DNA of 64,000 nt from Desulfocapsaceae bacterium. GTDB taxonomy: Bacteria > Desulfobacterota > Desulfobulbia > Desulfobulbales > Desulfocapsaceae. Under the pieces are notes generated by a model that searched no databases, was not told where the DNA came from, and worked only from the letters and a program-made list of their open reading frames with translations. Below, one piece after another: positions 1 through 64,000 of the stretch. The DNA is taken from the NCBI GenBank assembly GCA_030653035.1, contig JAUSAB010000039.1, positions 1-64,000 on the forward strand, given 5' to 3'. The translations under genes were made by a program, and so were the position numbers. The stretch's first letter is position 1. Each line of letters opens with the position of its first letter.

Positions 1-66
1 AATACCGATCATGTAGAAATACAAGCAGCATATTTGGAAAAATATACAAAAGCTCTGTTGCCACAG

Positions 67-270
67 CGCAACTTTTAGGTGTTGGACACAAGCAAAAAGT
101 TGCGCTGGCTGAAAGTATCAGTTGCGTTGCAGTTGCGGGCCATGTTGCGGCGCGAATCCTTAGCATTAAGGAGGTAGGAGGCAACGGTTTCACTTTCGTT
201 GCAAAGGAAGTTGCGTCGTTGAGGGTAAGAGTTGCGCAGTTGCGTTACCATGCAACGCAACTGCGCAACT
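67..270. repeat. Array of GTTGCG hexamers ending in a perfect 17-bp palindrome
   Basis: About ten copies of GTTGCG or its complement CGCAAC lie within roughly 200 bases, mostly as AGTTGCG. The array ends in a perfect inverted repeat: the arm at 230-246 (AGTTGCGCAGTTGCGTT) is complementary to 254-270, with a 7-base loop. No convincing gene overlaps it; the only open frame (minus strand, about 60 codons) is made of the repeats. It lies just past the 3' end of the integrase gene on the island side, so it may be a recombinase or replication-protein binding array, but its role is unknown. Confidence 0.7.
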
Positions 271-333
271 ACTACAAATTTCCTCTCTGCCCTGTATTGA
301 AAAAACGGGCTTCATTGCCACAGATGTCAATCA

Positions 334-1581
334 CTAACGGTTAGCCTTTAATTCATCCAAATAATCAGCCCAAGCCTGCATCATCCAAATTCGCTCCGGC
401 ATAAACATCGTTCTATCATATGCCTTGCCGAGGGGGTTATCTGTAGCATGCGAAAGTTGTCTCTCAATGACATCATTATCTATCTTAGCGCCGTTATTAA
501 GAATGTTTTCTTTTATCAGAGTTCGACACATTGCTCTGAAGCCATGAATATGGAGGGTATCTTTATCATAACCCATGGAACGAATCGCCCGAGTTAAGGT
601 ACAGTCAGTTATGGCTCGTCCACGACCACGCATTCCGGGAAAGACGAGTTTCCCCTCACCGGTAAGAGGTTTGAGCTCCTCGAATAACCGGATTGCTTGT
701 TTGGACAAAGGAACCACATGAAATTCATTAGGGAATCCTTCTTTATCGCGCCGAGTTCTTTTCATACGACGGATAGGAATGCGCCATTCGCCTTTCTCAA
801 AATCCAACTCAACCCATTCAGCCAGTCGTAATTCACCAGGCCGCAGCATAACAAGAGGACCTAACAACAGGGCCGTCCTAACTGGAAGGTCACCGTGATA
901 TTCTTCAAAAGAACGAAGCATTTTCCCAACTTCTACAGGATCAAGAATCGTAGAAAAATGTTTTTTGATTGGTTTAGCAAATCCTTCTGTCATCTTGTAA
1001 GTGGGATCAATGTCGGCTCTACCTGTAGCGATAGCGAAACGAAAAATCTGGCCACAATTAGAAATTGTCCGATGTAATGTCTCAAGGTGTCCAGTCTTCT
1101 CTATACGGGTAAAAGCCTCACGCATTTCTAACGGGTAAATCTGATTGATAGGTCTGCCTCCGACCCATGGGAAAATATGCTTTTCGAGACGAATAAGGAT
1201 ATTCTTGGAATGAGATACAGACCATTCGACTTTAGAAAATTTTTCATGCCATTCTCGGGCCACAGCCTCAAAACTTCCTTCTCCTGTCTTCGTAGCCTTT
1301 TCAGCCTTACGCATGGCAGCAGGGTTGATTCCATTCGCTATTGAGCTGTTTACCTTGTCCCGTTGTTTTCGTGCTTGAGCAAGGGCAACATCTGGAAATG
1401 AACCAAAAGAAAAAGAGGTTTCTTTTCCCGCAAAAACTCCTCGATATTTCCACCATTTTTTTCCCGAAGGCTCGATTACCAAGAAAAGGCCTCCACCATC
1501 CCTTTCGGTAAATGCTTTTTCCTTTGACTTGACACCGGCCACAAACTTTGCTTCAAGCAGATTCATTCCTATTCTCGGCAC
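334..1581 (-). CDS. P4-type tyrosine site-specific integrase
   Basis: This is a 415-residue tyrosine recombinase of the P4/CP4-57 class that would integrate and excise a mobile island. The N-terminal DUF4102-like arm-binding domain (about 5-95) has the FxxRDGGGLFL signature, followed by a SAM-like core-binding domain (about 105-195) and the catalytic domain (about 215-400). The catalytic residues are visible: Arg247 in MLRPGELRLAEW, His346-x-x-Arg349 in HIHGFR, His378 in RQLSHA, and nucleophile Tyr388 in AYDRT. An internal Met at residue 6 (position 1566) is an equally plausible start. The gene lies about 185 bases from the 3' end of ssrA and points away from it, the usual arrangement for islands inserted in tmRNA genes. 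It appears intact. Confidence 0.93.
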   Translation of the reverse strand: MPRIGMNLLEAKFVAGVKSKEKAFTERDGGGLFLVIEPSGKKWWKYRGVFAGKETSFSFGSFPDVALAQARKQRDKVNSSIANGINPAAMRKAEKATKTGEGSFEAVAREWHEKFSKVEWSVSHSKNILIRLEKHIFPWVGGRPINQIYPLEMREAFTRIEKTGHLETLHRTISNCGQIFRFAIATGRADIDPTYKMTEGFAKPIKKHFSTILDPVEVGKMLRSFEEYHGDLPVRTALLLGPLVMLRPGELRLAEWVELDFEKGEWRIPIRRMKRTRRDKEGFPNEFHVVPLSKQAIRLFEELKPLTGEGKLVFPGMRGRGRAITDCTLTRAIRSMGYDKDTLHIHGFRAMCRTLIKENILNNGAKIDNDVIERQLSHATDNPLGKAYDRTMFMPERIWMMQAWADYLDELKANR

Positions 1582-1591
1582 GATACACCTA

Positions 1592-1654
1592 TACGGGTAA
1601 AAATTTATCAGGACTACTCTTTACCCGTTATTTTACCCGTATGCGCGGGTAAAA
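1592..1654. repeat. TTTACCCG repeats between integrase and ssrA
   Basis: TACGGGTAAAA at 1592-1602, TTTACCCGT from 1620, and the interrupted palindrome TTTTACCCG-TATGCG-CGGGTAAAA at 1631-1654 give four half-sites within 63 bases, immediately upstream of the integrase start. The spacing and location fit integrase arm-type sites or an autoregulatory operator. Similar ACGGGTAAA strings occur inside the integrase gene near 1104 and 1131. Function is inferred only. Confidence 0.55.
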
Positions 1655-1686
1655 TGCAATACCTTTCTCAAGACGACAACAGACAA

Positions 1687-1720
1687 CAAAAAACCCGCAA
1701 ACCGTTTCCAGTTGCGGGCT
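1687..1720 (-). terminator. Rho-independent terminator downstream of ssrA
   Basis: Read on the minus strand, CCCGCAA pairs with TTGCGGG (1712-1718 with 1694-1700) and is followed by a run of six T. It lies about 45 bases past the ssrA CCA end, on the island side of the presumed attachment site. Confidence 0.6.
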
Positions 1721-1765
1721 CTCTGTACTTTGCTGGACTTCAAAAAACATCTAAAGACTTCAAAA

Positions 1766-2126
1766 TGGTGGAGGCGGGGGGAGTTGAACCCCCGTCCGAA
1801 AATGCTCCCCTCCCGTATCTACATGCTTAGTTCCGGACTTTAGTTTTCGCGCCAGAAGCTCCGCCGGAGCTTAGATATTCTGTTGCTATCCTGCTTAGTT
1901 CTCATCCTCAGGCAAACAGAAACTGCCAGAGAACCAGCCCACAGAGTCGGCGCTCCGATCCGGTCTTGCGGGCAGAGACCGGGGGAACGGCAGAGCAGAC
2001 TAAGCTGCTACTGCGTAGTTATAATCGTCGGCGATTATAATTAAAGTTCCATCAGTTTTACGAGCAGATAGAAGCTCGGCATGCAACGTAGAGCTTACAC
2101 ATCCCCGTCGAACCCGTTTCGCCCCC
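1766..2126 (-). ncRNA. ssrA: tmRNA (transfer-messenger RNA)
   Basis: tmRNA rescues stalled ribosomes and tags the unfinished peptide for proteolysis. The minus-strand 5' end GGGGGCGAAACGGGTTCGAC and the 3' end TTCAACTCCCCCCGCCTCCACCA-like acceptor arm with encoded CCA are diagnostic. The tag frame at 2032-2000 begins at resume codon GCC and reads ADDYNYAVAA followed by TAG. Its protein partner SmpB is encoded 23 bases upstream on the same strand. The 3' end faces an integrase and is the likely attachment site of a genomic island; the mature 3' sequence remains intact. Ends are set from the pairing of the acceptor stem and may be off by a base or two. Confidence 0.95.
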
Positions 2127-2149
2127 TTATTAAAAAAATTGAAAAATAA

Positions 2150-2611
2150 TTACCGCTGGTTACTCCGCACTACCCGCTCAAGCTCACGATCACTTTGCTG
2201 CTTTTTGAGGGTTTCACGTTTATCATAAAGTTTCTTACCACGAGCAAGGCCCAATTCCACCTTGGCCCTCCCTTTTTCATTAAAATAGATCTTCAGCGGA
2301 ATAAGAGCAAGCCCTTTCTCCTTTAATTTACCGATCAACTTGCGAATCTCAGTCTTATGCAACAGGAGTTTACGCGACCGCAAAGGTTCATTGGGATTAT
2401 GGGTGGCAAAGGTATAGAAGGAGATATGGACATTGAACAACATCAGCTCGCCACGGTCATCAATCTGGGCATACCCATCACGCAGATTGGCCTTACCGGC
2501 CCGCAACGACTTCACCTCGGGCCCGTTCAGGACCATCCCGGCCTCCATGCTTGACTCAATAAAATAATCATGAAAGGCTTTTTTGTTGCGACACACTATC
2601 TTTTCGGCCAT
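2150..2611 (-). CDS. smpB: SsrA-binding protein SmpB
   Basis: SmpB binds the tRNA-like domain of tmRNA and brings it to stalled ribosomes. The 153-residue length is typical. Visible family features are the start [15 protein letters not shown], the [25 protein letters not shown] segment, and the basic C-terminal tail from [16 protein letters not shown] that folds in the mRNA channel. A GGGAG ribosome-binding site precedes the ATG. It lies between the GspE/PilB gene (29-base gap) and ssrA (23-base gap), so the protein and its RNA partner are probably co-transcribed. Confidence 0.97.
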
Positions 2612-2640
2612 AGCCTGCTCCCTGCCTTACTGACGTATTC

Positions 2641-4440
2641 CTAAGATGTCACCCGCATGGCTTCCTGATAGGTGGTGATCCCTGCCTTGACCTTCTGCCA
2701 TGCATCCTCACGTAGAGTAGTCATTCCCTCACGAATTGCAACCTTGCGCATTTCATTTACCCCTTCTCCAGCCCGCAACAGCCGATTTATCTGCTCAGAG
2801 AAGACAAAGACCTCAAAGACCCCGCATCGTCCTTTATAACCGGTGCCACGACACTGACGGCACCCCTTCCCTCTCTTCAACTCCACAGTACCACCCCCTG
2901 AAACCGGAAAACCCAGTTTCTGCAGCTCCTCCTTTTCCATCTGGAAGGTCTCCACACATCCCGGACAGATGGTCCGAACCAGACGCTGGGCCACGCAACC
3001 CAGCAGGGTGGAACTGATCAAAAATGGCTCAAGCCCCATATCCATAAGCCGGACAATAGATGAGACCGCGTCATTGGTATGGAGGGTGGACAGAACAAGA
3101 TGGCCGGTCATCGCCGCCTGCACCGCATGAGACGCAGTTTCCAGATCTCGAATCTCGCCAATCATGATAATATCGGGATCCTGGCGCAGGATATTGCGAA
3201 GGATCGTAGAAAAGGTCACATCAATCAGAGGCTGCACCGAGATCTGGTTAAACTCCTCATGCACCATCTCGACCGGGTCTTCGACGGTGACGATATTTTT
3301 TTCCGGAGTGGCTATCTTTTTTAAGGTCGAATAGAGGGTGGTTGACTTACCACTGCCCGTGGGCCCGGTCACGAGCACTATGCCGTGCGGGGCATTGATA
3401 AAGGAATCAAAAACCTGGCGATCCCGGTGCGAAAAGGCCAGATTATCAAGATCCTGAAAAATCATATCCGAGTCCAGGATACGCATGACCGTTTTTTCAC
3501 CAAAAGAAACAGGCACGGTAGAGACCCGGATTTCTACCTCTTTCTTCCCGCCCACACCCAGCTTGATCCGGCCATCCTGAGGCCGGCGCTTTTCCGAAAT
3601 ATCCATCCGCGCCAGCGACTTGATCCGGGCGGTGATAGCCGCATGCACGGCCTTGGGCAGTTTATAGATCGGGTGCAGCATGCCGTCGATACGGAACCTT
3701 ACCATGCAGGCATCACGTTTCGGCTCGATATGGATATCACTGGCCTGCTGATCAAGGGCATAATGAAAGAGATGATTGACCGCCGACTTGATATGCTGAT
3801 CGGATGACGATATCTCTTTGGCCGAAGAGATTTTGACAAACTGTTCCAGATTGCCGATATCCACCGAGCTACCGATACCGGGGCCCGCAAACTGGCTCTC
3901 CGCGGCCCTGATTGACTTCTGAAAACCAAAAAAATCGGCCTGAATCTTGCGGATATCTGACTTGGTGGCAATAAAGGGCCTGACCGTAACCTGATTGGCC
4001 TGCTCAATATCGGCCAGCACAGTTTTATTGTCGGGATGATAGACCGCAATATCCAAGACCCCATCCTGCTTATTAAAGGGGAGCAGTAAATGGGTCACGG
4101 CAAAATTCCGGGGAATACTCTTGGTGACGATATCCATATCGAGCGCCAATGGATCAAGCTTTTTAAAGGGCAGCTTACAATCACGGGCCACCGCCTGCAT
4201 AATAGCCTCTTCATCGAGCAGCGCCCCTTTCCTGCCGTTTATTTCCAGGCGGAACGAGGCGATAATATCAACAAGATCAGGGTAGCTCTTATCCACCCCC
4301 CCACCATTATCATCGGCACGCTTCAATAACTTTTGCCGCTGCTTCCCCTTCTCCAGGGTGATCACCTGTCGCTGCTGACTGGTGAGCACCTGCTGTCGCT
4401 CCAGAAGATCAAGAAGCTCGTCACTGTTCAGTAAATTCAT
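2641..4440 (-). CDS. GspE/PilB-family secretion or type IV pilus ATPase
   Basis: This 599-residue AAA-type ATPase would power assembly of a type II secretion pseudopilus or type IV pilus at the inner membrane. An N-terminal GspE_N/MshE-like region (about 55-175) precedes the motor domain. Motor motifs are Walker A GPTGSGKST (359-367), an Asp-box, Walker B DPDIIMIGEIRD (421-432) and the His-box STLHTNDA. A zinc site is formed by CPGC (492-495) and CRQC (527-530), as in GspE and PilB. No other pilus or secretion gene is nearby, so GspE and PilB cannot be told apart. It follows nfo by 9 bases and appears to be in the same operon. Confidence 0.9.
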   Translation of the reverse strand: MNLLNSDELLDLLERQQVLTSQQRQVITLEKGKQRQKLLKRADDNGGGVDKSYPDLVDIIASFRLEINGRKGALLDEEAIMQAVARDCKLPFKKLDPLALDMDIVTKSIPRNFAVTHLLLPFNKQDGVLDIAVYHPDNKTVLADIEQANQVTVRPFIATKSDIRKIQADFFGFQKSIRAAESQFAGPGIGSSVDIGNLEQFVKISSAKEISSSDQHIKSAVNHLFHYALDQQASDIHIEPKRDACMVRFRIDGMLHPIYKLPKAVHAAITARIKSLARMDISEKRRPQDGRIKLGVGGKKEVEIRVSTVPVSFGEKTVMRILDSDMIFQDLDNLAFSHRDRQVFDSFINAPHGIVLVTGPTGSGKSTTLYSTLKKIATPEKNIVTVEDPVEMVHEEFNQISVQPLIDVTFSTILRNILRQDPDIIMIGEIRDLETASHAVQAAMTGHLVLSTLHTNDAVSSIVRLMDMGLEPFLISSTLLGCVAQRLVRTICPGCVETFQMEKEELQKLGFPVSGGGTVELKRGKGCRQCRGTGYKGRCGVFEVFVFSEQINRLLRAGEGVNEMRKVAIREGMTTLREDAWQKVKAGITTYQEAMRVTS

Positions 4441-4449
4441 AACAATTTC

Positions 4450-5373
4450 CTATTTATGCCTTGGCGTCGATAGTTTTTCAATAAGCCCGTGCAATGTCAG
4501 CAAGTTATCCCGATCCTCCTGTAGATCGTCCCCCTTTGGGGTCTCAAGGGTCATGGGGTGATCAGTAAAGCGGGGATCATTGAGCAGACTCCTGAATCCA
4601 TCCAACCCGATTGCCCCCTGCCCGATATGCTCATGCCGGTCCACCCGACTGGCCAGTTGCTGCTTCGAATCATTCAAATGGAAGAATTTGATCCTCTCAA
4701 TCCCCACCAGCCGATCAAACTCCGCCATGGTCTGGGTATAGGCGGGACGAGTCCCGATATCGTAGCCGGCGGCAAAGATATGGCAAGTATCCACACACAC
4801 TCCGAGCCTTTGTGGGTAGCCGGAATGTTCAAGGACGAAGGCCAGTTCCTCAAAACGACTGCCCAAACTGGTCCCCTGTCCGGCCGTGGTCTCCAGCAGA
4901 ACTGTCACCCCGGCCCCTGTTTCTTCAAGGGCCAGATCAAGGGCCCGGGTAAACCGAGCTACCCCCTCCTCCACCCCATCACCCCCATGCGATCCGGGAT
5001 GGATTATAACAAAAGGAATACCAAGCTGCTCACAACGATGAATCTCAGCCCCAAAAGCGGCAATGGATTTCTCCACCAGTTCCTGCTTGCCACTGGCCAG
5101 ATTAATCAGATAGGAGGCGTGCGAGGCAACGGGCATGGACGCCCATGTGTCGATCGCTCCATGGACGGATAAAGAGCGACCAACGGGAGGATTATTGTTT
5201 TGCTGACGGGCTGTTTGAAACAGATCAATTTCCTCTTGTGTCAACGGTTGCGGATGCCACTGCCGCTGATTTCTGGTGAAGATCTGCAGGGCCTCCCCGC
5301 CCACCTGGTGCAACCGGTCAAAGGCCAGATGCAATCCCCCTGCCACCGACTCATGAGCCCCTAATAATGGCAT
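4450..5373 (-). CDS. nfo: Deoxyribonuclease IV (AP endonuclease, Nfo)
   Basis: Nfo cleaves the DNA backbone 5' of abasic sites in base-excision repair, using three zinc ions in a TIM barrel. The 307-residue protein shows the family zinc-site motifs IHPGSHGG, LLETTAGQG, CVDTCHIFAAGYD, HLNDSKxxxxSxxDRHEHIGQG and LETPKGDD. The start MPLLGAHESVAGG matches the family N-terminus. Only 3 bases separate its ATG from the stop of the M48 protease gene, which indicates translational coupling. Confidence 0.96.
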   Translation of the reverse strand: MPLLGAHESVAGGLHLAFDRLHQVGGEALQIFTRNQRQWHPQPLTQEEIDLFQTARQQNNNPPVGRSLSVHGAIDTWASMPVASHASYLINLASGKQELVEKSIAAFGAEIHRCEQLGIPFVIIHPGSHGGDGVEEGVARFTRALDLALEETGAGVTVLLETTAGQGTSLGSRFEELAFVLEHSGYPQRLGVCVDTCHIFAAGYDIGTRPAYTQTMAEFDRLVGIERIKFFHLNDSKQQLASRVDRHEHIGQGAIGLDGFRSLLNDPRFTDHPMTLETPKGDDLQEDRDNLLTLHGLIEKLSTPRHK

Positions 5374-5376
5374 CTG

Positions 5377-7242
5377 CTATTCCTTGTGTTGTTGGTCATC
5401 TGCTTGTTTCTGTTTCAACTCCTGCTGATAATTTATGCGCCGGAAACGATCAATCTGTTGCTGATAATACCCCCGGCCTGCAGGATCTGCAAGGGCCGCG
5501 TCCTGTTCCGCAGCCACCGCCTCGTCAAGAAACCCATTGGCCCAACAGGCCAGACCCAGCGTATCGAGAAATGAGCCCAGTGGCCTCATCCCTGCTGCCT
5601 GACGAGCCAGAATCAAGGCCCGAGGCGGATCACGCAGTTGCGGATCCGAGCTGGTCAGCAGCAGCCAGGCCAGATTATTCATCAACTCAGGGCTGACAGG
5701 ATCAAATGTCAAGGCCCGCTCATAGGCGGCAAGGGCCTTTTTCTCCATCTTCTTATGCTGCATCAGATCCCCTGCCATCTGCAACCACAGGGCCTTATCC
5801 GGTTCGCGCTCCACCTTCTGCAACAAGACCGCCTCAAGATACTTTTCCTGATACTGCCGGGAAAGTCTTTCCAGCGGCAGATATTGCGCCCAGATCAATG
5901 CCGCTGCCAACATCAGCAGATACACCGCCAGACTGAGTTTCACCTTCCGCTGATGACGTCCTCTCTCCTGGGTATCCTGCGCACATCTTTCCAGATAGGC
6001 CACCCGCTCACCAATACCAAAATGATGCCAGCTGGGCTGATCGCGGATGTTGCCGCTCAGCAGGGCAATCTTCTCCAAGGCCGATATCAGGGCCTGACTG
6101 CCGTAATGATTACCGTAACGGTTATCAATTGCCGAAAAAACATGCAGATCCGCCTGCCGCTCAAAATTTCTGATAAAATAACCAAACAGATAGCGAAAAT
6201 AAAGAAGCATGGCCACAAGCAGAGGAAGGGTGCCGCCTACCACCAGCATGGCCTCGGGAGGTAACCCGCTCCAGCGCCAAAGGGAATAAAACAGGTCCCG
6301 GGAGAGCAGAAAAAAGGTCAATGGTTCGGCATACAGCCCGACCACCAGGCTGAATCCGGCAATTAACAGCAGATAGAGCAGGAGATGCTTTTTTTTGACA
6401 TGGCCGATCTCATGGGCCATAACCGCCTCCAATTCTTCGAGAGTCAAGACCTCCAGCAGCCCAGGGGTAATCAGGACATATCGCAGTCCCGGCACAAGAC
6501 CCATGACCCCGGCAGTCAAGGCCCGCCCCTCAAAGAGCGGCCAGAGATACAACTCGCACGCAAACTTCTGCCCAGCGCAAAAGGCCAGGAGATGATCCCT
6601 GAGCGGGCCCGCCGGCATCCTGGTACAACCCCAGAGATGACGCACCAAGGGCGGGAAAATCAACAAAACAAAAAGAAGAAACAGGACATAAAACAGAAAA
6701 TCACCCCAAGCGGAAAGCAGCAAATCATGCAGAGCAGGCCAGGAGATAAAGGCAACCAGATCATAACAGAGAGAAAGCAGCGCCCAGGGCAGAACAATGG
6801 GCAGATTCACCTTGATATTCGAGACGATAAAGGCGCGGGTTGAATACCAGCCGCCAAAGACCCACTGATAATTGGACTGGGCAACCCGCCACATGAGCGA
6901 GAGATAGAGAAAGAACAGCAGCAAGCCGGCAATATTCACCAGTGAAGGCAGCGCCTTTCCCCATGACAGAAAAGCAAGATAATACTTCAAGCCACAGACA
7001 TGTGTCGTCAGGCCAAAAAAGCCAATGGCCAGGATCGAGGATTTGCGCTCCGCCCTGAAATACCCTGCAGATGAACGGCTGTCTGCCTGCGCATGCATAA
7101 ACCGCACCAGCCGCTCATAGCTGATCAGACTCAGAACCAAAAGAGCACCAGAGGCCCAGGCGGGCAGCAAAGGGGTCTCGGGCACCGTGCTCATGCTGAA
7201 AAAAAAGATCGCGACGAGAAAGTAGAGAAGATTGTTATACAT
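5377..7242 (-). CDS. Membrane M48 zinc metalloprotease with C-terminal TPR region
   Basis: This 621-residue protein has about six hydrophobic segments in the N-terminal 200 residues. The zinc-binding HEIGH motif is at 277-281, inside LEAVMAHEIGHVKKKH, with a likely third ligand in NFERQADLH. A further membrane segment lies near residue 430, followed by a TPR-like C-terminus (ALAAYERALTFDPVSPELMNNLAWLLL). This layout resembles HtpX/Oma1-like quality-control peptidases with an added protein-interaction module. The substrate is unknown. It is the first gene of the minus-strand operon leading to nfo, gspE/pilB and smpB. Confidence 0.85.
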   Translation of the reverse strand: MYNNLLYFLVAIFFFSMSTVPETPLLPAWASGALLVLSLISYERLVRFMHAQADSRSSAGYFRAERKSSILAIGFFGLTTHVCGLKYYLAFLSWGKALPSLVNIAGLLLFFLYLSLMWRVAQSNYQWVFGGWYSTRAFIVSNIKVNLPIVLPWALLSLCYDLVAFISWPALHDLLLSAWGDFLFYVLFLLFVLLIFPPLVRHLWGCTRMPAGPLRDHLLAFCAGQKFACELYLWPLFEGRALTAGVMGLVPGLRYVLITPGLLEVLTLEELEAVMAHEIGHVKKKHLLLYLLLIAGFSLVVGLYAEPLTFFLLSRDLFYSLWRWSGLPPEAMLVVGGTLPLLVAMLLYFRYLFGYFIRNFERQADLHVFSAIDNRYGNHYGSQALISALEKIALLSGNIRDQPSWHHFGIGERVAYLERCAQDTQERGRHQRKVKLSLAVYLLMLAAALIWAQYLPLERLSRQYQEKYLEAVLLQKVEREPDKALWLQMAGDLMQHKKMEKKALAAYERALTFDPVSPELMNNLAWLLLTSSDPQLRDPPRALILARQAAGMRPLGSFLDTLGLACWANGFLDEAVAAEQDAALADPAGRGYYQQQIDRFRRINYQQELKQKQADDQQHKE

Positions 7243-7283
7243 AACGCCAGTGTTGTTTAATCAGAAAATTGCATTATCCATCA

Positions 7284-7358
7284 AACCCCGGTAAACGGGA
7301 TAAGTGCCTTACAGATTATTTTCTTGCAAAAAAACAAGAAAATAATCTGTAAGGCACT
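7284..7358. repeat. 75-bp hairpin element, family A copy 1
   Basis: A 19-base segment containing CCCGgtaaaCGGG is followed by a perfect 24-bp stem: AGTGCC..CTTG at 7303-7326 pairs with CAAG..GGCACT at 7335-7358 around a C-A7 loop. An inverted copy at 12095-12169 differs only at one loop base. It sits just upstream of the M48 protease start. The structure resembles a small non-autonomous palindromic mobile element. Confidence 0.85.
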
Positions 7359-7392
7359 AAACACTCATATCCCGCCTCAAAGCACCAAACAC

Positions 7393-7442
7393 AAAAGGGG
7401 TTGCAGCCATTTAGACTACAACCCCTTTTTCTTTTTTGCCAC
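7393..7442. terminator. Hairpin with T-rich tail
   Basis: AAAAGGGGTTG (7393-7403) pairs with CAACCCCTTTT (7419-7430), followed on the plus strand by TTTTT-C-TTTTTT. No plus-strand gene ends here. The minus-strand response regulator ends at 7527, so this may act as a bidirectional terminator or belong to the repeat cluster next to it. Confidence 0.45.
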
Positions 7443-7470
7443 CTGCATTTATTTTCAGACAGCTTGGGTC

Positions 7471-7512
7471 GGGGTCGGCTCCTCAATCTTCCTCTGATTG
7501 AGAACCGACCCC
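7471..7512 (-). terminator. Stem-loop just after the receiver gene
   Basis: GGGGTCGG (7471-7478) pairs with CCGACCCC (7505-7512) and CTCAATC pairs with GATTGAG inside it, giving a 15-bp interrupted stem. It lies 14 bases past the stop of the minus-strand receiver gene. There is no strong T-run on that strand, so terminator function is inferred from position. Confidence 0.45.
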
Positions 7513-7526
7513 GCTTGACCTCCACC

Positions 7527-7916
7527 TCAACCAAACAAGGCCGTCTTGATAGCCAATCCCAGCTCGCGAATGGTGTATGGTTTTTTCACAAGCTGACTGG
7601 CGCCCAGTTGTAATGTCCTGTTAATCTCGCTGGAATCTGCAAATCCACTGACAACAATCGCCCGCTGACCCGGCGTGATGGAAAGTATCCGCTCGTAAGT
7701 CTCCCGGCCATTTATCCCTGGACGCATCAACATGTCAAGCATGACCAGATGGGCCTGATGCTGCTCCAGGTAACAAACCGCCTCCTCACCGCTTGCCACC
7801 GCTATTGGCAGATAGCCAAGTGTCTTGAGCATCTCAGTGGCCATCTCCCGCACCCCCCCCTCATCTTCAACGATCAGGATATGTTCGCCATTTCCTCGTA
7901 TCTGTTCCATCGTCAT
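7527..7916 (-). CDS. Stand-alone receiver-domain response regulator
   Basis: This is a CheY-like receiver of about 129 residues with no output domain. ILIVEDE supplies the acidic pocket, the phospho-acceptor Asp lies in LVMLDMLM, and the conserved Lys is in LVKKPY. Sequence features such as GYLPIAVASGEEAV and PGINGRETYERIL are typical of receivers found at the end of hybrid histidine kinases. ATG at 7916 is chosen because GAAGGGA lies about 10 bases upstream; an open frame extends to 7958 with only GTG/TTG starts. It lies 96 bases downstream of the PAS-LuxR regulator on the same strand, so the two may form a phosphorelay, but no kinase is present nearby. Confidence 0.82.
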   Translation of the reverse strand: MTMEQIRGNGEHILIVEDEGGVREMATEMLKTLGYLPIAVASGEEAVCYLEQHQAHLVMLDMLMRPGINGRETYERILSITPGQRAIVVSGFADSSEINRTLQLGASQLVKKPYTIRELGLAIKTALFG

Positions 7917-8012
7917 CACCGAGATCCCTTCTTCCTGCCATTGCCATTTATTCACCAAACGAAAATTTCACCCTCAAGATCATCCGCATTCCCTGCGAAC
8001 TCCTGATCTCAC

Positions 8013-9047
8013 TTACAAAGAAAGAAGTGCGGTGCTGAGGTTTACATTATTACCTTTTTTCAACCCCAGCTTCTCCCGTAAATTGACCCGATGATACTCA
8101 ACAGTGCAAATGGCAATGTTGAGCTGCTGGGCGACCTCTTTATTGCTCATCCCCAACCTGACCAGATTGGCCACCTCGCGTTCCCTGGCTGAAAGCTGCG
8201 GATACCTTTGCACCAACATCTTTTTAAAGGAGGAAAAGCCAAACTCAGTGATATCAATCATAATTCCCAGGATCGCTACCGGTTGACTGCTGGTTCCGTT
8301 GGCAACAACAGAACGGCAGATAATTACCTCCCGCGGCTTACCCTGTCGGTCCGTAACCACCTGCTCATGGCAGGCGAGAAGGCCATCCCCGATAAGAGTA
8401 GATTCAGTTTCATGATCATTAGCAATAAACTGCCGGCCACGACCGATCTCCTCGCAGGTCTTACCCACAATTGCACCTCGATCAAGACCAGTAAAAGCCT
8501 CGAATGCCTTGTTGACCTGGACCACTTCCCGCTCCCGGTTCTTGACGAAGATCGGCAAGGGAATGGCCTCAATCAGGTCTTTCTCCTCCATGTTATCGAG
8601 ACCAAAAGAGGAGGCCTGTTTACTCAGAAACGCAACCGTTTCCAGGTTGAAGGAAAGCCGATTCTTGATCTCGGTAAGCTTGGTATAGCGACGACAGAGG
8701 GCAATGATTTCAGAAGTATGAAAAGGCTTGCGAATCAAAGAAAAGATCCCTTGATCAAAGCATTCACTCAGAGCCATATCATCTTCATAGCCAGTGATAG
8801 CCAGGACCGGACAGGGTAAATTCCCCCGGCCGTTCAATTTCTTCAGAAACCCAACCCCATCAAGAACCGGCATGCACATATCCAGAAAAATAAGATCCGG
8901 ATGAATGGAGTTGGCTTTGGCCAGACCCTCCCGTCCATCAACTGCAAAAAAAAGATCATACCCCTCATCTTTGAGGATTTCATCCATCATCGACCCGATT
9001 ACCGGATCATCATCAATAATGAGTATTTTGGGTTTATGCTTGCTCAT
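8013..9047 (-). CDS. Response regulator with receiver, PAS and LuxR-type HTH domains
   Basis: The 344-residue regulator has an N-terminal receiver (about 5-120: ILIIDDD, phospho-acceptor in LIFLDMCMP, Lys in IRKPF). A PAS domain follows (about 165-285: IFVKNREREVVQVNKAFEAFTG) and ends in a PAC-like stretch. The LuxR/FixJ DNA-binding domain is C-terminal (about 290-340: LSAREREVANLVRLGMSNKEVAQQLNIAICTVEYHR). The open frame begins with two TTG codons at 9053; ATG at 9047 (MSKHKPKILIID) is the better start. A small ligand or cofactor sensed by the PAS domain probably tunes its activity. Target genes are unknown. Confidence 0.88.
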   Translation of the reverse strand: MSKHKPKILIIDDDPVIGSMMDEILKDEGYDLFFAVDGREGLAKANSIHPDLIFLDMCMPVLDGVGFLKKLNGRGNLPCPVLAITGYEDDMALSECFDQGIFSLIRKPFHTSEIIALCRRYTKLTEIKNRLSFNLETVAFLSKQASSFGLDNMEEKDLIEAIPLPIFVKNREREVVQVNKAFEAFTGLDRGAIVGKTCEEIGRGRQFIANDHETESTLIGDGLLACHEQVVTDRQGKPREVIICRSVVANGTSSQPVAILGIMIDITEFGFSSFKKMLVQRYPQLSAREREVANLVRLGMSNKEVAQQLNIAICTVEYHRVNLREKLGLKKGNNVNLSTALLSL

Positions 9048-9091
9048 CAACAAGTTAAGGGCAAAAGGGTTTCATACATGGCCATATTATT

Positions 9092-9232
9092 GAGCCTCTT
9101 GCAAAATGATCTTTTCGCCCAATCTCTTCGTTATGCTCAGAATTTTATCCTCGGAATATCAACTATATGCCTGCGGTAAAATTTTTCGCATGCCTCGATT
9201 TTGGACGAAAATCTTCATTTTGCATGAGGCTC
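9092..9232. repeat. MITE-like element, family B copy 1 (141 bp)
   Basis: The terminal inverted repeats begin GAGCCTC(T/A)TGCAAAATGA at both ends (left 9092-9109, right complement 9215-9232) with one mismatch. The interior matches, in opposite orientation, the element at 57122-57278, including GCATGC..AATTTTACCGCAGGCATA and GATATTCCGA. No open reading frame is present. It appears to be a non-autonomous transposable repeat. Confidence 0.85.
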
Positions 9233-9568
9233 TATTTCCTCGAATTTTCACTAACATTCAAATCATAAGACTACAGGCCCTACCTCTTGTCAACACGAGG
9301 TTAGTCATAGTTTTTATTTCAAGAACCCATCCATTTTGCCAGAGAGGCTATCACGCCCTTTATCAGCAGCACCAATTTGAAACCTAACTCAGTCACTTTC
9401 CGGCCAGTCATCCAGCTCTTCTTTTTCGTCCAAACTGAATCCCTTCAAAAGGTCCTACCAACCCCACCAAACGCCCATACTAACTCCTTGCCCTGCAAGG
9501 AAACAGAAGAGATTTCACACAACAACTCTCAACAATCTACTTGCTTCTTATAAAAAAACTTTTTTTTA
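9233..9568. other. Intergenic stretch with no recognised feature
   Basis: About 335 bases between the MITE-like element and the tRNA promoter. No reading frame with a credible start and composition, and no clear hairpin or repeat, was seen on either strand. Confidence 0.5.
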
Positions 9569-9598
9569 TTGACTATACCTACAGCCTGCCAGTATAGT
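9569..9598 (+). promoter_or_regulatory. Sigma-70-type promoter of the tRNA gene
   Basis: TTGACT (9569-9574) and TATAGT (9593-9598) are separated by 18 bases and lie about 20 bases before the tRNA 5' end. They follow an A/T-rich tract that could act as an UP element. Confidence 0.65.
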
Positions 9599-9618
9599 AC
9601 TTGTTTTGTTGTCAGAAA

Positions 9619-9695
9619 GGGCGCATAGCTCAGCTGGCTAGAGCCACCGGCTCATAACCGGTCGGTCGTAGGTTCGAGTCCTACTGCGCCCACCA
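9619..9695 (+). tRNA. tRNA with CAU anticodon, probably elongator tRNA-Met
   Basis: The 77-base gene folds into a cloverleaf: acceptor GGGCGCA/TGCGCCC, D-loop AGCTGGCTAGA, anticodon stem CCGG/CCGG enclosing CTCATAA, T-arm GTAGG-TTCGAGT-CCTAC, and an encoded CCA. The anticodon is CAU. The lack of initiator features (mismatched 1-72 pair, three G-C pairs in the anticodon stem) argues against formyl-Met tRNA. A tRNA-Ile2 with a lysidine-modified CAU is the alternative and cannot be excluded by eye. Confidence 0.92.
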
Positions 9696-9847
9696 ATTAA
9701 CAGAGAATCTTGCTATAGAATCTGCATCCAACCACCAGGTTCCTTGAATACATTATCTGCTCTCACAAACAAAACAGGGAAGTCAACAGTTCCCATACGC
9801 AATCTGGCCATCAAGGATGATCACCTCTGGCTCAGGCGAAATGAAAT

Positions 9848-9885
9848 AAAAAGGTACACCCCTGTCGGGATGTACCTTTTTTTAT
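9848..9885 (+). terminator. Rho-independent terminator
   Basis: AAAAAGGTACA (9848-9858) pairs with TGTACCTTTTT (from 9871) across a C/G-rich loop, followed by a T-rich tail. It ends transcription from the tRNA side before the Nif3-like gene; the A-rich left arm would also allow it to work in reverse. Confidence 0.7.
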
Positions 9886-9919
9886 TGCCTGCCGCACACT
9901 TCGACCAGAGGCAGACGAG

Positions 9920-10747
9920 ATGAACGTGCAAATAAAGCATATCCTTGCCTGCCTTGATCAACTTGCACCCTTTTCTCTGGCCGAGAAATGGGATAATGTT
10001 GGACTGCTTGCAGGCAATCCGGAAGCGCATGTCACCTCCGTCCTGCTTGGACTTGACCCAAGCCTCCAACTCCTGGACGAAGCGATTGCCCGTGGGGCCA
10101 ATACCCTTATCACACACCACCCCTGTATCTTCCACCCCCTTGCCTCGATCATCACCAACACCCCTGGCGGCATTTTTCTTGAAAAAGCGCTGACCTACAA
10201 AATCAACATTATCAGTTGTCACACCAATCTTGATAATGCCGCCGAAGGAACAAACGATGCCCTGGCCTTGGCCCTTGGCCTTACCGCCCTGGCCCCGCTT
10301 CGTCCGGGAACAATGGAAGAAACTAAAGGAACCGGCATGGGGCGCATAGGCATCTTTGATCCTCCCCTTTCTGCCCTTGCATTGATGGACAAACTCTTCC
10401 ACACCTTGCAGCTCGAAACCATGCAGATAGCTGGCCGGATACCGGAGCAAATCAAGATCATGGCCCTCTGCGGCGGCAGTGGATCAGAGCTTGCAGAGAC
10501 GGCACGAGCACGGGGTGCAGACCTCTATCTTTCGGCAGAAATCAAACACAACACCGCCCGCTGGGCAGAAGATTGTGGATTCTGTGTCATCGACGGCACC
10601 CATTATGGCACCGAACAACCAGTTATGCCTTTCCTGCAAGGCAAAATGCAAGAATGGGCCACGACCAACAACTGGTCGCTGAACGTATTCTTAACCCAGA
10701 TCGAGAAACACCCTTTTACCTGCAACCACAAAAATAAATTCATATAA
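9920..10747 (+). CDS. Nif3-like dinuclear metal-centre protein
   Basis: This 275-residue member of the Nif3/YbgI (GTP cyclohydrolase I type 2-like) family forms ring hexamers with a two-metal site; the cellular role is poorly defined. Visible signatures are the N-terminal APFSLAEKWDNVGLLAG, the metal-binding THHPCIFHP, SCHTNLDNAAEGTNDALA, and the C-terminal DGTHYGTEQP that supplies the remaining ligands. The length fits the short form without the central insertion. It is followed 35 bases later by the zinc-ribbon protein gene, its common partner in deltaproteobacteria, so the two are probably co-transcribed. Confidence 0.9.
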   Translation: MNVQIKHILACLDQLAPFSLAEKWDNVGLLAGNPEAHVTSVLLGLDPSLQLLDEAIARGANTLITHHPCIFHPLASIITNTPGGIFLEKALTYKINIISCHTNLDNAAEGTNDALALALGLTALAPLRPGTMEETKGTGMGRIGIFDPPLSALALMDKLFHTLQLETMQIAGRIPEQIKIMALCGGSGSELAETARARGADLYLSAEIKHNTARWAEDCGFCVIDGTHYGTEQPVMPFLQGKMQEWATTNNWSLNVFLTQIEKHPFTCNHKNKFI

Positions 10748-10782
10748 CATTTCACCCAACTAAGCGACCCAGGAGAGCCACC

Positions 10783-11502
10783 TTGAACGAAGTCATCTCG
10801 CAACTCATCTCACTGCAAAAAATTGACCTGCACCTTGACACTATTGACAATGAAATACAACAGAGACAGGACGCCCTTGACCAGCAAAGCGCCATGCTCA
10901 CCCAACGGGAGGCTGATATTGCCGATCTCCATGAGCAGATCAACACTCTCGAAAAAGAACGCCGCACCTTGGATCTGGAGATGAGTGAGGACCTGACCCA
11001 TGTTAAATCCCGCCAATCCAAGATGATGCAGGTCCAGACCGGACGCGAGCAGACCGCCTTACTCAAGGAAATTGAAGATGGCAAGGGAAGCATCAAGGAA
11101 AAAGAGGAAAAAATTGTCGCCATCATGGAAGAAGTGGAATCCCTGACGGCACAGATCACCAGACAACAGGAACTCTTGCAGGAAGAAGCAAAAAGCCTAG
11201 TGGAAGAAACAGCCAAGACCAAAGAGGCCATTGAGGCAATTCATAAAAACAAGCAAGGACAAGACAGCAAACGGCAAAAACACGCCAGTGAAGTGGATGA
11301 CAAACTTCTCAATAAATACAGTGTCTTGCGAGAACGGCGCAAGGGTCTGGCTGTGGTCAATGTCCTTGCGGGTGTCTGTCAGGGTTGCTTCATGAGTATC
11401 CCCCCCCAGCAATTTAACATCCTCCTGCGAGGAGATCGACACCTTGACTGCCCCGTCTGTCAACGCATCATCTACTATCAAGCGCCGGAAGACCAGGAAT
11501 AG
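10783..11502 (+). CDS. Coiled-coil protein with C4 zinc ribbon (CdsZ/zf-RING_7 family)
   Basis: The 239-residue protein has a long, charged alpha-helical coiled coil (about 1-175, rich in E, K, Q and D) and a C-terminal zinc ribbon. Its cysteines are CQGCFMSIPPQQ and, about 20 residues later, CPVC. It starts with TTG; AGGAGAG lies just upstream. Homologues commonly follow Nif3-like genes, as here, and are thought to act as scaffolding or nucleic-acid-associated proteins, but no biochemical role can be read from the sequence. Confidence 0.85.
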   Translation: MNEVISQLISLQKIDLHLDTIDNEIQQRQDALDQQSAMLTQREADIADLHEQINTLEKERRTLDLEMSEDLTHVKSRQSKMMQVQTGREQTALLKEIEDGKGSIKEKEEKIVAIMEEVESLTAQITRQQELLQEEAKSLVEETAKTKEAIEAIHKNKQGQDSKRQKHASEVDDKLLNKYSVLRERRKGLAVVNVLAGVCQGCFMSIPPQQFNILLRGDRHLDCPVCQRIIYYQAPEDQE

Positions 11503-11566
11503 AGAATAGCGGCAGTCGACTGACTTTCTCCTTTCAACTTTTCTGTTCTCACGCTATGATGCGGGT

Positions 11567-11922
11567 GAAGCGGGTGCATGATCGCTCCGGCCTTGTGCCG
11601 GGGAGGAAAGTCCGAACTCCGCAGGGCAGGATGGTTCGTAACGCGAACGCCGGGTGACCGGGGGAAAGTGCCACAGAAAATAAACCGCCCAGGATGGTGC
11701 TGGGTAAGGGTGAAACGGCGAGGCAAGAGCTCACCGCCTGGATGGTGACATTCCAGGGCAAGGTAAACCCCATTCGGAGCAAGACCAAATAGGGAGACGT
11801 TTAAGGGCTGCCCGCTCATTGTCTCCGGGTAGGTTGCAAGAGGTGCCGGGCAACCGGCATCCATAGTGAAATGATCATGGCCCCGCATGCGGGGAACAGA
11901 ATTCGGCTTATAACCCGCTTCG
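11567..11922 (+). ncRNA. rnpB: RNase P RNA, bacterial class A
   Basis: RNase P RNA is the catalytic subunit that removes tRNA 5' leaders. P1 is formed by GAAGCGGGT (11567-11575) and ACCCGCTTC (11913-11921). The conserved GAGGAAAGTCCGAACTCC, the CAGGATGGT and CGGGTGACCG elements, and the 3' conserved GAATTCGGCTTATAACCCGC are all present in order. A run of six T follows at 11923, the likely termination point. Confidence 0.96.
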
Positions 11923-11928
11923 TTTTTT

Positions 11929-11984
11929 AGGTGCCGTTACTCAAAGCGCAAGCTCTTTTTCTTGCTCTTTGAGTTTACGACACC
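11929..11984. repeat. Imperfect long inverted repeat after rnpB
   Basis: AGGTGCCGTTACTCAAAG and, 20 bases later, CTTTGAGTTTACGACACCT are near-complementary, giving a stem of about 19 bp with two or three mismatches. It directly follows the rnpB T-run and abuts a family C repeat. Related AGGTGC/TTACGACACC ends recur near 29777-29826. Confidence 0.55.
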
Positions 11985-12043
11985 TTATGCCGCAACAAAG
12001 AAACAGCAATCTTTTCCGGCTGTTTCTTTAAGTGGCGCTTTGC
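11985..12043 (+). repeat. Family C hairpin repeat, copy 1
   Basis: TTATGCCGCA..AAAGAAACAGC pairs with GCTGTTTCTTT..GTGGCG around a short loop. The same sequence with substitutions recurs at 24627-24684 (same strand) and 57825-57881 (opposite strand), always intergenic. Confidence 0.75.
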
Positions 12044-12094
12044 ATATATCCTACAAGCGTTCGTTACGGTTCCTGATGCCGATCGCCACATTTT

Positions 12095-12169
12095 AGTGCC
12101 TTACAGATTATTTTCTTGTTTTTTTACAAGAAAATAATCTGTAAGGCACTTATCCCGTTTACCGGGGTT
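12095..12169. repeat. 75-bp hairpin element, family A copy 2
   Basis: This is the inverted copy of the element at 7284-7358: a 24-bp perfect stem (12095-12118 with 12127-12150), a T7-A loop, then the 19-base CCCGTTTACCGGGG segment. All bases match copy 1 except one in the loop. It lies about 50 bases upstream of ispDF and could affect its expression. Confidence 0.85.
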
Positions 12170-12219
12170 AATTTTACAATTATTTGTAAACAACGGCTTA
12201 TTCTTCTTTCATCTCGTTT

Positions 12220-13422
12220 ATGCCATCTGCTGCCGCCATTATCCCTGCCGCCGGAAGCGGAACCAGGATGGGCTTGAACCATCCGAAACAGTACCATCGC
12301 CTGGTCGGCGTTCCCATCCTGATCCATACCATTCGGGCCTTTGTCGCCACGTCCTCTATTACCCGCATTATCGTTGTTGTCCCTCAGGATTTTATTGCTG
12401 AGACCCGCCGGCTTCTCACAGCATACAACCTGACCAGCGAAGCCATCATTGTCACCGCTGGCGGCAAGAGACGACAGGATTCTGTACTGGCGGGTTTGGA
12501 GTGGCTGACAGATACAACGGATATCGTTCTCGTCCATGATGGCGCACGACCACTGGTCACCCCGGATCTTATCCAGCGATGCCTTGAGGCAGCATGGCAG
12601 TATGGCGCGGCCATTGCCGCCATACCGGTCAAAGACACCTTAAAGAAATCCCATTCTGATCAAACCATAGCCGGCACCGTTGATCGACTGGGCCTGTGGC
12701 AGGCCCAGACCCCGCAGGCAGCCAGATTTTCCCTGCTCAAGCAGGTTTATACAGCATTCAATGATCAGGATGTAACCGATGAGGCCGCCCTGCTGGAACT
12801 GGCAGGGATTGCGGTCACTCTGATTGAAGGCTCTGAGACCAACATCAAAATCACCCGGCCCCTGGATCTGATCCTGGCGGAAAAAATCATGCAATCACAA
12901 CCCACCCCCATCATGCGTATCGGCCACGGTTATGACGCCCACCGCCTGGTTCCGGACAGAAAGCTTGTCCTGGCTGGAGTTACCGTCCCTCACGCCCTCG
13001 GTCTTGCCGGCCACTCCGACGCCGATGTGGTCACTCATGCCTTGTGTGATGCGGTGCTTGGGGCGCTTGGGATGGGCGATATCGGTCGTCATTTCCCGGA
13101 CTCGGATCAACGCTTCAAGAATGTCTACTCCATCACCCTGCTGGAGCAGGTTATGGAACTAGCCACAGGCAAAGGCCTTACCATTGCTAACGCCGATATC
13201 ACCATCATCTGCCAGACCCCGAAACTGGCACCCTATATGGACGCCATGCGCCAGACCCTGGCTACGGCCTGTCAAATAAGTACTGAACAGATCAACCTGA
13301 AGGCGACCACCACCGAGAAAATGGGTTTTACCGGTCGGGAAGAAGGCATCGATTGCCATGCCGTGGTGCTGCTGGCTTCATTGCGCAATCAGGACACACA
13401 AGAAAGGAGACAGGACAGATGA
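12220..13422 (+). CDS. ispDF: Bifunctional IspD/IspF isoprenoid synthesis enzyme
   Basis: This fusion catalyses two non-consecutive steps of the MEP pathway: CTP-dependent cytidylylation of methylerythritol phosphate (IspD) and formation of the cyclodiphosphate (IspF). The IspD half (1-225) has the nucleotide-binding IIPAAGSGTRMG, the substrate Lys in HPKQY, and VHDGARPL. The IspF half starts at about residue 232 (MRIGHGYDAHRL) with the metal ligands of GYDAH and GHSDADV, and ATTTEKMGFTGREEGI near the end. The total of 400 residues is normal for the fusion. Its stop overlaps the start of the M20 peptidase gene (ATGA). Confidence 0.96.
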   Translation: MPSAAAIIPAAGSGTRMGLNHPKQYHRLVGVPILIHTIRAFVATSSITRIIVVVPQDFIAETRRLLTAYNLTSEAIIVTAGGKRRQDSVLAGLEWLTDTTDIVLVHDGARPLVTPDLIQRCLEAAWQYGAAIAAIPVKDTLKKSHSDQTIAGTVDRLGLWQAQTPQAARFSLLKQVYTAFNDQDVTDEAALLELAGIAVTLIEGSETNIKITRPLDLILAEKIMQSQPTPIMRIGHGYDAHRLVPDRKLVLAGVTVPHALGLAGHSDADVVTHALCDAVLGALGMGDIGRHFPDSDQRFKNVYSITLLEQVMELATGKGLTIANADITIICQTPKLAPYMDAMRQTLATACQISTEQINLKATTTEKMGFTGREEGIDCHAVVLLASLRNQDTQERRQDR

Positions 13423-14690
13423 ACATCCCCGTCAATGAGGAACGGCTGGCCTGCACCTTTGTGCAGCTCTGCGAAATTGACAGCCCATCCCGCCGGGAAA
13501 AAAAGGTATCCGACTACCTGATCAGGACTTTTCATGCCCTGGGAGCCGCAAGTATTGAGGAAGACAGCTCTGCAGAACAGACCGGCGCTGACTGCGGCAA
13601 TCTCCTCATCTCCATACCAGGAAGCGGAAACGGCACGAAAGCGCAGCAAGAACCGATTTTTTTTGCCTGTCACATGGATACCGTCGAGCCTGGTTGCGGA
13701 GTAGAGGTGCTGCGAGAGGGTGACATCTTCACCAGCCGCGGTAATACCGTGCTGGGCAGTGACGACAAGTCAGGGATTGCCGCCCTTATTGAACTGACCC
13801 GGATCCTCCGGGAAAACAAAATTGACCATGGGCCTATCGAACTCCTGTTCACCACCTGTGAAGAGATCGGTCTGCTCGGGGCCAAGGCCCTTGATCGCAC
13901 CAAGATGACAGCCCGATATGGGTACGCCCTGGATTCAACGGGCATTGACCGGATCATCACCGGGGCGCCGGCTGCCAACAAACTGAAAATCGAAGTCCAC
14001 GGTATCGCCGCCCATGCCGGACTCCATCCCGAACAGGGGATCAGCGCCTTGTGCCTGACGGCAAGCGCCATTGCCGACCTCCGCCTCGGGCGCCTTGATG
14101 AGGAATCAACGGCCAACTTCGGACTGATTCACGGAGGGGTGGCGACCAATATCATCCCGGACCACATCACCATTGAAGGAGAGGTCAGAAGCCACTCGCT
14201 GCAAAAACTGGCCGCGCACACCGAAGAGATCAAACGGACATTTCAGCAGGTGATCGAATGCTGGCCGCTGCCGCCATCCCTGGCTCCCACGGCATTAGGA
14301 CATCCCTGTCCGTCGCCGCTCCCGCCAGGTAAGAGAGACGAAGACGAGACTCCGGCCCTGGAGCAAATGACTCCAGGGCATCCATGCTCTTCGTCCCAGG
14401 CTCCTGCACCATCGGTTACGATCAACGTCCAACTGGAATACCCGGCCATGCGCCTTGAGCTGAGCGATCCGGTACTGGCACGAGTCAAACAGGCTGGCAT
14501 GAATCTCGACCGAAACCTGGAGTTTCAGATTGCCGGGGGAGGCAGCGACGCCAACATCCTGAACAGCTTCGGCCTGCCCACCGCCATCATCGCCACCGGC
14601 ATGGACAAGGTCCATACCACCGATGAATGCCTTGATCTGAAAGACCTGATCAGCCTGACAGAACTCCTGTTTGCCATTGTTGTTGCCTGA
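13419..14690 (+). CDS. M20-family zinc peptidase (PepT-like) with in-frame insertion
   Basis: This cytosolic di-zinc peptidase or deacylase of the M20/M25/M40 clan has 423 residues. Zinc ligands and catalytic residues are in FACHMDTV, GSDDKSGIA, TTCEEIGLLG, LDSTG and, near the C-terminus, GGGSDANI. The start at 13419 overlaps the ispDF stop and has AGAAAGGAGA upstream; an open frame extends further back without an RBS. Residues of about 284-330 form a Pro/Ser-rich insertion in the lid domain, encoded at 14268-14415 by DNA containing REP-like palindromes (CCCTGGAG/CTCCAGGG and two GGxCATCCxTG strings). The catalytic frame resumes unharmed. The substrate is unknown. Confidence 0.85.
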   Translation: MNIPVNEERLACTFVQLCEIDSPSRREKKVSDYLIRTFHALGAASIEEDSSAEQTGADCGNLLISIPGSGNGTKAQQEPIFFACHMDTVEPGCGVEVLREGDIFTSRGNTVLGSDDKSGIAALIELTRILRENKIDHGPIELLFTTCEEIGLLGAKALDRTKMTARYGYALDSTGIDRIITGAPAANKLKIEVHGIAAHAGLHPEQGISALCLTASAIADLRLGRLDEESTANFGLIHGGVATNIIPDHITIEGEVRSHSLQKLAAHTEEIKRTFQQVIECWPLPPSLAPTALGHPCPSPLPPGKRDEDETPALEQMTPGHPCSSSQAPAPSVTINVQLEYPAMRLELSDPVLARVKQAGMNLDRNLEFQIAGGGSDANILNSFGLPTAIIATGMDKVHTTDECLDLKDLISLTELLFAIVVA

Positions 14691-14719
14691 ACTGCAACCT
14701 GTATCTCACCTTAAAAGAA

Positions 14720-15607
14720 ATGAAAATCTGCCATCCGTTTGTCAATCATCTCAATATCATTTCACTTGGTTTCGGATGTGCTGTTAAAACGGAGCTCATC
14801 AGGAGATACTTTCCGGAACAACCTGCCCACTTTTTTGATTATCTGGGGAATTTCGACGGGCTTGACACCTGCACACAGATCATCGAGAACAATTTTCAGG
14901 ATTTTCAGGAAATGGATGATCTGGTTTATTATCCTCATCCGAAATGGAATACCAACATTGAGCTGAAACCCATTTCACTATGTGCCAACCCCCCGGGAAC
15001 AATCCAAAACATGCTGGTGAGCAGACATTTTGTCAATATTGTCTTTTATCACTACCAACACACCATTGACACCCTGCAATCGTTCAAAAGGAAAAGTGAA
15101 CGATTCAAAAAAATACTGCAGGACACAAACCGTCAAGCCATTTTTCTGTACTATCGTCAATATGACGAGCCGGTAAACGGCAACTACGCTGAAAACCCTG
15201 ACTATTCAATCCATGAAAAGTTATCCAGGCTTGAGTCCGAATCCATACGATTCCGTGACGCCATTGAAAAAAGATATCCAGCCCTTCAATTCAAACTCAT
15301 CGCCTTAATCATGGAACCTTTTACCTTTCACGAAAAAGTAACCCCGGCCATTGACGACTTTCTGCACCGGAAATCAATACAAGAGTCAACAGCCACCCGG
15401 GAAATCATCTACGACAGAGTTCTCACCTCCGTTCCAGAAGATAAAAGAAAGCTCTCATCGAAAAGCTGGGGCCGCATCTATCGGAAGCATCTGATCACAA
15501 GCCCCATTATGCGAATGGGCAAGGTATGTCTCGCCATTCCTTCTAAAGTGGCAAGAAATTTCCAGCAATTAAGAAAAAAAGCATGCCTTACCGCTTCAGA
15601 TAAATAA
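14720..15607 (+). CDS. DUF1796-like putative papain-like cysteine peptidase
   Basis: The 295-residue protein begins with ISLGFGCAVKTELIRR and HFFDYLGNFDGL, which match the N-terminal SLG..C and pFDW-like signature of DUF1796 proteins, predicted papain-fold peptidases; the Cys would be the nucleophile. No signal peptide or membrane segment is visible. The basic C-terminus (KVARNFQQLRKKAC) is unusual. The flanking genes give no functional clue. Family assignment rests on this short signature and is moderate. Confidence 0.6.
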   Translation: MKICHPFVNHLNIISLGFGCAVKTELIRRYFPEQPAHFFDYLGNFDGLDTCTQIIENNFQDFQEMDDLVYYPHPKWNTNIELKPISLCANPPGTIQNMLVSRHFVNIVFYHYQHTIDTLQSFKRKSERFKKILQDTNRQAIFLYYRQYDEPVNGNYAENPDYSIHEKLSRLESESIRFRDAIEKRYPALQFKLIALIMEPFTFHEKVTPAIDDFLHRKSIQESTATREIIYDRVLTSVPEDKRKLSSKSWGRIYRKHLITSPIMRMGKVCLAIPSKVARNFQQLRKKACLTASDK

Positions 15608-15641
15608 ACAGCAATACTGCTATTAGACAGCCATCACATCC

Positions 15642-16415
15642 ATGAAAAAACAATCTCGCTTTCTGGGGGCCATCCTCATTATCAGTTTTGCCATTTCCTC
15701 CGGGATCTTCTGGATCTATGAACGGCCGGTCAATCCCTCCATTCACTCCATGGGCGATGTGGTCTGGTGGTGGCTGATCAGCTCGACCACCGTGGGTTAT
15801 GGCGACATTTCACCTCTCACACTCCAGGGCCGGATTGCCGGGGCCATTACCATTATCACCGGCATTTACTGCTACACAAACTTCATCACCCTGACCGCGG
15901 AAAAACTGCACAACCTCATGCATCGGGATCGTCTGGGCACAGCCCAGATTCACAGCACAGACCATATCGTGCTCTGTGAATATACCGCCTTAGCCGATGA
16001 ATTGCTGCAGACCATCCCCCATTATCCTGAACTGGCCGGGCGTGATGCCGTGGTGGTAACAGATCTGGTGGCAGTCAATCCTTATCCGCACACCTTTTTC
16101 GTCCGCGGAGTACCCATCAGCCCGTCAGCATTAAAACAGGCCAATATCGAAGAGGCCGCTTACATCTTTGTCTTTTCCAACGCCCGCTTCCAGGAACCGG
16201 ATCTCAAAACCCTTCATGCTGTTTCCCGTATCCAGGGCATGAATAAAAAGGCCAGGATCTTTGTCGAGATGCATAACCCTTCCTCGGAGTTTATCCACTA
16301 TCTGGACCCCTCTACTGTGGTCTTGAATAGCCGGGATCTGCTTGAATCGGTGCTTCGTCATAAGCGTCTTGATCTCTCGGCCTATTTCCCTTACTCAGAC
16401 CAAGAGCAAAGCTGA
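15642..16415 (+). CDS. Two-TM potassium channel with RCK-like domain
   Basis: The 257-residue protein has TM1 (about 8-27), a pore helix and selectivity filter TTVGYGD (about 52-58), and TM2 (about 65-85). The cytosolic domain from about residue 105 resembles the TrkA-N/RCK fold (HSTDHIVLCEY..., then DAVVVTD, ...EEAAYIFVFSNAR). The usual GxGxxG nucleotide motif is replaced by CEYTALADEL, so ligand gating may differ from classical NAD-binding RCK channels. It would pass K+ across the inner membrane. Confidence 0.87.
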   Translation: MKKQSRFLGAILIISFAISSGIFWIYERPVNPSIHSMGDVVWWWLISSTTVGYGDISPLTLQGRIAGAITIITGIYCYTNFITLTAEKLHNLMHRDRLGTAQIHSTDHIVLCEYTALADELLQTIPHYPELAGRDAVVVTDLVAVNPYPHTFFVRGVPISPSALKQANIEEAAYIFVFSNARFQEPDLKTLHAVSRIQGMNKKARIFVEMHNPSSEFIHYLDPSTVVLNSRDLLESVLRHKRLDLSAYFPYSDQEQS

Positions 16416-16475
16416 AAGCAAACAGCAGAAAATCTGCCGCCATACTGAGTATAGCTCAACCGGACACAACCTTGG

Positions 16476-18617
16476 CTATTTGCTGGTGAGTGACCAAACC
16501 CCCTGCCAATTGTCACCAACCCCTCTTTCGGCTAACTCCCGGCATTGAATGAGATAATGGGCAGAAGGTGGATCCTCGTCGGCTATTGAGGAGAACAAGG
16601 TGATGGCCTCCTGAAACTGCCCCTGGTAAAAGGCCTGCCGCCCCTGATCAAAGGTCCGATACCTGGCCTCTGCCCGCTGAAACTCTTCGAGCAGAAAGGG
16701 CTCATAGACCCGCACCGGCTCTTTGCGGCCGACCACGGTCAGCTGGGCCAACTCCCGGCAGGGAAAGGCATCCCCAATCTGCTCTCGGCTGGCCCCGGAG
16801 ATCATCAAATAACTGCCGAACTGCTTGTTCGCCCCCTCCAGGCGGGCCGCCAGGTTCACCGCATCTCCCAGCATCGTATAATCAAAACGGGTGGAGGAGC
16901 CCAGATTACCGACCACCGCCGGACCGGAATTGATCCCGATCCGCATAAACAGGTCATGGCCATACTGCTCCTTGAAGCGCGGTCGCAGCTCGGCCAGCTT
17001 CTGCTGACAGCGCAGGGCTGCCCGCACCGTCCGCACCGCGTGGTCGACCACGTCAATCGGCGCATTCCAGAAGGCGATAATCGCGTCTCCCTCATATTTA
17101 TCCACCGTCCCATCTTCCTCCAGAATGATATCAGTCATGGCCGACAGATAGGCATTGAGCAGGGTGGTTAACGCCTCGGGCTCCATACCCTCGGAGATGG
17201 TGGTAAAGCCCTGGAGGTCGGAAAAAAAGATGGAGAGCTCCCGCCGTTCACCACCAAGGCGTAATTTCTCAGGATCTTCGATCAGTTGTTCAATGACATT
17301 CGGGCTGAGGTAGTGGCGGAAGGAGTGTTTGATAAAACGACGCCGCTTTCCCTCGCGCCGATAATCAAGAAAGATGGCAAGACCGATAGTGATACAGATG
17401 CCGAGTTCCAGAGGCAGAATCTCCAGTCGCAGCCCCTGACGATAACTGAGTGCGGCCAGAACGGGCGGCAGCAGGAAAAAACAGAGGGAAAATCCGGTCA
17501 GGGTAGCAGGTCCGGGATAGAGGGCAGTCAGGATACCCGCCAAAACAACAAGCAGGCAGAGCACCCCAATCTCTTTTTTTTGATCAACCTTGCTAATAAA
17601 ATCGTTGCCCAGCAGGTTATCAAGGAGGGTGGCATTGATTTCCACCCCGGAGAAGATACCGTCCACCGAGGTCGGCCGCAGATCAAAAAGGCCGGGCGCT
17701 GAAAAGCCGAACAGGACATACTTGCCCCGTAGTTTTTCTCCGTCTTGCCCCACCCCCTCACTTCGCCCTGCGCGCAGGGACATCTCCTCGGCCAAAAGGG
17801 GCGCGGCGCTAAGGGCCGGAAAGGTCCCGGCCGGCCCCCGAAAACGCAGAAGGGTCCGGCCCTGTTCGTTAACCGGAATGGTCGCCCCATCCACAGTAAT
17901 CGACTTCGCTTCCCAGATCATCCGGGCCTCAGGGTGGGCAGCCAGATAGACGCCGATTCCCAACCCCGGCAGCGGCTGCTGGTCAAAGAAGATCAAAGGA
18001 TGCAGAGAGCGGTAGATGCCGTCCCGGTCGGGGTCCTGGTGGACATTACAGAGGATGGAGGGTCTGGCACCAACCTCCTTGATGGGCATGGTTGCGGAAC
18101 CATAATGAGGAGCAGGAAAAGAATCACCACCCACTCCCCTGGCAAAACGGGACGAGGGGCGGGGCACATCAGCGGGCCACTGCTGATACCTGCCATCCCC
18201 TTTGCCCGGAAAGACCGACCCAGCCGCAAACCGACCCATGGCCTTGATGGCATCGCCGAGTGCCAGGTCGTCATCCACGCCAAAACTTGAGGGCTCGGTA
18301 AAAAGGACGTCAAAGCCCACTGCCAGGGCCTGATGCCGGTGGCAGTTGTCGAGAATGGCCCCGTACAGCTCCCGGGGCCAGGGCCAGGTCACTCCCAGTT
18401 GCGACTGGGCCCACTCCAGACTCTTCTGATCAACGAGGACCAGAACGATTTCCTTGGTATGGGGACCGGGTGCGGCAAACCACCTGCTTTCCAGATCCCA
18501 GACCCGATCCTCCCAACCAGCGAGAAAACCATTGAGCCAGAGAATCAGGGCGACAAGAATCCCGGCGCCGGATGTCGCGGCGGCCTGAAGGATTCCGGCC
18601 CGCCCTGTTTTGCTCAT
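16476..18617 (-). CDS. CHASE2-domain adenylate/guanylate cyclase
   Basis: This 713-residue membrane receptor cyclase has an N-terminal TM (about 15-33), a periplasmic CHASE2 sensor (about 40-330: DRVWDLESRWF, VLVDQKSLEWA, GFDVLFTEPS), and three TMs (about 348-418). A class III cyclase domain follows (about 455-640). Metal-binding Asp467 (FFSDLQGFT) and Asp511 (KYEGDAIIAF) and the GINSGPAVVGNLG segment are intact, so activity is likely; ATP versus GTP specificity was not resolved. A TPR-like tail ends the protein. Its start overlaps the stop of the upstream M48 peptidase gene (ATGA-type), forming a tight operon with the peptidase and the SH3 protein. Confidence 0.9.
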   Translation of the reverse strand: MSKTGRAGILQAAATSGAGILVALILWLNGFLAGWEDRVWDLESRWFAAPGPHTKEIVLVLVDQKSLEWAQSQLGVTWPWPRELYGAILDNCHRHQALAVGFDVLFTEPSSFGVDDDLALGDAIKAMGRFAAGSVFPGKGDGRYQQWPADVPRPSSRFARGVGGDSFPAPHYGSATMPIKEVGARPSILCNVHQDPDRDGIYRSLHPLIFFDQQPLPGLGIGVYLAAHPEARMIWEAKSITVDGATIPVNEQGRTLLRFRGPAGTFPALSAAPLLAEEMSLRAGRSEGVGQDGEKLRGKYVLFGFSAPGLFDLRPTSVDGIFSGVEINATLLDNLLGNDFISKVDQKKEIGVLCLLVVLAGILTALYPGPATLTGFSLCFFLLPPVLAALSYRQGLRLEILPLELGICITIGLAIFLDYRREGKRRRFIKHSFRHYLSPNVIEQLIEDPEKLRLGGERRELSIFFSDLQGFTTISEGMEPEALTTLLNAYLSAMTDIILEEDGTVDKYEGDAIIAFWNAPIDVVDHAVRTVRAALRCQQKLAELRPRFKEQYGHDLFMRIGINSGPAVVGNLGSSTRFDYTMLGDAVNLAARLEGANKQFGSYLMISGASREQIGDAFPCRELAQLTVVGRKEPVRVYEPFLLEEFQRAEARYRTFDQGRQAFYQGQFQEAITLFSSIADEDPPSAHYLIQCRELAERGVGDNWQGVWSLTSK

Positions 18618-19543
18618 ACCCCTTTCAATGCTGCCTCAAAACGGCGTTGCTGGGATGCCGTTGGCGTTTGTGCCTCTGTTCCCGCAACCAGCTTCTCCAG
18701 GTTCTCGATCCGGCTTTCAGGTGAGGGATGGGTCTTGGCAAAATCAAGGCCGCCTGGTTTGAGCTGTTTGCTCATGATTTTGAGCATATCAATGAGTCCG
18801 GCCGGATTGTAGCCTACCCGTCCGAGCAAGGTCACCGCCGCCACGTCCGCCTCATTTTCAAAAGAACGGGAGTACCCGTTATTGATCATAGTGCTGGTGA
18901 TATCGTTGATCGAATCCTCAAAGGTCGAGGTGAGATTGGCGATATCGGATTTAGCGAAATTTTTGGTCCCTTCGATTGCCAGAATCGAGGTGGCCTTGGT
19001 GATGCGATCTTTCTCGATGGAATGCAGCCCATGCTTAAGCTGGATGTGACCGATCTCATGGGCCAGAACCGCAGCCAGGGCCCCCTCATGGGCACAGCAC
19101 CGGAGCATCCCCCGGGTGACGAAGACCAGTCCGCTCGGGGTGGCGAAGGCATTGATCTCCGCCGAATCGAGAATTTGAAAATGGTAGCTGTCAAAGAGTT
19201 CGGGGAGATCAGAGAAACGGGCCAGGGTCTGGCCCAGGAGGTTCAAATAGCGATTGCCGGCCTCCTGCTCATAGGGCTTGTATTTATTGAGAACAATGGC
19301 CCCAATGGTGCGACCGATATAATATTCCTGTTCCGGGGTAATGTCCTCCAAGGCCTTGGATACCGCGGTGAAACTCTTGGTCGCGGAGTTCGTGAGCTTA
19401 GAAGCCTGCTCGATGGTGGAGCCAAGATCACCGAAACCAAAACCCTGGAGAAGCAGGGAAGAGCCACTCAGGGCAAGGCCGGTCATACCGATCCTGGCCC
19501 CCGTGGCGAGAAAAGTCCTTCTATTCAATCTTCGTGCCTTCAT
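18614..19543 (-). CDS. Exported M48 metallopeptidase (LoiP-like)
   Basis: The 309-residue protein has a Tat-like signal (LNRRTFLATGARIGMTGLALSGSSLL). The zinc motif HEIGH is at 162-166 within VLAHEIGHIQLKHG, and the third ligand Glu lies in SFENEADVAAVTLL. It resembles small periplasmic or lipoprotein M48 peptidases such as LoiP/YcaL. It overlaps both neighbours by 4 bases, so synthesis is coupled to the SH3 protein upstream and the CHASE2 cyclase downstream. A role in shaping the envelope signal sensed by the cyclase is only a guess. Confidence 0.88.
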   Translation of the reverse strand: MKARRLNRRTFLATGARIGMTGLALSGSSLLLQGFGFGDLGSTIEQASKLTNSATKSFTAVSKALEDITPEQEYYIGRTIGAIVLNKYKPYEQEAGNRYLNLLGQTLARFSDLPELFDSYHFQILDSAEINAFATPSGLVFVTRGMLRCCAHEGALAAVLAHEIGHIQLKHGLHSIEKDRITKATSILAIEGTKNFAKSDIANLTSTFEDSINDITSTMINNGYSRSFENEADVAAVTLLGRVGYNPAGLIDMLKIMSKQLKPGGLDFAKTHPSPESRIENLEKLVAGTEAQTPTASQQRRFEAALKGV

Positions 19544-19962
19544 GCCTCACCTCCCTGAGGCTTCAGGTCACCCGCCTTCAAGAATTGCGCCATCTCCTCC
19601 TGGGAAACCCGGAAGGTCTCCATCTTGTCCACCCCGGCAAAATTGGCCTGACTATTCTGCTTACGGAACTGCTCCTCCACCTGCTTATTGAAACCCTTGC
19701 CGGCCAGGGCCAGCTCATCACTACTCGCCGCTTGACTGACCTGCTGGGCGTTCGGATTGAGAATAATCTCCTTTTCCGTCAGGGCTGAAAGGTGCATCCA
19801 GCCCTGCTTTGATCCAGGCAGGGCAACCTCCACCCAGGACTCCTTGGTCTGCACAACCGCCAGCCGATCTCCGTAGTGAACCGTCGCAATCACGGTGCCT
19901 AAAAAAGATGGCTTGGTCCGGACCTGTCCATCCCGGACCTGAACACTAAACTGCTCGCCCAT
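19540..19962 (-). CDS. SH3-domain protein
   Basis: A 140-residue protein starts at ATG 19962, which has GGAGG nine bases upstream; the open frame extends further back but without an RBS. Residues of about 5-55 form a bacterial SH3 fold (VQVRDGQVRTKPSFLGTVIATVHYGDRLAVVQTKESWVEV..GWMHLSAL). The rest is a polar helical tail. There is no signal peptide, which is odd for a domain that often binds peptidoglycan. It is the first gene of a three-gene operon with the M48 peptidase and CHASE2 cyclase. Confidence 0.8.
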   Translation of the reverse strand: MGEQFSVQVRDGQVRTKPSFLGTVIATVHYGDRLAVVQTKESWVEVALPGSKQGWMHLSALTEKEIILNPNAQQVSQAASSDELALAGKGFNKQVEEQFRKQNSQANFAGVDKMETFRVSQEEMAQFLKAGDLKPQGGEA

Positions 19963-20114
19963 GGCAATCCTCCTGCTGGGTAAATAAGATAAGAGAGTGA
20001 CGTTATTAACTACCGGATGCTTCCTCTCTGCGCATTGAGCACGGAGACACATTGATACAAAATTTAGCAGCTACGGGAAAAAATGAAAAGGAATAATTAT
20101 TGGGAACCGGTTTT

Positions 20115-21419
20115 TCAAACAGGCAAAAAGTCGTGATATTCCTTGCCATTCCAGCAGTAATGTCCCTGCTGCTTGTCGGCAAGATACTCCTCCACATATT
20201 GGCTGACAATCCCACTCTCCACCAAAAAACCACAAACTGCTCCATCCAGATGGGAGTCTTCAACCATGAGCTCCATAATTCGCAAGGCCTCTGAGAGATC
20301 TCTGCCGACCGTGTAAGGCCGGTCGCAGGCGGTCAGGGCCTCGAAGACATCGGCCACGGCGAGAATGCGGGCAGGCAGGGAGATCTCTTCCCCCCTTTTC
20401 CCCCTCGGATAGCCGCTACCATCGAGCTTTTCGTGATGCATCCCCGCGTACTCGGGAACCCTGGCCCATTTTTTGAGAAAGGGCAGACTCTCCATCATGC
20501 GGATGCCCACTGCCACATAATGGTTGATGATCTGGCGTTCCTTCTCGGTCAGGGTCCCCTTGCGGATGGAACAGTATTCCACTTCATTCTCATTGAGAAG
20601 AGGGGTGGACTCCCCATCCAGTTCAAAGCGCAGCGAGGCGATTCGGGCAATCTCGGCCAAGTCCTCATCCCGCATGAACTCCCCGCCGATATTGGTCCGA
20701 CGGATAAACTGGAAGATCCGGTCAAGATCTGGCCACCCGCTGAATATGACCGGCGGTATAGGGCGATTTCTCATCAATGGCCGCAGCAATGCATTGGACA
20801 AAGGAATTGAGCAGTTTTTCCATACCCTTGACCAGCCGGACATTTGTCACCGCCACCGCCGCCTGGGAGGCCAGGCCGCTCACCAGCTCGATATCCTCTT
20901 CGGAAAATTCAGAGACATGCCGGGAGATTCCCCGCCGGGCGTTAAGAAGCTGGAGCACCCCGATCACCTCATCCTCATGGTCGGTCATAGGCACAGGAGC
21001 ATAGATTTCGACCGGTAATCAGAGATGGCATCGAGCTCACGAGTACCACTGAAATCAAAACCATCCTCACTGTAAACATCCTGGATGGAGATGATCTCTC
21101 TGGTCAGAACACAGTGGGCCGAGACATTGTCGTGATTTTCAGAGCCATCGGCCAGAGAAAGCGGCACGCTGGGCCAGTCACTCTCCTGATCCGGCCTGGT
21201 CTGATAGATAGCAAGCCTTTCATACTGGACCACGGAGAAATCAAGACAGCCCTTTTCCTCATTGCAGAGATAAAGGGTGCAGCCCTCGGCATTGGTGTAG
21301 CGCCTGGCGACGCTTGCAATCATCTCCAGCAGCCTGTTGATATCCTTTTCCTCAGACAGGGCCACCCCTACCCGGCATAGCTCATGGAGACCCGCTTCCG
21401 AAGAAATCCCATTCTCCAT
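20115..21419 (-). pseudogene. Decayed GAF/HD-GYP cyclic-di-GMP phosphodiesterase-like gene
   Basis: The gene starts at ATG 21419 (MENGISSEAGLHELC) with a GAF domain, but the frame breaks twice. Near 21001 one base is missing between SMLL and VPMTDHEDEVIG. Near 20735 the frame shifts between HIQRVA and DLDRIFQFIRRTN. At the second junction the expected HD segment, roughly 100 or more residues including the HD metal dyad, is absent. The downstream part (GGEFMRDEDLAEIARIA..HHEKLDGSGYPRG) still carries the GYP motif. The combination of two frameshifts and loss of the catalytic core indicates a true pseudogene rather than a single sequencing error. Confidence 0.82.
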
Positions 21420-21442
21420 ATCATGCCCCCGGCCTGGATGTA

Positions 21443-21566
21443 ATTCCATTTCTAAATCAAGATGAACACGCGAAGGCAAGCGAGCAGCGACGAGGCAGTA
21501 CAAAGAGTACGGTGAGGAGCGGCGCAGCACAGCCGACAAAGTGAACGCTTGATTTAGAAATGGAAT
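21443..21566. repeat. MITE-like element with perfect 19-bp terminal inverted repeats (family D)
   Basis: ATTCCATTTCTAAATCAAG at 21443-21461 is exactly complementary to 21548-21566. The 86-base core reads CAAGCGAGCAGCGACGAGG..GAGTACGGTGAGGAGCGGCGCAG and is shared, with changes, by the element at 21680-21780. It lies immediately upstream of the HD-GYP pseudogene start and may have separated it from its promoter. No reading frame of its own is seen. Confidence 0.85.
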
Positions 21567-21639
21567 AAAAACAACAACCATCAATTGCATTGAAAACACA
21601 TTTCAGATTCCATTTTCAACTGACATACGCGCCCATCTT

Positions 21640-21832
21640 ATTCCAAAAAGCATTCAAGTTGACACCGAGAGGCAGTGGGTGGGCGTAGACCCATCGACAA
21701 GCGAGCGGCGACGAAGGAGTACGGATAGTATACGGTGAGGAGCCGCGCAGTGCAGCCGCCAAGCATGGACGCTTCAGTGTCGCACGAGCCAAGGACGGCG
21801 AAAGTGCGACCGACGAAGGTGCCAAACTGGAA
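21640..21832. repeat. Degenerate relative of the family D element, downstream of selD
   Basis: The core at about 21698-21775 (CAAGCGAGCGGCGACGAAGG..TACGGTGAGGAGCCGCGCAG..CAGCCGCCAAG) matches the core of the 21443-21566 element at roughly three quarters of positions. Flanking inverted segments such as GTCGCAC/GTGCGAC (about 21779-21810) add further hairpins. It fills the space right after the selD stop codon. Element ends are uncertain. Confidence 0.65.
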
Positions 21833-22885
21833 TTACACAAGCTCTATCTGCCCGGGAATGCCTGCGACAATCTCGCCGATCTCGGCACAGGCAAGAAGAT
21901 ACCCCTGTGCCCGCATCTCCTGCAAGATAGCAGCGGCAGCGCTTGGGCTGGCCGCAATCAACAGGCCGCCCGAGGTCTGCGGATCGGCCAGAATCATCTC
22001 CAAGGAATCCTGGTCGGGCCGCCTGCCCATAAGTGCCTGGGCATAATGCTTCCTGTTCACATGGGCGCCTTCGGGTATAATGCCCATATCAACAAAATCC
22101 CTGACCCCATCCAGCACCGGAATCTGTTCGCCAATGATCCTGGCGGCAACTCCTGAGGCCAACAACATCTCTGAGAGATGCCCCAGCAGACCAAAACCGG
22201 TAATATCGGTACAGGCATGCACCTTCTCGCCACGGCCCCGGACCTCCTGCATGATCTCGCCAGCCAGTCGGTTCAGGGTCGCCATTACCTCTACAATCCG
22301 GGCCTCCACCTCAGCACCTGCCAGATTCCCCTTGATCGCCGTTGACAGGATCCCAAGCCCTAAAGGTTTGGTCAGGATCAGACGGTCTCCCGGACGGGCC
22401 CCGGCGTTGAGCAAAACCCGATCAGGATGAACCAGGCCGGTGACCGAGAGACCGTACTTCAATTCAGTATCCTCAATGGAATGGCCACCCACCAGCAAGG
22501 CGCCTGCCTCCTGCACCTTGTCCAGCCCCCCGCGGATCACCTCCCGGAACACCGAGATATCCATGGTCTTCACCGGACAGGCCAGGATATTCATGGCTAG
22601 GAGCGGCCTGCCACCCATGGCATACACATCACTCAAGGCATTTGCCGCAGCAATCTGGCCAAAGCTGAACGGATCGTCAACAATAGGGGTGAAGAAATCC
22701 AGGGTTTGAATCAAGGCCGTCTCGTCATTCAGACGATAGACCCCGGCATCATCGCAGGTTTCAGCTCCGACAATAAGATTCGGGTCCCTGGGCAGGGTGA
22801 TCCCGCACAATATCTGACCCAGATCCCCTGGGCCCAGTTTAGCCGCTCAACCAGCAGCTTTTACTGTACTTGTCAGTTTTATCAT
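21833..22885 (-). CDS. selD: Selenide, water dikinase SelD containing selenocysteine
   Basis: SelD makes selenophosphate from selenide and ATP, the selenium donor for Sec-tRNA. The real start is ATG 22885, preceded by AGGAGGTGAAGG. The frame reads MIKLTSTVKAAG, then UGA at 22849-22847 (codon 13), then AAKLGPGDLGQILCGI. The UGA occupies the catalytic Cys/Sec position of the family (GUxxK, with Lys16). Without reading through UGA, a gene caller would start at 22810 and lose the active site. Later motifs DDAGVY, TLDFFTPIVDDPF, ALSDVYAMGG and DITGFGLLGH are intact; total 350 residues. A SECIS-like hairpin follows the UGA. It is divergent from purF. Confidence 0.95.
22819..22835 (-). promoter_or_regulatory. 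Probable bacterial SECIS element in selD
   Basis: On the minus strand, 13 bases after the UGA, GCCCAG pairs with CTGGGT around a GGGAT loop, placing the apical loop about 20 bases downstream of UGA. Position and a G-rich loop fit a SelB-binding hairpin. The stem resembles GCCCA..TGGGT found after the UGA of the selenoprotein gene at 46746. Confidence 0.55.
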
Positions 22886-23014
22886 TTGCCTTCACCTCCT
22901 TTTCTTCAACTCAATCTTGCAAAAACAGTTCAAGAGAAAAAAATTACCCACCCATTCTTTCTTGTTGAATTTCTGCACAACTTCATTATAAATGGTTCTT
23001 ATCAGATTTGAGTG

Positions 23015-23100
23015 AAAGGCACAAAGACATTTTCCTCTTTGTGCCTTTCCCCATTTAGGCACCTAAGAGGTAACCGGCCCCAATTTTTCAGGGGCCGGTT
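23015..23100 (+). promoter_or_regulatory. Two stem-loops in the purF leader
   Basis: AAAGGCACAAAGA (23015-23027) pairs with TCTTTGTGCCTTT (23036-23048), and AACCGGCCCC (23072-23081) pairs with GGGGCCGGTT (23091-23100). GTGCC at 23041-23045 could instead pair with GGCAC at 23058-23062, giving mutually exclusive folds. They lie in the divergent selD-purF gap, 56 bases before the purF start. No known riboswitch consensus is recognised; an attenuation role is inference. Confidence 0.5.
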
Positions 23101-23155
23101 TAACCAGCCAAAGAACGACCTTATTCTTATTACAACGACTTGCGAGCAAGAGATT

Positions 23156-24577
23156 ATGATAAACAATTTCAGACAGAGTCCTGAATCAGGGCGGCCCAAA
23201 CATGAATGTGGTGTTTGCGGTATATTTGGCCATGAAGACGCAGCAAAACTCACCTATTTCGGGCTCTACGCCCTCCAGCACCGGGGTCAGGAAAGCGCCG
23301 GGATTGTTACCTCAACTGGCAAGAAGGTCTCTATTCATAAAGCCATGGGGCTGGTTCCGGAAATATTTACCGAGGCCATCCTTCAAAGCCTGCCTGGACA
23401 TATGTCTGTTGGCCATGTCCGCTACTCCACCACCGGCTCCTCCAATATCACCAACACCCAGCCCCTGCTCGTAACCCACAAGGGCACCACCTTGGCGGTT
23501 GCGCACAATGGCAATCTGGTCAATGCCATTGAGCTGCGGCAGGATCTGGAAGAAAATGGTTCTATCTTCCAGACCGGCATGGACAGCGAAGTGGTGCTCC
23601 ACCTTATGGCACGAACCACCCATCTTGGCTTGGACCGCTCGCTCGCGGAATCTTTTTCTTGTCTCAAAGGCGCCTACTCCATCCTGATGATGACTCCGGA
23701 CACCTTGGTGGCCGTACGTGATCCCAACGGTTTCCGGCCGCTCTGTCTGGGCAAGATCAATAATGGCGGCTGGATTGTCGCCTCGGAGACTTGCGCCCTG
23801 GATCTGGTTGGGGCAACGTATGTGCGGGATATAGCGCCGGGCGAGATGCTTATCATCAACAAGGACGAGATGCGCTCTATCTTCCCTTGGCCGAAGCAAA
23901 AAACCAGCTTCTGTATCTTTGAACAGGTCTATTTTGCCAGGCCCGACTCAGATATCTTCGGGATCAATGTCTATGAAACCCGAAAACGGATGGGAGAGAT
24001 CCTGGCCCGGGAATGCCCCATCGACGGTGATTTTGTCATGCCGTTCCCCGACTCCGGCAACTACGCGGCCCTTGGCTATTCCCAGGCTTCCGGCCTGCCC
24101 ATGGAGATGGCCATGATCCGCAACCACTATGTGGGCAGGACCTTCATCCAGCCCACTCAATCCATGCGCGACTTCAACGTCCGGGTCAAGCTCAATCCGG
24201 TCCGCTCGATCCTGAAGGATAAACGGATTATCATCGTCGAAGACTCCATCATCCGGGGGACTACCGGTAAAAGCCGGGTTCGCTCTCTCCGCGAAGCCGG
24301 GGCCAAAGAGGTGCATATGCTGGTCAGCTGCCCGCCAACCCGGCATGCCTGTTATTACGGAATTGACTTCCCCTCTTCCACCGAATTGATCGCCTCAAAA
24401 CGTTCTGTGGCAGAAATTGCCAACTATCTGGGCCTGGACTCGCTCCATTATCTGAGCCTGGAAGGATTGGTTGAGGCCGCTGGCCTGGGTAAGGAAAATT
24501 ACTGTCTGGCCTGTTTCAATGGCAAATATCCAGTAGAGCCAGACCTTAATTTTCATAAAGAGGCACTGGATATTTAG
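23156..24577 (+). CDS. purF: Amidophosphoribosyltransferase
   Basis: PurF catalyses the first committed step of purine synthesis, making phosphoribosylamine from PRPP and glutamine. The start at 23156 gives a short propeptide ending before Cys18 of HECGVCGIFG, which becomes the N-terminal nucleophile after processing. An open frame extends upstream to 23012 but runs through the leader hairpins and is not coding. Ntn glutaminase motifs (ALQHRGQESAGI, HVRYSTTGSS, AHNGNLVNA) precede the phosphoribosyltransferase site VEDSIIRGTTG. Cysteines near the C-terminus (CPPTRHACYYG, YCLACFNGKYP) suggest the Fe-S-containing B. subtilis-type enzyme. The length is 473 residues. Confidence 0.96.
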   Translation: MINNFRQSPESGRPKHECGVCGIFGHEDAAKLTYFGLYALQHRGQESAGIVTSTGKKVSIHKAMGLVPEIFTEAILQSLPGHMSVGHVRYSTTGSSNITNTQPLLVTHKGTTLAVAHNGNLVNAIELRQDLEENGSIFQTGMDSEVVLHLMARTTHLGLDRSLAESFSCLKGAYSILMMTPDTLVAVRDPNGFRPLCLGKINNGGWIVASETCALDLVGATYVRDIAPGEMLIINKDEMRSIFPWPKQKTSFCIFEQVYFARPDSDIFGINVYETRKRMGEILARECPIDGDFVMPFPDSGNYAALGYSQASGLPMEMAMIRNHYVGRTFIQPTQSMRDFNVRVKLNPVRSILKDKRIIIVEDSIIRGTTGKSRVRSLREAGAKEVHMLVSCPPTRHACYYGIDFPSSTELIASKRSVAEIANYLGLDSLHYLSLEGLVEAAGLGKENYCLACFNGKYPVEPDLNFHKEALDI

Positions 24578-24588
24578 GAGCAGTTAGT

Positions 24589-24614
24589 GCATGAGCATGC
24601 TTTTCCGCTCATGC
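24589..24614 (+). terminator. Stem-loop after purF
   Basis: GCATGAGC (24589-24596) pairs with GCTCATGC (24607-24614) 12 bases past the purF stop. No T-run follows, so it is either a weak terminator or part of the adjacent repeat. Confidence 0.35.
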
Positions 24615-24626
24615 GGTTACTGATCC

Positions 24627-24684
24627 TTATGCCGCATCCAAGAAACAGCAATCTTTACAGCTGTTTCTTGGTGTGGCGTCTGGC
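24627..24684 (+). repeat. Family C hairpin repeat, copy 2
   Basis: TTATGCCGCATCCAAGAAAC.. forms a stem with GCTGTTTCTTGGTGTGGC around a short loop. It closely matches copy 1 at 11985-12043 and the inverted copy at 57825-57881. This is the best-preserved hairpin of the three. Confidence 0.78.
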
Positions 24685-24803
24685 CGCGAACATAAAAGAG
24701 GTTATTCAGGGATAATGCGTAACGACCTATCTGTTCGCTATTTTAAAGTCGAAATTGTTCATAAACGACAACTTGACACCAGAAATCAACAAACAATAGC
24801 GCC

Positions 24804-25007
24804 TTGAAAAACTCAATCTCCATAGATCGCTACGAATGCAATGGCTGTGGATCATGCGTGGAGATCTGCCCTGATATCTTCAAAATGGACGAGACCGGAG
24901 AAAAAGCTGAGGTCATAAATCCCCATGCAGAACTCACCCCCCGGTTAGAAGAAGTAACAGCTTATTGTCCCGCCAAATGCATCTCCTTTGCAAAGGACTC
25001 AACTTGA
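24804..25007 (+). CDS. Small [4Fe-4S] ferredoxin
   Basis: The 67-residue electron carrier has the single-cluster pattern CNGCGSC..C near the N-terminus and a distant CPAKC that supplies the fourth ligand, typical of monocluster ferredoxins of sulfate reducers. It begins with TTG; no strong ribosome-binding site is visible and the frame stays open a little upstream, so the start is uncertain. The HD-domain protein begins 14 bases after the stop. Its redox partner is unknown. Confidence 0.85.
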   Translation: MKNSISIDRYECNGCGSCVEICPDIFKMDETGEKAEVINPHAELTPRLEEVTAYCPAKCISFAKDST

Positions 25008-25021
25008 TAATTGGGCATGGT

Positions 25022-25921
25022 ATGAACCATCAGCAATTAACAAGAATATTTGAATCGGGGGCGACAGATGATCCTTTAGACGAAATCATTGCCCTGGTCA
25101 CCCTGGTTCAGCCCACCTTCGACCCTCTTCTACTCCGGCAACTGCATCATGATACCGCACGACTCTTTGCCGGGACCTATCCAGGATTTCGTGCCAGCAA
25201 CACCCAATACCACAACCTCAAGCATACCTACAGCGTGGCCCTGGCCACAGCACGGCTCTTGCATGGCCTGACCTGCTCTCATCACCATGACATTTCCATC
25301 CAGATCATCACACAGGCCCTATACTGCGCTTATTTTCATGATACCGGCCTGCTCATGAGGACTTCAGACCAAGGTCTCTCAGGGGCAATCTATACTCAAA
25401 ACCATGAGGAACGTTCCATAGCAGTTATGACGCAATATCTGGAGAGCAGCAATCTTACTCAGACCTTTATTCAGGACTGTGCCGCTGTCATTAGATGCAC
25501 CGACCTTACCCTTGATCCGGAAGATATCACCTTTCCCTCATCGGCATCAAAACTCGCTGGATACATATTAGGATCAGCTGACATCCTGGCTCAAATGGCC
25601 GACCGATGCTACCTTGAACGTTTACCTTTTTTATTTCAGGAACACAAAGAGGGTGGACTCAAGGCCCACGACTCAGCTATGGAACTCATGCAAGACACCA
25701 CTTCTTTTTATCACAACATTATTACCATAAGATTAGAAAAGACGTTTACCAATACAGCACAGGCCATGCAAGCACATTTTCACACGCGATGGCAGATCAA
25801 TGACAATCTCTATTACACCAATATCGGCAACAATCTTGGCTATCTCTCAAAGATTCTTCAGACATGTGAAGATAAGATGGAATGCCTCAAGACCTTTCTT
25901 AAAAGGAACCCAACATCCTGA
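25022..25921 (+). CDS. HD-domain phosphohydrolase-like protein
   Basis: The 299-residue protein has an HD-type metal site: YHNLKHT (about 63-69), then YFHDTG (about 107-112), followed by a helical bundle with ADILAQMADRCYLERLP. It looks like a cyclic-nucleotide or (p)ppGpp-type hydrolase, but the substrate cannot be told. ATG 25022 is chosen because it follows the ferredoxin stop; the open frame extends into the ferredoxin gene. It converges with rpoN. Confidence 0.72.
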   Translation: MNHQQLTRIFESGATDDPLDEIIALVTLVQPTFDPLLLRQLHHDTARLFAGTYPGFRASNTQYHNLKHTYSVALATARLLHGLTCSHHHDISIQIITQALYCAYFHDTGLLMRTSDQGLSGAIYTQNHEERSIAVMTQYLESSNLTQTFIQDCAAVIRCTDLTLDPEDITFPSSASKLAGYILGSADILAQMADRCYLERLPFLFQEHKEGGLKAHDSAMELMQDTTSFYHNIITIRLEKTFTNTAQAMQAHFHTRWQINDNLYYTNIGNNLGYLSKILQTCEDKMECLKTFLKRNPTS

Positions 25922-26057
25922 TGCACCCAGAATGACGTCTTTATGAGATGCAACGATAAACACGTTGTATCGCTGACCACGCACTTGAACAGATCAGAAT
26001 ATCATGGAGTCAAGGGAACTCACCGCAGCATCGCAAACCGTTCGTATTTTTTTATAA

Positions 26058-27509
26058 TTACGACTTCCGGCGATGTTTAACCGGCAGGATTTTCATCTGC
26101 TCTCGGTATTTGGCTACGGTACGTCTGGCAATCTGGACATTGCCTTCGGCAAGTTTTTTGGAAATGGCATCATCACTGAGCGGTTTCTGCGGATCCTCAT
26201 CCTTGACCAGTCTGCGAATCCGCTCCCGGATAGATTCAGCGGCCAGGGGGGCTTCCCCCTCTCTTGGGATAGAGGTAGAAAAGAAATATTTCAGTTCATA
26301 AATGCCCTGCGAGGTATGGACATATTTGTTGGAGGTGACCCGACTGATTGTGGATTCATGCATCCCGATATCTTCGGCCACATCCCGGAGAATAAGGGGT
26401 TTAAGCCGGGTAGGACCATATTCAAAAAAGTCATGCTGAAAACGAAGGATGCTCTCCATGACCTTGAAAATGGTGCGCTGTCTCTGGTGGAGAGACTTCA
26501 AAAACCATTCGGCATCCTTCAGCTTTTCCTTGATATAGGCGCGTGAATCCTTCTGCATAGCGGCGTTGCTCTGCAGCAACTCCTGATAATGAGAGGAAAG
26601 TTTGAGGTGAGGCAGATCATCGTCATTAAGCCGTACCACATACTGACCATCAATCTTTTTCACATAGACATCAGGAACGATATAATTGGTGCTTTCCTCC
26701 GCATAAGGCAGCCCAGGATAGGGGGTGAGCTCGGAGGTGATAAAATCGATGGCCTTGACAATCTCCGGCTTTTTTCGTCCGGTTGCCCTGGCAATGGCCG
26801 CCAGATTATTGGTCTCAAGGAGGTCAAGATGATGAAGGACAATCTCGGCGGCCAGGGAATTCCCCTGACCTTTCCGCTCAAGCTGAAGAAAGAGCGATTC
26901 ACTGACATTTCTGGCGGCAATCCCTGGCGGGTCAAGATCCTGAATAATCTCAAGAACATACTCGGCCGCGTCCTGATCACACCCTGTCTCCGCCATGATC
27001 TCCGGCAGATCAACTTCAAGAAAACCGTAACGGTTCAAATTGCCAACGATAAAAAGGGCAATATCCCACTCTTCTGAATCAAGATCACCGTGAACCAATT
27101 GCCACTGGAGATAAGCGGAGAGTCCGGGCTTCTGCGAGATAAAGTCAAACTGACTAGGGGCATCGGCCGCTGGGGTCTCGTGGGAAAAGGAGAAATTGTC
27201 GTCAAAATTATTGGCGTAATCCTCCCAATTGGTCTCGGGCATGGTATCTGCGGCCCTGACGGGTTCGGTAAAATCAGTTTCCTGACTGACACCCGGCGCT
27301 TCTTCGACTGCAGAAAGGCTCTGGGGATTACTGAACTCTTCTTGAACGCTGAAATCTTCCTCCAGGGCTGGATTCTGTTCCAACTCGGCCTGCAGGGCGT
27401 TACTCAACTCCAGACGATTGAGCTGCAACAGTCTGATTGCCTGGCGCAACTGTTGAGTCATCACCAATTTCTGGGTCAGCTTGAGCTGTTGTCTCAGTTC
27501 CAGGGCCAT
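26058..27509 (-). CDS. rpoN: RNA polymerase sigma-54 factor
   Basis: RpoN directs polymerase to -24/-12 promoters that need AAA+ activators. The 483-residue protein has region I (LRQQLKLTQKLVMTQQLRQAIRLLQL), an acidic region II, the core-binding and HTH regions (LRDVAEDIGMHESTISRVTSNKYV) and the C-terminal RpoN box ARRTVAKYRE. It follows lptB by 8 bases, giving the conserved lptA-lptB-rpoN order. The hpf and ptsN genes that usually follow are absent; the next gene is convergent. Confidence 0.97.
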   Translation of the reverse strand: MALELRQQLKLTQKLVMTQQLRQAIRLLQLNRLELSNALQAELEQNPALEEDFSVQEEFSNPQSLSAVEEAPGVSQETDFTEPVRAADTMPETNWEDYANNFDDNFSFSHETPAADAPSQFDFISQKPGLSAYLQWQLVHGDLDSEEWDIALFIVGNLNRYGFLEVDLPEIMAETGCDQDAAEYVLEIIQDLDPPGIAARNVSESLFLQLERKGQGNSLAAEIVLHHLDLLETNNLAAIARATGRKKPEIVKAIDFITSELTPYPGLPYAEESTNYIVPDVYVKKIDGQYVVRLNDDDLPHLKLSSHYQELLQSNAAMQKDSRAYIKEKLKDAEWFLKSLHQRQRTIFKVMESILRFQHDFFEYGPTRLKPLILRDVAEDIGMHESTISRVTSNKYVHTSQGIYELKYFFSTSIPREGEAPLAAESIRERIRRLVKDEDPQKPLSDDAISKKLAEGNVQIARRTVAKYREQMKILPVKHRRKS

Positions 27510-27517
27510 GATATCGT

Positions 27518-28240
27518 TTACATGCTGAAGTTTTCGCCCAAATACATTTTCCTGGCGACTTCACTGGCAATGATGTCATCGGCCACGCCACTGGTGAGAA
27601 TCTGCCCGGAATTCATGATATAGGCAAAGTCACAGACCTGCAGGGTCTCGCGGACATTATGATCAGAAATCAGGACACCGATGCCTTTATCCTTCAGTCC
27701 GATAATAATCTTCTGCAGATCAGCGACTGCCAAGGGATCAATACCAGCAAAGGGTTCATCCAACAGGATAAAGTTTGGCCGGGTGGACAAGGCCCGCATG
27801 ATCTCCACTCGCCGTCGCTCACCACCGGAGAGGGCATGTCCCTTGTTGTGGCGCAGATATTCAATTTTCAGATCTGACATCAACTCATTAATCCGATTAT
27901 TGATCTCATTTCTAGACAGGCCAAGCGGCTCAAGGATGATACGGATGTTTTCTTCAACGGTCAGCTTTTTAAAAACTGATGGTTCCTGGGCAAGATAGGA
28001 GATACCCTTCAAAGCCCGCTTGTGTATGGGGAGGGCGGTGATATCCTCGCCATTAAGCAACACCTGCCCACTGTCTGGCCGGATAAATCCGGCAATGGTG
28101 TAAAATGAGGTAGTCTTGCCGGCACCGTTTGGGCCAAGCAGACCAACCACAATGCCGGTATTCACCTGCAGGCTGACGCCGTCAACCACAGTGCGACTGC
28201 GATAGCGTTTAACAATTTTATTGGTTTCAAGCTGGGCCAT
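27518..28240 (-). CDS. lptB: LPS export ABC transporter ATPase LptB
   Basis: LptB is the cytosolic ATPase that, with LptFG, extracts lipopolysaccharide from the inner membrane. The 240-residue protein has Walker A GPNGAGKTT, the Q-loop YLAQEPSVF, the signature LSGGERRR, Walker B FILLDEPFAG and the switch His in ISDHNVRET. It lies between lptA (17-base gap) and rpoN (8-base gap). Confidence 0.97.
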   Translation of the reverse strand: MAQLETNKIVKRYRSRTVVDGVSLQVNTGIVVGLLGPNGAGKTTSFYTIAGFIRPDSGQVLLNGEDITALPIHKRALKGISYLAQEPSVFKKLTVEENIRIILEPLGLSRNEINNRINELMSDLKIEYLRHNKGHALSGGERRRVEIMRALSTRPNFILLDEPFAGIDPLAVADLQKIIIGLKDKGIGVLISDHNVRETLQVCDFAYIMNSGQILTSGVADDIIASEVARKMYLGENFSM

Positions 28241-28257
28241 GGGTAATGCCTGATGAG

Positions 28258-28791
28258 TTATTTCGGGATGATGGTGGCATTAACCCGCCCGCCTTTTTTG
28301 CCGGAAGAAGTGGATGCACTGGTAGGAACGACCTCTGAACGGCCTTCATCCAGATAATAGACAATGGTCTCGCCAGACACCTGATTTTTTCCCTGCCAGG
28401 CCTTAGCCCCTCCAGAAAGGATAACCTTTCTTTCAGAGGCCAGATAGTCCATTTTATCCCCAGTACCAAGCCAGTCGCCCTTGGTGACCTCCACATTGCC
28501 CACACAGAGAAGTTTTTTAACTTCCTGTCCGCCGCCCTTGCTTGCCTGACTATAATAAACCGTCATTTCCTTGGAGTTGATCTTCACGTCCGCTTGGGTG
28601 GCATGAACATTACCAGAGAACAGGACACTGTTTTTTTGCTCAAGCGAGACCATGCGGTCGGCCTCAATATTAATAGGGGCCTTATTGGTCATGCCTTTAT
28701 CAGCAGACCATGCAGGAACCACTATTAACAACAGAAGCACCAGTAGGGCATGAACCAAAAGCCGAAGATTAGCGAGGAAAGAAAGACACAT
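28258..28791 (-). CDS. lptA: LPS transport periplasmic protein LptA
   Basis: LptA forms the periplasmic bridge carrying LPS to the outer membrane. The 177-residue protein has an N-terminal signal segment (about 8-30, ending PAWSADKG) and an OstA-type beta domain: INIEADRMVSLEQKNSVLFSGNVHATQADVKI, then LCVGNVEVTKGDWLGTGDKMDY and VILSGGAKAWQG. It is the first gene of the lptA-lptB-rpoN operon. No lptC is seen upstream. Confidence 0.92.
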   Translation of the reverse strand: MCLSFLANLRLLVHALLVLLLLIVVPAWSADKGMTNKAPINIEADRMVSLEQKNSVLFSGNVHATQADVKINSKEMTVYYSQASKGGGQEVKKLLCVGNVEVTKGDWLGTGDKMDYLASERKVILSGGAKAWQGKNQVSGETIVYYLDEGRSEVVPTSASTSSGKKGGRVNATIIPK

Positions 28792-29120
28792 AGGGGAACT
28801 CCTGTTCAGATTGAAATTGATAAAAACATTGAAAACTTAATGCAATTATTGAGCCTATGATACTCGGAGGCAAATAAATTGTAAAGGAGCGGGACAGCAA
28901 AAGGTGATCGATCTGGCAGAAAGGTCGGAGCATTGCTTGCAATATGGCAATATCCAGGTACGAATAATCTTGCCATGTGGCAGTTATATAAGTATAAAAT
29001 ATGATGAATTCGAAAAGAATGCCCCTATCATTTAGGCGCTGACAACTGAATAATCTTTGCGATATCCCTTTATTTATTTTTACAGAAAACGATTAACACT
29101 TTGAAAAAAGGAGCATTTTC
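28792..29120. other. Intergenic region with no recognised feature
   Basis: About 330 bases separate divergent lptA and the small membrane-anchored protein gene. No reading frame, repeat or structured RNA was recognised; it probably holds the two divergent promoters. Confidence 0.5.
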
Positions 29121-29651
29121 ATGAACAGCAAATTTTGGGGAAAAATAGGAATCAGCACACTTATTTTCGGTCTTTTTGTCTTGGCCTTCAACACCTTCAA
29201 TAAATCCCCTGACATGACCGCACTCCTGCTGCCGCCAGTGCAAGCCTCTGTAACAGCTCAAAAGCTATTGGACACTGTCATTCTTGCCCATTCTGAGGTA
29301 GCTGTACAGGAAAAGGGACATCTGACCCGTGCCGCTTTTGCCATTGACAATAACAGCAATCACGACATAAAAAATATTGAAATTCTTTGCACACTTATGG
29401 ATAATGCGGGAACCGAACAAGGTCGAGAAAAATGGGTCATTTATGATACCATCAAGGCCCATGCCAATGGGATTTTCTCTTCCACCTCAAAAAAATATGT
29501 AAGCGACAGGGCCTCTGCCTCACAATGCCAGATTGTGGACATGGAAAGAGCACAATCACCGCTTATCGCCATACACCGTGGCAATGCGGCTGCGGCAAAA
29601 TCTCATGGCGGCGGAGAAACACAAGGTGCCCCTGGTGGTATGCATCACTGA
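29121..29651 (+). CDS. Membrane-anchored protein of unknown function
   Basis: The 176-residue protein has an uncleaved signal anchor or signal peptide (about 8-28, IGISTLIFGLFVLAFNTF). The soluble part (AAFAIDNNSNHDIKNIEILCTLMDNAG..) looks like a small beta-sandwich with one Cys in each half, followed by a Gly/His-rich tail (SHGGGETQGAPGGMHH). An AAAAGGAG site precedes the ATG. The family is not recognised; the sandwich pattern and the extracytoplasmic location are inference. Confidence 0.7.
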   Translation: MNSKFWGKIGISTLIFGLFVLAFNTFNKSPDMTALLLPPVQASVTAQKLLDTVILAHSEVAVQEKGHLTRAAFAIDNNSNHDIKNIEILCTLMDNAGTEQGREKWVIYDTIKAHANGIFSSTSKKYVSDRASASQCQIVDMERAQSPLIAIHRGNAAAAKSHGGGETQGAPGGMHH

Positions 29652-29708
29652 TACACCCCTGAGAAAACGACCGATCACTTACAAAGAATTATTAACGGAA
29701 AACTTAGG

Positions 29709-29826
29709 AACCGTTACGAAATAACTTATCTCTATATACCTGTTTCGTTACGGCTCCTTATGCCGCTCTGGCCATTCAGGTGCTTATATTATTTGTATAC
29801 AGCGGCTCTCCCCCCTTACGACACCC
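29709..29826. repeat. Composite of degenerate inverted repeats
   Basis: AGGAACCGTTACGAAA (29709-29724) is nearly complementary to TTTCGTTACGGCTCCT further on (about 29743-29758). A CCTTATGCCGC string like the start of family C follows, then AGGTGC..TTACGACACC as seen after rnpB. A TTCGTTACGGTTCCTGATGCCG string at about 12060-12081 is a further relative. This looks like relics of small repeats. Confidence 0.5.
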
Positions 29827-29843
29827 TACAAACAAGGTTAAGG

Positions 29844-30521
29844 ATGAATGAAGAAATAGATTTTGATGCAGTTTTAGGCAAGTATCACGCTGATCCTTAT
29901 GATTATGTAGAGATCTGCGCAACGCATACCGGCCGTGTAAGTTTCAAGGTCGCAGAAGGAAGTAATGTCAATTCACCAAGTGGCGAATGGTTACATATTC
30001 CCGGCAGCCCACTTTTTGAAATTACCAGGGAACGAAACCCAAAACTTGTAACAGCAAAGACCAATGGGACGATCTCTGCTGTGCGCACGGAACTTGAAGG
30101 GCAGTTTGTTGAGGCAGGAGAAAAACTGCTGACTATCCGTCACCCACTGAAAAAAAAAGAGGTTATTGAAGGCATCCTCAAGGAAGTTCTGTATCTTTTC
30201 CCGGCACCGGAAAGGGCAAAATATTTTTTCTCCCTTGATATTCAATCCCGAATCGAGAAAAATGGGGCAAAAGCACTCACCGTTAAACCCGGAGATGAAA
30301 TCATCATCATGTCATTGATGAAGCGTGATACCCCTATCTATTATACCGGTGAAACTGGCGTCATCCATTCAATTTACTTCACCCCTGGGGCCTCAGTCGA
30401 TCAGGGGCAACCACTGATCGGCGTCTGCGCCTCAGACAAATTGCCCCTGATCCAGAAAATCATTACCAGGGTCAAGGCGGACTGGGACAAGTTGATTGAA
30501 CCTGCCCATCTCGAAGATTAG
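29844..30521 (+). CDS. Biotin/lipoyl-attachment-like protein
   Basis: The 225-residue protein has two stretches resembling biotinyl/lipoyl hairpins. The C-terminal one (about 175-215) reads IIIMSLMKRDTPIYYTGETG, then GVIHSIYFTPGASVDQGQPLIGV. This lines up with the biotin-carrier consensus xAMKMxxxIxA..GxVxxIxVxxGxxVxxGxxL and keeps the Met-Lys pair. The N-terminal stretch (about 20-95) contains TGRVSFKVAEGSNV and GTISAVRTELEGQFVEAGEKLLTI. The ATG at 29844 follows AAGGTTAAGG; upstream codons run through repeats. A biotin ligase gene lies 200 bases downstream, supporting biotinylation, but the site is not canonical. Confidence 0.7.
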   Translation: MNEEIDFDAVLGKYHADPYDYVEICATHTGRVSFKVAEGSNVNSPSGEWLHIPGSPLFEITRERNPKLVTAKTNGTISAVRTELEGQFVEAGEKLLTIRHPLKKKEVIEGILKEVLYLFPAPERAKYFFSLDIQSRIEKNGAKALTVKPGDEIIIMSLMKRDTPIYYTGETGVIHSIYFTPGASVDQGQPLIGVCASDKLPLIQKIITRVKADWDKLIEPAHLED

Positions 30522-30623
30522 GAACCGAAACAAAGCGACCATTACCTTGTCGCCCTTTTTCATTATTATGACCTCTGATGCCAGTAACTATCTTCCGATA
30601 GTACGATTATTACTAAACAACAA

Positions 30624-30680
30624 TTAAGCATTGGGGTGACGAGGCATTATCAGACAACCTAGCCACCCCCGATTGCTTAA
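30624..30680 (+). terminator. Long imperfect stem-loop between the biotinyl-like gene and birA
   Basis: TTAAGCATTGGGGTG (from 30624) pairs with CCACCCCCGATTGCTTAA (30663-30680) with small bulges. No T-run follows. It may terminate the upstream gene or be another small repeat. Confidence 0.35.
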
Positions 30681-30722
30681 CAGCTTATCCCTGATGCTGA
30701 AATTCTTTTTTGTGCCACTTCC

Positions 30723-31667
30723 ATGACGGCAATAAATTGCCCGACCCCTGCTTCTTTCCAGGAATATCTCTGGAAGCATGAACTCCCCAACCGCCTAAAG
30801 AATCCCCATCCGCCCGCGCCTGAAAGAATTATCCGCTATGGAGCCATTATCGGCTCAGTGATTCAGTGCCATTCTTCAATGGGCCGGACCATGGATCAAG
30901 CCCGCCGGCATATTATCAATCTTGAAGAGGCAGGCAGTTCGGCGGCCAGCGGCACCGTGATTCTTGCCGATACGCTGATCCACTCAAAAGGTCGATTTGC
31001 CCGAACCTGGCATGCCCCAAAAGGTGGCCTCTGGGGTTGTGTAATTTTGGCTGACACTTTCATGTCCCGGGCCAGAACCCTCCTGCCCCTTACTCTTGGA
31101 GTTGCTTGCTGTGAAGCCGTTCGCGACCTGGGCGCCCCAAATGCCTATGTGCGCTGGGTTAACGATGTGATGATTTCGGGGAAAAAACTTGGCGGCTTTC
31201 TGGTAGAAAGTTTTTGCACTCCCCGATATCGTGAGGAATACCATCTGCTTGGCTTTGGTATCAACATCAACAACAGCTGTTTTCCTGAGACCTTGACCAA
31301 TACAGCAGTATCACTGAGCCATACCTTGGGACATCATGTCAATCTTCATGACTTTACCCTGTCATTTTTAGCAAAAATGACCTGGAACATAGGGCTCCTC
31401 TGTTACGAAGAAGAACGAGACCTGCACCGTAATTGTTCTGGGAAAGATTCAGAGAATTCAGGAGAACAGCAAGATCATCTCCTGCTTGAGCGGTGGAAAA
31501 ATTTATCGGACACCTTGGGAAAACGAGTACTCTATGGCTATGACATCCAGAAAAAACCGCAATACAAAGCAAAAGTGACGGGAATCAGACCAGATGGGGC
31601 CATTATCATGCGACTTGACGATGGCAATCAGATTATTGAACATAGTGGGGAGCTGCAATATCTGTGA
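30723..31667 (+). CDS. birA: Biotin--protein ligase (BirA-type, no DNA-binding domain)
   Basis: The enzyme activates biotin as biotinyl-AMP and attaches it to carrier lysines. The 314-residue protein shows the ligase core: SKGRFARTWHAPKGGLWGCVIL (variant of the GRGRxGRxW..G adenylate loop), RWVNDVMISGKKLGGFLVES (KWPND-like) and LLGFGININN. A small C-terminal SH3-like domain contains GKRVLYGYD and GAIIMRLDDGN. There is no N-terminal winged helix, so it should not repress biotin genes. A charged insertion near 235-250 (CSGKDSENSGEQQD) is unusual. The neighbouring biotinyl-like protein is a candidate substrate. Confidence 0.87.
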   Translation: MTAINCPTPASFQEYLWKHELPNRLKNPHPPAPERIIRYGAIIGSVIQCHSSMGRTMDQARRHIINLEEAGSSAASGTVILADTLIHSKGRFARTWHAPKGGLWGCVILADTFMSRARTLLPLTLGVACCEAVRDLGAPNAYVRWVNDVMISGKKLGGFLVESFCTPRYREEYHLLGFGININNSCFPETLTNTAVSLSHTLGHHVNLHDFTLSFLAKMTWNIGLLCYEEERDLHRNCSGKDSENSGEQQDHLLLERWKNLSDTLGKRVLYGYDIQKKPQYKAKVTGIRPDGAIIMRLDDGNQIIEHSGELQYL

Positions 31668-31670
31668 ACT

Positions 31671-32453
31671 TCACCGTCCTGTCCCTTGCCAGTGAGCATC
31701 ACTGAGCAATTTCAGGGAGCAGATCTCCCGCTGCAACAGATGTCGTCCATAGTGATACAAAAGGGAAAGGGCCTCATGAAGACCGGGCCCGGACAAATGC
31801 AGACGATGCAAACGACTCAGGGGTTGATTCTGGGCTGAAGCCAGGACCTTAATCGTCCCCTGAGAAAGAGGCAGAACTGGCACCTGACCCCGCCCTGTCT
31901 GACAACATCGACACACAATACTCCCAGCCCGGCTATCAAAGCCATATCCTTGAGTGGCGCCAAACGGTTGATTGCAGCGCAGACAAAAACTGAGATTAGG
32001 CCGGTAGCCTATCTGCTCAAAAAATTTTATTTGAAACAAGGCCAGAACAGTCATGGCAGGTCGCCCAGACTCCAGTGCCTGCAGCCCCCAATGCAGAAGA
32101 GAGAAAAAGCCATCGTCACCATCAAGGTCACGGGTTGCTGCAAGGGTCAGTTCACGAATAACTGTGGCCGCCATATAGAGAGACATGCTCTGTCGAAGAC
32201 GGATAAAACTCTCAAGCAGCTCCGCCTCAACAATGAAGACAAGATTGCCGTGCCGTGATTCCGTATAGCGGATGAGGAGAAGACTAAAAAGCTCAAGCTT
32301 GTTGACAAAACGCTTTTGACTCCGCTTTGCCCCCTTGGCAATACCCGTCACCCGCCCGATATCTCGGCAGTAAAAAGTGATTATTTGATCCGACTCACCA
32401 TGATCCTGACAGTCAAGAACAATCGCGGCAGACTCTTTATCAGGTTCAGACAT
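31671..32453 (-). CDS. recO: DNA repair protein RecO
   Basis: RecO helps load RecA on SSB-coated DNA in the RecF pathway. The 260-residue protein has an N-terminal OB fold (AIVLDCQDHGESDQIITFYCRDIGRVTGIAKGAKRSQKRF) and a helical C-terminal half with a C4 zinc knuckle (FCLRCNQP and IVCRCC). It converges with birA and lies 109 bases after the SurA-like gene on the same strand. Confidence 0.92.
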   Translation of the reverse strand: MSEPDKESAAIVLDCQDHGESDQIITFYCRDIGRVTGIAKGAKRSQKRFVNKLELFSLLLIRYTESRHGNLVFIVEAELLESFIRLRQSMSLYMAATVIRELTLAATRDLDGDDGFFSLLHWGLQALESGRPAMTVLALFQIKFFEQIGYRPNLSFCLRCNQPFGATQGYGFDSRAGSIVCRCCQTGRGQVPVLPLSQGTIKVLASAQNQPLSRLHRLHLSGPGLHEALSLLYHYGRHLLQREICSLKLLSDAHWQGTGR

Positions 32454-32562
32454 GAGACAATAACTACTCAGACTCTAAGGCACCATTCGCCCCTGTGTAC
32501 CCGCCCAGAGCATACAAGCTCGCCTCAGACCAAGCCTCCGAACAAACAAGACCCTTGCAGGC

Positions 32563-33585
32563 TTACAGCCTGTTAATATATGAGGCCTCTTTAATTTTTT
32601 TAACCCAGGCATCAAATTCCTTTTTCAACTTTTCTTCATACAATGTTTTTTTAATCTCTTCTTTCACCGATTCGTATGGGGCCTGAAATACAACTCCCCC
32701 TTCCTGACTGGAAAGAAGTTTAAAAAACTGATATCCTTCAGGTGTCTCGACAATCTTACTTACCTGACCAGGCTTAAGGGGAGAGATAGCCGTCCACATA
32801 TAATCTGCCATTTCCTCTTTTTGGAATGTTCCAATATTTCCACCATCTGCCGCCGAAGGAAGTTCTGAAAACTTCTTGGCAAGCGTTGAAAAATCCTGGC
32901 CGCTTTCCACCAGACTACGCACTCGCTCTGCCTTTTTTTGGGCATCCGATTTTACGGTAGCATCAACCTTATCCGGATTCTTTGGATCTTTCTTCAAGAC
33001 AAAACCCATCTGCAGGAGATAATAACCGCCTTGCTCCACGCGTTTAGTGTAACGGGTATCATAATAATCAAGAATCATATCATCGGTAATGATAATCTTT
33101 GAACGCACCTCATAATTCAAAAGTTTGCTCTGCAGGATTTGATTCCTTAAATTATCCCTATAGGTCTCCTCCGTCATACCCAGAGTGCTTAATTGATCAC
33201 GAAACTGTTCAGGAGTCATATTGTTAGTTGCGATCATTTGTTTGAACGCGGCATCAAGTTCCGCATCAGGAACCGTTACCTTCTGCTTTACCGCTTCCTG
33301 GGCAATAAGTTTTTTATCAATAAGGCCATTAAGCACTTCTTCTCTGGCACGCCTGAGGGCCGCAGACAGTTCTTCGGCCGGGGCCTGTTCCGTTATTTTC
33401 TGAAAGAAGCCTCGCCCTTCTTCATTGACCTCCGACATGGTAACGACATCATCATTCACAACCGCAACAACCCGATCAACCAGTTCAGCAAGGCAATTCC
33501 CAGGAAGAACAAGGGTAAGAACAAGCAGAATGGTTGCTCCGGAAAAAGACAAAAAACGTGTAGCAACAACAGATAAGACATTCAT
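32563..33585 (-). CDS. SurA-like periplasmic chaperone / parvulin peptidyl-prolyl isomerase
   Basis: The 340-residue exported protein has a signal peptide (about 10-33, ending NCLAE). A SurA N-terminal domain follows (LVDRVVAVVNDDVVTMSEVNEEG.., then LNGLIDKKLIAQEAVKQK), and a single parvulin domain (about 190-310: GQDFSTLAKKFSELPSAADGGNIGTF, LKPGQVSKIVETPEGYQFFKLL). SurA usually has two parvulin domains; one is present here, as in many deltaproteobacterial homologues. It probably aids outer-membrane protein folding. Confidence 0.9.
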   Translation of the reverse strand: MNVLSVVATRFLSFSGATILLVLTLVLPGNCLAELVDRVVAVVNDDVVTMSEVNEEGRGFFQKITEQAPAEELSAALRRAREEVLNGLIDKKLIAQEAVKQKVTVPDAELDAAFKQMIATNNMTPEQFRDQLSTLGMTEETYRDNLRNQILQSKLLNYEVRSKIIITDDMILDYYDTRYTKRVEQGGYYLLQMGFVLKKDPKNPDKVDATVKSDAQKKAERVRSLVESGQDFSTLAKKFSELPSAADGGNIGTFQKEEMADYMWTAISPLKPGQVSKIVETPEGYQFFKLLSSQEGGVVFQAPYESVKEEIKKTLYEEKLKKEFDAWVKKIKEASYINRL

Positions 33586-34010
33586 GGGGGCACCTTAAAG
33601 ATCCGGGAAAAAAGGAATAAAATTGCACACAATAACCCTTAAACTGTCATCCAAGGACAACATGAAAGAACCGTCCGGTAATAATCTGAGCAAGATGAAA
33701 AATGTTCAGACTCACACAAAACGGGCATAACCTTACAATGACGAGAGTGACATAAAGCACCAAAGAGAAATAACCAAACAAATATTGTTCACTCCTTAAC
33801 GACACCTGACTCTTTTTTCAGCAAATGAATGTACCATAAAATTTATTTTGCCACATCATGTTATGATCCTTTTATCGTATAATGGCAATTTCTCTTACTG
33901 TCATCAACGATCCCTTCTTTACCGGTTGACTTTCTATAGAAATAACATATTTTGTTAACTCACAATGGCGATATAGCTAAAACTATTTCTAATAATCTGG
34001 AGTCAAACGA
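33586..34010. other. A/T-rich intergenic region
   Basis: About 425 bases between the divergent SurA-like and TlpA-like genes. No coding frame, repeat-family member or structured RNA was recognised; only A/T-rich promoter-like sequence is apparent. Confidence 0.5.
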
Positions 34011-34514
34011 ATGAAAATAATTGCCCGCACCTTTATCGGCAAGGTATCACAAACCATGGCCCTCTGCCTGTTGTTTTCCATCAGTTCAGCCTATGCGGCG
34101 GCAAAAATGCCATCATTCAGCCTCCCTGATGCCGTTAATGGCTCCACCGTCAGCAGTGCCAACTTTACGGGAAAAACCTTGCTCATAACATTTTTTGCAA
34201 CCTGGTGCCCTCCCTGCATGCAAGAAGTCCCGGCGCTGATAGAATTACACCAGCAATTTTCCAAAGCTAATTTTTCAGTGATCGGACTTTCGGTGGATGA
34301 AGGAGGAGCAGATATTGTCGCAAAGCTTGTTGCAAAACGCTCCATCAACTATCCGGTCTTAATGGCCGATGCAACTACTGCCCATAATTTTGGCGGAGTA
34401 GTTGGCATTCCCACCTCATTTCTTGTTAACAAAGAAGGAAATGTCGTGAAAAAATATCCAGGCTATGTACCCCACACAATCCTCGAACAGGACATCAAAA
34501 AAATAATGAATTAG
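34011..34514 (+). CDS. TlpA/ResA-like periplasmic thioredoxin
   Basis: The 167-residue exported thiol-disulfide oxidoreductase has a signal peptide (about 1-29, ending AYAA) and a thioredoxin fold with active site TWCPPC (about 64-69). The peroxiredoxin-like insertion VIGLSVDEGGADIV and the cis-Pro loop VVGIPTSFLVNKEG are characteristic. It could reduce apocytochrome c cysteines or other periplasmic disulfides; the ccsA/hemX-type gene 2.5 kb away is consistent with a c-type cytochrome role but is not adjacent. Confidence 0.9.
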   Translation: MKIIARTFIGKVSQTMALCLLFSISSAYAAAKMPSFSLPDAVNGSTVSSANFTGKTLLITFFATWCPPCMQEVPALIELHQQFSKANFSVIGLSVDEGGADIVAKLVAKRSINYPVLMADATTAHNFGGVVGIPTSFLVNKEGNVVKKYPGYVPHTILEQDIKKIMN

Positions 34515-34633
34515 CATTCATTGTTTTCGGGTTTTCATTTGACATATACCCACCAGATGAGTAAATTATCGGCTAACAATAGCTTGTTTATGCTGGAATA
34601 ATCCAGATAAGAATAATCTAATAGGAGGGAAAA

Positions 34634-34870
34634 ATGAAAAAAGAAATCATCTCTGCCGTTGTTGCTCTATCATTCATGGTTTGTGCTGCTTCTTCTTTTG
34701 CCTGCACCGGTGTTGTTAAGGCCGTTGATGGTACAAAAGTAACCGTAACCTGTGATGATGGTAAAGATGTCACTGCTACTGGCGCTGCAAAAGTTGGCGA
34801 CAAAGTCACTGTAAAAGATGGCAAAGTTGCTGCCCCCGCTGGCAAGAAAGCTGCTATCGAAGGTTGCTAA
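34634..34870 (+). CDS. Small secreted protein of unknown function
   Basis: The 78-residue protein has a clear signal peptide (MKKEIISAVVALSFMVCAASSFA) followed by a 55-residue mature part. It is rich in Val, Lys, Asp and Gly, with alternating beta-like repeats (GVVKAVDGTKVTVTCDDGKDVTATG) and a C-terminal Cys. Three cysteines would be present after cleavage. A strong TAGGAGGG site and a strong terminator show it is expressed as a single gene. It resembles an OB- or SH3-like small barrel; no family is recognised. Confidence 0.75.
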   Translation: MKKEIISAVVALSFMVCAASSFACTGVVKAVDGTKVTVTCDDGKDVTATGAAKVGDKVTVKDGKVAAPAGKKAAIEGC

Positions 34871-34901
34871 TTGACATAGTTCTTGTTTTTAGTTAGTTTA
34901 C

Positions 34902-34944
34902 AGGGGCTGATTGAGGTACATCAATCAGCCCCTTCTTTTTTTTT
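34902..34944 (+). terminator. Rho-independent terminator
   Basis: GGGGCTGATTGA (34903-34914) pairs with TCAATCAGCCCC (34921-34932), followed by a T-rich tract to 34944. It ends the small secreted protein gene. Confidence 0.85.
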
Positions 34945-35130
34945 CAGGTGAAGATCTATCCGAAACCGCCACTCAGAAACACCTGAAACTGGAATAACCC
35001 TTAACCGGCTTCTGGAGCCATCAAAAAGGTCAGCACGCTCTTCCATCAGAAAGGATCTATGGAGCCGTACGACACGATGCCAGGGAAGCAAGAGACTCCC
35101 CCTGAAAGTCTTACACATACCTAAATAATC

Positions 35131-35826
35131 ATGGACATTCGTACGTTACCAGAACAGGAACGGGAATTATATAATAAGATCAAGGCCAGATACAAACTTA
35201 CCTTTGACCGCCTGAAGGTAGGAGACAAGACTTTACGCCTTCTCAAAATAGCCGACATTGAAGAAATTCTTGATGGCAAAGATCCTTTCGCCAATGTTTC
35301 TGAATTCCCCTTCTGGGTCAAGCTCTGGGAGGCCGCTATGGTGCTTGCCTATGTCATGAGCAGTTTGCCGGAACCCAAAGGGAAGACCGTCCTGGAACTG
35401 GGAGCAGGACTGGGAGCGCCAGGTCTTGCCGCGGCCGCAGCCGGTTTTGATGTGACTATTTCCGACTATGAAGAGATTATTATGGATTTTCAAAGGGTGA
35501 GCGCGGCGGCTTCCGGCATACACAATGTTACCTTCACCCATCTCGACTGGCTGAATCCCCCTGAAATTGCCCATTTTGATATTTTGGCAGGCGCGGAAAT
35601 CCTTTTTCGAGAAGAATTTTTCCAGCCCCTGTTGAATGTATTCAAAAAATATCTCAAGCCAGATGGTTTTATTTATCTCGCCCATGACGCCAGCCGCAGA
35701 AGCCTGCCCCTTTTTCTTGAGCAGGCCCAAAAAGATTTTAATATTACTCTCAGCAAACAGATCATCAAAAAATCAAATAAATCCATCACCATCATTGTCA
35801 ATCGCCTGTCCCACAAAAAAGGCTGA
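35131..35826 (+). CDS. Class I SAM-dependent methyltransferase (METTL-type)
   Basis: The 231-residue enzyme resembles the lysine methyltransferase group (ETFB-KMT/METTL20-21-like). FWVKLWEAAMVLA precedes motif I VLELGAGLGAPGLAAAAAG, then ISDYEEIIMDF and HLDWLNP, followed by the post-I DILAGAEILFREEFFQPLL. A protein substrate is likely but not identified. It lies 12 bases before the met8-type gene, in front of the tetrapyrrole operon. Confidence 0.8.
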   Translation: MDIRTLPEQERELYNKIKARYKLTFDRLKVGDKTLRLLKIADIEEILDGKDPFANVSEFPFWVKLWEAAMVLAYVMSSLPEPKGKTVLELGAGLGAPGLAAAAAGFDVTISDYEEIIMDFQRVSAAASGIHNVTFTHLDWLNPPEIAHFDILAGAEILFREEFFQPLLNVFKKYLKPDGFIYLAHDASRRSLPLFLEQAQKDFNITLSKQIIKKSNKSITIIVNRLSHKKG

Positions 35827-35838
35827 ACCACAAAAGAT

Positions 35839-36510
35839 ATGGCCTTTTACCCAATCAATCTCAACATTACGGGTCAACTCTGTGTGGTTATAGGTGGTGG
35901 CGCCGTTGCCACCCGCAAAATAACATCTCTCCTGCTCTGTGATGCCAAAGTACGAGTTATTAGCCCTGAAATCTCTCCCGAAATAAAAAAACTTATAGAC
36001 AAGAACAAGCTGGAATGGGTGCCCAGGGTCTATAGGACTGGCGATCTACAGAAAGCAATCCTGGCTTATGCCTTGACTGACAGCCCGGAGGTTCAGCGTC
36101 AGATAACGACCGAGGCCAAAGAGCTTGGAATCCCAATCAATATTGCCAACAATCCAGACGCCTGCACCTTTCAAACCGCCGCCACCATCCGCCGTGGCGA
36201 ACTTCTGATTGCAATCTCAACAGGTGGCGGCAGTCCGGCGCTGGCCGCCACGATTCGCAAAGAACTGGAACTGCGTTATGGTCCCGAATACGGTGAACTC
36301 GTAAAGCTCCTCACCGAGATCCGGCAGCTGACAGTAGGCCAGGATTCTTCTCAGGAACAACACAAATTACTGTTTACAAAAATCATCCAGACGAATATCC
36401 TCTCTCTTCTTAAAAATAAAGAGTGGCAACTGCTCCATGAACAACTGAATGAGATTCTGCCACCGGAAATAAATGCAAAGGATATAGTACAAAAGATACG
36501 AGAACAGTAA
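35839..36510 (+). CDS. Precorrin-2 dehydrogenase / sirohydrochlorin ferrochelatase (Met8-type)
   Basis: The enzyme oxidises precorrin-2 to sirohydrochlorin with NAD and may insert iron to give siroheme, the cofactor of sulfite reductase. The 223-residue protein has the Rossmann motif VIGGGAVATRKI, then VISPEISPEI and NNPDACTFQTAATIRRGELLIAISTGGGSPALAATIRKELE, as in the N-terminal half of CysG. It heads a run with ccsA/hemX and hemA, linking siroheme and heme supply. Confidence 0.92.
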   Translation: MAFYPINLNITGQLCVVIGGGAVATRKITSLLLCDAKVRVISPEISPEIKKLIDKNKLEWVPRVYRTGDLQKAILAYALTDSPEVQRQITTEAKELGIPINIANNPDACTFQTAATIRRGELLIAISTGGGSPALAATIRKELELRYGPEYGELVKLLTEIRQLTVGQDSSQEQHKLLFTKIIQTNILSLLKNKEWQLLHEQLNEILPPEINAKDIVQKIREQ

Positions 36511-36580
36511 CCATGCAACGCATTATATCCCTGAAGCATGGATTGTTCTCCTGATGTCCATTCCCTTAACCTGAATACTG

Positions 36581-37411
36581 ATGATGGGTGAAACAAGTTA
36601 TTTGCTTTTTTTAATGGTTCTGACTGCAAGCTGCATGGCCCTGATTTTCTATGGCATTTTTTTTGTCAAGCAGAAGAAAAGCGTCAGAACTCTCGCGAGA
36701 TTCACCCTGCTGACTGCTGGCGTGCTACAGACCCTGTATATCCTGTTCCGCTACTTGCAGACCGGGTACACACCCATTACTTCACAACATGAAACGATTG
36801 TTTTTTTTGCCTGGTCGGTGACCTGGGCCTATCTTTCTTTTCAATGGCGCTATACAGTCAAAAACTTTGGCACCTTTATCTCCCTCCTGCTTTTTATTCT
36901 CCTCCTGCTTGCCGCAGGCGCATCCCGAACCATTAATCCACTACCACCTGCATTACAGAGCTGGTGGCTGCCAGTCCATGCCGGCATTGCAGTCATATCG
37001 TATGCCTTCCTGGCCCTGGCCTTTTGTGGAGGGATTATGTATCTCCTGCAAGAACGCGAGCTGAAAAGCAAACGCTTTGGTTATTTCTTCACCCGCCTGC
37101 CCTCACTCGATTCACTGGACCAATTGAACAGCCATTGCCTGGCCACCGGTTTTGTCCTGTTGACCCTTGGCATCATTAGCGGGTCCATATGGGCCCGTCA
37201 GGCCTGGGGAGCATATTGGCAATGGGATCCTAAAGAAACCTGGTCGCTGATCACCTGGTTTCTCTATGCCGCCCAAATTCATCAGCGCTTTACCGCCGGC
37301 TGGCGAGGCAAGCGGGCAGCAATCATGGCCGTTATCGGTTTTACCGCGGTACTCTTTACCCTCTGGGGAGTAACATTTCTGCTCGGAGGTGTGCACAGTT
37401 ATGCCCAATGA
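36581..37411 (+). CDS. CcsA/HemX-type cytochrome c assembly membrane protein
   Basis: The 276-residue integral membrane protein has about eight hydrophobic segments and the tryptophan-rich heme-handling motif WGAYWQWDPKETWSLITW (about 206-223). Conserved His residues flank it (PVHAGIAVISYAFL, AAQIHQRF). Proteins of this kind either move heme for c-type cytochrome assembly (CcsA/ResC) or act beside HemA (HemX). Placement directly before hemA, with overlapping ends, suggests the HemX-like setting but does not exclude the cytochrome role. Confidence 0.87.
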   Translation: MMGETSYLLFLMVLTASCMALIFYGIFFVKQKKSVRTLARFTLLTAGVLQTLYILFRYLQTGYTPITSQHETIVFFAWSVTWAYLSFQWRYTVKNFGTFISLLLFILLLLAAGASRTINPLPPALQSWWLPVHAGIAVISYAFLALAFCGGIMYLLQERELKSKRFGYFFTRLPSLDSLDQLNSHCLATGFVLLTLGIISGSIWARQAWGAYWQWDPKETWSLITWFLYAAQIHQRFTAGWRGKRAAIMAVIGFTAVLFTLWGVTFLLGGVHSYAQ

Positions 37412-38675
37412 TATGATCCTCCTGCTGGGGGTGAATCATAAGACAACCCCTCTGGCCGTGCGCGAGCAGCTGGCCTGTGGCAAGGGTTACGAGGAGCCTT
37501 TGCATGCCCTTCGCAACATTCCCGGCTGCAAAGAATGTTATCTGCTTTCCACCTGCAACCGCGTGGAAATAGTCGTTGTTGCTCAGAAAAATGCCCAGGT
37601 GGAAGAGGATATAGCAAAACTTCTTTTTGGCACTTCTGTTGCCCCAGAACAACGTCAGGACTATCTCTATGTCTACCGCAACAATGAAGCCGTGCATCAC
37701 CTTTTTATGGTCTCCACCAGCCTTGATTCGATGATTGTGGGGGAAGCGCAGATCTTGGGCCAACTGAAAGAGGCCTATCGTCATGCCGCAGAGCTTAAAT
37801 ATACCGGACCGGTCCTGAACAAACTGTTGCACAAATCTTTTTCCGTGGCCAAACGGGTGCGCAGCGAAACCCAGATCGGCGCCTCTGCCGTCTCCATCAG
37901 CTATGCGGCCGTTGAACTTGCCAAAAAGATCTTCGGCACCCTTGAGAACAAAAATGTCCTCTTGATCGGCGCAGGAGAGATGGCAGAACTAGCCGCCGAA
38001 CATCTGGTCAGCCAGGGTGTGCGTAAGGTAGTGGTGGCCAATCGAACCCTGTCACGGGCAATGGATCTGGCCAAACGATTTAATGGAACCGCTGTTTCTC
38101 TCGATGAATTATTTTCTCAGCTTGAGCAGGCAGATATTGTCATCAGCTCCACCGGGGCGCCCAACATAATCCTGCATAAACAGGATGTACAGCCAATCAT
38201 GCGGACCCGCCGCAATGAGCCGATCTTTTTTATCGATATTGCTGTCCCCCGTGATCTGGATCCAGAGCTGAATAATCTCGACAATGTCTATCTCTACGAC
38301 ATTGACGATCTGCATAATGTGGTGGAAACCAATAAGTCAGAACGAGACAAAGAGGCCGTCAAGGCCCGCCGCATTGTTGATGAAGAGACCTTGAAATTCC
38401 AGAATTGGATAGATGGATTATCCGTAGTTCCCACCATTACCGCACTGAGGAAAAAAGCGGACGACATCTGCCGGGCCGAGCTGGAACGGACCCTGTGCCG
38501 CCTGCAACATCTTACCGCCGATGAGCAAAAGGCGATTGAAAAAATGGCTTCAGCCATAAGCTCAAAGCTTCTGCATGACCCCGTCTCTTTCCTCAAGAAT
38601 GAAAATTGTAAAGAACAGAATGAAGTCAAGGTAGAGATGATCCGCGCCGCCTTTGGTCTGGAAGATAAAGACTGA
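37401..38675 (+). CDS. hemA: Glutamyl-tRNA reductase
   Basis: HemA reduces glutamyl-tRNA to glutamate-1-semialdehyde, the first step of C5-pathway tetrapyrrole synthesis. Motifs include LLGVNHKTTPLAVRE, the nucleophile Cys in LSTCNRVEI, DSMIVGEAQILGQLKEAY, and the NADPH-binding LLIGAGEMAELAAEHL. ATG 37401 overlaps the ccsA/hemX stop; GTG 37389 and ATG 37413 are alternatives. The full length is about 424 residues. Confidence 0.96.
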   Translation: MPNDMILLLGVNHKTTPLAVREQLACGKGYEEPLHALRNIPGCKECYLLSTCNRVEIVVVAQKNAQVEEDIAKLLFGTSVAPEQRQDYLYVYRNNEAVHHLFMVSTSLDSMIVGEAQILGQLKEAYRHAAELKYTGPVLNKLLHKSFSVAKRVRSETQIGASAVSISYAAVELAKKIFGTLENKNVLLIGAGEMAELAAEHLVSQGVRKVVVANRTLSRAMDLAKRFNGTAVSLDELFSQLEQADIVISSTGAPNIILHKQDVQPIMRTRRNEPIFFIDIAVPRDLDPELNNLDNVYLYDIDDLHNVVETNKSERDKEAVKARRIVDEETLKFQNWIDGLSVVPTITALRKKADDICRAELERTLCRLQHLTADEQKAIEKMASAISSKLLHDPVSFLKNENCKEQNEVKVEMIRAAFGLEDKD

Positions 38676-39289
38676 TGTGCCGGCCACGCCAGGAACTTCT
38701 GGAAAATGAATGGTTTGTTGTTCGACATTCGGGAGAGATCCCGGAGATTGCCCTCCATTCAGCGTTTCATTATCTTACAGAAGACCTCAATGGCCCGCGG
38801 CTACAATTAAGCGTAGAGGAAATAGACTCTTTGCAAGACGCTGCCGCAACCCGCTACCAGGAGATTATCCTGCGAGATCTTTGCTATGAAAACCGGAATT
38901 TTACTATCTATCGAGGAATTCAGCGGGCTATTTTTAACTGGCACCGCTTTGTCGCTTTCTGTGAACGGCAGGGTATCAAATATCACAACTTACGCAGTAC
39001 CACGGCAGAAGCCTTCCTGATTTTACTCAAAAAAGTCGCCCATACCACAAACGATCCCGCTCCTGGTTCGATCGACACACAGCCGTCCTTGGCTGTCGTT
39101 TTCAACTGCAGCTTTGATGACCTCACCCTTTTTGCCCGTGAGCTTGGGATCGCCGAGGAGCAATTCCCTCAAGAAATTCATCTATTCTGTCACAAAGAGA
39201 ATGCAACGGAGGACGACCAAAAAATAAAGGACGAATCCTTGGTACCAAAAGAAAAACAAGGTATATTTGAAGATATTTATTATGAATAA
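38675..39289 (+). CDS. Unrecognised protein encoded with hemA
   Basis: The 204-residue soluble protein overlaps the hemA stop codon by one base (TGATG), so it is translationally coupled. It is mostly helical and rich in charged residues (ENRNFTIYRGIQRAIFNWHRFVAFCERQ), with no signal peptide, membrane segment or catalytic motif I can name. The C-terminal 35 residues are highly charged and probably disordered. Coupling suggests a role in tetrapyrrole synthesis or its regulation. Confidence 0.75.
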   Translation: MCRPRQELLENEWFVVRHSGEIPEIALHSAFHYLTEDLNGPRLQLSVEEIDSLQDAAATRYQEIILRDLCYENRNFTIYRGIQRAIFNWHRFVAFCERQGIKYHNLRSTTAEAFLILLKKVAHTTNDPAPGSIDTQPSLAVVFNCSFDDLTLFARELGIAEEQFPQEIHLFCHKENATEDDQKIKDESLVPKEKQGIFEDIYYE

Positions 39290-39320
39290 AACAAAGTTTT
39301 CACCATAAAAAGGAGAAAAA

Positions 39321-39509
39321 ATGCCCTATGTAAACATCCGGGTAGCCGGCAAGTTAAGCAAAAAACAGAAAGAAAATATCTGTAAAGGAGTAACTGAAGT
39401 CATTGCCAGGGAGGCAGCCAAGCCACCCGAATCTATCCTCATCTTTATCGATGAAGTCGTACATGAAAATATCGCCAAAGGCGGAACTCTGCTCCAGGCA
39501 CCCCAATAA
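39321..39509 (+). CDS. 4-oxalocrotonate tautomerase-family protein
   Basis: The 62-residue protein begins MPYVNIRVAGKLSKKQKENICKG, with the catalytic Pro right after the initiator Met, and ends in the VHENIAKGGTLL hairpin of the family. These small enzymes work as hexamers on enol/keto substrates. AAAAAGGAGA precedes the ATG. It lies 6 bases before ligA. The substrate is unknown. Confidence 0.85.
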   Translation: MPYVNIRVAGKLSKKQKENICKGVTEVIAREAAKPPESILIFIDEVVHENIAKGGTLLQAPQ

Positions 39510-41549
<2,040 letters not shown>

Positions 41550-41621
41550 AATAAGAGTGAGACAACAGTCAAAAATGGAATGGTTTTTTCGGAACGGCTC
41601 CTCATTTAACAAAGGGAAAAA

Positions 41622-43817
41622 ATGACTACATGTTTACGGTGGATTATGGGCATTCTGTTTGGTCTGGCCGTGTCCATTTTCCTGCTGATCTTAGCCCTGC
41701 CCTCTCTGATTAACCCCAATGATTACAAGACGCTCGTCACCGATCTGGTTCGAGAAAAAACAGGAAGAAAGCTGGTTATTTCTGGTGATATCCACCTGCA
41801 GATTTCCCCATGGCTCAATGTGAGCAGCGTCTTTGGCAAGGTACGTCTTACCAATAATGCTCCTTTCGCCAAAAGCACATTTATTGAAAGCGAGCAGGTA
41901 AAGATAGAACTGTCGCTCTGGTCTCTTCTACTCCAAAAACGTCTGCACATGACAGACATCATGCTGGATGGCGTCACATTGAATCTTCTGCGCAACAAAG
42001 AAGGTGTAAGTAATTGGCAAGAACTGCCCGAACCGACTGAAACAGCAACAGAAGTCATTACCGAAACCACCGAAGAAGCACCTGGCGAACCAACAGCCAT
42101 AAACAGTGGTCCCTGGCAGTCTTGGCTGAAAAAATTACTCCCGGATGCAATTGATCTTGATCTTGGCAAGCTGCAACTAACTCATATCAATATACGTTAC
42201 GAGAATCGACAGACAGATGAGGTTATTCTGCTCAAAGAGTTGCAGATTAAAACTGGTCGGCTCAAGGAAGGAAGACAGTTCCCCTTTGAAGCTGGCTTTA
42301 ACCTTACCCTGGACAATAAGGCTGCGAGCAAACCAGCCATCATTCGTTCAGGCGACATCGCAATGCAAGGAAACGCAACCCTGTTTTTGCAGGATCCCCA
42401 TCTGCTCCTCGAAGATTTACGGATAGAGGGGACGGTAAAGGGGAGGGCCCTGCCCAAAAGAGGCCTGAAGATCATCTTGGCAACGAACAGTGACATCCAG
42501 CTGCAACCACAAAAAATCACCATAAAAGATTTTTCATTGACCCACGAAGATGTCACCCTGCAAGGCAGCGGCACTCTGGAAGACTTCTCCTCACCCCGTT
42601 TCAATGGCGCCCTCAAGGTGCCTGAATGTTCGCCTGCAGATCTCCTGAAACAACTCAAACCAACCCTGCCGGTCTTGCAGGATGCCGAGGTACTGACCCG
42701 TTTAAGCGCAGGGATGCTTATCAAAAGCGATACGGAGAGAACAGAAATTACCGACCTTACGGTTACAGTGGACGAGACAACCGCTACCGGAACAATCACA
42801 AGACAAAACGAAAACAACCCTGCCTATGAGGCAACCATTCATATTAATCATCTGGACCTTGACCGTTACTCCCCGAAAAAGAAGGCGGCACCGCTGGTAA
42901 TCGAAGGACAAGCAGGGGCCTCTGATCCTCTTATTCCGGTAGATTTCCTCAACCCCCTTCTTCTTCAGCTCAATCTGCAGCTCGACTCCTTGCAACTAGG
43001 CGGGGTAACATTGTCAGAGGTACAGATGAAGATTGCCGGAAAAGAGGGGATTCTCCAACTGGCCCCATTTACTGCCCATTTGTATGACGGCAGCATGAAA
43101 CTTGAGGCCAGAATGGATGTTACGGGAGATATTCCCCAGATTCAGATCAAACAAAAAATCAACAAGGTTCAGCTGGCATCACTCTTTCAAGACATGAACG
43201 GCAAGGAAGCGATGACAGGCAAAGCGGCCATCGAGGCTGATATCAACACCAGCGGCCTGAATTGGAAAGAAATCCTGAGTCATCTTAATGGAACGATGCG
43301 GTTTGAATTTTCAAACGGTGCAATAGAGTCATTAAAGATCCTGCCGCTCATCCGAACAGCACGGGCCCTGCACCGACAGGAAACGCCTCTCCCCACGACC
43401 GACGATGAGGCCACAGAATTTACCCGTCTGACCGGCACTGCTATCCTTGAAGATGGAATCTTGTATAATGACGATTTAACGGCAACCTCAGATCTGATGC
43501 AAATAGCGGGTGGCGGCGAGATTGATCTGGTCGGCAAAAAACTCAATTTTGTACTAAACGTCTCTCTCGCTCCGCAACTTGCCCAGGAAGACACAGAGTT
43601 AAACGAATTTGGCAGCCGGGTTATTCCCTATAAAATAGCCGGCCCATTTACCGATCTGCGCCAAGAGGCAGACGTGGCAAAACTACTGCCGGCAAAGGTG
43701 GAAGAGCAACCCCTGCCAGAATTACCAACACAAACGGACAAACAAGAATCAACGCCAAAAGAGAACGACGCGAGCACTCCTCCTGAAGAGAATAAAGTTG
43801 AAGCGAGAGGAGACTAA
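41622..43817 (+). CDS. AsmA-family envelope protein
   Basis: The 731-residue protein has an N-terminal membrane anchor (about 5-28) and an AsmA domain: INPNDYKTLVTDLVREKTGRKLVISGDIHLQISPWLNVSSVFGKVRLTNNAPF. A long beta-rich periplasmic body follows, with the conserved C-terminal NGTMRFEFSNGAIESLKILPLIR block. The last 50 residues are Pro/Glu/Thr-rich. Family members are bridge-like proteins thought to move phospholipids between membranes or influence outer-membrane assembly. It is preceded by AAAGGG and followed by a UspA gene. Confidence 0.9.
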   Translation: MTTCLRWIMGILFGLAVSIFLLILALPSLINPNDYKTLVTDLVREKTGRKLVISGDIHLQISPWLNVSSVFGKVRLTNNAPFAKSTFIESEQVKIELSLWSLLLQKRLHMTDIMLDGVTLNLLRNKEGVSNWQELPEPTETATEVITETTEEAPGEPTAINSGPWQSWLKKLLPDAIDLDLGKLQLTHINIRYENRQTDEVILLKELQIKTGRLKEGRQFPFEAGFNLTLDNKAASKPAIIRSGDIAMQGNATLFLQDPHLLLEDLRIEGTVKGRALPKRGLKIILATNSDIQLQPQKITIKDFSLTHEDVTLQGSGTLEDFSSPRFNGALKVPECSPADLLKQLKPTLPVLQDAEVLTRLSAGMLIKSDTERTEITDLTVTVDETTATGTITRQNENNPAYEATIHINHLDLDRYSPKKKAAPLVIEGQAGASDPLIPVDFLNPLLLQLNLQLDSLQLGGVTLSEVQMKIAGKEGILQLAPFTAHLYDGSMKLEARMDVTGDIPQIQIKQKINKVQLASLFQDMNGKEAMTGKAAIEADINTSGLNWKEILSHLNGTMRFEFSNGAIESLKILPLIRTARALHRQETPLPTTDDEATEFTRLTGTAILEDGILYNDDLTATSDLMQIAGGGEIDLVGKKLNFVLNVSLAPQLAQEDTELNEFGSRVIPYKIAGPFTDLRQEADVAKLLPAKVEEQPLPELPTQTDKQESTPKENDASTPPEENKVEARGD

Positions 43818-43932
43818 TCCGGGAACATAATTTAGTCCTTGCCTCAAAAGACAAGCTGTGAGAAGATTTTATTAAAGAGAGCTGCGTTCTACTGTTCAAA
43901 GTCCCAATCATTTACCACTTTAAAGGAGAGCT

Positions 43933-44418
43933 ATGAAAAGAATTACTGATATTAAACGAGTGATTACGCCTATTGATTTCTCTGAAAATGCCCCGTTGAT
44001 AGCCGAATCAGCTGCTTATGTTGCCGGAACCTTTAAGGCCTCTCTCAGTCTGATCTTTGTCGTCCAGAGTTTTGCCGATTACTCTGGATTTTTTGTGCCC
44101 CAAGTCAACGCCCCGGATCTGATGCAGGAATTATTTACCAGCGCCGAAGAAAGGATGGATAAATTTTGTCAGGACAATGAAGACGCCTTTAAGGCCTTGG
44201 GAGTAACGGCCCTTCATTCCAAAGTCCTGATGGGTGATGTGGCGGAACAGATTATTGACTATGCCGTAAACGGGCAGGGCAATCTGATCGTCATGGGGAC
44301 CCATGGTTACAAGGGTCTGGAAAAGATCATGTTCGGCAGTATCGCCGACAAGGTGGTCAAGGCAGCTCCCTGTCCTATCATGACGGTTAATCCCTACACC
44401 TGTTGTCTTGCAAAATAA
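43933..44418 (+). CDS. Universal stress protein (UspA family)
   Basis: The 161-residue protein has the UspA alpha/beta fold with the ATP-binding signature GTHGYKGLEKIMFGSIADKVV (G-x2-G-x9-G-S) near 126-146. Residues 30-60 have the typical VIF/IFVV strand. A strong AAAGGAGAG site is present. The C-terminal CC pair is unusual. The role is general stress adaptation; partners unknown. Confidence 0.9.
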   Translation: MKRITDIKRVITPIDFSENAPLIAESAAYVAGTFKASLSLIFVVQSFADYSGFFVPQVNAPDLMQELFTSAEERMDKFCQDNEDAFKALGVTALHSKVLMGDVAEQIIDYAVNGQGNLIVMGTHGYKGLEKIMFGSIADKVVKAAPCPIMTVNPYTCCLAK

Positions 44419-44498
44419 GGTGCCCATAGCAATAACGCCAACCGGACGACCTGTAAGAGACAAAAAACGGGACAGGCAAGGGAGCATCGGTTGACGAC

Positions 44499-45413
44499 AT
44501 GGCAGTAACTACTGAAGCCAGTCACATCCTTACTTTTCTTCTAGCTGAGAAATCGGTGCGAGGGGTGATCCTTGATGGCACCACCTTGGTTCAGGAGATG
44601 CGGACCCGTCATGGGCTTGGGCCCCTGGAAACGCTGGTTCTTGGTCAGGCCTTGCAAGTGACCGCACTCATGGCCTCATCGCTGAAAGGTCACGACGAGA
44701 TAGGCTTGAGAATAGACTGCGCGGGACCGATCAAAGGCATTGTCGCCGAGGCCACTGCCACTGGCGAGGTACGTGGCTATCTCAAACAGGTTCCCATTCC
44801 CCAAACAGACCCTCTGCAACCTTTTGACGAAAGAGACGACCTCAACCCCTTCTGGGAAGACGGTTTTCTCACCATCACCCGTTATCTGGAAGAAGGAAGA
44901 CAACCTTTCAGCGGCAGTGTGGCCTTGCAACCCGGCAATATTGCCTCCGAGGTGGCCCGCTATTATCTTCTCTCTGAACAAATCCCGACCGCGATTCACC
45001 TCAGTCTTGTTTTTGATATCCATGACCGGGTAACCGGGGCTGGCGGCCTCTTATTACAGGCCATGCCAGGGGCCAGCGACAAATTTTTTGCAAGCCTTGC
45101 TCAAAAAACGCAAACCTTGCCTTCTCTGGGCAAGGCACTTACGGAAGGCCGAAAGGTGGATTCATGGCTCAACGAACAATTTTCTGCTTTTTCACCTGAC
45201 ATCCTGGAAGAACATTCTGTTCATTTTCATTGTCGCTGCGATGCCGAGCGAATGCGTCTTCTTTTGCTCCACCTACCTTTGGCTGACCTTGAGGAAATAC
45301 GTAACAATGGCCCCTTTCCGGTGCAACTAACCTGTCACTATTGCAGCAAAGCATATCTTTTCGATCAAAAGGCCTTGGCTGACATCTGCCAGGAAAAACA
45401 GTCCTGCACCTGA
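44499..45413 (+). CDS. hslO: Redox-regulated chaperone Hsp33
   Basis: Hsp33 is a holdase switched on by oxidation of its zinc-bound cysteines. The 304-residue protein has the N-terminal domain (VRGVILDGTTLVQEMRTRHGLGPLETLVLGQAL) and the C-terminal zinc switch, CRC in HFHCRCDAERM and CxxC in LTCHYCSKAY. All four cysteines are intact. It lies in a plus-strand run from uspA to the EAL-HDOD protein and just before the two selenoprotein genes. Confidence 0.95.
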   Translation: MAVTTEASHILTFLLAEKSVRGVILDGTTLVQEMRTRHGLGPLETLVLGQALQVTALMASSLKGHDEIGLRIDCAGPIKGIVAEATATGEVRGYLKQVPIPQTDPLQPFDERDDLNPFWEDGFLTITRYLEEGRQPFSGSVALQPGNIASEVARYYLLSEQIPTAIHLSLVFDIHDRVTGAGGLLLQAMPGASDKFFASLAQKTQTLPSLGKALTEGRKVDSWLNEQFSAFSPDILEEHSVHFHCRCDAERMRLLLLHLPLADLEEIRNNGPFPVQLTCHYCSKAYLFDQKALADICQEKQSCT

Positions 45414-45438
45414 AATAAGATGATCTCAAGAATCGACA

Positions 45439-46638
45439 ATGGATACATTTCTGGCAAGACAACCCATCTTTGACCGCAATCGTCATATTTACGGGTATGA
45501 ATTACTCTTTCGTGCCGATGAGGCCAATATTTTTCCGCAGATTGATGGCGATGTTGCCACCTCAAAACTGCTCTCATCGACCTTTTTCACCGTGGGCATT
45601 GAGGAAATAACCGGAGGTCGCAAGGCCTTTGTAAATTTCACCAAGCAATTACTGCTGCAAGGAGTAGCCCATATGTTTCATCCAGGCACCTTCGTGATAG
45701 AGATCCTTGAAGATGTCTTTCCTGTCGCTGAAGTGCTTGAGGCCTGCAAAAAACTTCGTACCAAGGGTTATGACATCGCCCTTGATGATTTCACCTGCAC
45801 TTCTCAAACAGAGTGTTTCCTGGAATATGCCACCATTATCAAGATTGATTTCAGGGTAACTTCCCTCGCTGAGATCAAGGATATTCTCCACCGGTTCAGC
45901 CTTCATCCCTGTTCCTTTCTGGCTGAGAAAGTTGAGACAAACGAGGAGTTTAGTCAGGCCAAGGAGTTGGGATTCCATTATTTTCAGGGTCATTTTTTCG
46001 CTCGACCCGAGATGATGAAGCGACAAGATATCTCGCCTGTAAAACATCATATCCTGCAGCTCCTGATCAGGATTTTTCAGGAAGATTGCACGATAACCGA
46101 TCTTGAGCAAATTATTTCCCGAGATGTCTCCTTGAGTTACAAACTGCTGAAGTATATTAACTCCGCCCATTTCGCCCGAATCACCCCTCTTTCATCAATA
46201 AGGCAAGGCATTGCCTATCTCGGCATGAACGAAATCAGGGCCTTTGTCACCATCATCGCCACCAGTAACCTCTGCCAGGATAAACCTAATGAACTTTTAC
46301 GAACCTCAGTCATCCGCGCCCGGTTTCTGGAACACATCGCGACAGAACTCCTGAGGAACAAAGAAGAGTTGTTCATGCTGGGCCTTTTTTCCCTGATTGA
46401 TGCCATACTTAACAACCCGATGGCAGAGCTCACCCAGCGTCTGAACCTCAATGAAAGACTTCAGGAGGCATTAGTCAAAAGAGCCGGGGAGCTGTTTATC
46501 TATCTGGAAATGATCGAATTATACGAAACAGGCCAATGGGAACGACTGGACGTCCTGAAACAGAAAGCAGGAATTGCCGAGGGACGAATAGCCATTTTTT
46601 ATCTTGAGGCCGTTAGCTGGACGGACAGATTTTCCTGA
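45439..46638 (+). CDS. EAL-HDOD signalling protein (YuxH-type)
   Basis: The 399-residue protein has a degenerate EAL domain (about 1-195): the signature is GYELLFR and the metal-binding acidic residues appear only in part, so c-di-GMP hydrolysis is doubtful. The HDOD domain (about 205-390) reads ILQLLIRIFQEDCTITDLEQIISRDVSLSYKLLKYINSA. The combination is typical of YuxH/CdgJ-like regulators of motility or surface behaviour. No partner is apparent nearby. Confidence 0.9.
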   Translation: MDTFLARQPIFDRNRHIYGYELLFRADEANIFPQIDGDVATSKLLSSTFFTVGIEEITGGRKAFVNFTKQLLLQGVAHMFHPGTFVIEILEDVFPVAEVLEACKKLRTKGYDIALDDFTCTSQTECFLEYATIIKIDFRVTSLAEIKDILHRFSLHPCSFLAEKVETNEEFSQAKELGFHYFQGHFFARPEMMKRQDISPVKHHILQLLIRIFQEDCTITDLEQIISRDVSLSYKLLKYINSAHFARITPLSSIRQGIAYLGMNEIRAFVTIIATSNLCQDKPNELLRTSVIRARFLEHIATELLRNKEELFMLGLFSLIDAILNNPMAELTQRLNLNERLQEALVKRAGELFIYLEMIELYETGQWERLDVLKQKAGIAEGRIAIFYLEAVSWTDRFS

Positions 46639-46745
46639 ATAAATTTACAGTGCCATCTCTGTGGAATAATCCAAGACGAAGATCTTGCGAAAAATGTGGA
46701 ATTCGTCGAACAATCAAAAAAAATTGGCAAGAGGAGGAACAATTC

Positions 46746-47027
46746 ATGTTAATGCGTTTTTTTCTGAATGAACCCAATGGCAAGGCCTGAGGCCATTTTC
46801 TGGAGATGATGCCCAGGTTGGGTGCCAAATACAATATCACCATTGAGACCATTTCAAAACCCAGGGCCGAATACCAGACCGATGCCTGGTTTGAGCAGGA
46901 TCTTCCTGTGGCCCCGGCGGTCATGGTGGAAAACGAGATTGTGGTCGAAGGGGCAGATGTATCCATGGATACGGTAGAGGCATGCATCTGCCGCCACTTG
47001 GGAGTACCGGGCCCGAAAGAGGCATAA
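46746..47027 (+). CDS. Small thioredoxin-fold selenoprotein (UGHF motif), 93 residues
   Basis: A strong GAGGAGG site precedes ATG 46746. The frame reads MLMRFFLNEPNGKA, an in-frame UGA at 46788-46790 (codon 15), then GHFLEMMPRLGAKYNITIETISK.. to a TAA at 47025-47027. The beta-alpha-beta start, the cis-Pro-like LPVAPAVMVENEIVVEG and a C-terminal helix with CxC (EACICRHLG) are thioredoxin/glutaredoxin-like. The UGA falls where the active-site Cys should be, so it is read as selenocysteine. A candidate SECIS hairpin is at 46811-46823. Without read-through only a 73-residue fragment from 46806 would be called. The physiological role is unknown. Confidence 0.86.
46811..46823 (+). promoter_or_regulatory. 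Candidate SECIS element of selenoprotein 1
   Basis: GCCCA pairs with TGGGT around a GGT loop whose first base lies about 25 bases after the UGA. The loop contains the G-U dinucleotide typical of SelB recognition. The stem is short and the fold needs testing. Confidence 0.5.
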
Positions 47028-47058
47028 CAAAAACAGACCGAAAAGGATGAAGAATATC

Positions 47059-47325
47059 ATGATCGAGATGATTCTGTTTCACAGCGGCAACCCTGCTTGA
47101 GGGACATGCCAGAAGGCCACAGGTGTGGCCAGGGCCATGCAGGAAAAGTTCAAAGACCAGCTTAACCTGCACATTCATACCACGGATTCACCCGAGGCAG
47201 CAACCTACTCTCTGATGGGATCAACCAATATATTTATCAATCAGCAATGGGTTCCTCTGGATGTGGCCACATCCAAGGAAAAGATGATTGAATATATTGA
47301 AAATCTGCTGGGCCAAAAATCTTAA
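47059..47325 (+). CDS. Small thioredoxin-fold selenoprotein with UGTC motif, 88 residues
   Basis: The frame starts at ATG 47059 (MIEMILFHSGNPA), meets UGA at 47098-47100 (codon 14), and continues GTCQKATGVARAMQEKF.. to the TAA at 47325. UGA followed by G-T-C gives a U-x-x-C redox centre at the end of the first beta-strand, as in thioredoxins. The remaining sequence keeps the fold (LNLHIHTTDSPEAATYSLMGSTNIFINQQWVPLDVATS). A well-formed SECIS-like hairpin follows the UGA. The gene begins 31 bases after selenoprotein 1, so they share an operon. A non-Sec reading would start at GTG 47125 and lose the active site. Confidence 0.9.
47115..47130 (+). promoter_or_regulatory. SECIS element of selenoprotein 2
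   Basis: GGCCAC (47115-47120) pairs perfectly with GTGGCC (47125-47130) around an AGGT loop. The loop starts 21 bases after the UGA. A six-pair stem with an AGGU-type loop is very close to the classic E. coli fdhF SECIS (loop AGGUCU), so the UGA very likely specifies selenocysteine. Confidence 0.8.
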
Positions 47326-47434
47326 TAACAACTCGCCAGATAATAAACCAGCCAGGTTGGACACACCTTCAGATGTGTCCAACCTGTACCATGCTGACAA
47401 CATGACGAAGAGCGCCAGCAATCGGTCATAATCT

Positions 47435-48430
47435 TCAGGAGGCCTGCTCCAGGGCCACCGCCACCGAGACCGAGGCGCCGACCATGGGGTTGTTGCCCAT
47501 ACCGATAAGGCCCATCATCTCCACATGGGCGGGGACCGAAGATGATCCGGCAAACTGGGCGTCCGAATGCATCCTCCCCATGGTGTCGGTCATGCCGTAC
47601 GAGGCAGGGCCGGCACCCATATTATCGGGATGCAGGGTACGTCCGGTGCCGCCGCCGGAGGCCACCGAAAAATATTTCTTGCCCTGTTGAACACACTCTT
47701 TCTTGTAAGTCCCGGCCACCGGATGCTGAAAGCGGGTGGGATTGGTGGAATTCCCGGTAATAGAGACATCCACCCCTTCCAGATGGTTGATGGCCACCCC
47801 TTCACGCACATCGTCGGCGCCATAGCAGCGCACCGCCCCCCGTTCTCCCAGCGAATACGCCTTCTCCTTAACCACGGTCAGTTTACTGCTGGCATAGTCA
47901 AAGGAGGTCTCCACATGGGTAAAGCCGTTGATCCGTGCAATGATCTGGGCCGCGTCCTTACCCAGCCCGTTGAGGATCACCCGCAGCGGCTCCTTGCGGA
48001 CCCGGTTGGCTGATCTGGCAAGACCAATGGCCCCTTCCGCCGCGGCAAAGGACTCATGGCCGGCAATAAAGGCAAAACATCTGGTCTCTTCGCGCAGCAG
48101 CATGGAGGCCAGATTGCCATGACCAATACCCACCTGCCGATGATCGGCCACCGATCCGGGAATACAGAAGGCCTGCAACCCTTCACCCAAGGTCGCGGCA
48201 ATATCCACCGCCCGTTTCTCACCTTTTTTAATGGCAATGGCCGCACCCAGGATATAGGCCCAACAAGCATTTTCAAAACAGATGGGCTGGATCTTTTTTA
48301 CCAGCGCCGCCACATCGACGCCATAGGCATCACACACTTCTTTAGCCTCTTCCAGGCTCTTCATCCCATATTTTGCAAGAACAGGAGTAATCTGATCTAT
48401 CCGCCGGTCATAACTTTCAAACAGTGCCAT
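47435..48430 (-). CDS. GGGtGRT-domain protein
   Basis: The 331-residue protein contains the name-giving GGGTGRT (SVASGGGTGRTLHPDN, about 262-276) of a small conserved family of unknown function found in anaerobes. Other conserved parts are CFENACWAYILGAAIAIKKGEKRA, GIGHGNLASMLLREETRCFAFIAGHESFAAAEGAIGLA and GLIGMGNNPMVGASVSVAVALEQ. No signal peptide or membrane segment is present. It is encoded 11 bases after a NifU-like scaffold gene, the usual pairing of this family, which suggests a metal- or Fe-S-related role. It converges with the selenoprotein pair. Confidence 0.87.
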   Translation of the reverse strand: MALFESYDRRIDQITPVLAKYGMKSLEEAKEVCDAYGVDVAALVKKIQPICFENACWAYILGAAIAIKKGEKRAVDIAATLGEGLQAFCIPGSVADHRQVGIGHGNLASMLLREETRCFAFIAGHESFAAAEGAIGLARSANRVRKEPLRVILNGLGKDAAQIIARINGFTHVETSFDYASSKLTVVKEKAYSLGERGAVRCYGADDVREGVAINHLEGVDVSITGNSTNPTRFQHPVAGTYKKECVQQGKKYFSVASGGGTGRTLHPDNMGAGPASYGMTDTMGRMHSDAQFAGSSSVPAHVEMMGLIGMGNNPMVGASVSVAVALEQAS

Positions 48431-48441
48431 GGTCCTCCTCC

Positions 48442-49134
48442 TTATTCCTTTCTGGGGTCAATTTTTTTAACGGCCTGATCAAAACGGCCATAGGTACCGG
48501 TGGCATCCGCCAACGCCTGAGCAGGCTCCACGCCCTTTTTGATCGCATCCATCATCCGCCCCAAATGGACAAACTTGTAGCCGATGATCTCATCGTCGCC
48601 ATCAAGGGCCAGTTCCAGCACGTAGCCTTCGGTCACCTCAAGATAACGGGGACCTTTGACGCGGGTGCCATAAGTGGTACCGCACACCGAACGCAGTCCC
48701 TTGCCCAGATCCTCAAGTCCGGCGCCAATAGGCAGTCCACCTTCGGAAAAAGCGGACTGGCTGCGGCCGTAAACGATCTGCAGAAAGAGCTCGCGCATGG
48801 CCGTGTTGATGGCGTCACAAACCAGATCCGTATTCAGGGCCTCGAGAATGGTCTTGCCCGGCAGGATCTCGGAGGCCATGGCCGCCGAGTGGGTCATGCC
48901 AGTGCAGCCGATGGTCTCGATCAGGGCCTCTTCAATGATCCCGTCCTTAATATTCAAGGTCAGCTTGCAGGCGCCCTGCTGCGGCGCGCACCAGCCAACC
49001 CCGTGGGTCAGCCCTTTAATGTCCTTGATCTCGCGGGCCTTGGTCCACCCGCCTTCCTGCGGGATGGGCGCGGCCCCGTGACACGCGCCCTGGGCCACCG
49101 GACACATCTTTTGTACTTCAGAAGAGTATTGCAT
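48442..49134 (-). CDS. NifU/IscU-like Fe-S scaffold-type protein
   Basis: The 230-residue protein resembles the N-terminal domain of NifU: KDGIIEEALIETIGCTGMTHSAAMASEILPGKTILEAL contains the scaffold Cys and the following helix. Extra cysteines are in the N-terminal part (MCPVAQGACHGAAP, GWCAPQQGACKL). The longer C-terminal region (GYVLELALDGDDEIIGYKFVHLGRMMDAIKKG) is specific to homologues paired with GGGtGRT proteins. It probably binds Fe-S or another metal; dedicated assembly versus enzymatic function is unresolved. Confidence 0.82.
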   Translation of the reverse strand: MQYSSEVQKMCPVAQGACHGAAPIPQEGGWTKAREIKDIKGLTHGVGWCAPQQGACKLTLNIKDGIIEEALIETIGCTGMTHSAAMASEILPGKTILEALNTDLVCDAINTAMRELFLQIVYGRSQSAFSEGGLPIGAGLEDLGKGLRSVCGTTYGTRVKGPRYLEVTEGYVLELALDGDDEIIGYKFVHLGRMMDAIKKGVEPAQALADATGTYGRFDQAVKKIDPRKE

Positions 49135-49249
49135 ACTATGCTCCTATGAGGGGTTTATTAAAAAATAACAGGATAAAATTGAAAATTGAGAGGGAAAAAC
49201 AATGGCGCTCTGACCAATATTGTTTTTCTAACTGTTGACTATTGCCGCT

Positions 49250-49882
49250 CTATCCTTTTCTGCCGGTAAGCAGAAAGACTGGATAGGTCCGTTCCACTCC
49301 AGCGTCATTGGTCTTGATGAGGGAATGGATCTCTTGAACCGCCACCTGATGCAAACCAAGGTTCGTCAAGGTTTTGGCCAGATCTTCCGGATTGAACCCA
49401 TGATGCATGACCCCATCGGCCTCTGCGTCATGGAAAGAACCATCCTCTGTTTGCAGGTCAGCCACGGCCAGATAGCCGCCATCAACCAGCAGATCACAGA
49501 AGCGGGCCAACAGATGGTCGACCTCCTTGATATGGTGCAGGGTCATGGCACAGAAGATCAGGTCAAACCTGCCGGTCAGGGATTCCTGCGACAGATCTAG
49601 GCGCAACGGGGTCACATTGGTGATCTGTTCGCTCTTGATCTTCTGGGTCAGCACCTCAAGCATTCCGGTTGAGGTATCCACAGCAGTCAGCGTTGCCAAC
49701 TGTGGCGCCAACGCCAGTCCCACCAGTCCTGTGCCGCAGCCGTACTCGAGTGCGGTCATTTTTTTATGCAGCGGCAAGGTACTGCTGATCGCAGCCGCGA
49801 TCTTGGCCGCCATTTCAACCCGACGCTGTTTCTGATCCCAGCCAGCCGCAGCCTTATCAAAATGTTTTCCACTCATGGGCAT
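49250..49882 (-). CDS. Class I SAM-dependent methyltransferase
   Basis: The 210-residue enzyme has motif I ALEYGCGTGLVGLALA (about 45-60), followed by LTAVDTSTGMLEVL and DLIFCAMTLHHIKEVDHLL. It belongs to the UbiE-like/Methyltransf_11 group acting on small molecules. The N-terminus FDKAAAGWD is the usual start of this group. It lies 47 bases downstream of the M16 protease gene on the same strand. The substrate is unknown. Confidence 0.85.
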   Translation of the reverse strand: MPMSGKHFDKAAAGWDQKQRRVEMAAKIAAAISSTLPLHKKMTALEYGCGTGLVGLALAPQLATLTAVDTSTGMLEVLTQKIKSEQITNVTPLRLDLSQESLTGRFDLIFCAMTLHHIKEVDHLLARFCDLLVDGGYLAVADLQTEDGSFHDAEADGVMHHGFNPEDLAKTLTNLGLHQVAVQEIHSLIKTNDAGVERTYPVFLLTGRKG

Positions 49883-49929
49883 GTCCTGTTATCTTATGAT
49901 TAACTTTGTACAACACTTTCAAAGATTCT

Positions 49930-52851
49930 TTACAATTCGCTGATCCGTTCAAACAGGTCCCGGTCTTTCTCAATCTTGCCGCGATTACCGATAATAACCC
50001 GGTGGGAGCCGGACAGCATCCGGGTAAAGGCCAGGGCAAAGGCCTGCATATCGGCAACCCGGGTAGTAATGATCTCTTCAATACGCTGCTGCTTATGGGC
50101 AGGTGTAATCCCGCTCAGGAATTCATTTCTGGCAGTCGCCCCTTTGGCGGCAGCACTCTGAAGCGGATCAAAGTTCCCGTAGGTGCCGATCACCAGCTGT
50201 TCCAGCGCCTTATCTGAAAGTTGCATGGCGGAGATCATTGCGGGGATGGCGGCATAGCTGTCGTAGGTCTTGCGGACCTGAGGGTCCCGATAACTGACAA
50301 ACCCCAGATTTCCAGTGATATGACTGAACTGGATGAAGCAACCATAGGCCCCACCCATCTGCCGTACCGTGTTCCACAGATAGTCCCGGGAGAGATAGTT
50401 TTTCAGGACCTCAAAATGACCATTATAGCCCGCACCGTTTGGCAAAAGGGAACCGGCCTGCACCGCAAAGACAATCTCGGCCGAGGTAATCAACGCCTCA
50501 TGGGCCGGCAGATCCGGCAGGGTCAGGATCTGTCTGACAACAGGGGTGTTGGGCAGAGCCGTCACCAGGGCAGCCCCATGGCGGGAAAAGGCCTCGATTT
50601 CTTCAGAGTCGGCAGTGATGGCCAGGATCAGGTTGTTGCGATTGAAAACAAGGGTGGCCAACTCCTGCAGGGCAGCCAGGAAGGCCTCTTCCATCTGCGG
50701 GTAATTCTGATCCAGCTCTTTTTCCGCCCGATACGAGGTAATACCTGAGATCATCTCATTGTATGCCCCGGCAGGACCAAGATGGGCAAAGGCCCGCGAG
50801 GCCGCCAGACTGTAGCCTTCACTCTGGGCGCTGTGTTCTGACCAGGCAACTTCGCGGTGCACGATCTCCTGAATGTGCGCTCTATCATTCAAAGAAAGTT
50901 CGGTAAAGATCTCGGTCATCAGGTGTAGCGCCCGTTCCTGGTATTCCGGCAGACACTTCATCTGAAACCAGAGAACGGGCCGCACCAGCTCGGAACTTCC
51001 CACCTTGCTATAGCTGTTAAAGGAGTGCGAGAAGTCACCGGTACAGGTGCCCAGCTCCCGGGCCAGATGCATGAAATCCATCTTCCTGGTGCCGATTTCG
51101 GTGACAATAGTGGCAAAAAGGTCCAACCAGAGCAGAAGCCGGGAAGGGACTGCCGAGACATCATAGCCCATATCCACATAGGAGATATGCTCGGTAGCAA
51201 GGGTGCTGACTAGCACCTGCATCCCCCCAAACATCTCGGTGGGCTGCACCGCATGAAAGGAAAGGTGCGAATCCAGGTCGCAGTGGCTCAGTTGCGGCAG
51301 CAGAGCAAGGGTTTCAGGACTATTGGGCGTCTGTTGCTGTTGCCGCAGTTCAGCGGTTCTGGAGATCAGTTCCTGCCGCTGGGCTCCAGTCAAGGTCGCC
51401 GCGTACGTCTCCAGCCGTTTGGTCTCCTCATCTTGGGTCTGGGCCAGCTTGGAAGGATCAGGGATCAGGGTGACCACCACGGTGGCCTTGTTTTCCAGAA
51501 GATAGCGCTCAATTAACTCCTCAAAATACCGTTCCTCCAGCGCCTTGTGGCGAATGGTACGGAACAGCTCTTCGATCTCCAGGGACTCAAAGGGATCAGT
51601 GCCATACTTGAGGGCAGGCATGGCCTTGCCGATCAGATCCAGACCGCGCTGGGCCTTGCTCGATTCTTCCCGCACCGAAAATTCATATTTATTCAGTTCA
51701 GAGAGCAACAGATCGCGATCAAGGCCCGATTTCACCATCTCCCGCAAGGTCTCGTTATACAGGGACAGAAAGGGATCTCGTTTATCAGGATCACTGCCGA
51801 CCAGATAGGTGACCATAAAGGTCTTGAAACTTGAGGTACAGAGATAGAGACCGCCAAAGTCCTTACAGAGGCCACTGGAGACGATCTTGTTTTTCAGGGG
51901 AGAGGCATCTGAATTGTAGAGGATCCCGGCAATAACCTGAAAAGCGGCGTTTTCCTGACGATTAAGCACCGTGGAGACCGCCTGGCCCACGGCCAGAAAG
52001 GTCTTGGCCGCAGTATCTGCCGATTCTACACCGTAGCGATCTTCAATAAAGGTGATCTGATCAATATCCCGCCCCGCCTCAACCTTGATCCTGGCCTCTG
52101 CTGCCGGGAAGGCCTTCAGGAAATGATCCTGAAGATAGCGGAGTTCATCGGCAAGCGGCGCATCCCCGTAGACAAAGAAAGTGCTGTTGGAGGGATGATA
52201 ATGTTCCTTATGAAAGGCGCAAAAGGCCTCATAAGAGAGATCCGGAATATTCTTCGGATCACCGCCGGACTCATGGGCATAGGTGGAACCGGGCATGAGT
52301 CCGCCAAAGATATGATGAAAAAGGAGACGGATCGGGTCGGAAAAGGCACCCTTCATCTCGTTATAGACTACCCCCTGAAACTCCAGCTCCCCCTTCTCTT
52401 CTTCCTGATGGTAATGCCAGCCCTCCTGTTCAAAGGTGGAGCGGCTGAGCAGCGGGTTGAAGACCACGTCGCAATACACATCCATGATATTGAAGTATTC
52501 CTTCAGATTGCGGGTGGCGAAGGGATAATAGGTGATATCCGATCCGGTCATGGCATTCAAAAAGGTCATGAGCCCGCCCTTGTGGATCTCGCCGAAGACA
52601 TCATTGACCGGATATTTCTTTGATCCCATCAGCACCGAATGTTCGAGGATATGGGCCACGCCGGTGGAATCCGTGGGACTGGTATTAAAGGCAGCAGCAA
52701 AGGTCTTGTTGGGATCGCTGTTTTTGATGGCAAGCAAGGGGCAGCCCAAGATATCATGCTCAAAGAGATAGACATCGGACCCAATTTCCGCAATATGCGC
52801 GTGTCGTTTCAGGGTAAAAGTAGAATAAGATTGTCCAGGGATAAAAGGCAT
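49930..52851 (-). CDS. M16C (PreP/insulinase-type) metalloprotease
   Basis: The 973-residue zinc protease has the inverted HxxEH motif HILEH at 67-71 (GVAHILEHSVLMGSKKYPVNDVF) and a downstream Glu ligand in the GVVYNEMKGAFSDP segment. The length and the PIRLLFHHIFGGLMPGSTYAHESGGDP block match the single-chain presequence-protease clan with two halves forming a closed chamber. It would degrade unfolded peptides up to about 65 residues. No signal peptide is present, so it is probably cytosolic. The gene follows dtd by 24 bases. Confidence 0.94.
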   Translation of the reverse strand: MPFIPGQSYSTFTLKRHAHIAEIGSDVYLFEHDILGCPLLAIKNSDPNKTFAAAFNTSPTDSTGVAHILEHSVLMGSKKYPVNDVFGEIHKGGLMTFLNAMTGSDITYYPFATRNLKEYFNIMDVYCDVVFNPLLSRSTFEQEGWHYHQEEEKGELEFQGVVYNEMKGAFSDPIRLLFHHIFGGLMPGSTYAHESGGDPKNIPDLSYEAFCAFHKEHYHPSNSTFFVYGDAPLADELRYLQDHFLKAFPAAEARIKVEAGRDIDQITFIEDRYGVESADTAAKTFLAVGQAVSTVLNRQENAAFQVIAGILYNSDASPLKNKIVSSGLCKDFGGLYLCTSSFKTFMVTYLVGSDPDKRDPFLSLYNETLREMVKSGLDRDLLLSELNKYEFSVREESSKAQRGLDLIGKAMPALKYGTDPFESLEIEELFRTIRHKALEERYFEELIERYLLENKATVVVTLIPDPSKLAQTQDEETKRLETYAATLTGAQRQELISRTAELRQQQQTPNSPETLALLPQLSHCDLDSHLSFHAVQPTEMFGGMQVLVSTLATEHISYVDMGYDVSAVPSRLLLWLDLFATIVTEIGTRKMDFMHLARELGTCTGDFSHSFNSYSKVGSSELVRPVLWFQMKCLPEYQERALHLMTEIFTELSLNDRAHIQEIVHREVAWSEHSAQSEGYSLAASRAFAHLGPAGAYNEMISGITSYRAEKELDQNYPQMEEAFLAALQELATLVFNRNNLILAITADSEEIEAFSRHGAALVTALPNTPVVRQILTLPDLPAHEALITSAEIVFAVQAGSLLPNGAGYNGHFEVLKNYLSRDYLWNTVRQMGGAYGCFIQFSHITGNLGFVSYRDPQVRKTYDSYAAIPAMISAMQLSDKALEQLVIGTYGNFDPLQSAAAKGATARNEFLSGITPAHKQQRIEEIITTRVADMQAFALAFTRMLSGSHRVIIGNRGKIEKDRDLFERISEL

Positions 52852-52875
52852 GAGAATATATGAGAATGAAGAATG

Positions 52876-53325
52876 TTAGAACATCTTTGCTGAATCCAGA
52901 AGCAGGGTGACCGGTCCGTCATTCACCAGTTCCACTGCCATTGTTGCCTGAAAACGACCCGTTGCCGTCTGAATACCATGGTGTTGCACGGCCTTGATAA
53001 ACTGTTCATACAGGGCTTCTGCCTGATCAGGCCTGGCCGCCTGCGAATACCCCGGCCGGCGCCCCTTGCGACAATCTCCATAGAGAGTGAACTGAGAGAT
53101 AATAAGCATGGCTCCACCGGTGTCGAGCAGGGAACGATTCATTTTCCCTTCCGCGTCCTCAAAAATCCGCAAATAAACTATTTTGTCAACCAGCCAGTCC
53201 AGGTCTGCTTGCTGGTCCTCTCGATGGATACCAAGCAGGACAACCAGCCCCTGGCCAATGGCCCCAACTTGTTCCTGGTCAACGGTGACCGCTGCCCGAC
53301 TGACCCGTTGAATAACTGCGCGCAT
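52876..53325 (-). CDS. dtd: D-aminoacyl-tRNA deacylase
   Basis: Dtd hydrolyses D-aminoacyl-tRNAs and mischarged Gly-tRNA-Ala. The 149-residue length is standard. [38 protein letters not shown] starts the protein, the [23 protein letters not shown] signature (about 78-100) follows, and the C-terminal [23 protein letters not shown] contains the Gly-cisPro-equivalent region. It heads the minus-strand run with the M16 protease and the methyltransferase. Confidence 0.96.
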
Positions 53326-53538
53326 ATTCCTGCCTCCGATACCAATGTCAAATCACGCGCCCCACTGTACCCACAAACCAAAGAGGGTGTCAACTGGCTT
53401 GCAAGAGAAAGAGCACCATTTTACAAGACTCTTAAAAATTGATGGAGAACGAAGGGGAATCTGCTATCATAGGGTTTTATTGTCTATCTCTCACAGAGCA
53501 GTCCCGAAAGAATCTGAATCAAACCCAATTGAAAGAAA

Positions 53539-54783
53539 ATGGATTCTCAGAACATCTCCTGCAAAAAGAGTTTTTCCGCTGTCCATTACGGCTGGTACAT
53601 AATGGCAACCGGCACCCTCTGTCTTTTTTCCAGCCTCGGTCTGGGCAGATTTTCCCTGGGGGTGCTGCTTCCGTCCATGGGCCGTGCCCTGCAACTCTCC
53701 TATCAGCAGATGGGGTTGATCGGGACCTTGAACTTTGTTGGCTACTTAATCGCGGTCTTGCTCTGCGGTCGTCTGACCAGACGCTTTGGCGCCCGCAGGT
53801 TGATCGGGACGGCCCTGGTAATCATAGGCATCTCCATGCTCCTCATTGGCTGGGCCCAGAACCTCTATCTGATCCTGGCCCTCTATCTGTTGACCGGGAT
53901 CGGCAGCGGCCTGTCCAATGTGCCGATGGTATCGCTGATCTCGTGCTGGTTTGCCAGCAATAAACGAGGCCGGGCCACCGGATTTGTGGCCATTGGCAGC
54001 GGTTTTGCCATAATCCTGTCCGGGAAATTGATTCCCTATCTGAACACCGTCTATGAACAAGGCTGGCGGGTAAGTTGGCTGGTCCTCGGCACAATTGTCC
54101 TCTGCGTCGCAGCAATATGTTCTCTCGTCCTCAGAAACAGCCCCCAGGAGTGCGGGCTTCTACCTGTGGGCATGAACGAGTCCCATCCCGACAAACGCCA
54201 TAATGCCTTTGCCGAGTCTCCCCGGCTCCGTTCTTCCATTGTCCTGCACTGCGCCGCCATTTATTTTCTCTTCGGCTTTACCTATGTGATCTATGCCACA
54301 TTTATTGTGACCACCCTGGTTCAGGAAAAAGGATTCAGCGAGGCCGTGGCCGGCAATTTCTGGTCCTGGGTAGGTCTGATCAGTCTTTTTTCCGGGCCGG
54401 CCTTCGGAATCTTTTCCGACCGCTTTGGCCGCAGACCGGCATTGATGCTGGTCTTTGCCATTCAATCCGTGGCCTACCTCCTGATTGCCCTTGATCTGCC
54501 GCAACTCTTTCTTTACCTCTCCATTGGCTGCTACGGGATTGTCGTTTGGAGTGTTCCCTCCATCATGGCGGCGCTGGTCGGAGATTATGCAGGACCCGAA
54601 CGGGTGGCGGCAATTTTTGGATTTGTCACTTTTGTCTTTGGCCTGGGTCAGGTTATCGGCCCTTATCTGGCCGGGGTGCTCGCCGACACAACCGGCAGTT
54701 TTGCCGGCAGCTTTCTCATGGCGGCCTTTTTGGCCCTCACTGCTGTCTGCCTGTCGGCATTTTTACCAAAAAAACAACATTGA
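53539..54783 (+). CDS. Major facilitator superfamily transporter
   Basis: The 414-residue protein has about 12 membrane segments. The typical MFS loop 2-3 motif appears as CGRLTRRFGARRLIGTALV (about 74-92), and its cytoplasmic repeat in the second half as GIFSDRFGRRPALML. It resembles the OFA/YbfB-like anion or monocarboxylate group. The substrate cannot be assigned. It is divergent from dtd and stops next to the convergent MBL hydrolase gene. Confidence 0.87.
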   Translation: MDSQNISCKKSFSAVHYGWYIMATGTLCLFSSLGLGRFSLGVLLPSMGRALQLSYQQMGLIGTLNFVGYLIAVLLCGRLTRRFGARRLIGTALVIIGISMLLIGWAQNLYLILALYLLTGIGSGLSNVPMVSLISCWFASNKRGRATGFVAIGSGFAIILSGKLIPYLNTVYEQGWRVSWLVLGTIVLCVAAICSLVLRNSPQECGLLPVGMNESHPDKRHNAFAESPRLRSSIVLHCAAIYFLFGFTYVIYATFIVTTLVQEKGFSEAVAGNFWSWVGLISLFSGPAFGIFSDRFGRRPALMLVFAIQSVAYLLIALDLPQLFLYLSIGCYGIVVWSVPSIMAALVGDYAGPERVAAIFGFVTFVFGLGQVIGPYLAGVLADTTGSFAGSFLMAAFLALTAVCLSAFLPKKQH

Positions 54784-55662
54784 TCATCCGGCTGATAAAT
54801 CAGTAGAAAGATCGGTACACTGCGGCCAGCAATCAATAAATCTTCCCTTGTCGCCAAGCTTGCAGGCTTTGACCAAAGGATCATGGTAGAAGGTAAACCA
54901 GGCATCCCGCTTTCGATATTCCGTGAGATATCGTTCCTTGCAGGCAATAACCTCCAGCGGGAAATTGTCATAGGCCATAACCCAGAGTGGATTAACATGG
55001 GCATGGGTAGGGAAAAGATCGCCAAGATGGACTGCGGTTTCGCCTTGAGAAGCGATTTCAACCAGTTGATGGCCCAGGGTGTGGCCGGAGGTCAGGCAGA
55101 CCCTGACCTCCGGGCAGACCTGGTAAATACCCTGAACAAAATGAATCTTGCCGCTTTTTATCAGTTCATTATAATTGATAGGCCAGTAACTTTCCTGGGC
55201 TCGGCGGCCGGGCGAGATCACATCCGGCCACTCCGCCTCCTGAATCAAATGGGTGGCGGCGGGAAAGGTGACTTCTTCCCGGCCCTGCTCACCCACCATG
55301 ACCACACCACCGGCATGGTCAAAATCACCATGGGTCAGAATCACCATATCGATATCCTGGCGGCTGAGCCCTAAAGACGCAAGTTGAGTGAGCAATCTCC
55401 ATGGGCTCGTCTTAAAAATGGCCTGCTCTTTTGGGGTAAGTTTATTGCCAAGACCGCTATCTACAAGGATATTCATGGTTGACGTTCTGATCAGAAGCGG
55501 ATCATTGCACAGGGGAATGGTATTGTCCGCATCAGCCGGGATCTTCTTCTGCCAGAGCGATTTGGGAACAGGACCAAACATCGTCCCCCCATCCAGACGG
55601 AAATCACCACCACTGAGCCAGAAAAGCTCAGCTGCACCAACGCGCAGAGGAATTATGGACAT
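54784..55662 (-). CDS. Metallo-beta-lactamase-fold hydrolase
   Basis: The 292-residue protein has the di-metal HxHxDH pattern as LTHGDFDHAGGVV (about 108-120), then SGHTLGHQLVEI and HLGDLFPTHAHVNP. This places it in the AHL-lactonase/glyoxalase-like subgroup. The first His of the classic motif is Thr-His-Gly-Asp-Phe-Asp-His, i.e. slightly divergent. The gene follows the glycerophosphodiesterase gene by 18 bases. The substrate is unknown. Confidence 0.85.
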   Translation of the reverse strand: MSIIPLRVGAAELFWLSGGDFRLDGGTMFGPVPKSLWQKKIPADADNTIPLCNDPLLIRTSTMNILVDSGLGNKLTPKEQAIFKTSPWRLLTQLASLGLSRQDIDMVILTHGDFDHAGGVVMVGEQGREEVTFPAATHLIQEAEWPDVISPGRRAQESYWPINYNELIKSGKIHFVQGIYQVCPEVRVCLTSGHTLGHQLVEIASQGETAVHLGDLFPTHAHVNPLWVMAYDNFPLEVIACKERYLTEYRKRDAWFTFYHDPLVKACKLGDKGRFIDCWPQCTDLSTDLSAG

Positions 55663-55680
55663 CTTTTTATTCCAGAAAAT

Positions 55681-57087
55681 TCAGCGATATTTGGCTTCAA
55701 CAGGCGAGGACACAGGAGTTGCTGGCTGCGCAATGCTCTCTGTCGCCTGGGGAGCAGGCGACAGAGGGATCGTCGATTCAGACGCCGGAACGGGCTTCGA
55801 TATTGGCGCCATTGCCGGACCGGACGCAGGAACAGGAGAGGAGATTGGTATCTGGGGTGGCGCAGTCGTTGTCGAGGGCGCTACTGGTGGCTCAACAACT
55901 GGTTCCGTCACTGACTCAGGCTCAGAAACAGGAGCGGCCAGGGGCGCCGCCGGCGACAGAGGCGTCTCTGGTGCAACAGTTGGCTGGGAAGGCAGCTTTT
56001 CTCTGCTCACAGGGGCAGCAGCCCCGGAAGACCTTTTCTGAAGGAAAAGCATGGCATCCCCACAGTAATCGGTAAAAACACCGTCAACACCGACCTTGAA
56101 GTAAAAGAATTCCAGTAATGCCTCAAAACTGACGACATAGGGCGGCAAAGACTCTTTTTCCCGACGAAAGGTATAGGCATGGACCACCATTCCCAGACTG
56201 TGGGCATCACTGACCAGTTCCGGACGCAAAAGGTTCCCGGCCTCATCAGCCAGCATGGACTTATCCATACCAATCCCGGAGACAGTGGCCGACAGGGCGC
56301 GCAACCCTGATTTACTGCTGATCCAGTCATAATTATAATTCGCCCACTCTCCCCATTGCAACGACTTGGTCTCATTGCCATTATTATCATCAATCAATTG
56401 AATCAATTTCAGCTCCATCTGCAACGCCGGCATCAACTCATCATGAATGCGCTTGAGTTCTTCCGGATCAAAACACTGGAGATAAATTTTGTTTTCTTTG
56501 CTTGTAAATCCATACTCGCGCAGGATCTTGAGCACGGCCGTAGAGATATCCTTGCCCTCCTTGCGATGCAGCCAAGGCTGTTTGATCTCGGGATAGATAC
56601 CGATATCCTGGCGCATGGTCTTTTCCAACCCCCTGATCAGCTCCAACTCTTCCTTGAAGGTAGGAACGGTAAGTTTCAGGTTCTTGCCGGTATCAGGGAA
56701 CCGCCCACTGTTGGGATAGGGCTCTTTCAGATGCAGTTGTTTAATCTCAGCCAAGGTAAAATCAAGGGCATAATACTTCCCATCCTGCCGATTTCGGCCC
56801 GGAAAAATCTCGGCAACATTAGTGACCCGCTCCAGGGTGGGATCATGAAGCACAATCACCTGATCATCTTTGGTCATGACCAGATCCTGCTCGATATAAT
56901 CACTGCCCATGGCCACCGCCAAAGCCACAGACGGCAGATTATGCTCCATCAGATAGCCGGACGCAGCCCGATGGGCAATGACAACCTTATCCCCGGCTTG
57001 CGCAAAAACGACAGGAACTGTCAACAGGGCCGTCAACAACAGAAAAAACCATCCACTTGATTTTATAATGAGAATTTTACAATCCAC
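55681..57087 (-). CDS. glpQ: Periplasmic glycerophosphodiester phosphodiesterase (GlpQ-type) with proline-rich tail
   Basis: The enzyme hydrolyses glycerophosphodiesters to glycerol-3-phosphate. A signal peptide (about 11-31, VPVVFAQAGD) precedes the TIM barrel. Catalytic residues are in IAHRAASGYLMEHNLPS, GSDYIEQDLVMTKDDQVIVLHDPTLERVTN and IGIYPEIKQPW. The barrel ends near residue 352. The last 115 residues are a low-complexity Pro/Ala/Ser/Thr/Val tail, not part of usual GlpQ, which may be an envelope linker or glycosylation target. It is the first gene of a pair with the MBL hydrolase. Confidence 0.93.
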   Translation of the reverse strand: MDCKILIIKSSGWFFLLLTALLTVPVVFAQAGDKVVIAHRAASGYLMEHNLPSVALAVAMGSDYIEQDLVMTKDDQVIVLHDPTLERVTNVAEIFPGRNRQDGKYYALDFTLAEIKQLHLKEPYPNSGRFPDTGKNLKLTVPTFKEELELIRGLEKTMRQDIGIYPEIKQPWLHRKEGKDISTAVLKILREYGFTSKENKIYLQCFDPEELKRIHDELMPALQMELKLIQLIDDNNGNETKSLQWGEWANYNYDWISSKSGLRALSATVSGIGMDKSMLADEAGNLLRPELVSDAHSLGMVVHAYTFRREKESLPPYVVSFEALLEFFYFKVGVDGVFTDYCGDAMLFLQKRSSGAAAPVSREKLPSQPTVAPETPLSPAAPLAAPVSEPESVTEPVVEPPVAPSTTTAPPQIPISSPVPASGPAMAPISKPVPASESTIPLSPAPQATESIAQPATPVSSPVEAKYR

Positions 57088-57121
57088 GAAAGTTCACCTT
57101 AAATATAAAAAATATACTGTT

Positions 57122-57278
57122 GAGCCTTTTGCAAAATGAGGATTTTCGTTCAAAATCAGACAAGCGCAGACTCCGAGGCATGCAAAAAAATTTACCGCAG
57201 GCATAGCTGATATTCCGAAGATAAAATTTTAAGCATAACGCAGAGGTTGGGCGAAAAGACCATTTTTGCAAGAGGCTC
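57122..57278. repeat. MITE-like element, family B copy 2 (157 bp)
   Basis: GAGCCTTTTGCAAAATGA at 57122 and the complement of CATTTTTGCAAGAGGCTC at the right end form the terminal inverted repeats. The interior matches 9092-9232 in reverse orientation, with an extra stretch of about 16 bases (GACAAGCGCAGACTCC). It lies 34 bases upstream of the glpQ start. Confidence 0.83.
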
Positions 57279-57331
57279 TGTTGATAATGCAGCCGACACA
57301 GCCCTGATGTTCAATACCCAAAAAAATCAAG

Positions 57332-57451
57332 TTAAACAGCATACGGCCCTCGGGTTAACAGCTCAGAAAAGTCCGCAGCAGTCACAGGCGGGCTGAACAG
57401 ATACCCTTGAATTCGCATTTCCTGACAATTTTGCTGACGAAGAAACTCCAG
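57332..57451 (-). pseudogene. Remnant of an EAL-domain gene (3' end only)
   Basis: On the minus strand from 57451, LEFLRQQNCQEMRIQGYLFS, then PPVTAADFSELLTRGPYAV and TAA. This is the C-terminal end of an EAL domain (the QGYLFSxP signature before the last helix). Nothing upstream continues the domain; the region up to 57452 and beyond has no matching frame. It is therefore a gene fragment left by deletion. Confidence 0.75.
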
Positions 57452-57824
57452 CTAAACATGTATTTCTCTCCTTGAAAGAAAATAGAATTCTTTTTCCCAT
57501 CCAATCCTGTTTAACAGCCAGATCGAGAAATATATTTAGAAATAATTATCATAACTGACACAACGTACTCTTTCAACAATTTTAGCAACATCTACAGAGG
57601 GATAGAACGGCACCGAGAGTTACCTGGAAAAACTATCAGTCTTAATGATACCCTAAGCCGCTATAATAAACAAAGAACATGACCATCTATAGTTCATAGC
57701 AGATGAATTGATACTAAAATATCTAACCTTATGGTTTCATAATAAAGAATCTACATCTGCGAGAGAGTACCAAGTCATCTGCTACGAACTATAAACGGCT
57801 TGAACGGTATCTTGTATGATATCT
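57452..57824. other. Intergenic region with no recognised feature
   Basis: About 370 A/T-rich bases between the EAL remnant and the family C repeat. No coding frame or recognised RNA was seen; it may be worn-down remains of the lost EAL-domain gene. Confidence 0.4.
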
Positions 57825-57881
57825 GCCAAACGCCACGCCCAGAAATAGCTGAACAGATTGCTGTTTCTGGATCGCGGTATT
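57825..57881 (-). repeat. Family C hairpin repeat, copy 3 (inverted)
   Basis: GCCAAACGCCACGCCCAGAAA.. pairs with TTTCTGGATCGCGG around a short loop. Read on the minus strand it matches the copies at 11985 and 24627. It directly abuts the hairpin at the speA 3' end. Confidence 0.7.
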
Positions 57882-57935
57882 AGAGGCCATAAATGAAGCA
57901 AGCAAAAAAAGCCTTGCTTCATTTATGGCCTCTAA
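57880..57935 (-). terminator. Perfect 23-bp stem-loop overlapping the speA stop codon
   Basis: TTAGAGGCCATAAATGAAGC.. (57880-57902) pairs perfectly with 57913-57935 around a loop containing A7 (plus strand). The speA stop codon lies inside the right arm. In the speA direction it is an extremely stable hairpin with a T7 loop but no following T-run, so it may protect the mRNA 3' end, terminate transcription, or be a mobile palindrome like family A. Confidence 0.6.
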
Positions 57936-59848
57936 AATTTCAAATAGGTATAATCCGCCAGACAATTTTCATAGAAATCCACAAGTCGCACCCCTTCGCG
58001 GGGCTGGATCTTGCCCTGATGCACCTGCTGATCAATCTCTTTTTTGATGATCCTGGCCATAAGCTCCGGATTGTACTGCATGGTCGTCAATACCTGCTGG
58101 GCAGAAGTCCCTTTAATCATCTCTTCAATATAAAAATCATTGGGATCGTCATCATCGCAGTAGATATGTACTTCATTGAGCCGACCAAAGAGATTATGCA
58201 TATCACCCATTACATCCTGATACGCCCCGGTGAGGAACAGGCCGATATAGTATTCTTCAGCCGGTTTGAGGGTGTGCAGGAGCAGGGTCTTTTCAAAACC
58301 GCTCTTGGCAATAAAACGATCAATCTTGCCGTCGGAATCGCAGGTGATATCCACCAGTGAACAACTCACATCCGGCTGTTCATCAAGACGCATCACCGGC
58401 ATGATGGGCAGGAGCTGCTTGATGGCCCAACTGTCGGCCGCCGATTGAAAGATCGAGAAATTACACAGATACTGACTGGCCTGTAACGCACCAAGACGTT
58501 GCAGGTCTTCAGGGATAAACGATTGAACCTCGGCAATTTTCTGAATGCGGGCCAGAGTGTTCCAGTACAGGGTCTCAATCTTGGCCCGCTCACCAATAGA
58601 GATTACCCCAAAACGAAAGGCGCTGATGGCATCATCCTTGCACTGCTGGATATCGTTAAATATCTCCTGATAATTGTTTTCATTCAGGTCCTGGGCAGAG
58701 GCACGCATGGCAGAGACCAGATTATGCTCCCCTGCCTCCTGCTCGGTGCTGAGGGTATTGCTGGTCTGATGAATATTATCAATCACATTGGTAATCACAC
58801 AGGAGTGATGAGCAGTCACATAGCGGCCGCTCTCGCTGACAATATGGGGATGGTCAATGCCAGCCTGATCGCAGATATACTGGAGGCCATCAATGATATC
58901 AAAGGCATACTCCTCCAACCCGTAGTTTCGTGACGACTCACTGGCGGAACGGGAACCGTCATAATCAATGCCCAGGCCGCCACCGACATCAAAATATTCA
59001 AGAGGGAGCCCCAGGGCCACCAGGTCAACAAAGATATGGCCCGCCTCGGTGATGGCCTCCTTGATAAAACGGATGTCGGGGATCTGGCTACCCACATGGA
59101 AGTGCAGAAGTTTCAGGCAATGGGCCATCCCTTGCTCTCGCAGCAGCGCCACCCCGCTCAGGATCTCGCTGCAGGTAAGGCCAAACTTGGCCCTCTCACC
59201 GCTGGCCCCAGCCCAGCGGCCAGTGCCATGGGCTGCCAGTTTGGCGCGGAATCCGATCAGCGGTTCAACCCCCAACTCTTTGGCCAGTCGGATAATCAGC
59301 GAGATTTCCGAAAATCGTTCCACCACAATGATGATCTTGCGATCCAATTTGCGACCGAGCAGGGCCAGCCGGATATAGTCTTCATCCTTGTAGCCGTTGA
59401 GTATAGTCAGGGCTTTGTGATTATCATTCAGGGCCAGAACAGCCAGCAGTTCCGGTTTGGAGCCGGCCTCCAGGCCGTAATTAAATGGCCGGCCGGCATC
59501 AATGATCTCTTCGACCACCTCCCGCATCTGATTGACCTTTACCGGATAGACCCCAAGAAATTGCCCCTGATATTCACATTCGTCAATAACCGCTCGAAAG
59601 GTGGTATTGAGAAGGCGGACCTGGGAGCGGAGGATATCATGGAAGCGGATAACCGTGGGAAAGGATATCTTTAGATTTTTGAGCTCCTCAATGACCTCAA
59701 GAAAGTCAATCGTAGGGCCGTCTTCCCGTTTTTCCGGCAAGACGCAGAGATGCCCTTTGCTATTCACTGAAAAATAACCATTCCCCCAATGCCGAACATG
59801 ATACCGTTCGCAGTTTTCTGCAGCTATTCTGACAGAATCATTGATCAT
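57932..59848 (-). CDS. speA: Biosynthetic arginine decarboxylase
   Basis: SpeA converts arginine to agmatine, the first step of putrescine synthesis, using PLP. The 638-residue protein begins MINDSVRIAAENCERYHVRHWGNGYFSVN, the family N-terminus. The PLP Lys is in GVYPVKVNQMREV, substrate and PLP contacts are in LHFHVGSQIPDI and FDVGGGLGIDYDG, and the Cys-containing C-terminus is intact. ATG 59848 lies one base after the speB stop (TGAAATG) with GGTGGA upstream; an in-frame ATG at 59872 would overlap speB. It forms an operon with speB. Confidence 0.95.
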   Translation of the reverse strand: MINDSVRIAAENCERYHVRHWGNGYFSVNSKGHLCVLPEKREDGPTIDFLEVIEELKNLKISFPTVIRFHDILRSQVRLLNTTFRAVIDECEYQGQFLGVYPVKVNQMREVVEEIIDAGRPFNYGLEAGSKPELLAVLALNDNHKALTILNGYKDEDYIRLALLGRKLDRKIIIVVERFSEISLIIRLAKELGVEPLIGFRAKLAAHGTGRWAGASGERAKFGLTCSEILSGVALLREQGMAHCLKLLHFHVGSQIPDIRFIKEAITEAGHIFVDLVALGLPLEYFDVGGGLGIDYDGSRSASESSRNYGLEEYAFDIIDGLQYICDQAGIDHPHIVSESGRYVTAHHSCVITNVIDNIHQTSNTLSTEQEAGEHNLVSAMRASAQDLNENNYQEIFNDIQQCKDDAISAFRFGVISIGERAKIETLYWNTLARIQKIAEVQSFIPEDLQRLGALQASQYLCNFSIFQSAADSWAIKQLLPIMPVMRLDEQPDVSCSLVDITCDSDGKIDRFIAKSGFEKTLLLHTLKPAEEYYIGLFLTGAYQDVMGDMHNLFGRLNEVHIYCDDDDPNDFYIEEMIKGTSAQQVLTTMQYNPELMARIIKKEIDQQVHQGKIQPREGVRLVDFYENCLADYTYLKF

Positions 59849-59849
59849 T

Positions 59850-60752
59850 TCATCCACCCCGGTGAAAGGCAAGGATCAGTTCCCTGACCACCTTGGTGGC
59901 AAAGACATCACTGTTGCCGCTGCTGTCAACCGGCGGGGACAACTCCACCACGTCAGCTGCCACCATATTTTTATGGCGCAGGGCCTGGACGATCCTGACA
60001 AAGGAGAAGAAATCCTGACCACCCGGTTCCGGGGTGCCGGTTCCCGGGAGAAATGCAGGATCAAAATAATCAAGATCAAGGGTGAGATAGATGGGACGGC
60101 CGGCGGGCAGCCCTTCGATAAAGGCGACAAATGCATCCAGGTTTGGCGCCAGGGTCTGATTTTCCCGCATCCAAGCATATTCATCCTTGGTTCCAGAGCG
60201 GATACCAAACTGGAGCAATTGATGAGCTGGGCCAAAATGATCCAGACACCTCCTGATGATCGAGGCATGGGAATAGTGATAGCCCTGATATTCATCCCGC
60301 AGATCGGCATGGGCGTCGAGATGAAGAAGAACCAGATCGGGAAATGCCTGCAAATACCTAGCAATAAAGGAATAGGAGATGGAATGCTCGCCGCCGAGGG
60401 TCAGGAATTTGATGCCCTCACTAGCAAAATCGTGAGAGCCGGCCAGCTCAATGAACCGTTCATGGGCCGCGAGGTAATCCTGATGGGCATCACCACTCTG
60501 CTGGACAATCAGATTGCCCAGATCATAAAAGGGCGTGCTTTCCTCCAGATCAAGATCCAGATACGGCGAATAACTCTCGATATCCGAGGCCACCATGCGG
60601 ATGGCATCCGGGGCAAGGGCCGTACCCTTACGAAAACAGGCAGTGCCGTCAAAACCGAATCCGATCATGTTCAGACTGTGTGGTTGCAGCTGAGAAGCAG
60701 GCCGGGAGGTTCGATATAAACGTTTGGGTGGCTGCAATAAGGTTTGCGTCAT
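59850..60752 (-). CDS. speB: Agmatinase
   Basis: SpeB removes urea from agmatine to give putrescine. The 300-residue ureohydrolase shows the di-manganese ligands GGEHSISY, LHLDAHADLRDEY and LTLDLDYFDPAFLPGTGTPEPGG. It lies upstream of and tightly coupled to speA, so the operon encodes the complete arginine-to-putrescine route. Confidence 0.95.
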   Translation of the reverse strand: MTQTLLQPPKRLYRTSRPASQLQPHSLNMIGFGFDGTACFRKGTALAPDAIRMVASDIESYSPYLDLDLEESTPFYDLGNLIVQQSGDAHQDYLAAHERFIELAGSHDFASEGIKFLTLGGEHSISYSFIARYLQAFPDLVLLHLDAHADLRDEYQGYHYSHASIIRRCLDHFGPAHQLLQFGIRSGTKDEYAWMRENQTLAPNLDAFVAFIEGLPAGRPIYLTLDLDYFDPAFLPGTGTPEPGGQDFFSFVRIVQALRHKNMVAADVVELSPPVDSSGNSDVFATKVVRELILAFHRGG

Positions 60753-60960
60753 TGGACACCTCGTACTGGTTGATTTGAAAAAAAAGAAAACGGCCTGTCT
60801 TCTTCACTCTTTTCCGCTTTCAACTGGTCTGGCTCGGCAATCCTTGAGCGCCCCCTCCTGAACAGAAGGGGGTTATGGGGAGGGTGAATTTTACCAATAA
60901 TGAGCAAAAAAATCACTTCACGATAAACAACCGCTATAGGCCGTGTGAGCTGCCTGCTCC

Positions 60961-62118
60961 TTACAACGTCCTGGTTTCAATAGGGATATAAGGCCGCAGG
61001 CAAGGTCCGACATAATTGGCGCTAGGCCGAATCAAGCGGTTGTTACGCCATTGTTCAAGGATATGGGCAGACCAGCCCACCGCCCGGCTCATGGCAAAGA
61101 TAGGGGTAAAAAGCTCGGAGGGAATCCCCATGGCCCGATAGAGGGTGCCGCTATAGAAATCCACATTAGGGAAGACCTTAGAATTGGCCAGCATTGTCTT
61201 TTCAACGACCTGGGCAATCTCATAAAACCGGGTATCACCTGCCTTGCGGGTTATCTTTTCGGCATATTCCCTTATGATACTGACCCGAGGATCTTCACAT
61301 TTGTAAACTCGATGGCCAAAGCCCGGGATCTTGCCCTTGGCAGCCAGACGACTCAAAACCCACGCCTCCGCTTTCTCCGGCGCACCAATGGCCTCAAACA
61401 TCTCCATCACATCCGCATTAGCCCCGCCGTGCAAAGGGCCTTTCAACGCCCCAATGGCACTGGTCATCGCCGAATAGATATCGGACATGGTAGCGGCAGT
61501 AACCCGGGCGGCAAAGGTCGAGGCATTCAATTCATGATCAGCATGAAGGATGAGGGCGACATCAAGGGCGCGAACGATATCGGAATCAGGCTCTTTTCCC
61601 TGCAAGGTATACAAAAAATTATAGGCAATGCCATGATTGGGAATAGGGGCAATAGGTTCCTGTCCTTCTTTTAACCGCTGATGGGCGGCAATAATCAGGG
61701 GAATACGCTCCGTCAACCGCTGGGCCTTACGCAACGAGGCATCCAGCAAGGTGTTGCCGCTGTCAGGATCCCAATGGCCCAAAAAAGAAACGGCGGTGCG
61801 CAGGACCTCCATGGAAGAAGCGGTGCGGGGAAACATCCGCAGGATCATGGTCGTTTCAACCGGCAGCAACATACCACCGGTGAACCCATCGAGAAAGGCC
61901 TGGAACTCAGTGAGGCCAGGCAATCTGCCATACCAGAGCAGATATGCCACCTCCTCAAAGGTGGAATTGCGGGCCAGATCAAGGGCATCATAGCCACGAT
62001 AGATCAGACGCCCTTCCTTCCCATCAATAAAACAGATCGCTGAATTACAGGCGATAATATCGGCCAGACCTTGTTCTTTCTCTTTGCTGGTTACTTCCTG
62101 GCACGCGGGTGTTGTCAT
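60961..62118 (-). CDS. gltA: Citrate synthase
   Basis: The enzyme condenses oxaloacetate and acetyl-CoA. The 385-residue dimeric short type has GLADIIACNSAICFIDGKEGRLIYRGYDALDLA at the N-terminus, the catalytic His in LILHADHELNASTF, His in GFGHRVYKCEDPR, and the catalytic Asp in NVDFYSGTLYRAMGIP. Short enzymes can be citrate or 2-methylcitrate synthases; no propionate genes are nearby, so citrate synthase is preferred. Confidence 0.93.
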   Translation of the reverse strand: MTTPACQEVTSKEKEQGLADIIACNSAICFIDGKEGRLIYRGYDALDLARNSTFEEVAYLLWYGRLPGLTEFQAFLDGFTGGMLLPVETTMILRMFPRTASSMEVLRTAVSFLGHWDPDSGNTLLDASLRKAQRLTERIPLIIAAHQRLKEGQEPIAPIPNHGIAYNFLYTLQGKEPDSDIVRALDVALILHADHELNASTFAARVTAATMSDIYSAMTSAIGALKGPLHGGANADVMEMFEAIGAPEKAEAWVLSRLAAKGKIPGFGHRVYKCEDPRVSIIREYAEKITRKAGDTRFYEIAQVVEKTMLANSKVFPNVDFYSGTLYRAMGIPSELFTPIFAMSRAVGWSAHILEQWRNNRLIRPSANYVGPCLRPYIPIETRTL

Positions 62119-62444
62119 GGGGTGTTACTCCTGATTAGAGTATCTTATTGGTAAAAAATAGCAATTTTCTGACTGTATTGAACGAGTCGAATGTAACAGG
62201 AAAACCGGGGGAACGAAATAAAAAATTTGCGCCTGCCAGCAAGGCCCTGAAGCTCCCTGGCCATCGTACCCCTTCGCAAGTCTGACCGGACGAACCCGAC
62301 TTTCATTTTTATATCGTTTTTAAAGATAAATTACGATACGTAAGAGAAATAAATTTCGCCGGGACTTCTTGGCCTTCACCGCTCCAGCAGCCCCCCTGAC
62401 AAAAAGACCGGCAAGCCAGTAATCTTCTTCCCAAAGAGAAATTC
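62119..62444. other. Divergent promoter region between gltA and cbiK
   Basis: About 325 bases with A/T-rich stretches near both genes. No repeat-family member, structured RNA or short gene was recognised. Confidence 0.5.
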
Positions 62445-63230
62445 ATGCGCCCCATCCCTCTTGTCATCGTCGCTTTTGGCACATCCGCAAAATCCTTGGC
62501 CAGTTATGAGCACCTGGACTGTCACATCAGGAATCGTTTCCCTGGCCATGAAATTTTCTGGGCCTATTCCTCTCGCATGGTTAAAGACAAAGGTGCCGAC
62601 CAGCCACAGAAAACGATTTCCAGTCCTCATGAAATACTGGAGACCTTGTATCGACAGCACTACTCATGGGCCGTCGTGCAATCACTCCATCTCCTCGGCG
62701 GCCATGAATTCATCCGCTTGGTAGAAGAGGCAAAAGAATGCCCCATCCGTACCTCCATCGGTCTGCCCCTGCTCACTTCACCCAAAGATTATCTGGCCCT
62801 CGGCACCAGTCTGTCACCTTTAATCACCACCCATCCTGACCAGGCTATCCTCCTAGTGGGACATGGCACGGATCATCCTGCCTGGTGCGCCTACCCCGCC
62901 CTCCAATACTTTATGCGTAGGCAGTTTGGCTCACGGATTTTTGTTGGGATGATTGAAAAAGGATCCCCGTCAAGCGCCGAGGTCATCGCCGATATCACGG
63001 ATGCCGGCTACAAAAAAGTTTGCATCATTCCCCTACTGCTCGTAGCCGGCATGCATTTTCATCGGGACTTGGCCGGAAGTCGCCGTAATTCGTGGACGAG
63101 CTTGCTCTCTACGGCAGATATCGATGTGGAAATTATACAACAGGGAATCGGGATGCTGCCAGCCATCAGTGAAATGTTCTGTCAACATATAGAAGAAGCC
63201 TTGGCGATAATCCCTGAAAGTAAAGAATAA
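62445..63230 (+). CDS. cbiK: Sirohydrochlorin cobaltochelatase (CbiK-type)
   Basis: The 261-residue class II chelatase inserts Co or Fe into sirohydrochlorin, for cobalamin or siroheme. The fold's motifs are VIVAFGTSAKSLASYEHLD, the metal His in LLVGHGTDHPAWCAYPAL and the second site in LLLVAGMHFHRDLAGSRRNSW. No signal peptide is present. In sulfate reducers cytosolic CbiK serves siroheme or B12 synthesis; dsrC lies 210 bases downstream on the same strand. Confidence 0.92.
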   Translation: MRPIPLVIVAFGTSAKSLASYEHLDCHIRNRFPGHEIFWAYSSRMVKDKGADQPQKTISSPHEILETLYRQHYSWAVVQSLHLLGGHEFIRLVEEAKECPIRTSIGLPLLTSPKDYLALGTSLSPLITTHPDQAILLVGHGTDHPAWCAYPALQYFMRRQFGSRIFVGMIEKGSPSSAEVIADITDAGYKKVCIIPLLLVAGMHFHRDLAGSRRNSWTSLLSTADIDVEIIQQGIGMLPAISEMFCQHIEEALAIIPESKE

Positions 63231-63343
63231 CACCGTCGTGACAAAAAAATTTCATTACCTGAATAACAAAAAAAGGCATAAAAAGCCAGAAAGTCCAAAG
63301 ATTACGGGAAAAAGAATACCGCTCAAAATGATTGCCCATTCAC

Positions 63344-63372
63344 TTGACAAACTAAAAAGCCTATAGTATTAA
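63344..63372 (+). promoter_or_regulatory. Sigma-70-type promoter of dsrC
   Basis: TTGACA (63344-63349) and TATTAA (63367-63372) are separated by 17 bases and lie about 70 bases before the dsrC start. This is a near-consensus constitutive promoter, consistent with the very high expression of DsrC in sulfate reducers. Confidence 0.7.
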
Positions 63373-63439
63373 AGCAAAATCATTTTTAGTTCAGAAACGG
63401 TGAAAACCAACAAACAATATTTTTGTTAAGGAGGGTAAC

Positions 63440-63757
63440 ATGCCTACATTAGAACACAATGGATCTACTTTTGAGGTAGATGAAGATGGATTCCTGCTCA
63501 ACGCCAAAACCTTCAATCAAGACTGGGTTGATTATGTAAAAAGTGTTGAGGGGATTAGCGAGATGACCGATGAACACAATAAAGTAATCGCCGCTCTTCA
63601 GGAATACTACACCAAAAATGGTATCGCTCCAATGGTCCGTATCCTTTCCAAGACCACTGGCTTCCCATTGAAAAGAATTTATGAGCTGTTCCCATCCGGT
63701 CCTGGTAAAGGAGCCTGTAAAATGGCTGGCCTGCCAAAACCAACCGGTTGCGTATAA
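63440..63757 (+). CDS. dsrC: Dissimilatory sulfite reductase-associated sulfur carrier DsrC
   Basis: DsrC receives sulfur from dissimilatory sulfite reductase as a protein trisulfide that is then reduced by DsrMKJOP. The 105-residue protein has the family start MPTLEHNGSTFEVDEDGFLLN and the ending GKGACKMAGLPKPTGCV. Both functional cysteines are present: one 11 residues before the penultimate Cys, the arrangement that separates DsrC from one-Cys TusE. A strong AAGGAGGG site, a near-consensus promoter and a strong terminator frame the gene as a monocistron; dsrAB are not in the window. Confidence 0.97.
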   Translation: MPTLEHNGSTFEVDEDGFLLNAKTFNQDWVDYVKSVEGISEMTDEHNKVIAALQEYYTKNGIAPMVRILSKTTGFPLKRIYELFPSGPGKGACKMAGLPKPTGCV

Positions 63758-63784
63758 TCCAACTGTTTGATTTGTTAGCCTCTT

Positions 63785-63823
63785 AAGGGGGAGATACCTT
63801 CTTGGTATCTCCCCTTTTTTTTT
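63785..63823 (+). terminator. Rho-independent terminator of dsrC
   Basis: GGGGGAGATACC pairs with GGTATCTCCCC around a short TTCTT loop, followed by a run of nine T. Confidence 0.9.
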
Positions 63824-63935
63824 AAAAAAAGTTGTGCCTTGCAAAAAAGTTTGATTGTAGAGATAATGAAGCGCTTCCAACGTATTACTCACCAAGTATT
63901 GGTCTGCGTGTCATCATCTTCAGGAGAAACAATCC

Positions 63936-64000
63936 ATGAACTTCTGCGGCAGAATCCTGTTCGTCTTTCTTCTCATCTGTTTTTTCCCTGATCTTTCTCG
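63936..64000 (+). CDS. Start of an exported protein gene, cut by the window edge
   Basis: After AGGAGAAAC, ATG 63936 opens MNFCGRILFVFLLICFFPDLS, a typical signal peptide or N-terminal membrane anchor. Only 21 codons are visible, so the product cannot be identified. Confidence 0.6.
   Translation, partial: MNFCGRILFVFLLICFFPDLS

Follow-up and report, generated by a model that had tools for sequence, protein, structure and literature searches.

A reduced TSO locus with two adjacent, probably selenocysteine-decoded genes, tsoC and tsoX, in a Desulfobulbales (Desulfocapsa-like) bacterium

TsoC and TsoX belong to the TSO ("three selenoprotein operon") neighbourhoods, the description of which is credited, in a 2026 review (PMC13188914), to Haft and Tolstoy (2025, mSystems). 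The canonical relatives have the gene order tsoA-tsoB-tsoC, often accompanied by a second tsoC and sometimes by tsoX. TsoB fuses a rhodanese domain with two selenocysteine (Sec) residues to a membrane domain of the DsbD type and to a thioredoxin domain. TsoR is distantly similar to sulfur- and metal-sensing ArsR regulators, including the sulfur sensor BigR. We know of no biochemical function for any Tso protein. The window analysed here is a whole stretch of 64,000 nucleotides (contig JAUSAB010000039.1, positions 1 to 64,000 of the forward strand, to which all coordinates without a contig label refer) from a Desulfobulbales (Desulfocapsa-like) bacterium. With a probability of about 0.85, it carries a TSO locus that has been reduced and in which two tso genes are decoded with Sec. 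It adds no new selenoprotein, because both families were already described in 2025.

The first gene, tsoC (46746-47027, + strand), encodes a protein of 93 amino acids with Sec at codon 15 (UGA at 46788-46790, + strand), and a Shine-Dalgarno sequence, AGGAGG (46732-46737, + strand), lies 8 nt before its ATG. The second, tsoX (47059-47325, + strand), encodes 88 amino acids with Sec at codon 14 (UGA at 47098-47100, + strand) in a UxxC centre, and is preceded at 11 nt by a weak Shine-Dalgarno-like AAGGA (47043-47047, + strand). The two genes are co-directional and 31 nt apart. Each frame has a single in-frame UGA (...GKAUGHF... in tsoC and ...NPAUGTC... in tsoX), is open on either side of it and ends with TAA. 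An earlier note on this DNA had described two such frames, each with its own ribosome-binding site, and had stated that gene calling would report fragments only; the coordinates were confirmed, and the mechanical list of open reading frames indeed gives 46806-47027 and 47125-47325. A promoter scan found no sigma-70-like promoter just upstream of tsoC. A 15-bp inverted repeat (47353-47386), terminator-like on the - strand, lies between tsoX and a converging gene of the GGGtGRT family.

Pfam gave a significant match for neither protein, and the identity of both was settled by the NCBIfam profiles. The product of the first frame matches NF045708 ("NEPxGxxU-motif selenoprotein") over its whole length with 144.4 bits (cut-off 45) and contains the motif with its Sec (NEPNGKAU); that of the second matches NF045809 ("HSGNPxU-motif (seleno)protein"), also over its whole length, with 131.6 bits (cut-off 52). 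The UxxC centre proposed for the second frame is borne out by its motif, HSGNPAUGTC, and by an alignment of TsoX proteins in which UxxC is invariant. The first frame had been said to hold a lone Sec followed by His-Phe, of which the lone Sec stands and the His-Phe is only partly conserved. In a 34-sequence alignment the Sec position is invariant, while the residues that follow are H/N/S/T and then F/Y/L; Sec15 is hence the sole invariant chalcogen residue of TsoC, the residue three places past it being Phe, Tyr or Leu, not Cys. The TsoC of the window has the motif and the Sec place of NF045708, but its gene adjoins tsoX without tsoA, tsoB or tsoR. Its TsoX shares the HSGNPxUxxC motif of NF045809 and shows no sequence difference from that family; it is the locus that is reduced.

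The family to which the window belongs was covered with 93 genomes, of which 29 have tsoC and 11 have tsoX or a tsoX fragment. TGA is present in every tsoC match that spans the site, in every full-length tsoX match and in every tsoX match spanning the site. In 395 genomes drawn from the phylum, TGA was found in 40/40 tsoC matches and in 19 of the 20 tsoX matches, the exception having Leu, and all 38 full-length tsoX copies of named genomes carry U at the site. The search for homologues with Cys or Sec at this position, which the earlier note had recommended, gave Sec throughout TsoC and in nearly all TsoX, one TsoX with Leu, and no Cys homologue of either protein in the 93 family and 395 phylum genomes. 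The Leu-bearing homologue (HSGNPDLTRC; L104 155-409, genome G386) is located at a contig end, and as a single loss it does not outweigh the more than 40 Sec-bearing TsoX copies. A second, broken copy of tsoX (G087:C30:37043-37162; L050, L086 and L175) occurs in a genome which also has an intact one. The tsoX matches of two genomes (G300 and G344), which combine TGA with TAG, were considered as possible pyrrolysine cases and rejected, since the TAG, at the C-terminal end, reads as an ordinary stop.

Downstream starts are available in both frames (46806 and 47125), as they should be if each UGA were a real stop and the genes were short open reading frames beginning after it. This is extremely improbable, however, since the residues preceding the UGA rank among the most conserved (NEPxG in TsoC and HSGNP in TsoX), with a low dN/dS, and the UGA itself is retained in nearly all homologues. 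Proteins begun at the downstream starts would, moreover, be predicted to lack the first beta-strand and the active site of the fold.

A bacterial SECIS (bSECIS) check had also been proposed, and it revealed a bSECIS-like hairpin with covariation past each UGA. The bSECIS model (PMC13188914) sets a distance within 16-37 nt of the UGA and a G among the first two loop positions. Both hairpins fit this geometry, with the loop AGGU at 20 nt in tsoX and the loop GGU at 25 nt in tsoC, the energy of the latter being borderline. The tsoX hairpin (GGCCAC-AGGU-GUGGCC, 47115-47130, + strand; -10.2 kcal/mol) shows pairing in 96.7% of cells across 10 homologues, two of which have a C-G to U-A double change. 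In the tsoC hairpin (UGCCCA-GGU-UGGGUG, 46810-46824, + strand) 96% of cells are paired across 34 homologues, compared to 37-55% in slid-arm controls; it has 6 two-sided changes (from G-C to U-A and C-G, in paralogues) and a score that none of 500 shuffles reached. The Arg codon spanning the tsoC loop is AGG in 31/31 copies with Arg at that place. In the window the tsoC stem is weakened by a G-U pair (-5.6 kcal/mol versus -7.7 in most relatives); minimum-energy folding of single sequences did not give a clear tsoC SECIS, whereas comparative pairing did, and for the 54-nt stretch folded from this genome another structure has the lowest energy. The stem is weaker in the window and in the congeneric genome G080 than in the tsoA-bearing members of the genus.

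The genome encodes SelA (620 bits) and SelB (385 bits) and has two tRNA-Sec genes, both above the Rfam gathering score; the absence of selA, selB and selC, which had been named as grounds for discarding the selenoprotein reading, was thus not observed. The tRNA-Sec genes are at G000:C55:34315-34413 (L002; L087 6316-6414) and G000:C35:47501-47594 (L001), the second of which sits between hdrA-like and mvhD-like genes and was missed by ARAGORN. A crude motif scan confined to the neighbourhoods of selA and selB found no SelD there. The conserved UGA, the hairpin downstream of it and the presence of SelA, SelB and tRNA-Sec together indicate, at the level of sequence, that Sec is inserted at both UGA codons.

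TsoX clearly has a thioredoxin fold with a UxxC centre. Its predicted model (pLDDT 94.7) superposes on thioredoxins with Z 12.0 and rmsd 1.6 over 83 aligned residues (Foldseek E 4e-4), and in a PDB sequence search its profile gave weak matches to 1nho (E 1.2e-4) and, weaker still, to thioredoxin-1 chains, the latter matches starting with U14 over residue 32. The similarity to TIGR00411, the MJ0307-family small thioredoxins to which 1nho belongs, has an E of 6e-5 but at 23 bits stays below the cut-off of 92.75. TsoX shares with thioredoxin and the MJ0307 family the same fold, with UxxC at the CxxC position, but differs from them at the usual cis-Pro site, which is apparently Ser-Thr. TsoC probably has a thioredoxin fold too: its predicted model is of moderate confidence (pLDDT 83.5), and the structures that match it best are thioredoxins (Z up to 9.6, rmsd 2.5, 80 aligned residues; Foldseek E 3e-3 at best), while its profile gave chance matches only against PDB sequences. 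Unlike thioredoxin, it has no second Cys. Two tandem small, thioredoxin-like selenoproteins, as the earlier note had it, are thus upheld by conservation, SECIS covariation, the Sec machinery and structure prediction.

In the genus of the window, five genomes have tsoA-tsoC-tsoX without tsoB; in all five an ArsR/SmtB gene of the NCBIfam TsoR cluster lies upstream, and in three a gene of the TsoY cluster directly follows tsoX. Genes of this cluster, identified as TsoY (NF047643) on L150, are found near tsoX in six loci (L150, L140, L141, L142, L160 and L165). Elsewhere (L180), a tsoA copy with Arg for Sec (HLRLAEC; G002:C109:2458-2886) stands beside a tsoB carrying two UGA codons. The pair in the window occupies a syntenic site with ligA-AsmA-Usp-Hsp33-HDOD on one side and GGGtGRT-NifU-like-methyltransferase-protease-DTD on the other. 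Its immediate flanks, which by Pfam and synteny are context outside the system, are an EAL/HDOD-domain gene (45439-46638, + strand) on the left and the GGGtGRT-family gene (47435-48430, - strand; PF14057, 644.6 bits) on the right. The latter adjoins a NifU/IscU-like gene (the two spanning 47435-49134 in the window), with ~90-99% identity within the genus.

At this site, G085 has tsoR-tsoA-tsoC-tsoX, the window tsoC-tsoX, G084 a fused tsoA-tsoC remnant (with the 3' part of tsoC) and an intact tsoX, G080 tsoC alone, and G079 fragments of both tsoC and tsoX. In the interval from the HDOD gene to tsoC, the window still has a pseudogene scar of ~73 nt (46673-46745, + strand), which derives from the tsoA 3' end and is recognised by its collinear DNA match to the tsoA 3' ends of relatives. 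When the 28 nt proximal to the Shine-Dalgarno sequence were excluded, the score of the scar was reached by 0-2 of 500 shuffles for four relatives and by 38/500 for a fifth. No match to TsoA was found in the genome of the window, while the same model finds TsoA in 22/93 family genomes; nor is there a TsoB-grade match, the best (E 3.3e-12) coming nowhere near the cut-off, which 20 relatives passed. TsoY was not found in the assembly, in a search without an internal positive control. The locus of the window thus descends from a TSO locus, as the syntenic site and the tsoA scar attest, and yet is without TsoA and TsoB, which help define TSO. On the evidence of sequence it is the remainder of tsoR-tsoA-tsoC-tsoX once tsoR and most of tsoA were lost.

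The earlier note had regarded the paired arrangement as unusual. This does not hold, as tsoC and tsoX are normally members of larger TSO loci, where neighbouring selenoprotein genes are to be expected. A bare pair left after the loss of the rest of the cluster is a little unusual; together with the deletion series it is all that is new here. The same bare pair, tsoC-tsoX without tsoA, exists in another genus, in a Desulfobulbus genome (L148).

The changes in tsoX on this lineage cannot be told from neutral, so decay of the pair may have begun. It might be a relic, unneeded since tsoR and tsoA were lost and intact-looking because that loss is recent. Changes were polarised against relatives, and the window branch may in part be older than the loss of tsoA. 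For tsoX, 7 nonsynonymous and 5 synonymous changes give an omega of 0.40 (P 0.10), not significantly below neutral. Later stages of such a decay are seen at the same site in G084 and G079, and the weaker tsoC SECIS stem is common to both genus genomes in which tsoC is intact and tsoA missing. Against this, the two frames in the window are intact, as are their SECIS elements, the bare pair has been kept in Desulfobulbus, and tsoC, with 6 nonsynonymous and 9 synonymous changes (omega ~0.19, P 0.002 versus neutrality), looks constrained on this lineage, even though the branch may partly predate the loss. We regard a decaying relic as rather unlikely.

From the fold and the neighbours we give about even chances to a role of the pair in a small Sec-based thiol/persulfide redox relay. 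TsoX would act as a thioredoxin-like protein in which Sec replaces the attacking Cys: U14 would attack a disulfide, persulfide or selenosulfide and C17 would resolve the adduct. With no resolving Cys in a fixed place, TsoC, a putative one-Sec thioredoxin-fold protein, would either end in a mixed selenosulfide or serve as a carrier of sulfur or selenium, and a partner thiol, plausibly that of TsoX, would be needed to clear it. In full TSO loci, TsoB would be the membrane partner and TsoR would control the set. The domains of TsoB and the likeness of TsoR to its distant relatives suggest a chemistry of reactive sulfur or of metal/metalloid thiols, and the job is likely to be the reductive handling of reactive sulfur or of metal/metalloid-thiol species in sulfur-cycling anaerobes. 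In the genome of the window, the pair would have to rely on general thioredoxin or DsbD-type partners, or else is on its way to being lost.

The missing resolving Cys of TsoC, together with the ArsR/SmtB-type regulator of full loci and its distant likeness to BigR, would also suit regulators or carriers that sense or deliver selenium or persulfide, instead of reductases. Such a function is unlikely for the pair: the UxxC of TsoX is invariant, as in reducing thioredoxins, and nothing here shows binding or sensing. We tentatively suggest, at somewhat less than even odds, that TsoC and TsoX together make up a minimal redox module of two selenoproteins, self-sufficient and able to outlive TsoR, TsoA, TsoB and TsoY, which was kept independently here and in a Desulfobulbus, the partner of TsoC being TsoX and not TsoB.

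Standard gene calling drops the half of tsoC- and tsoX-type genes that encodes the active site. Natural deletions in a single genus form a series (A-C-X, C-X, X alone, C alone and fragments) to which the locus belongs. The series parts TsoC and TsoX from TsoA and TsoB and therefore allows tests of which Tso proteins work together. The tsoC-tsoX pair offers a simple two-gene case for working out the function of proteins to which none has been assigned.
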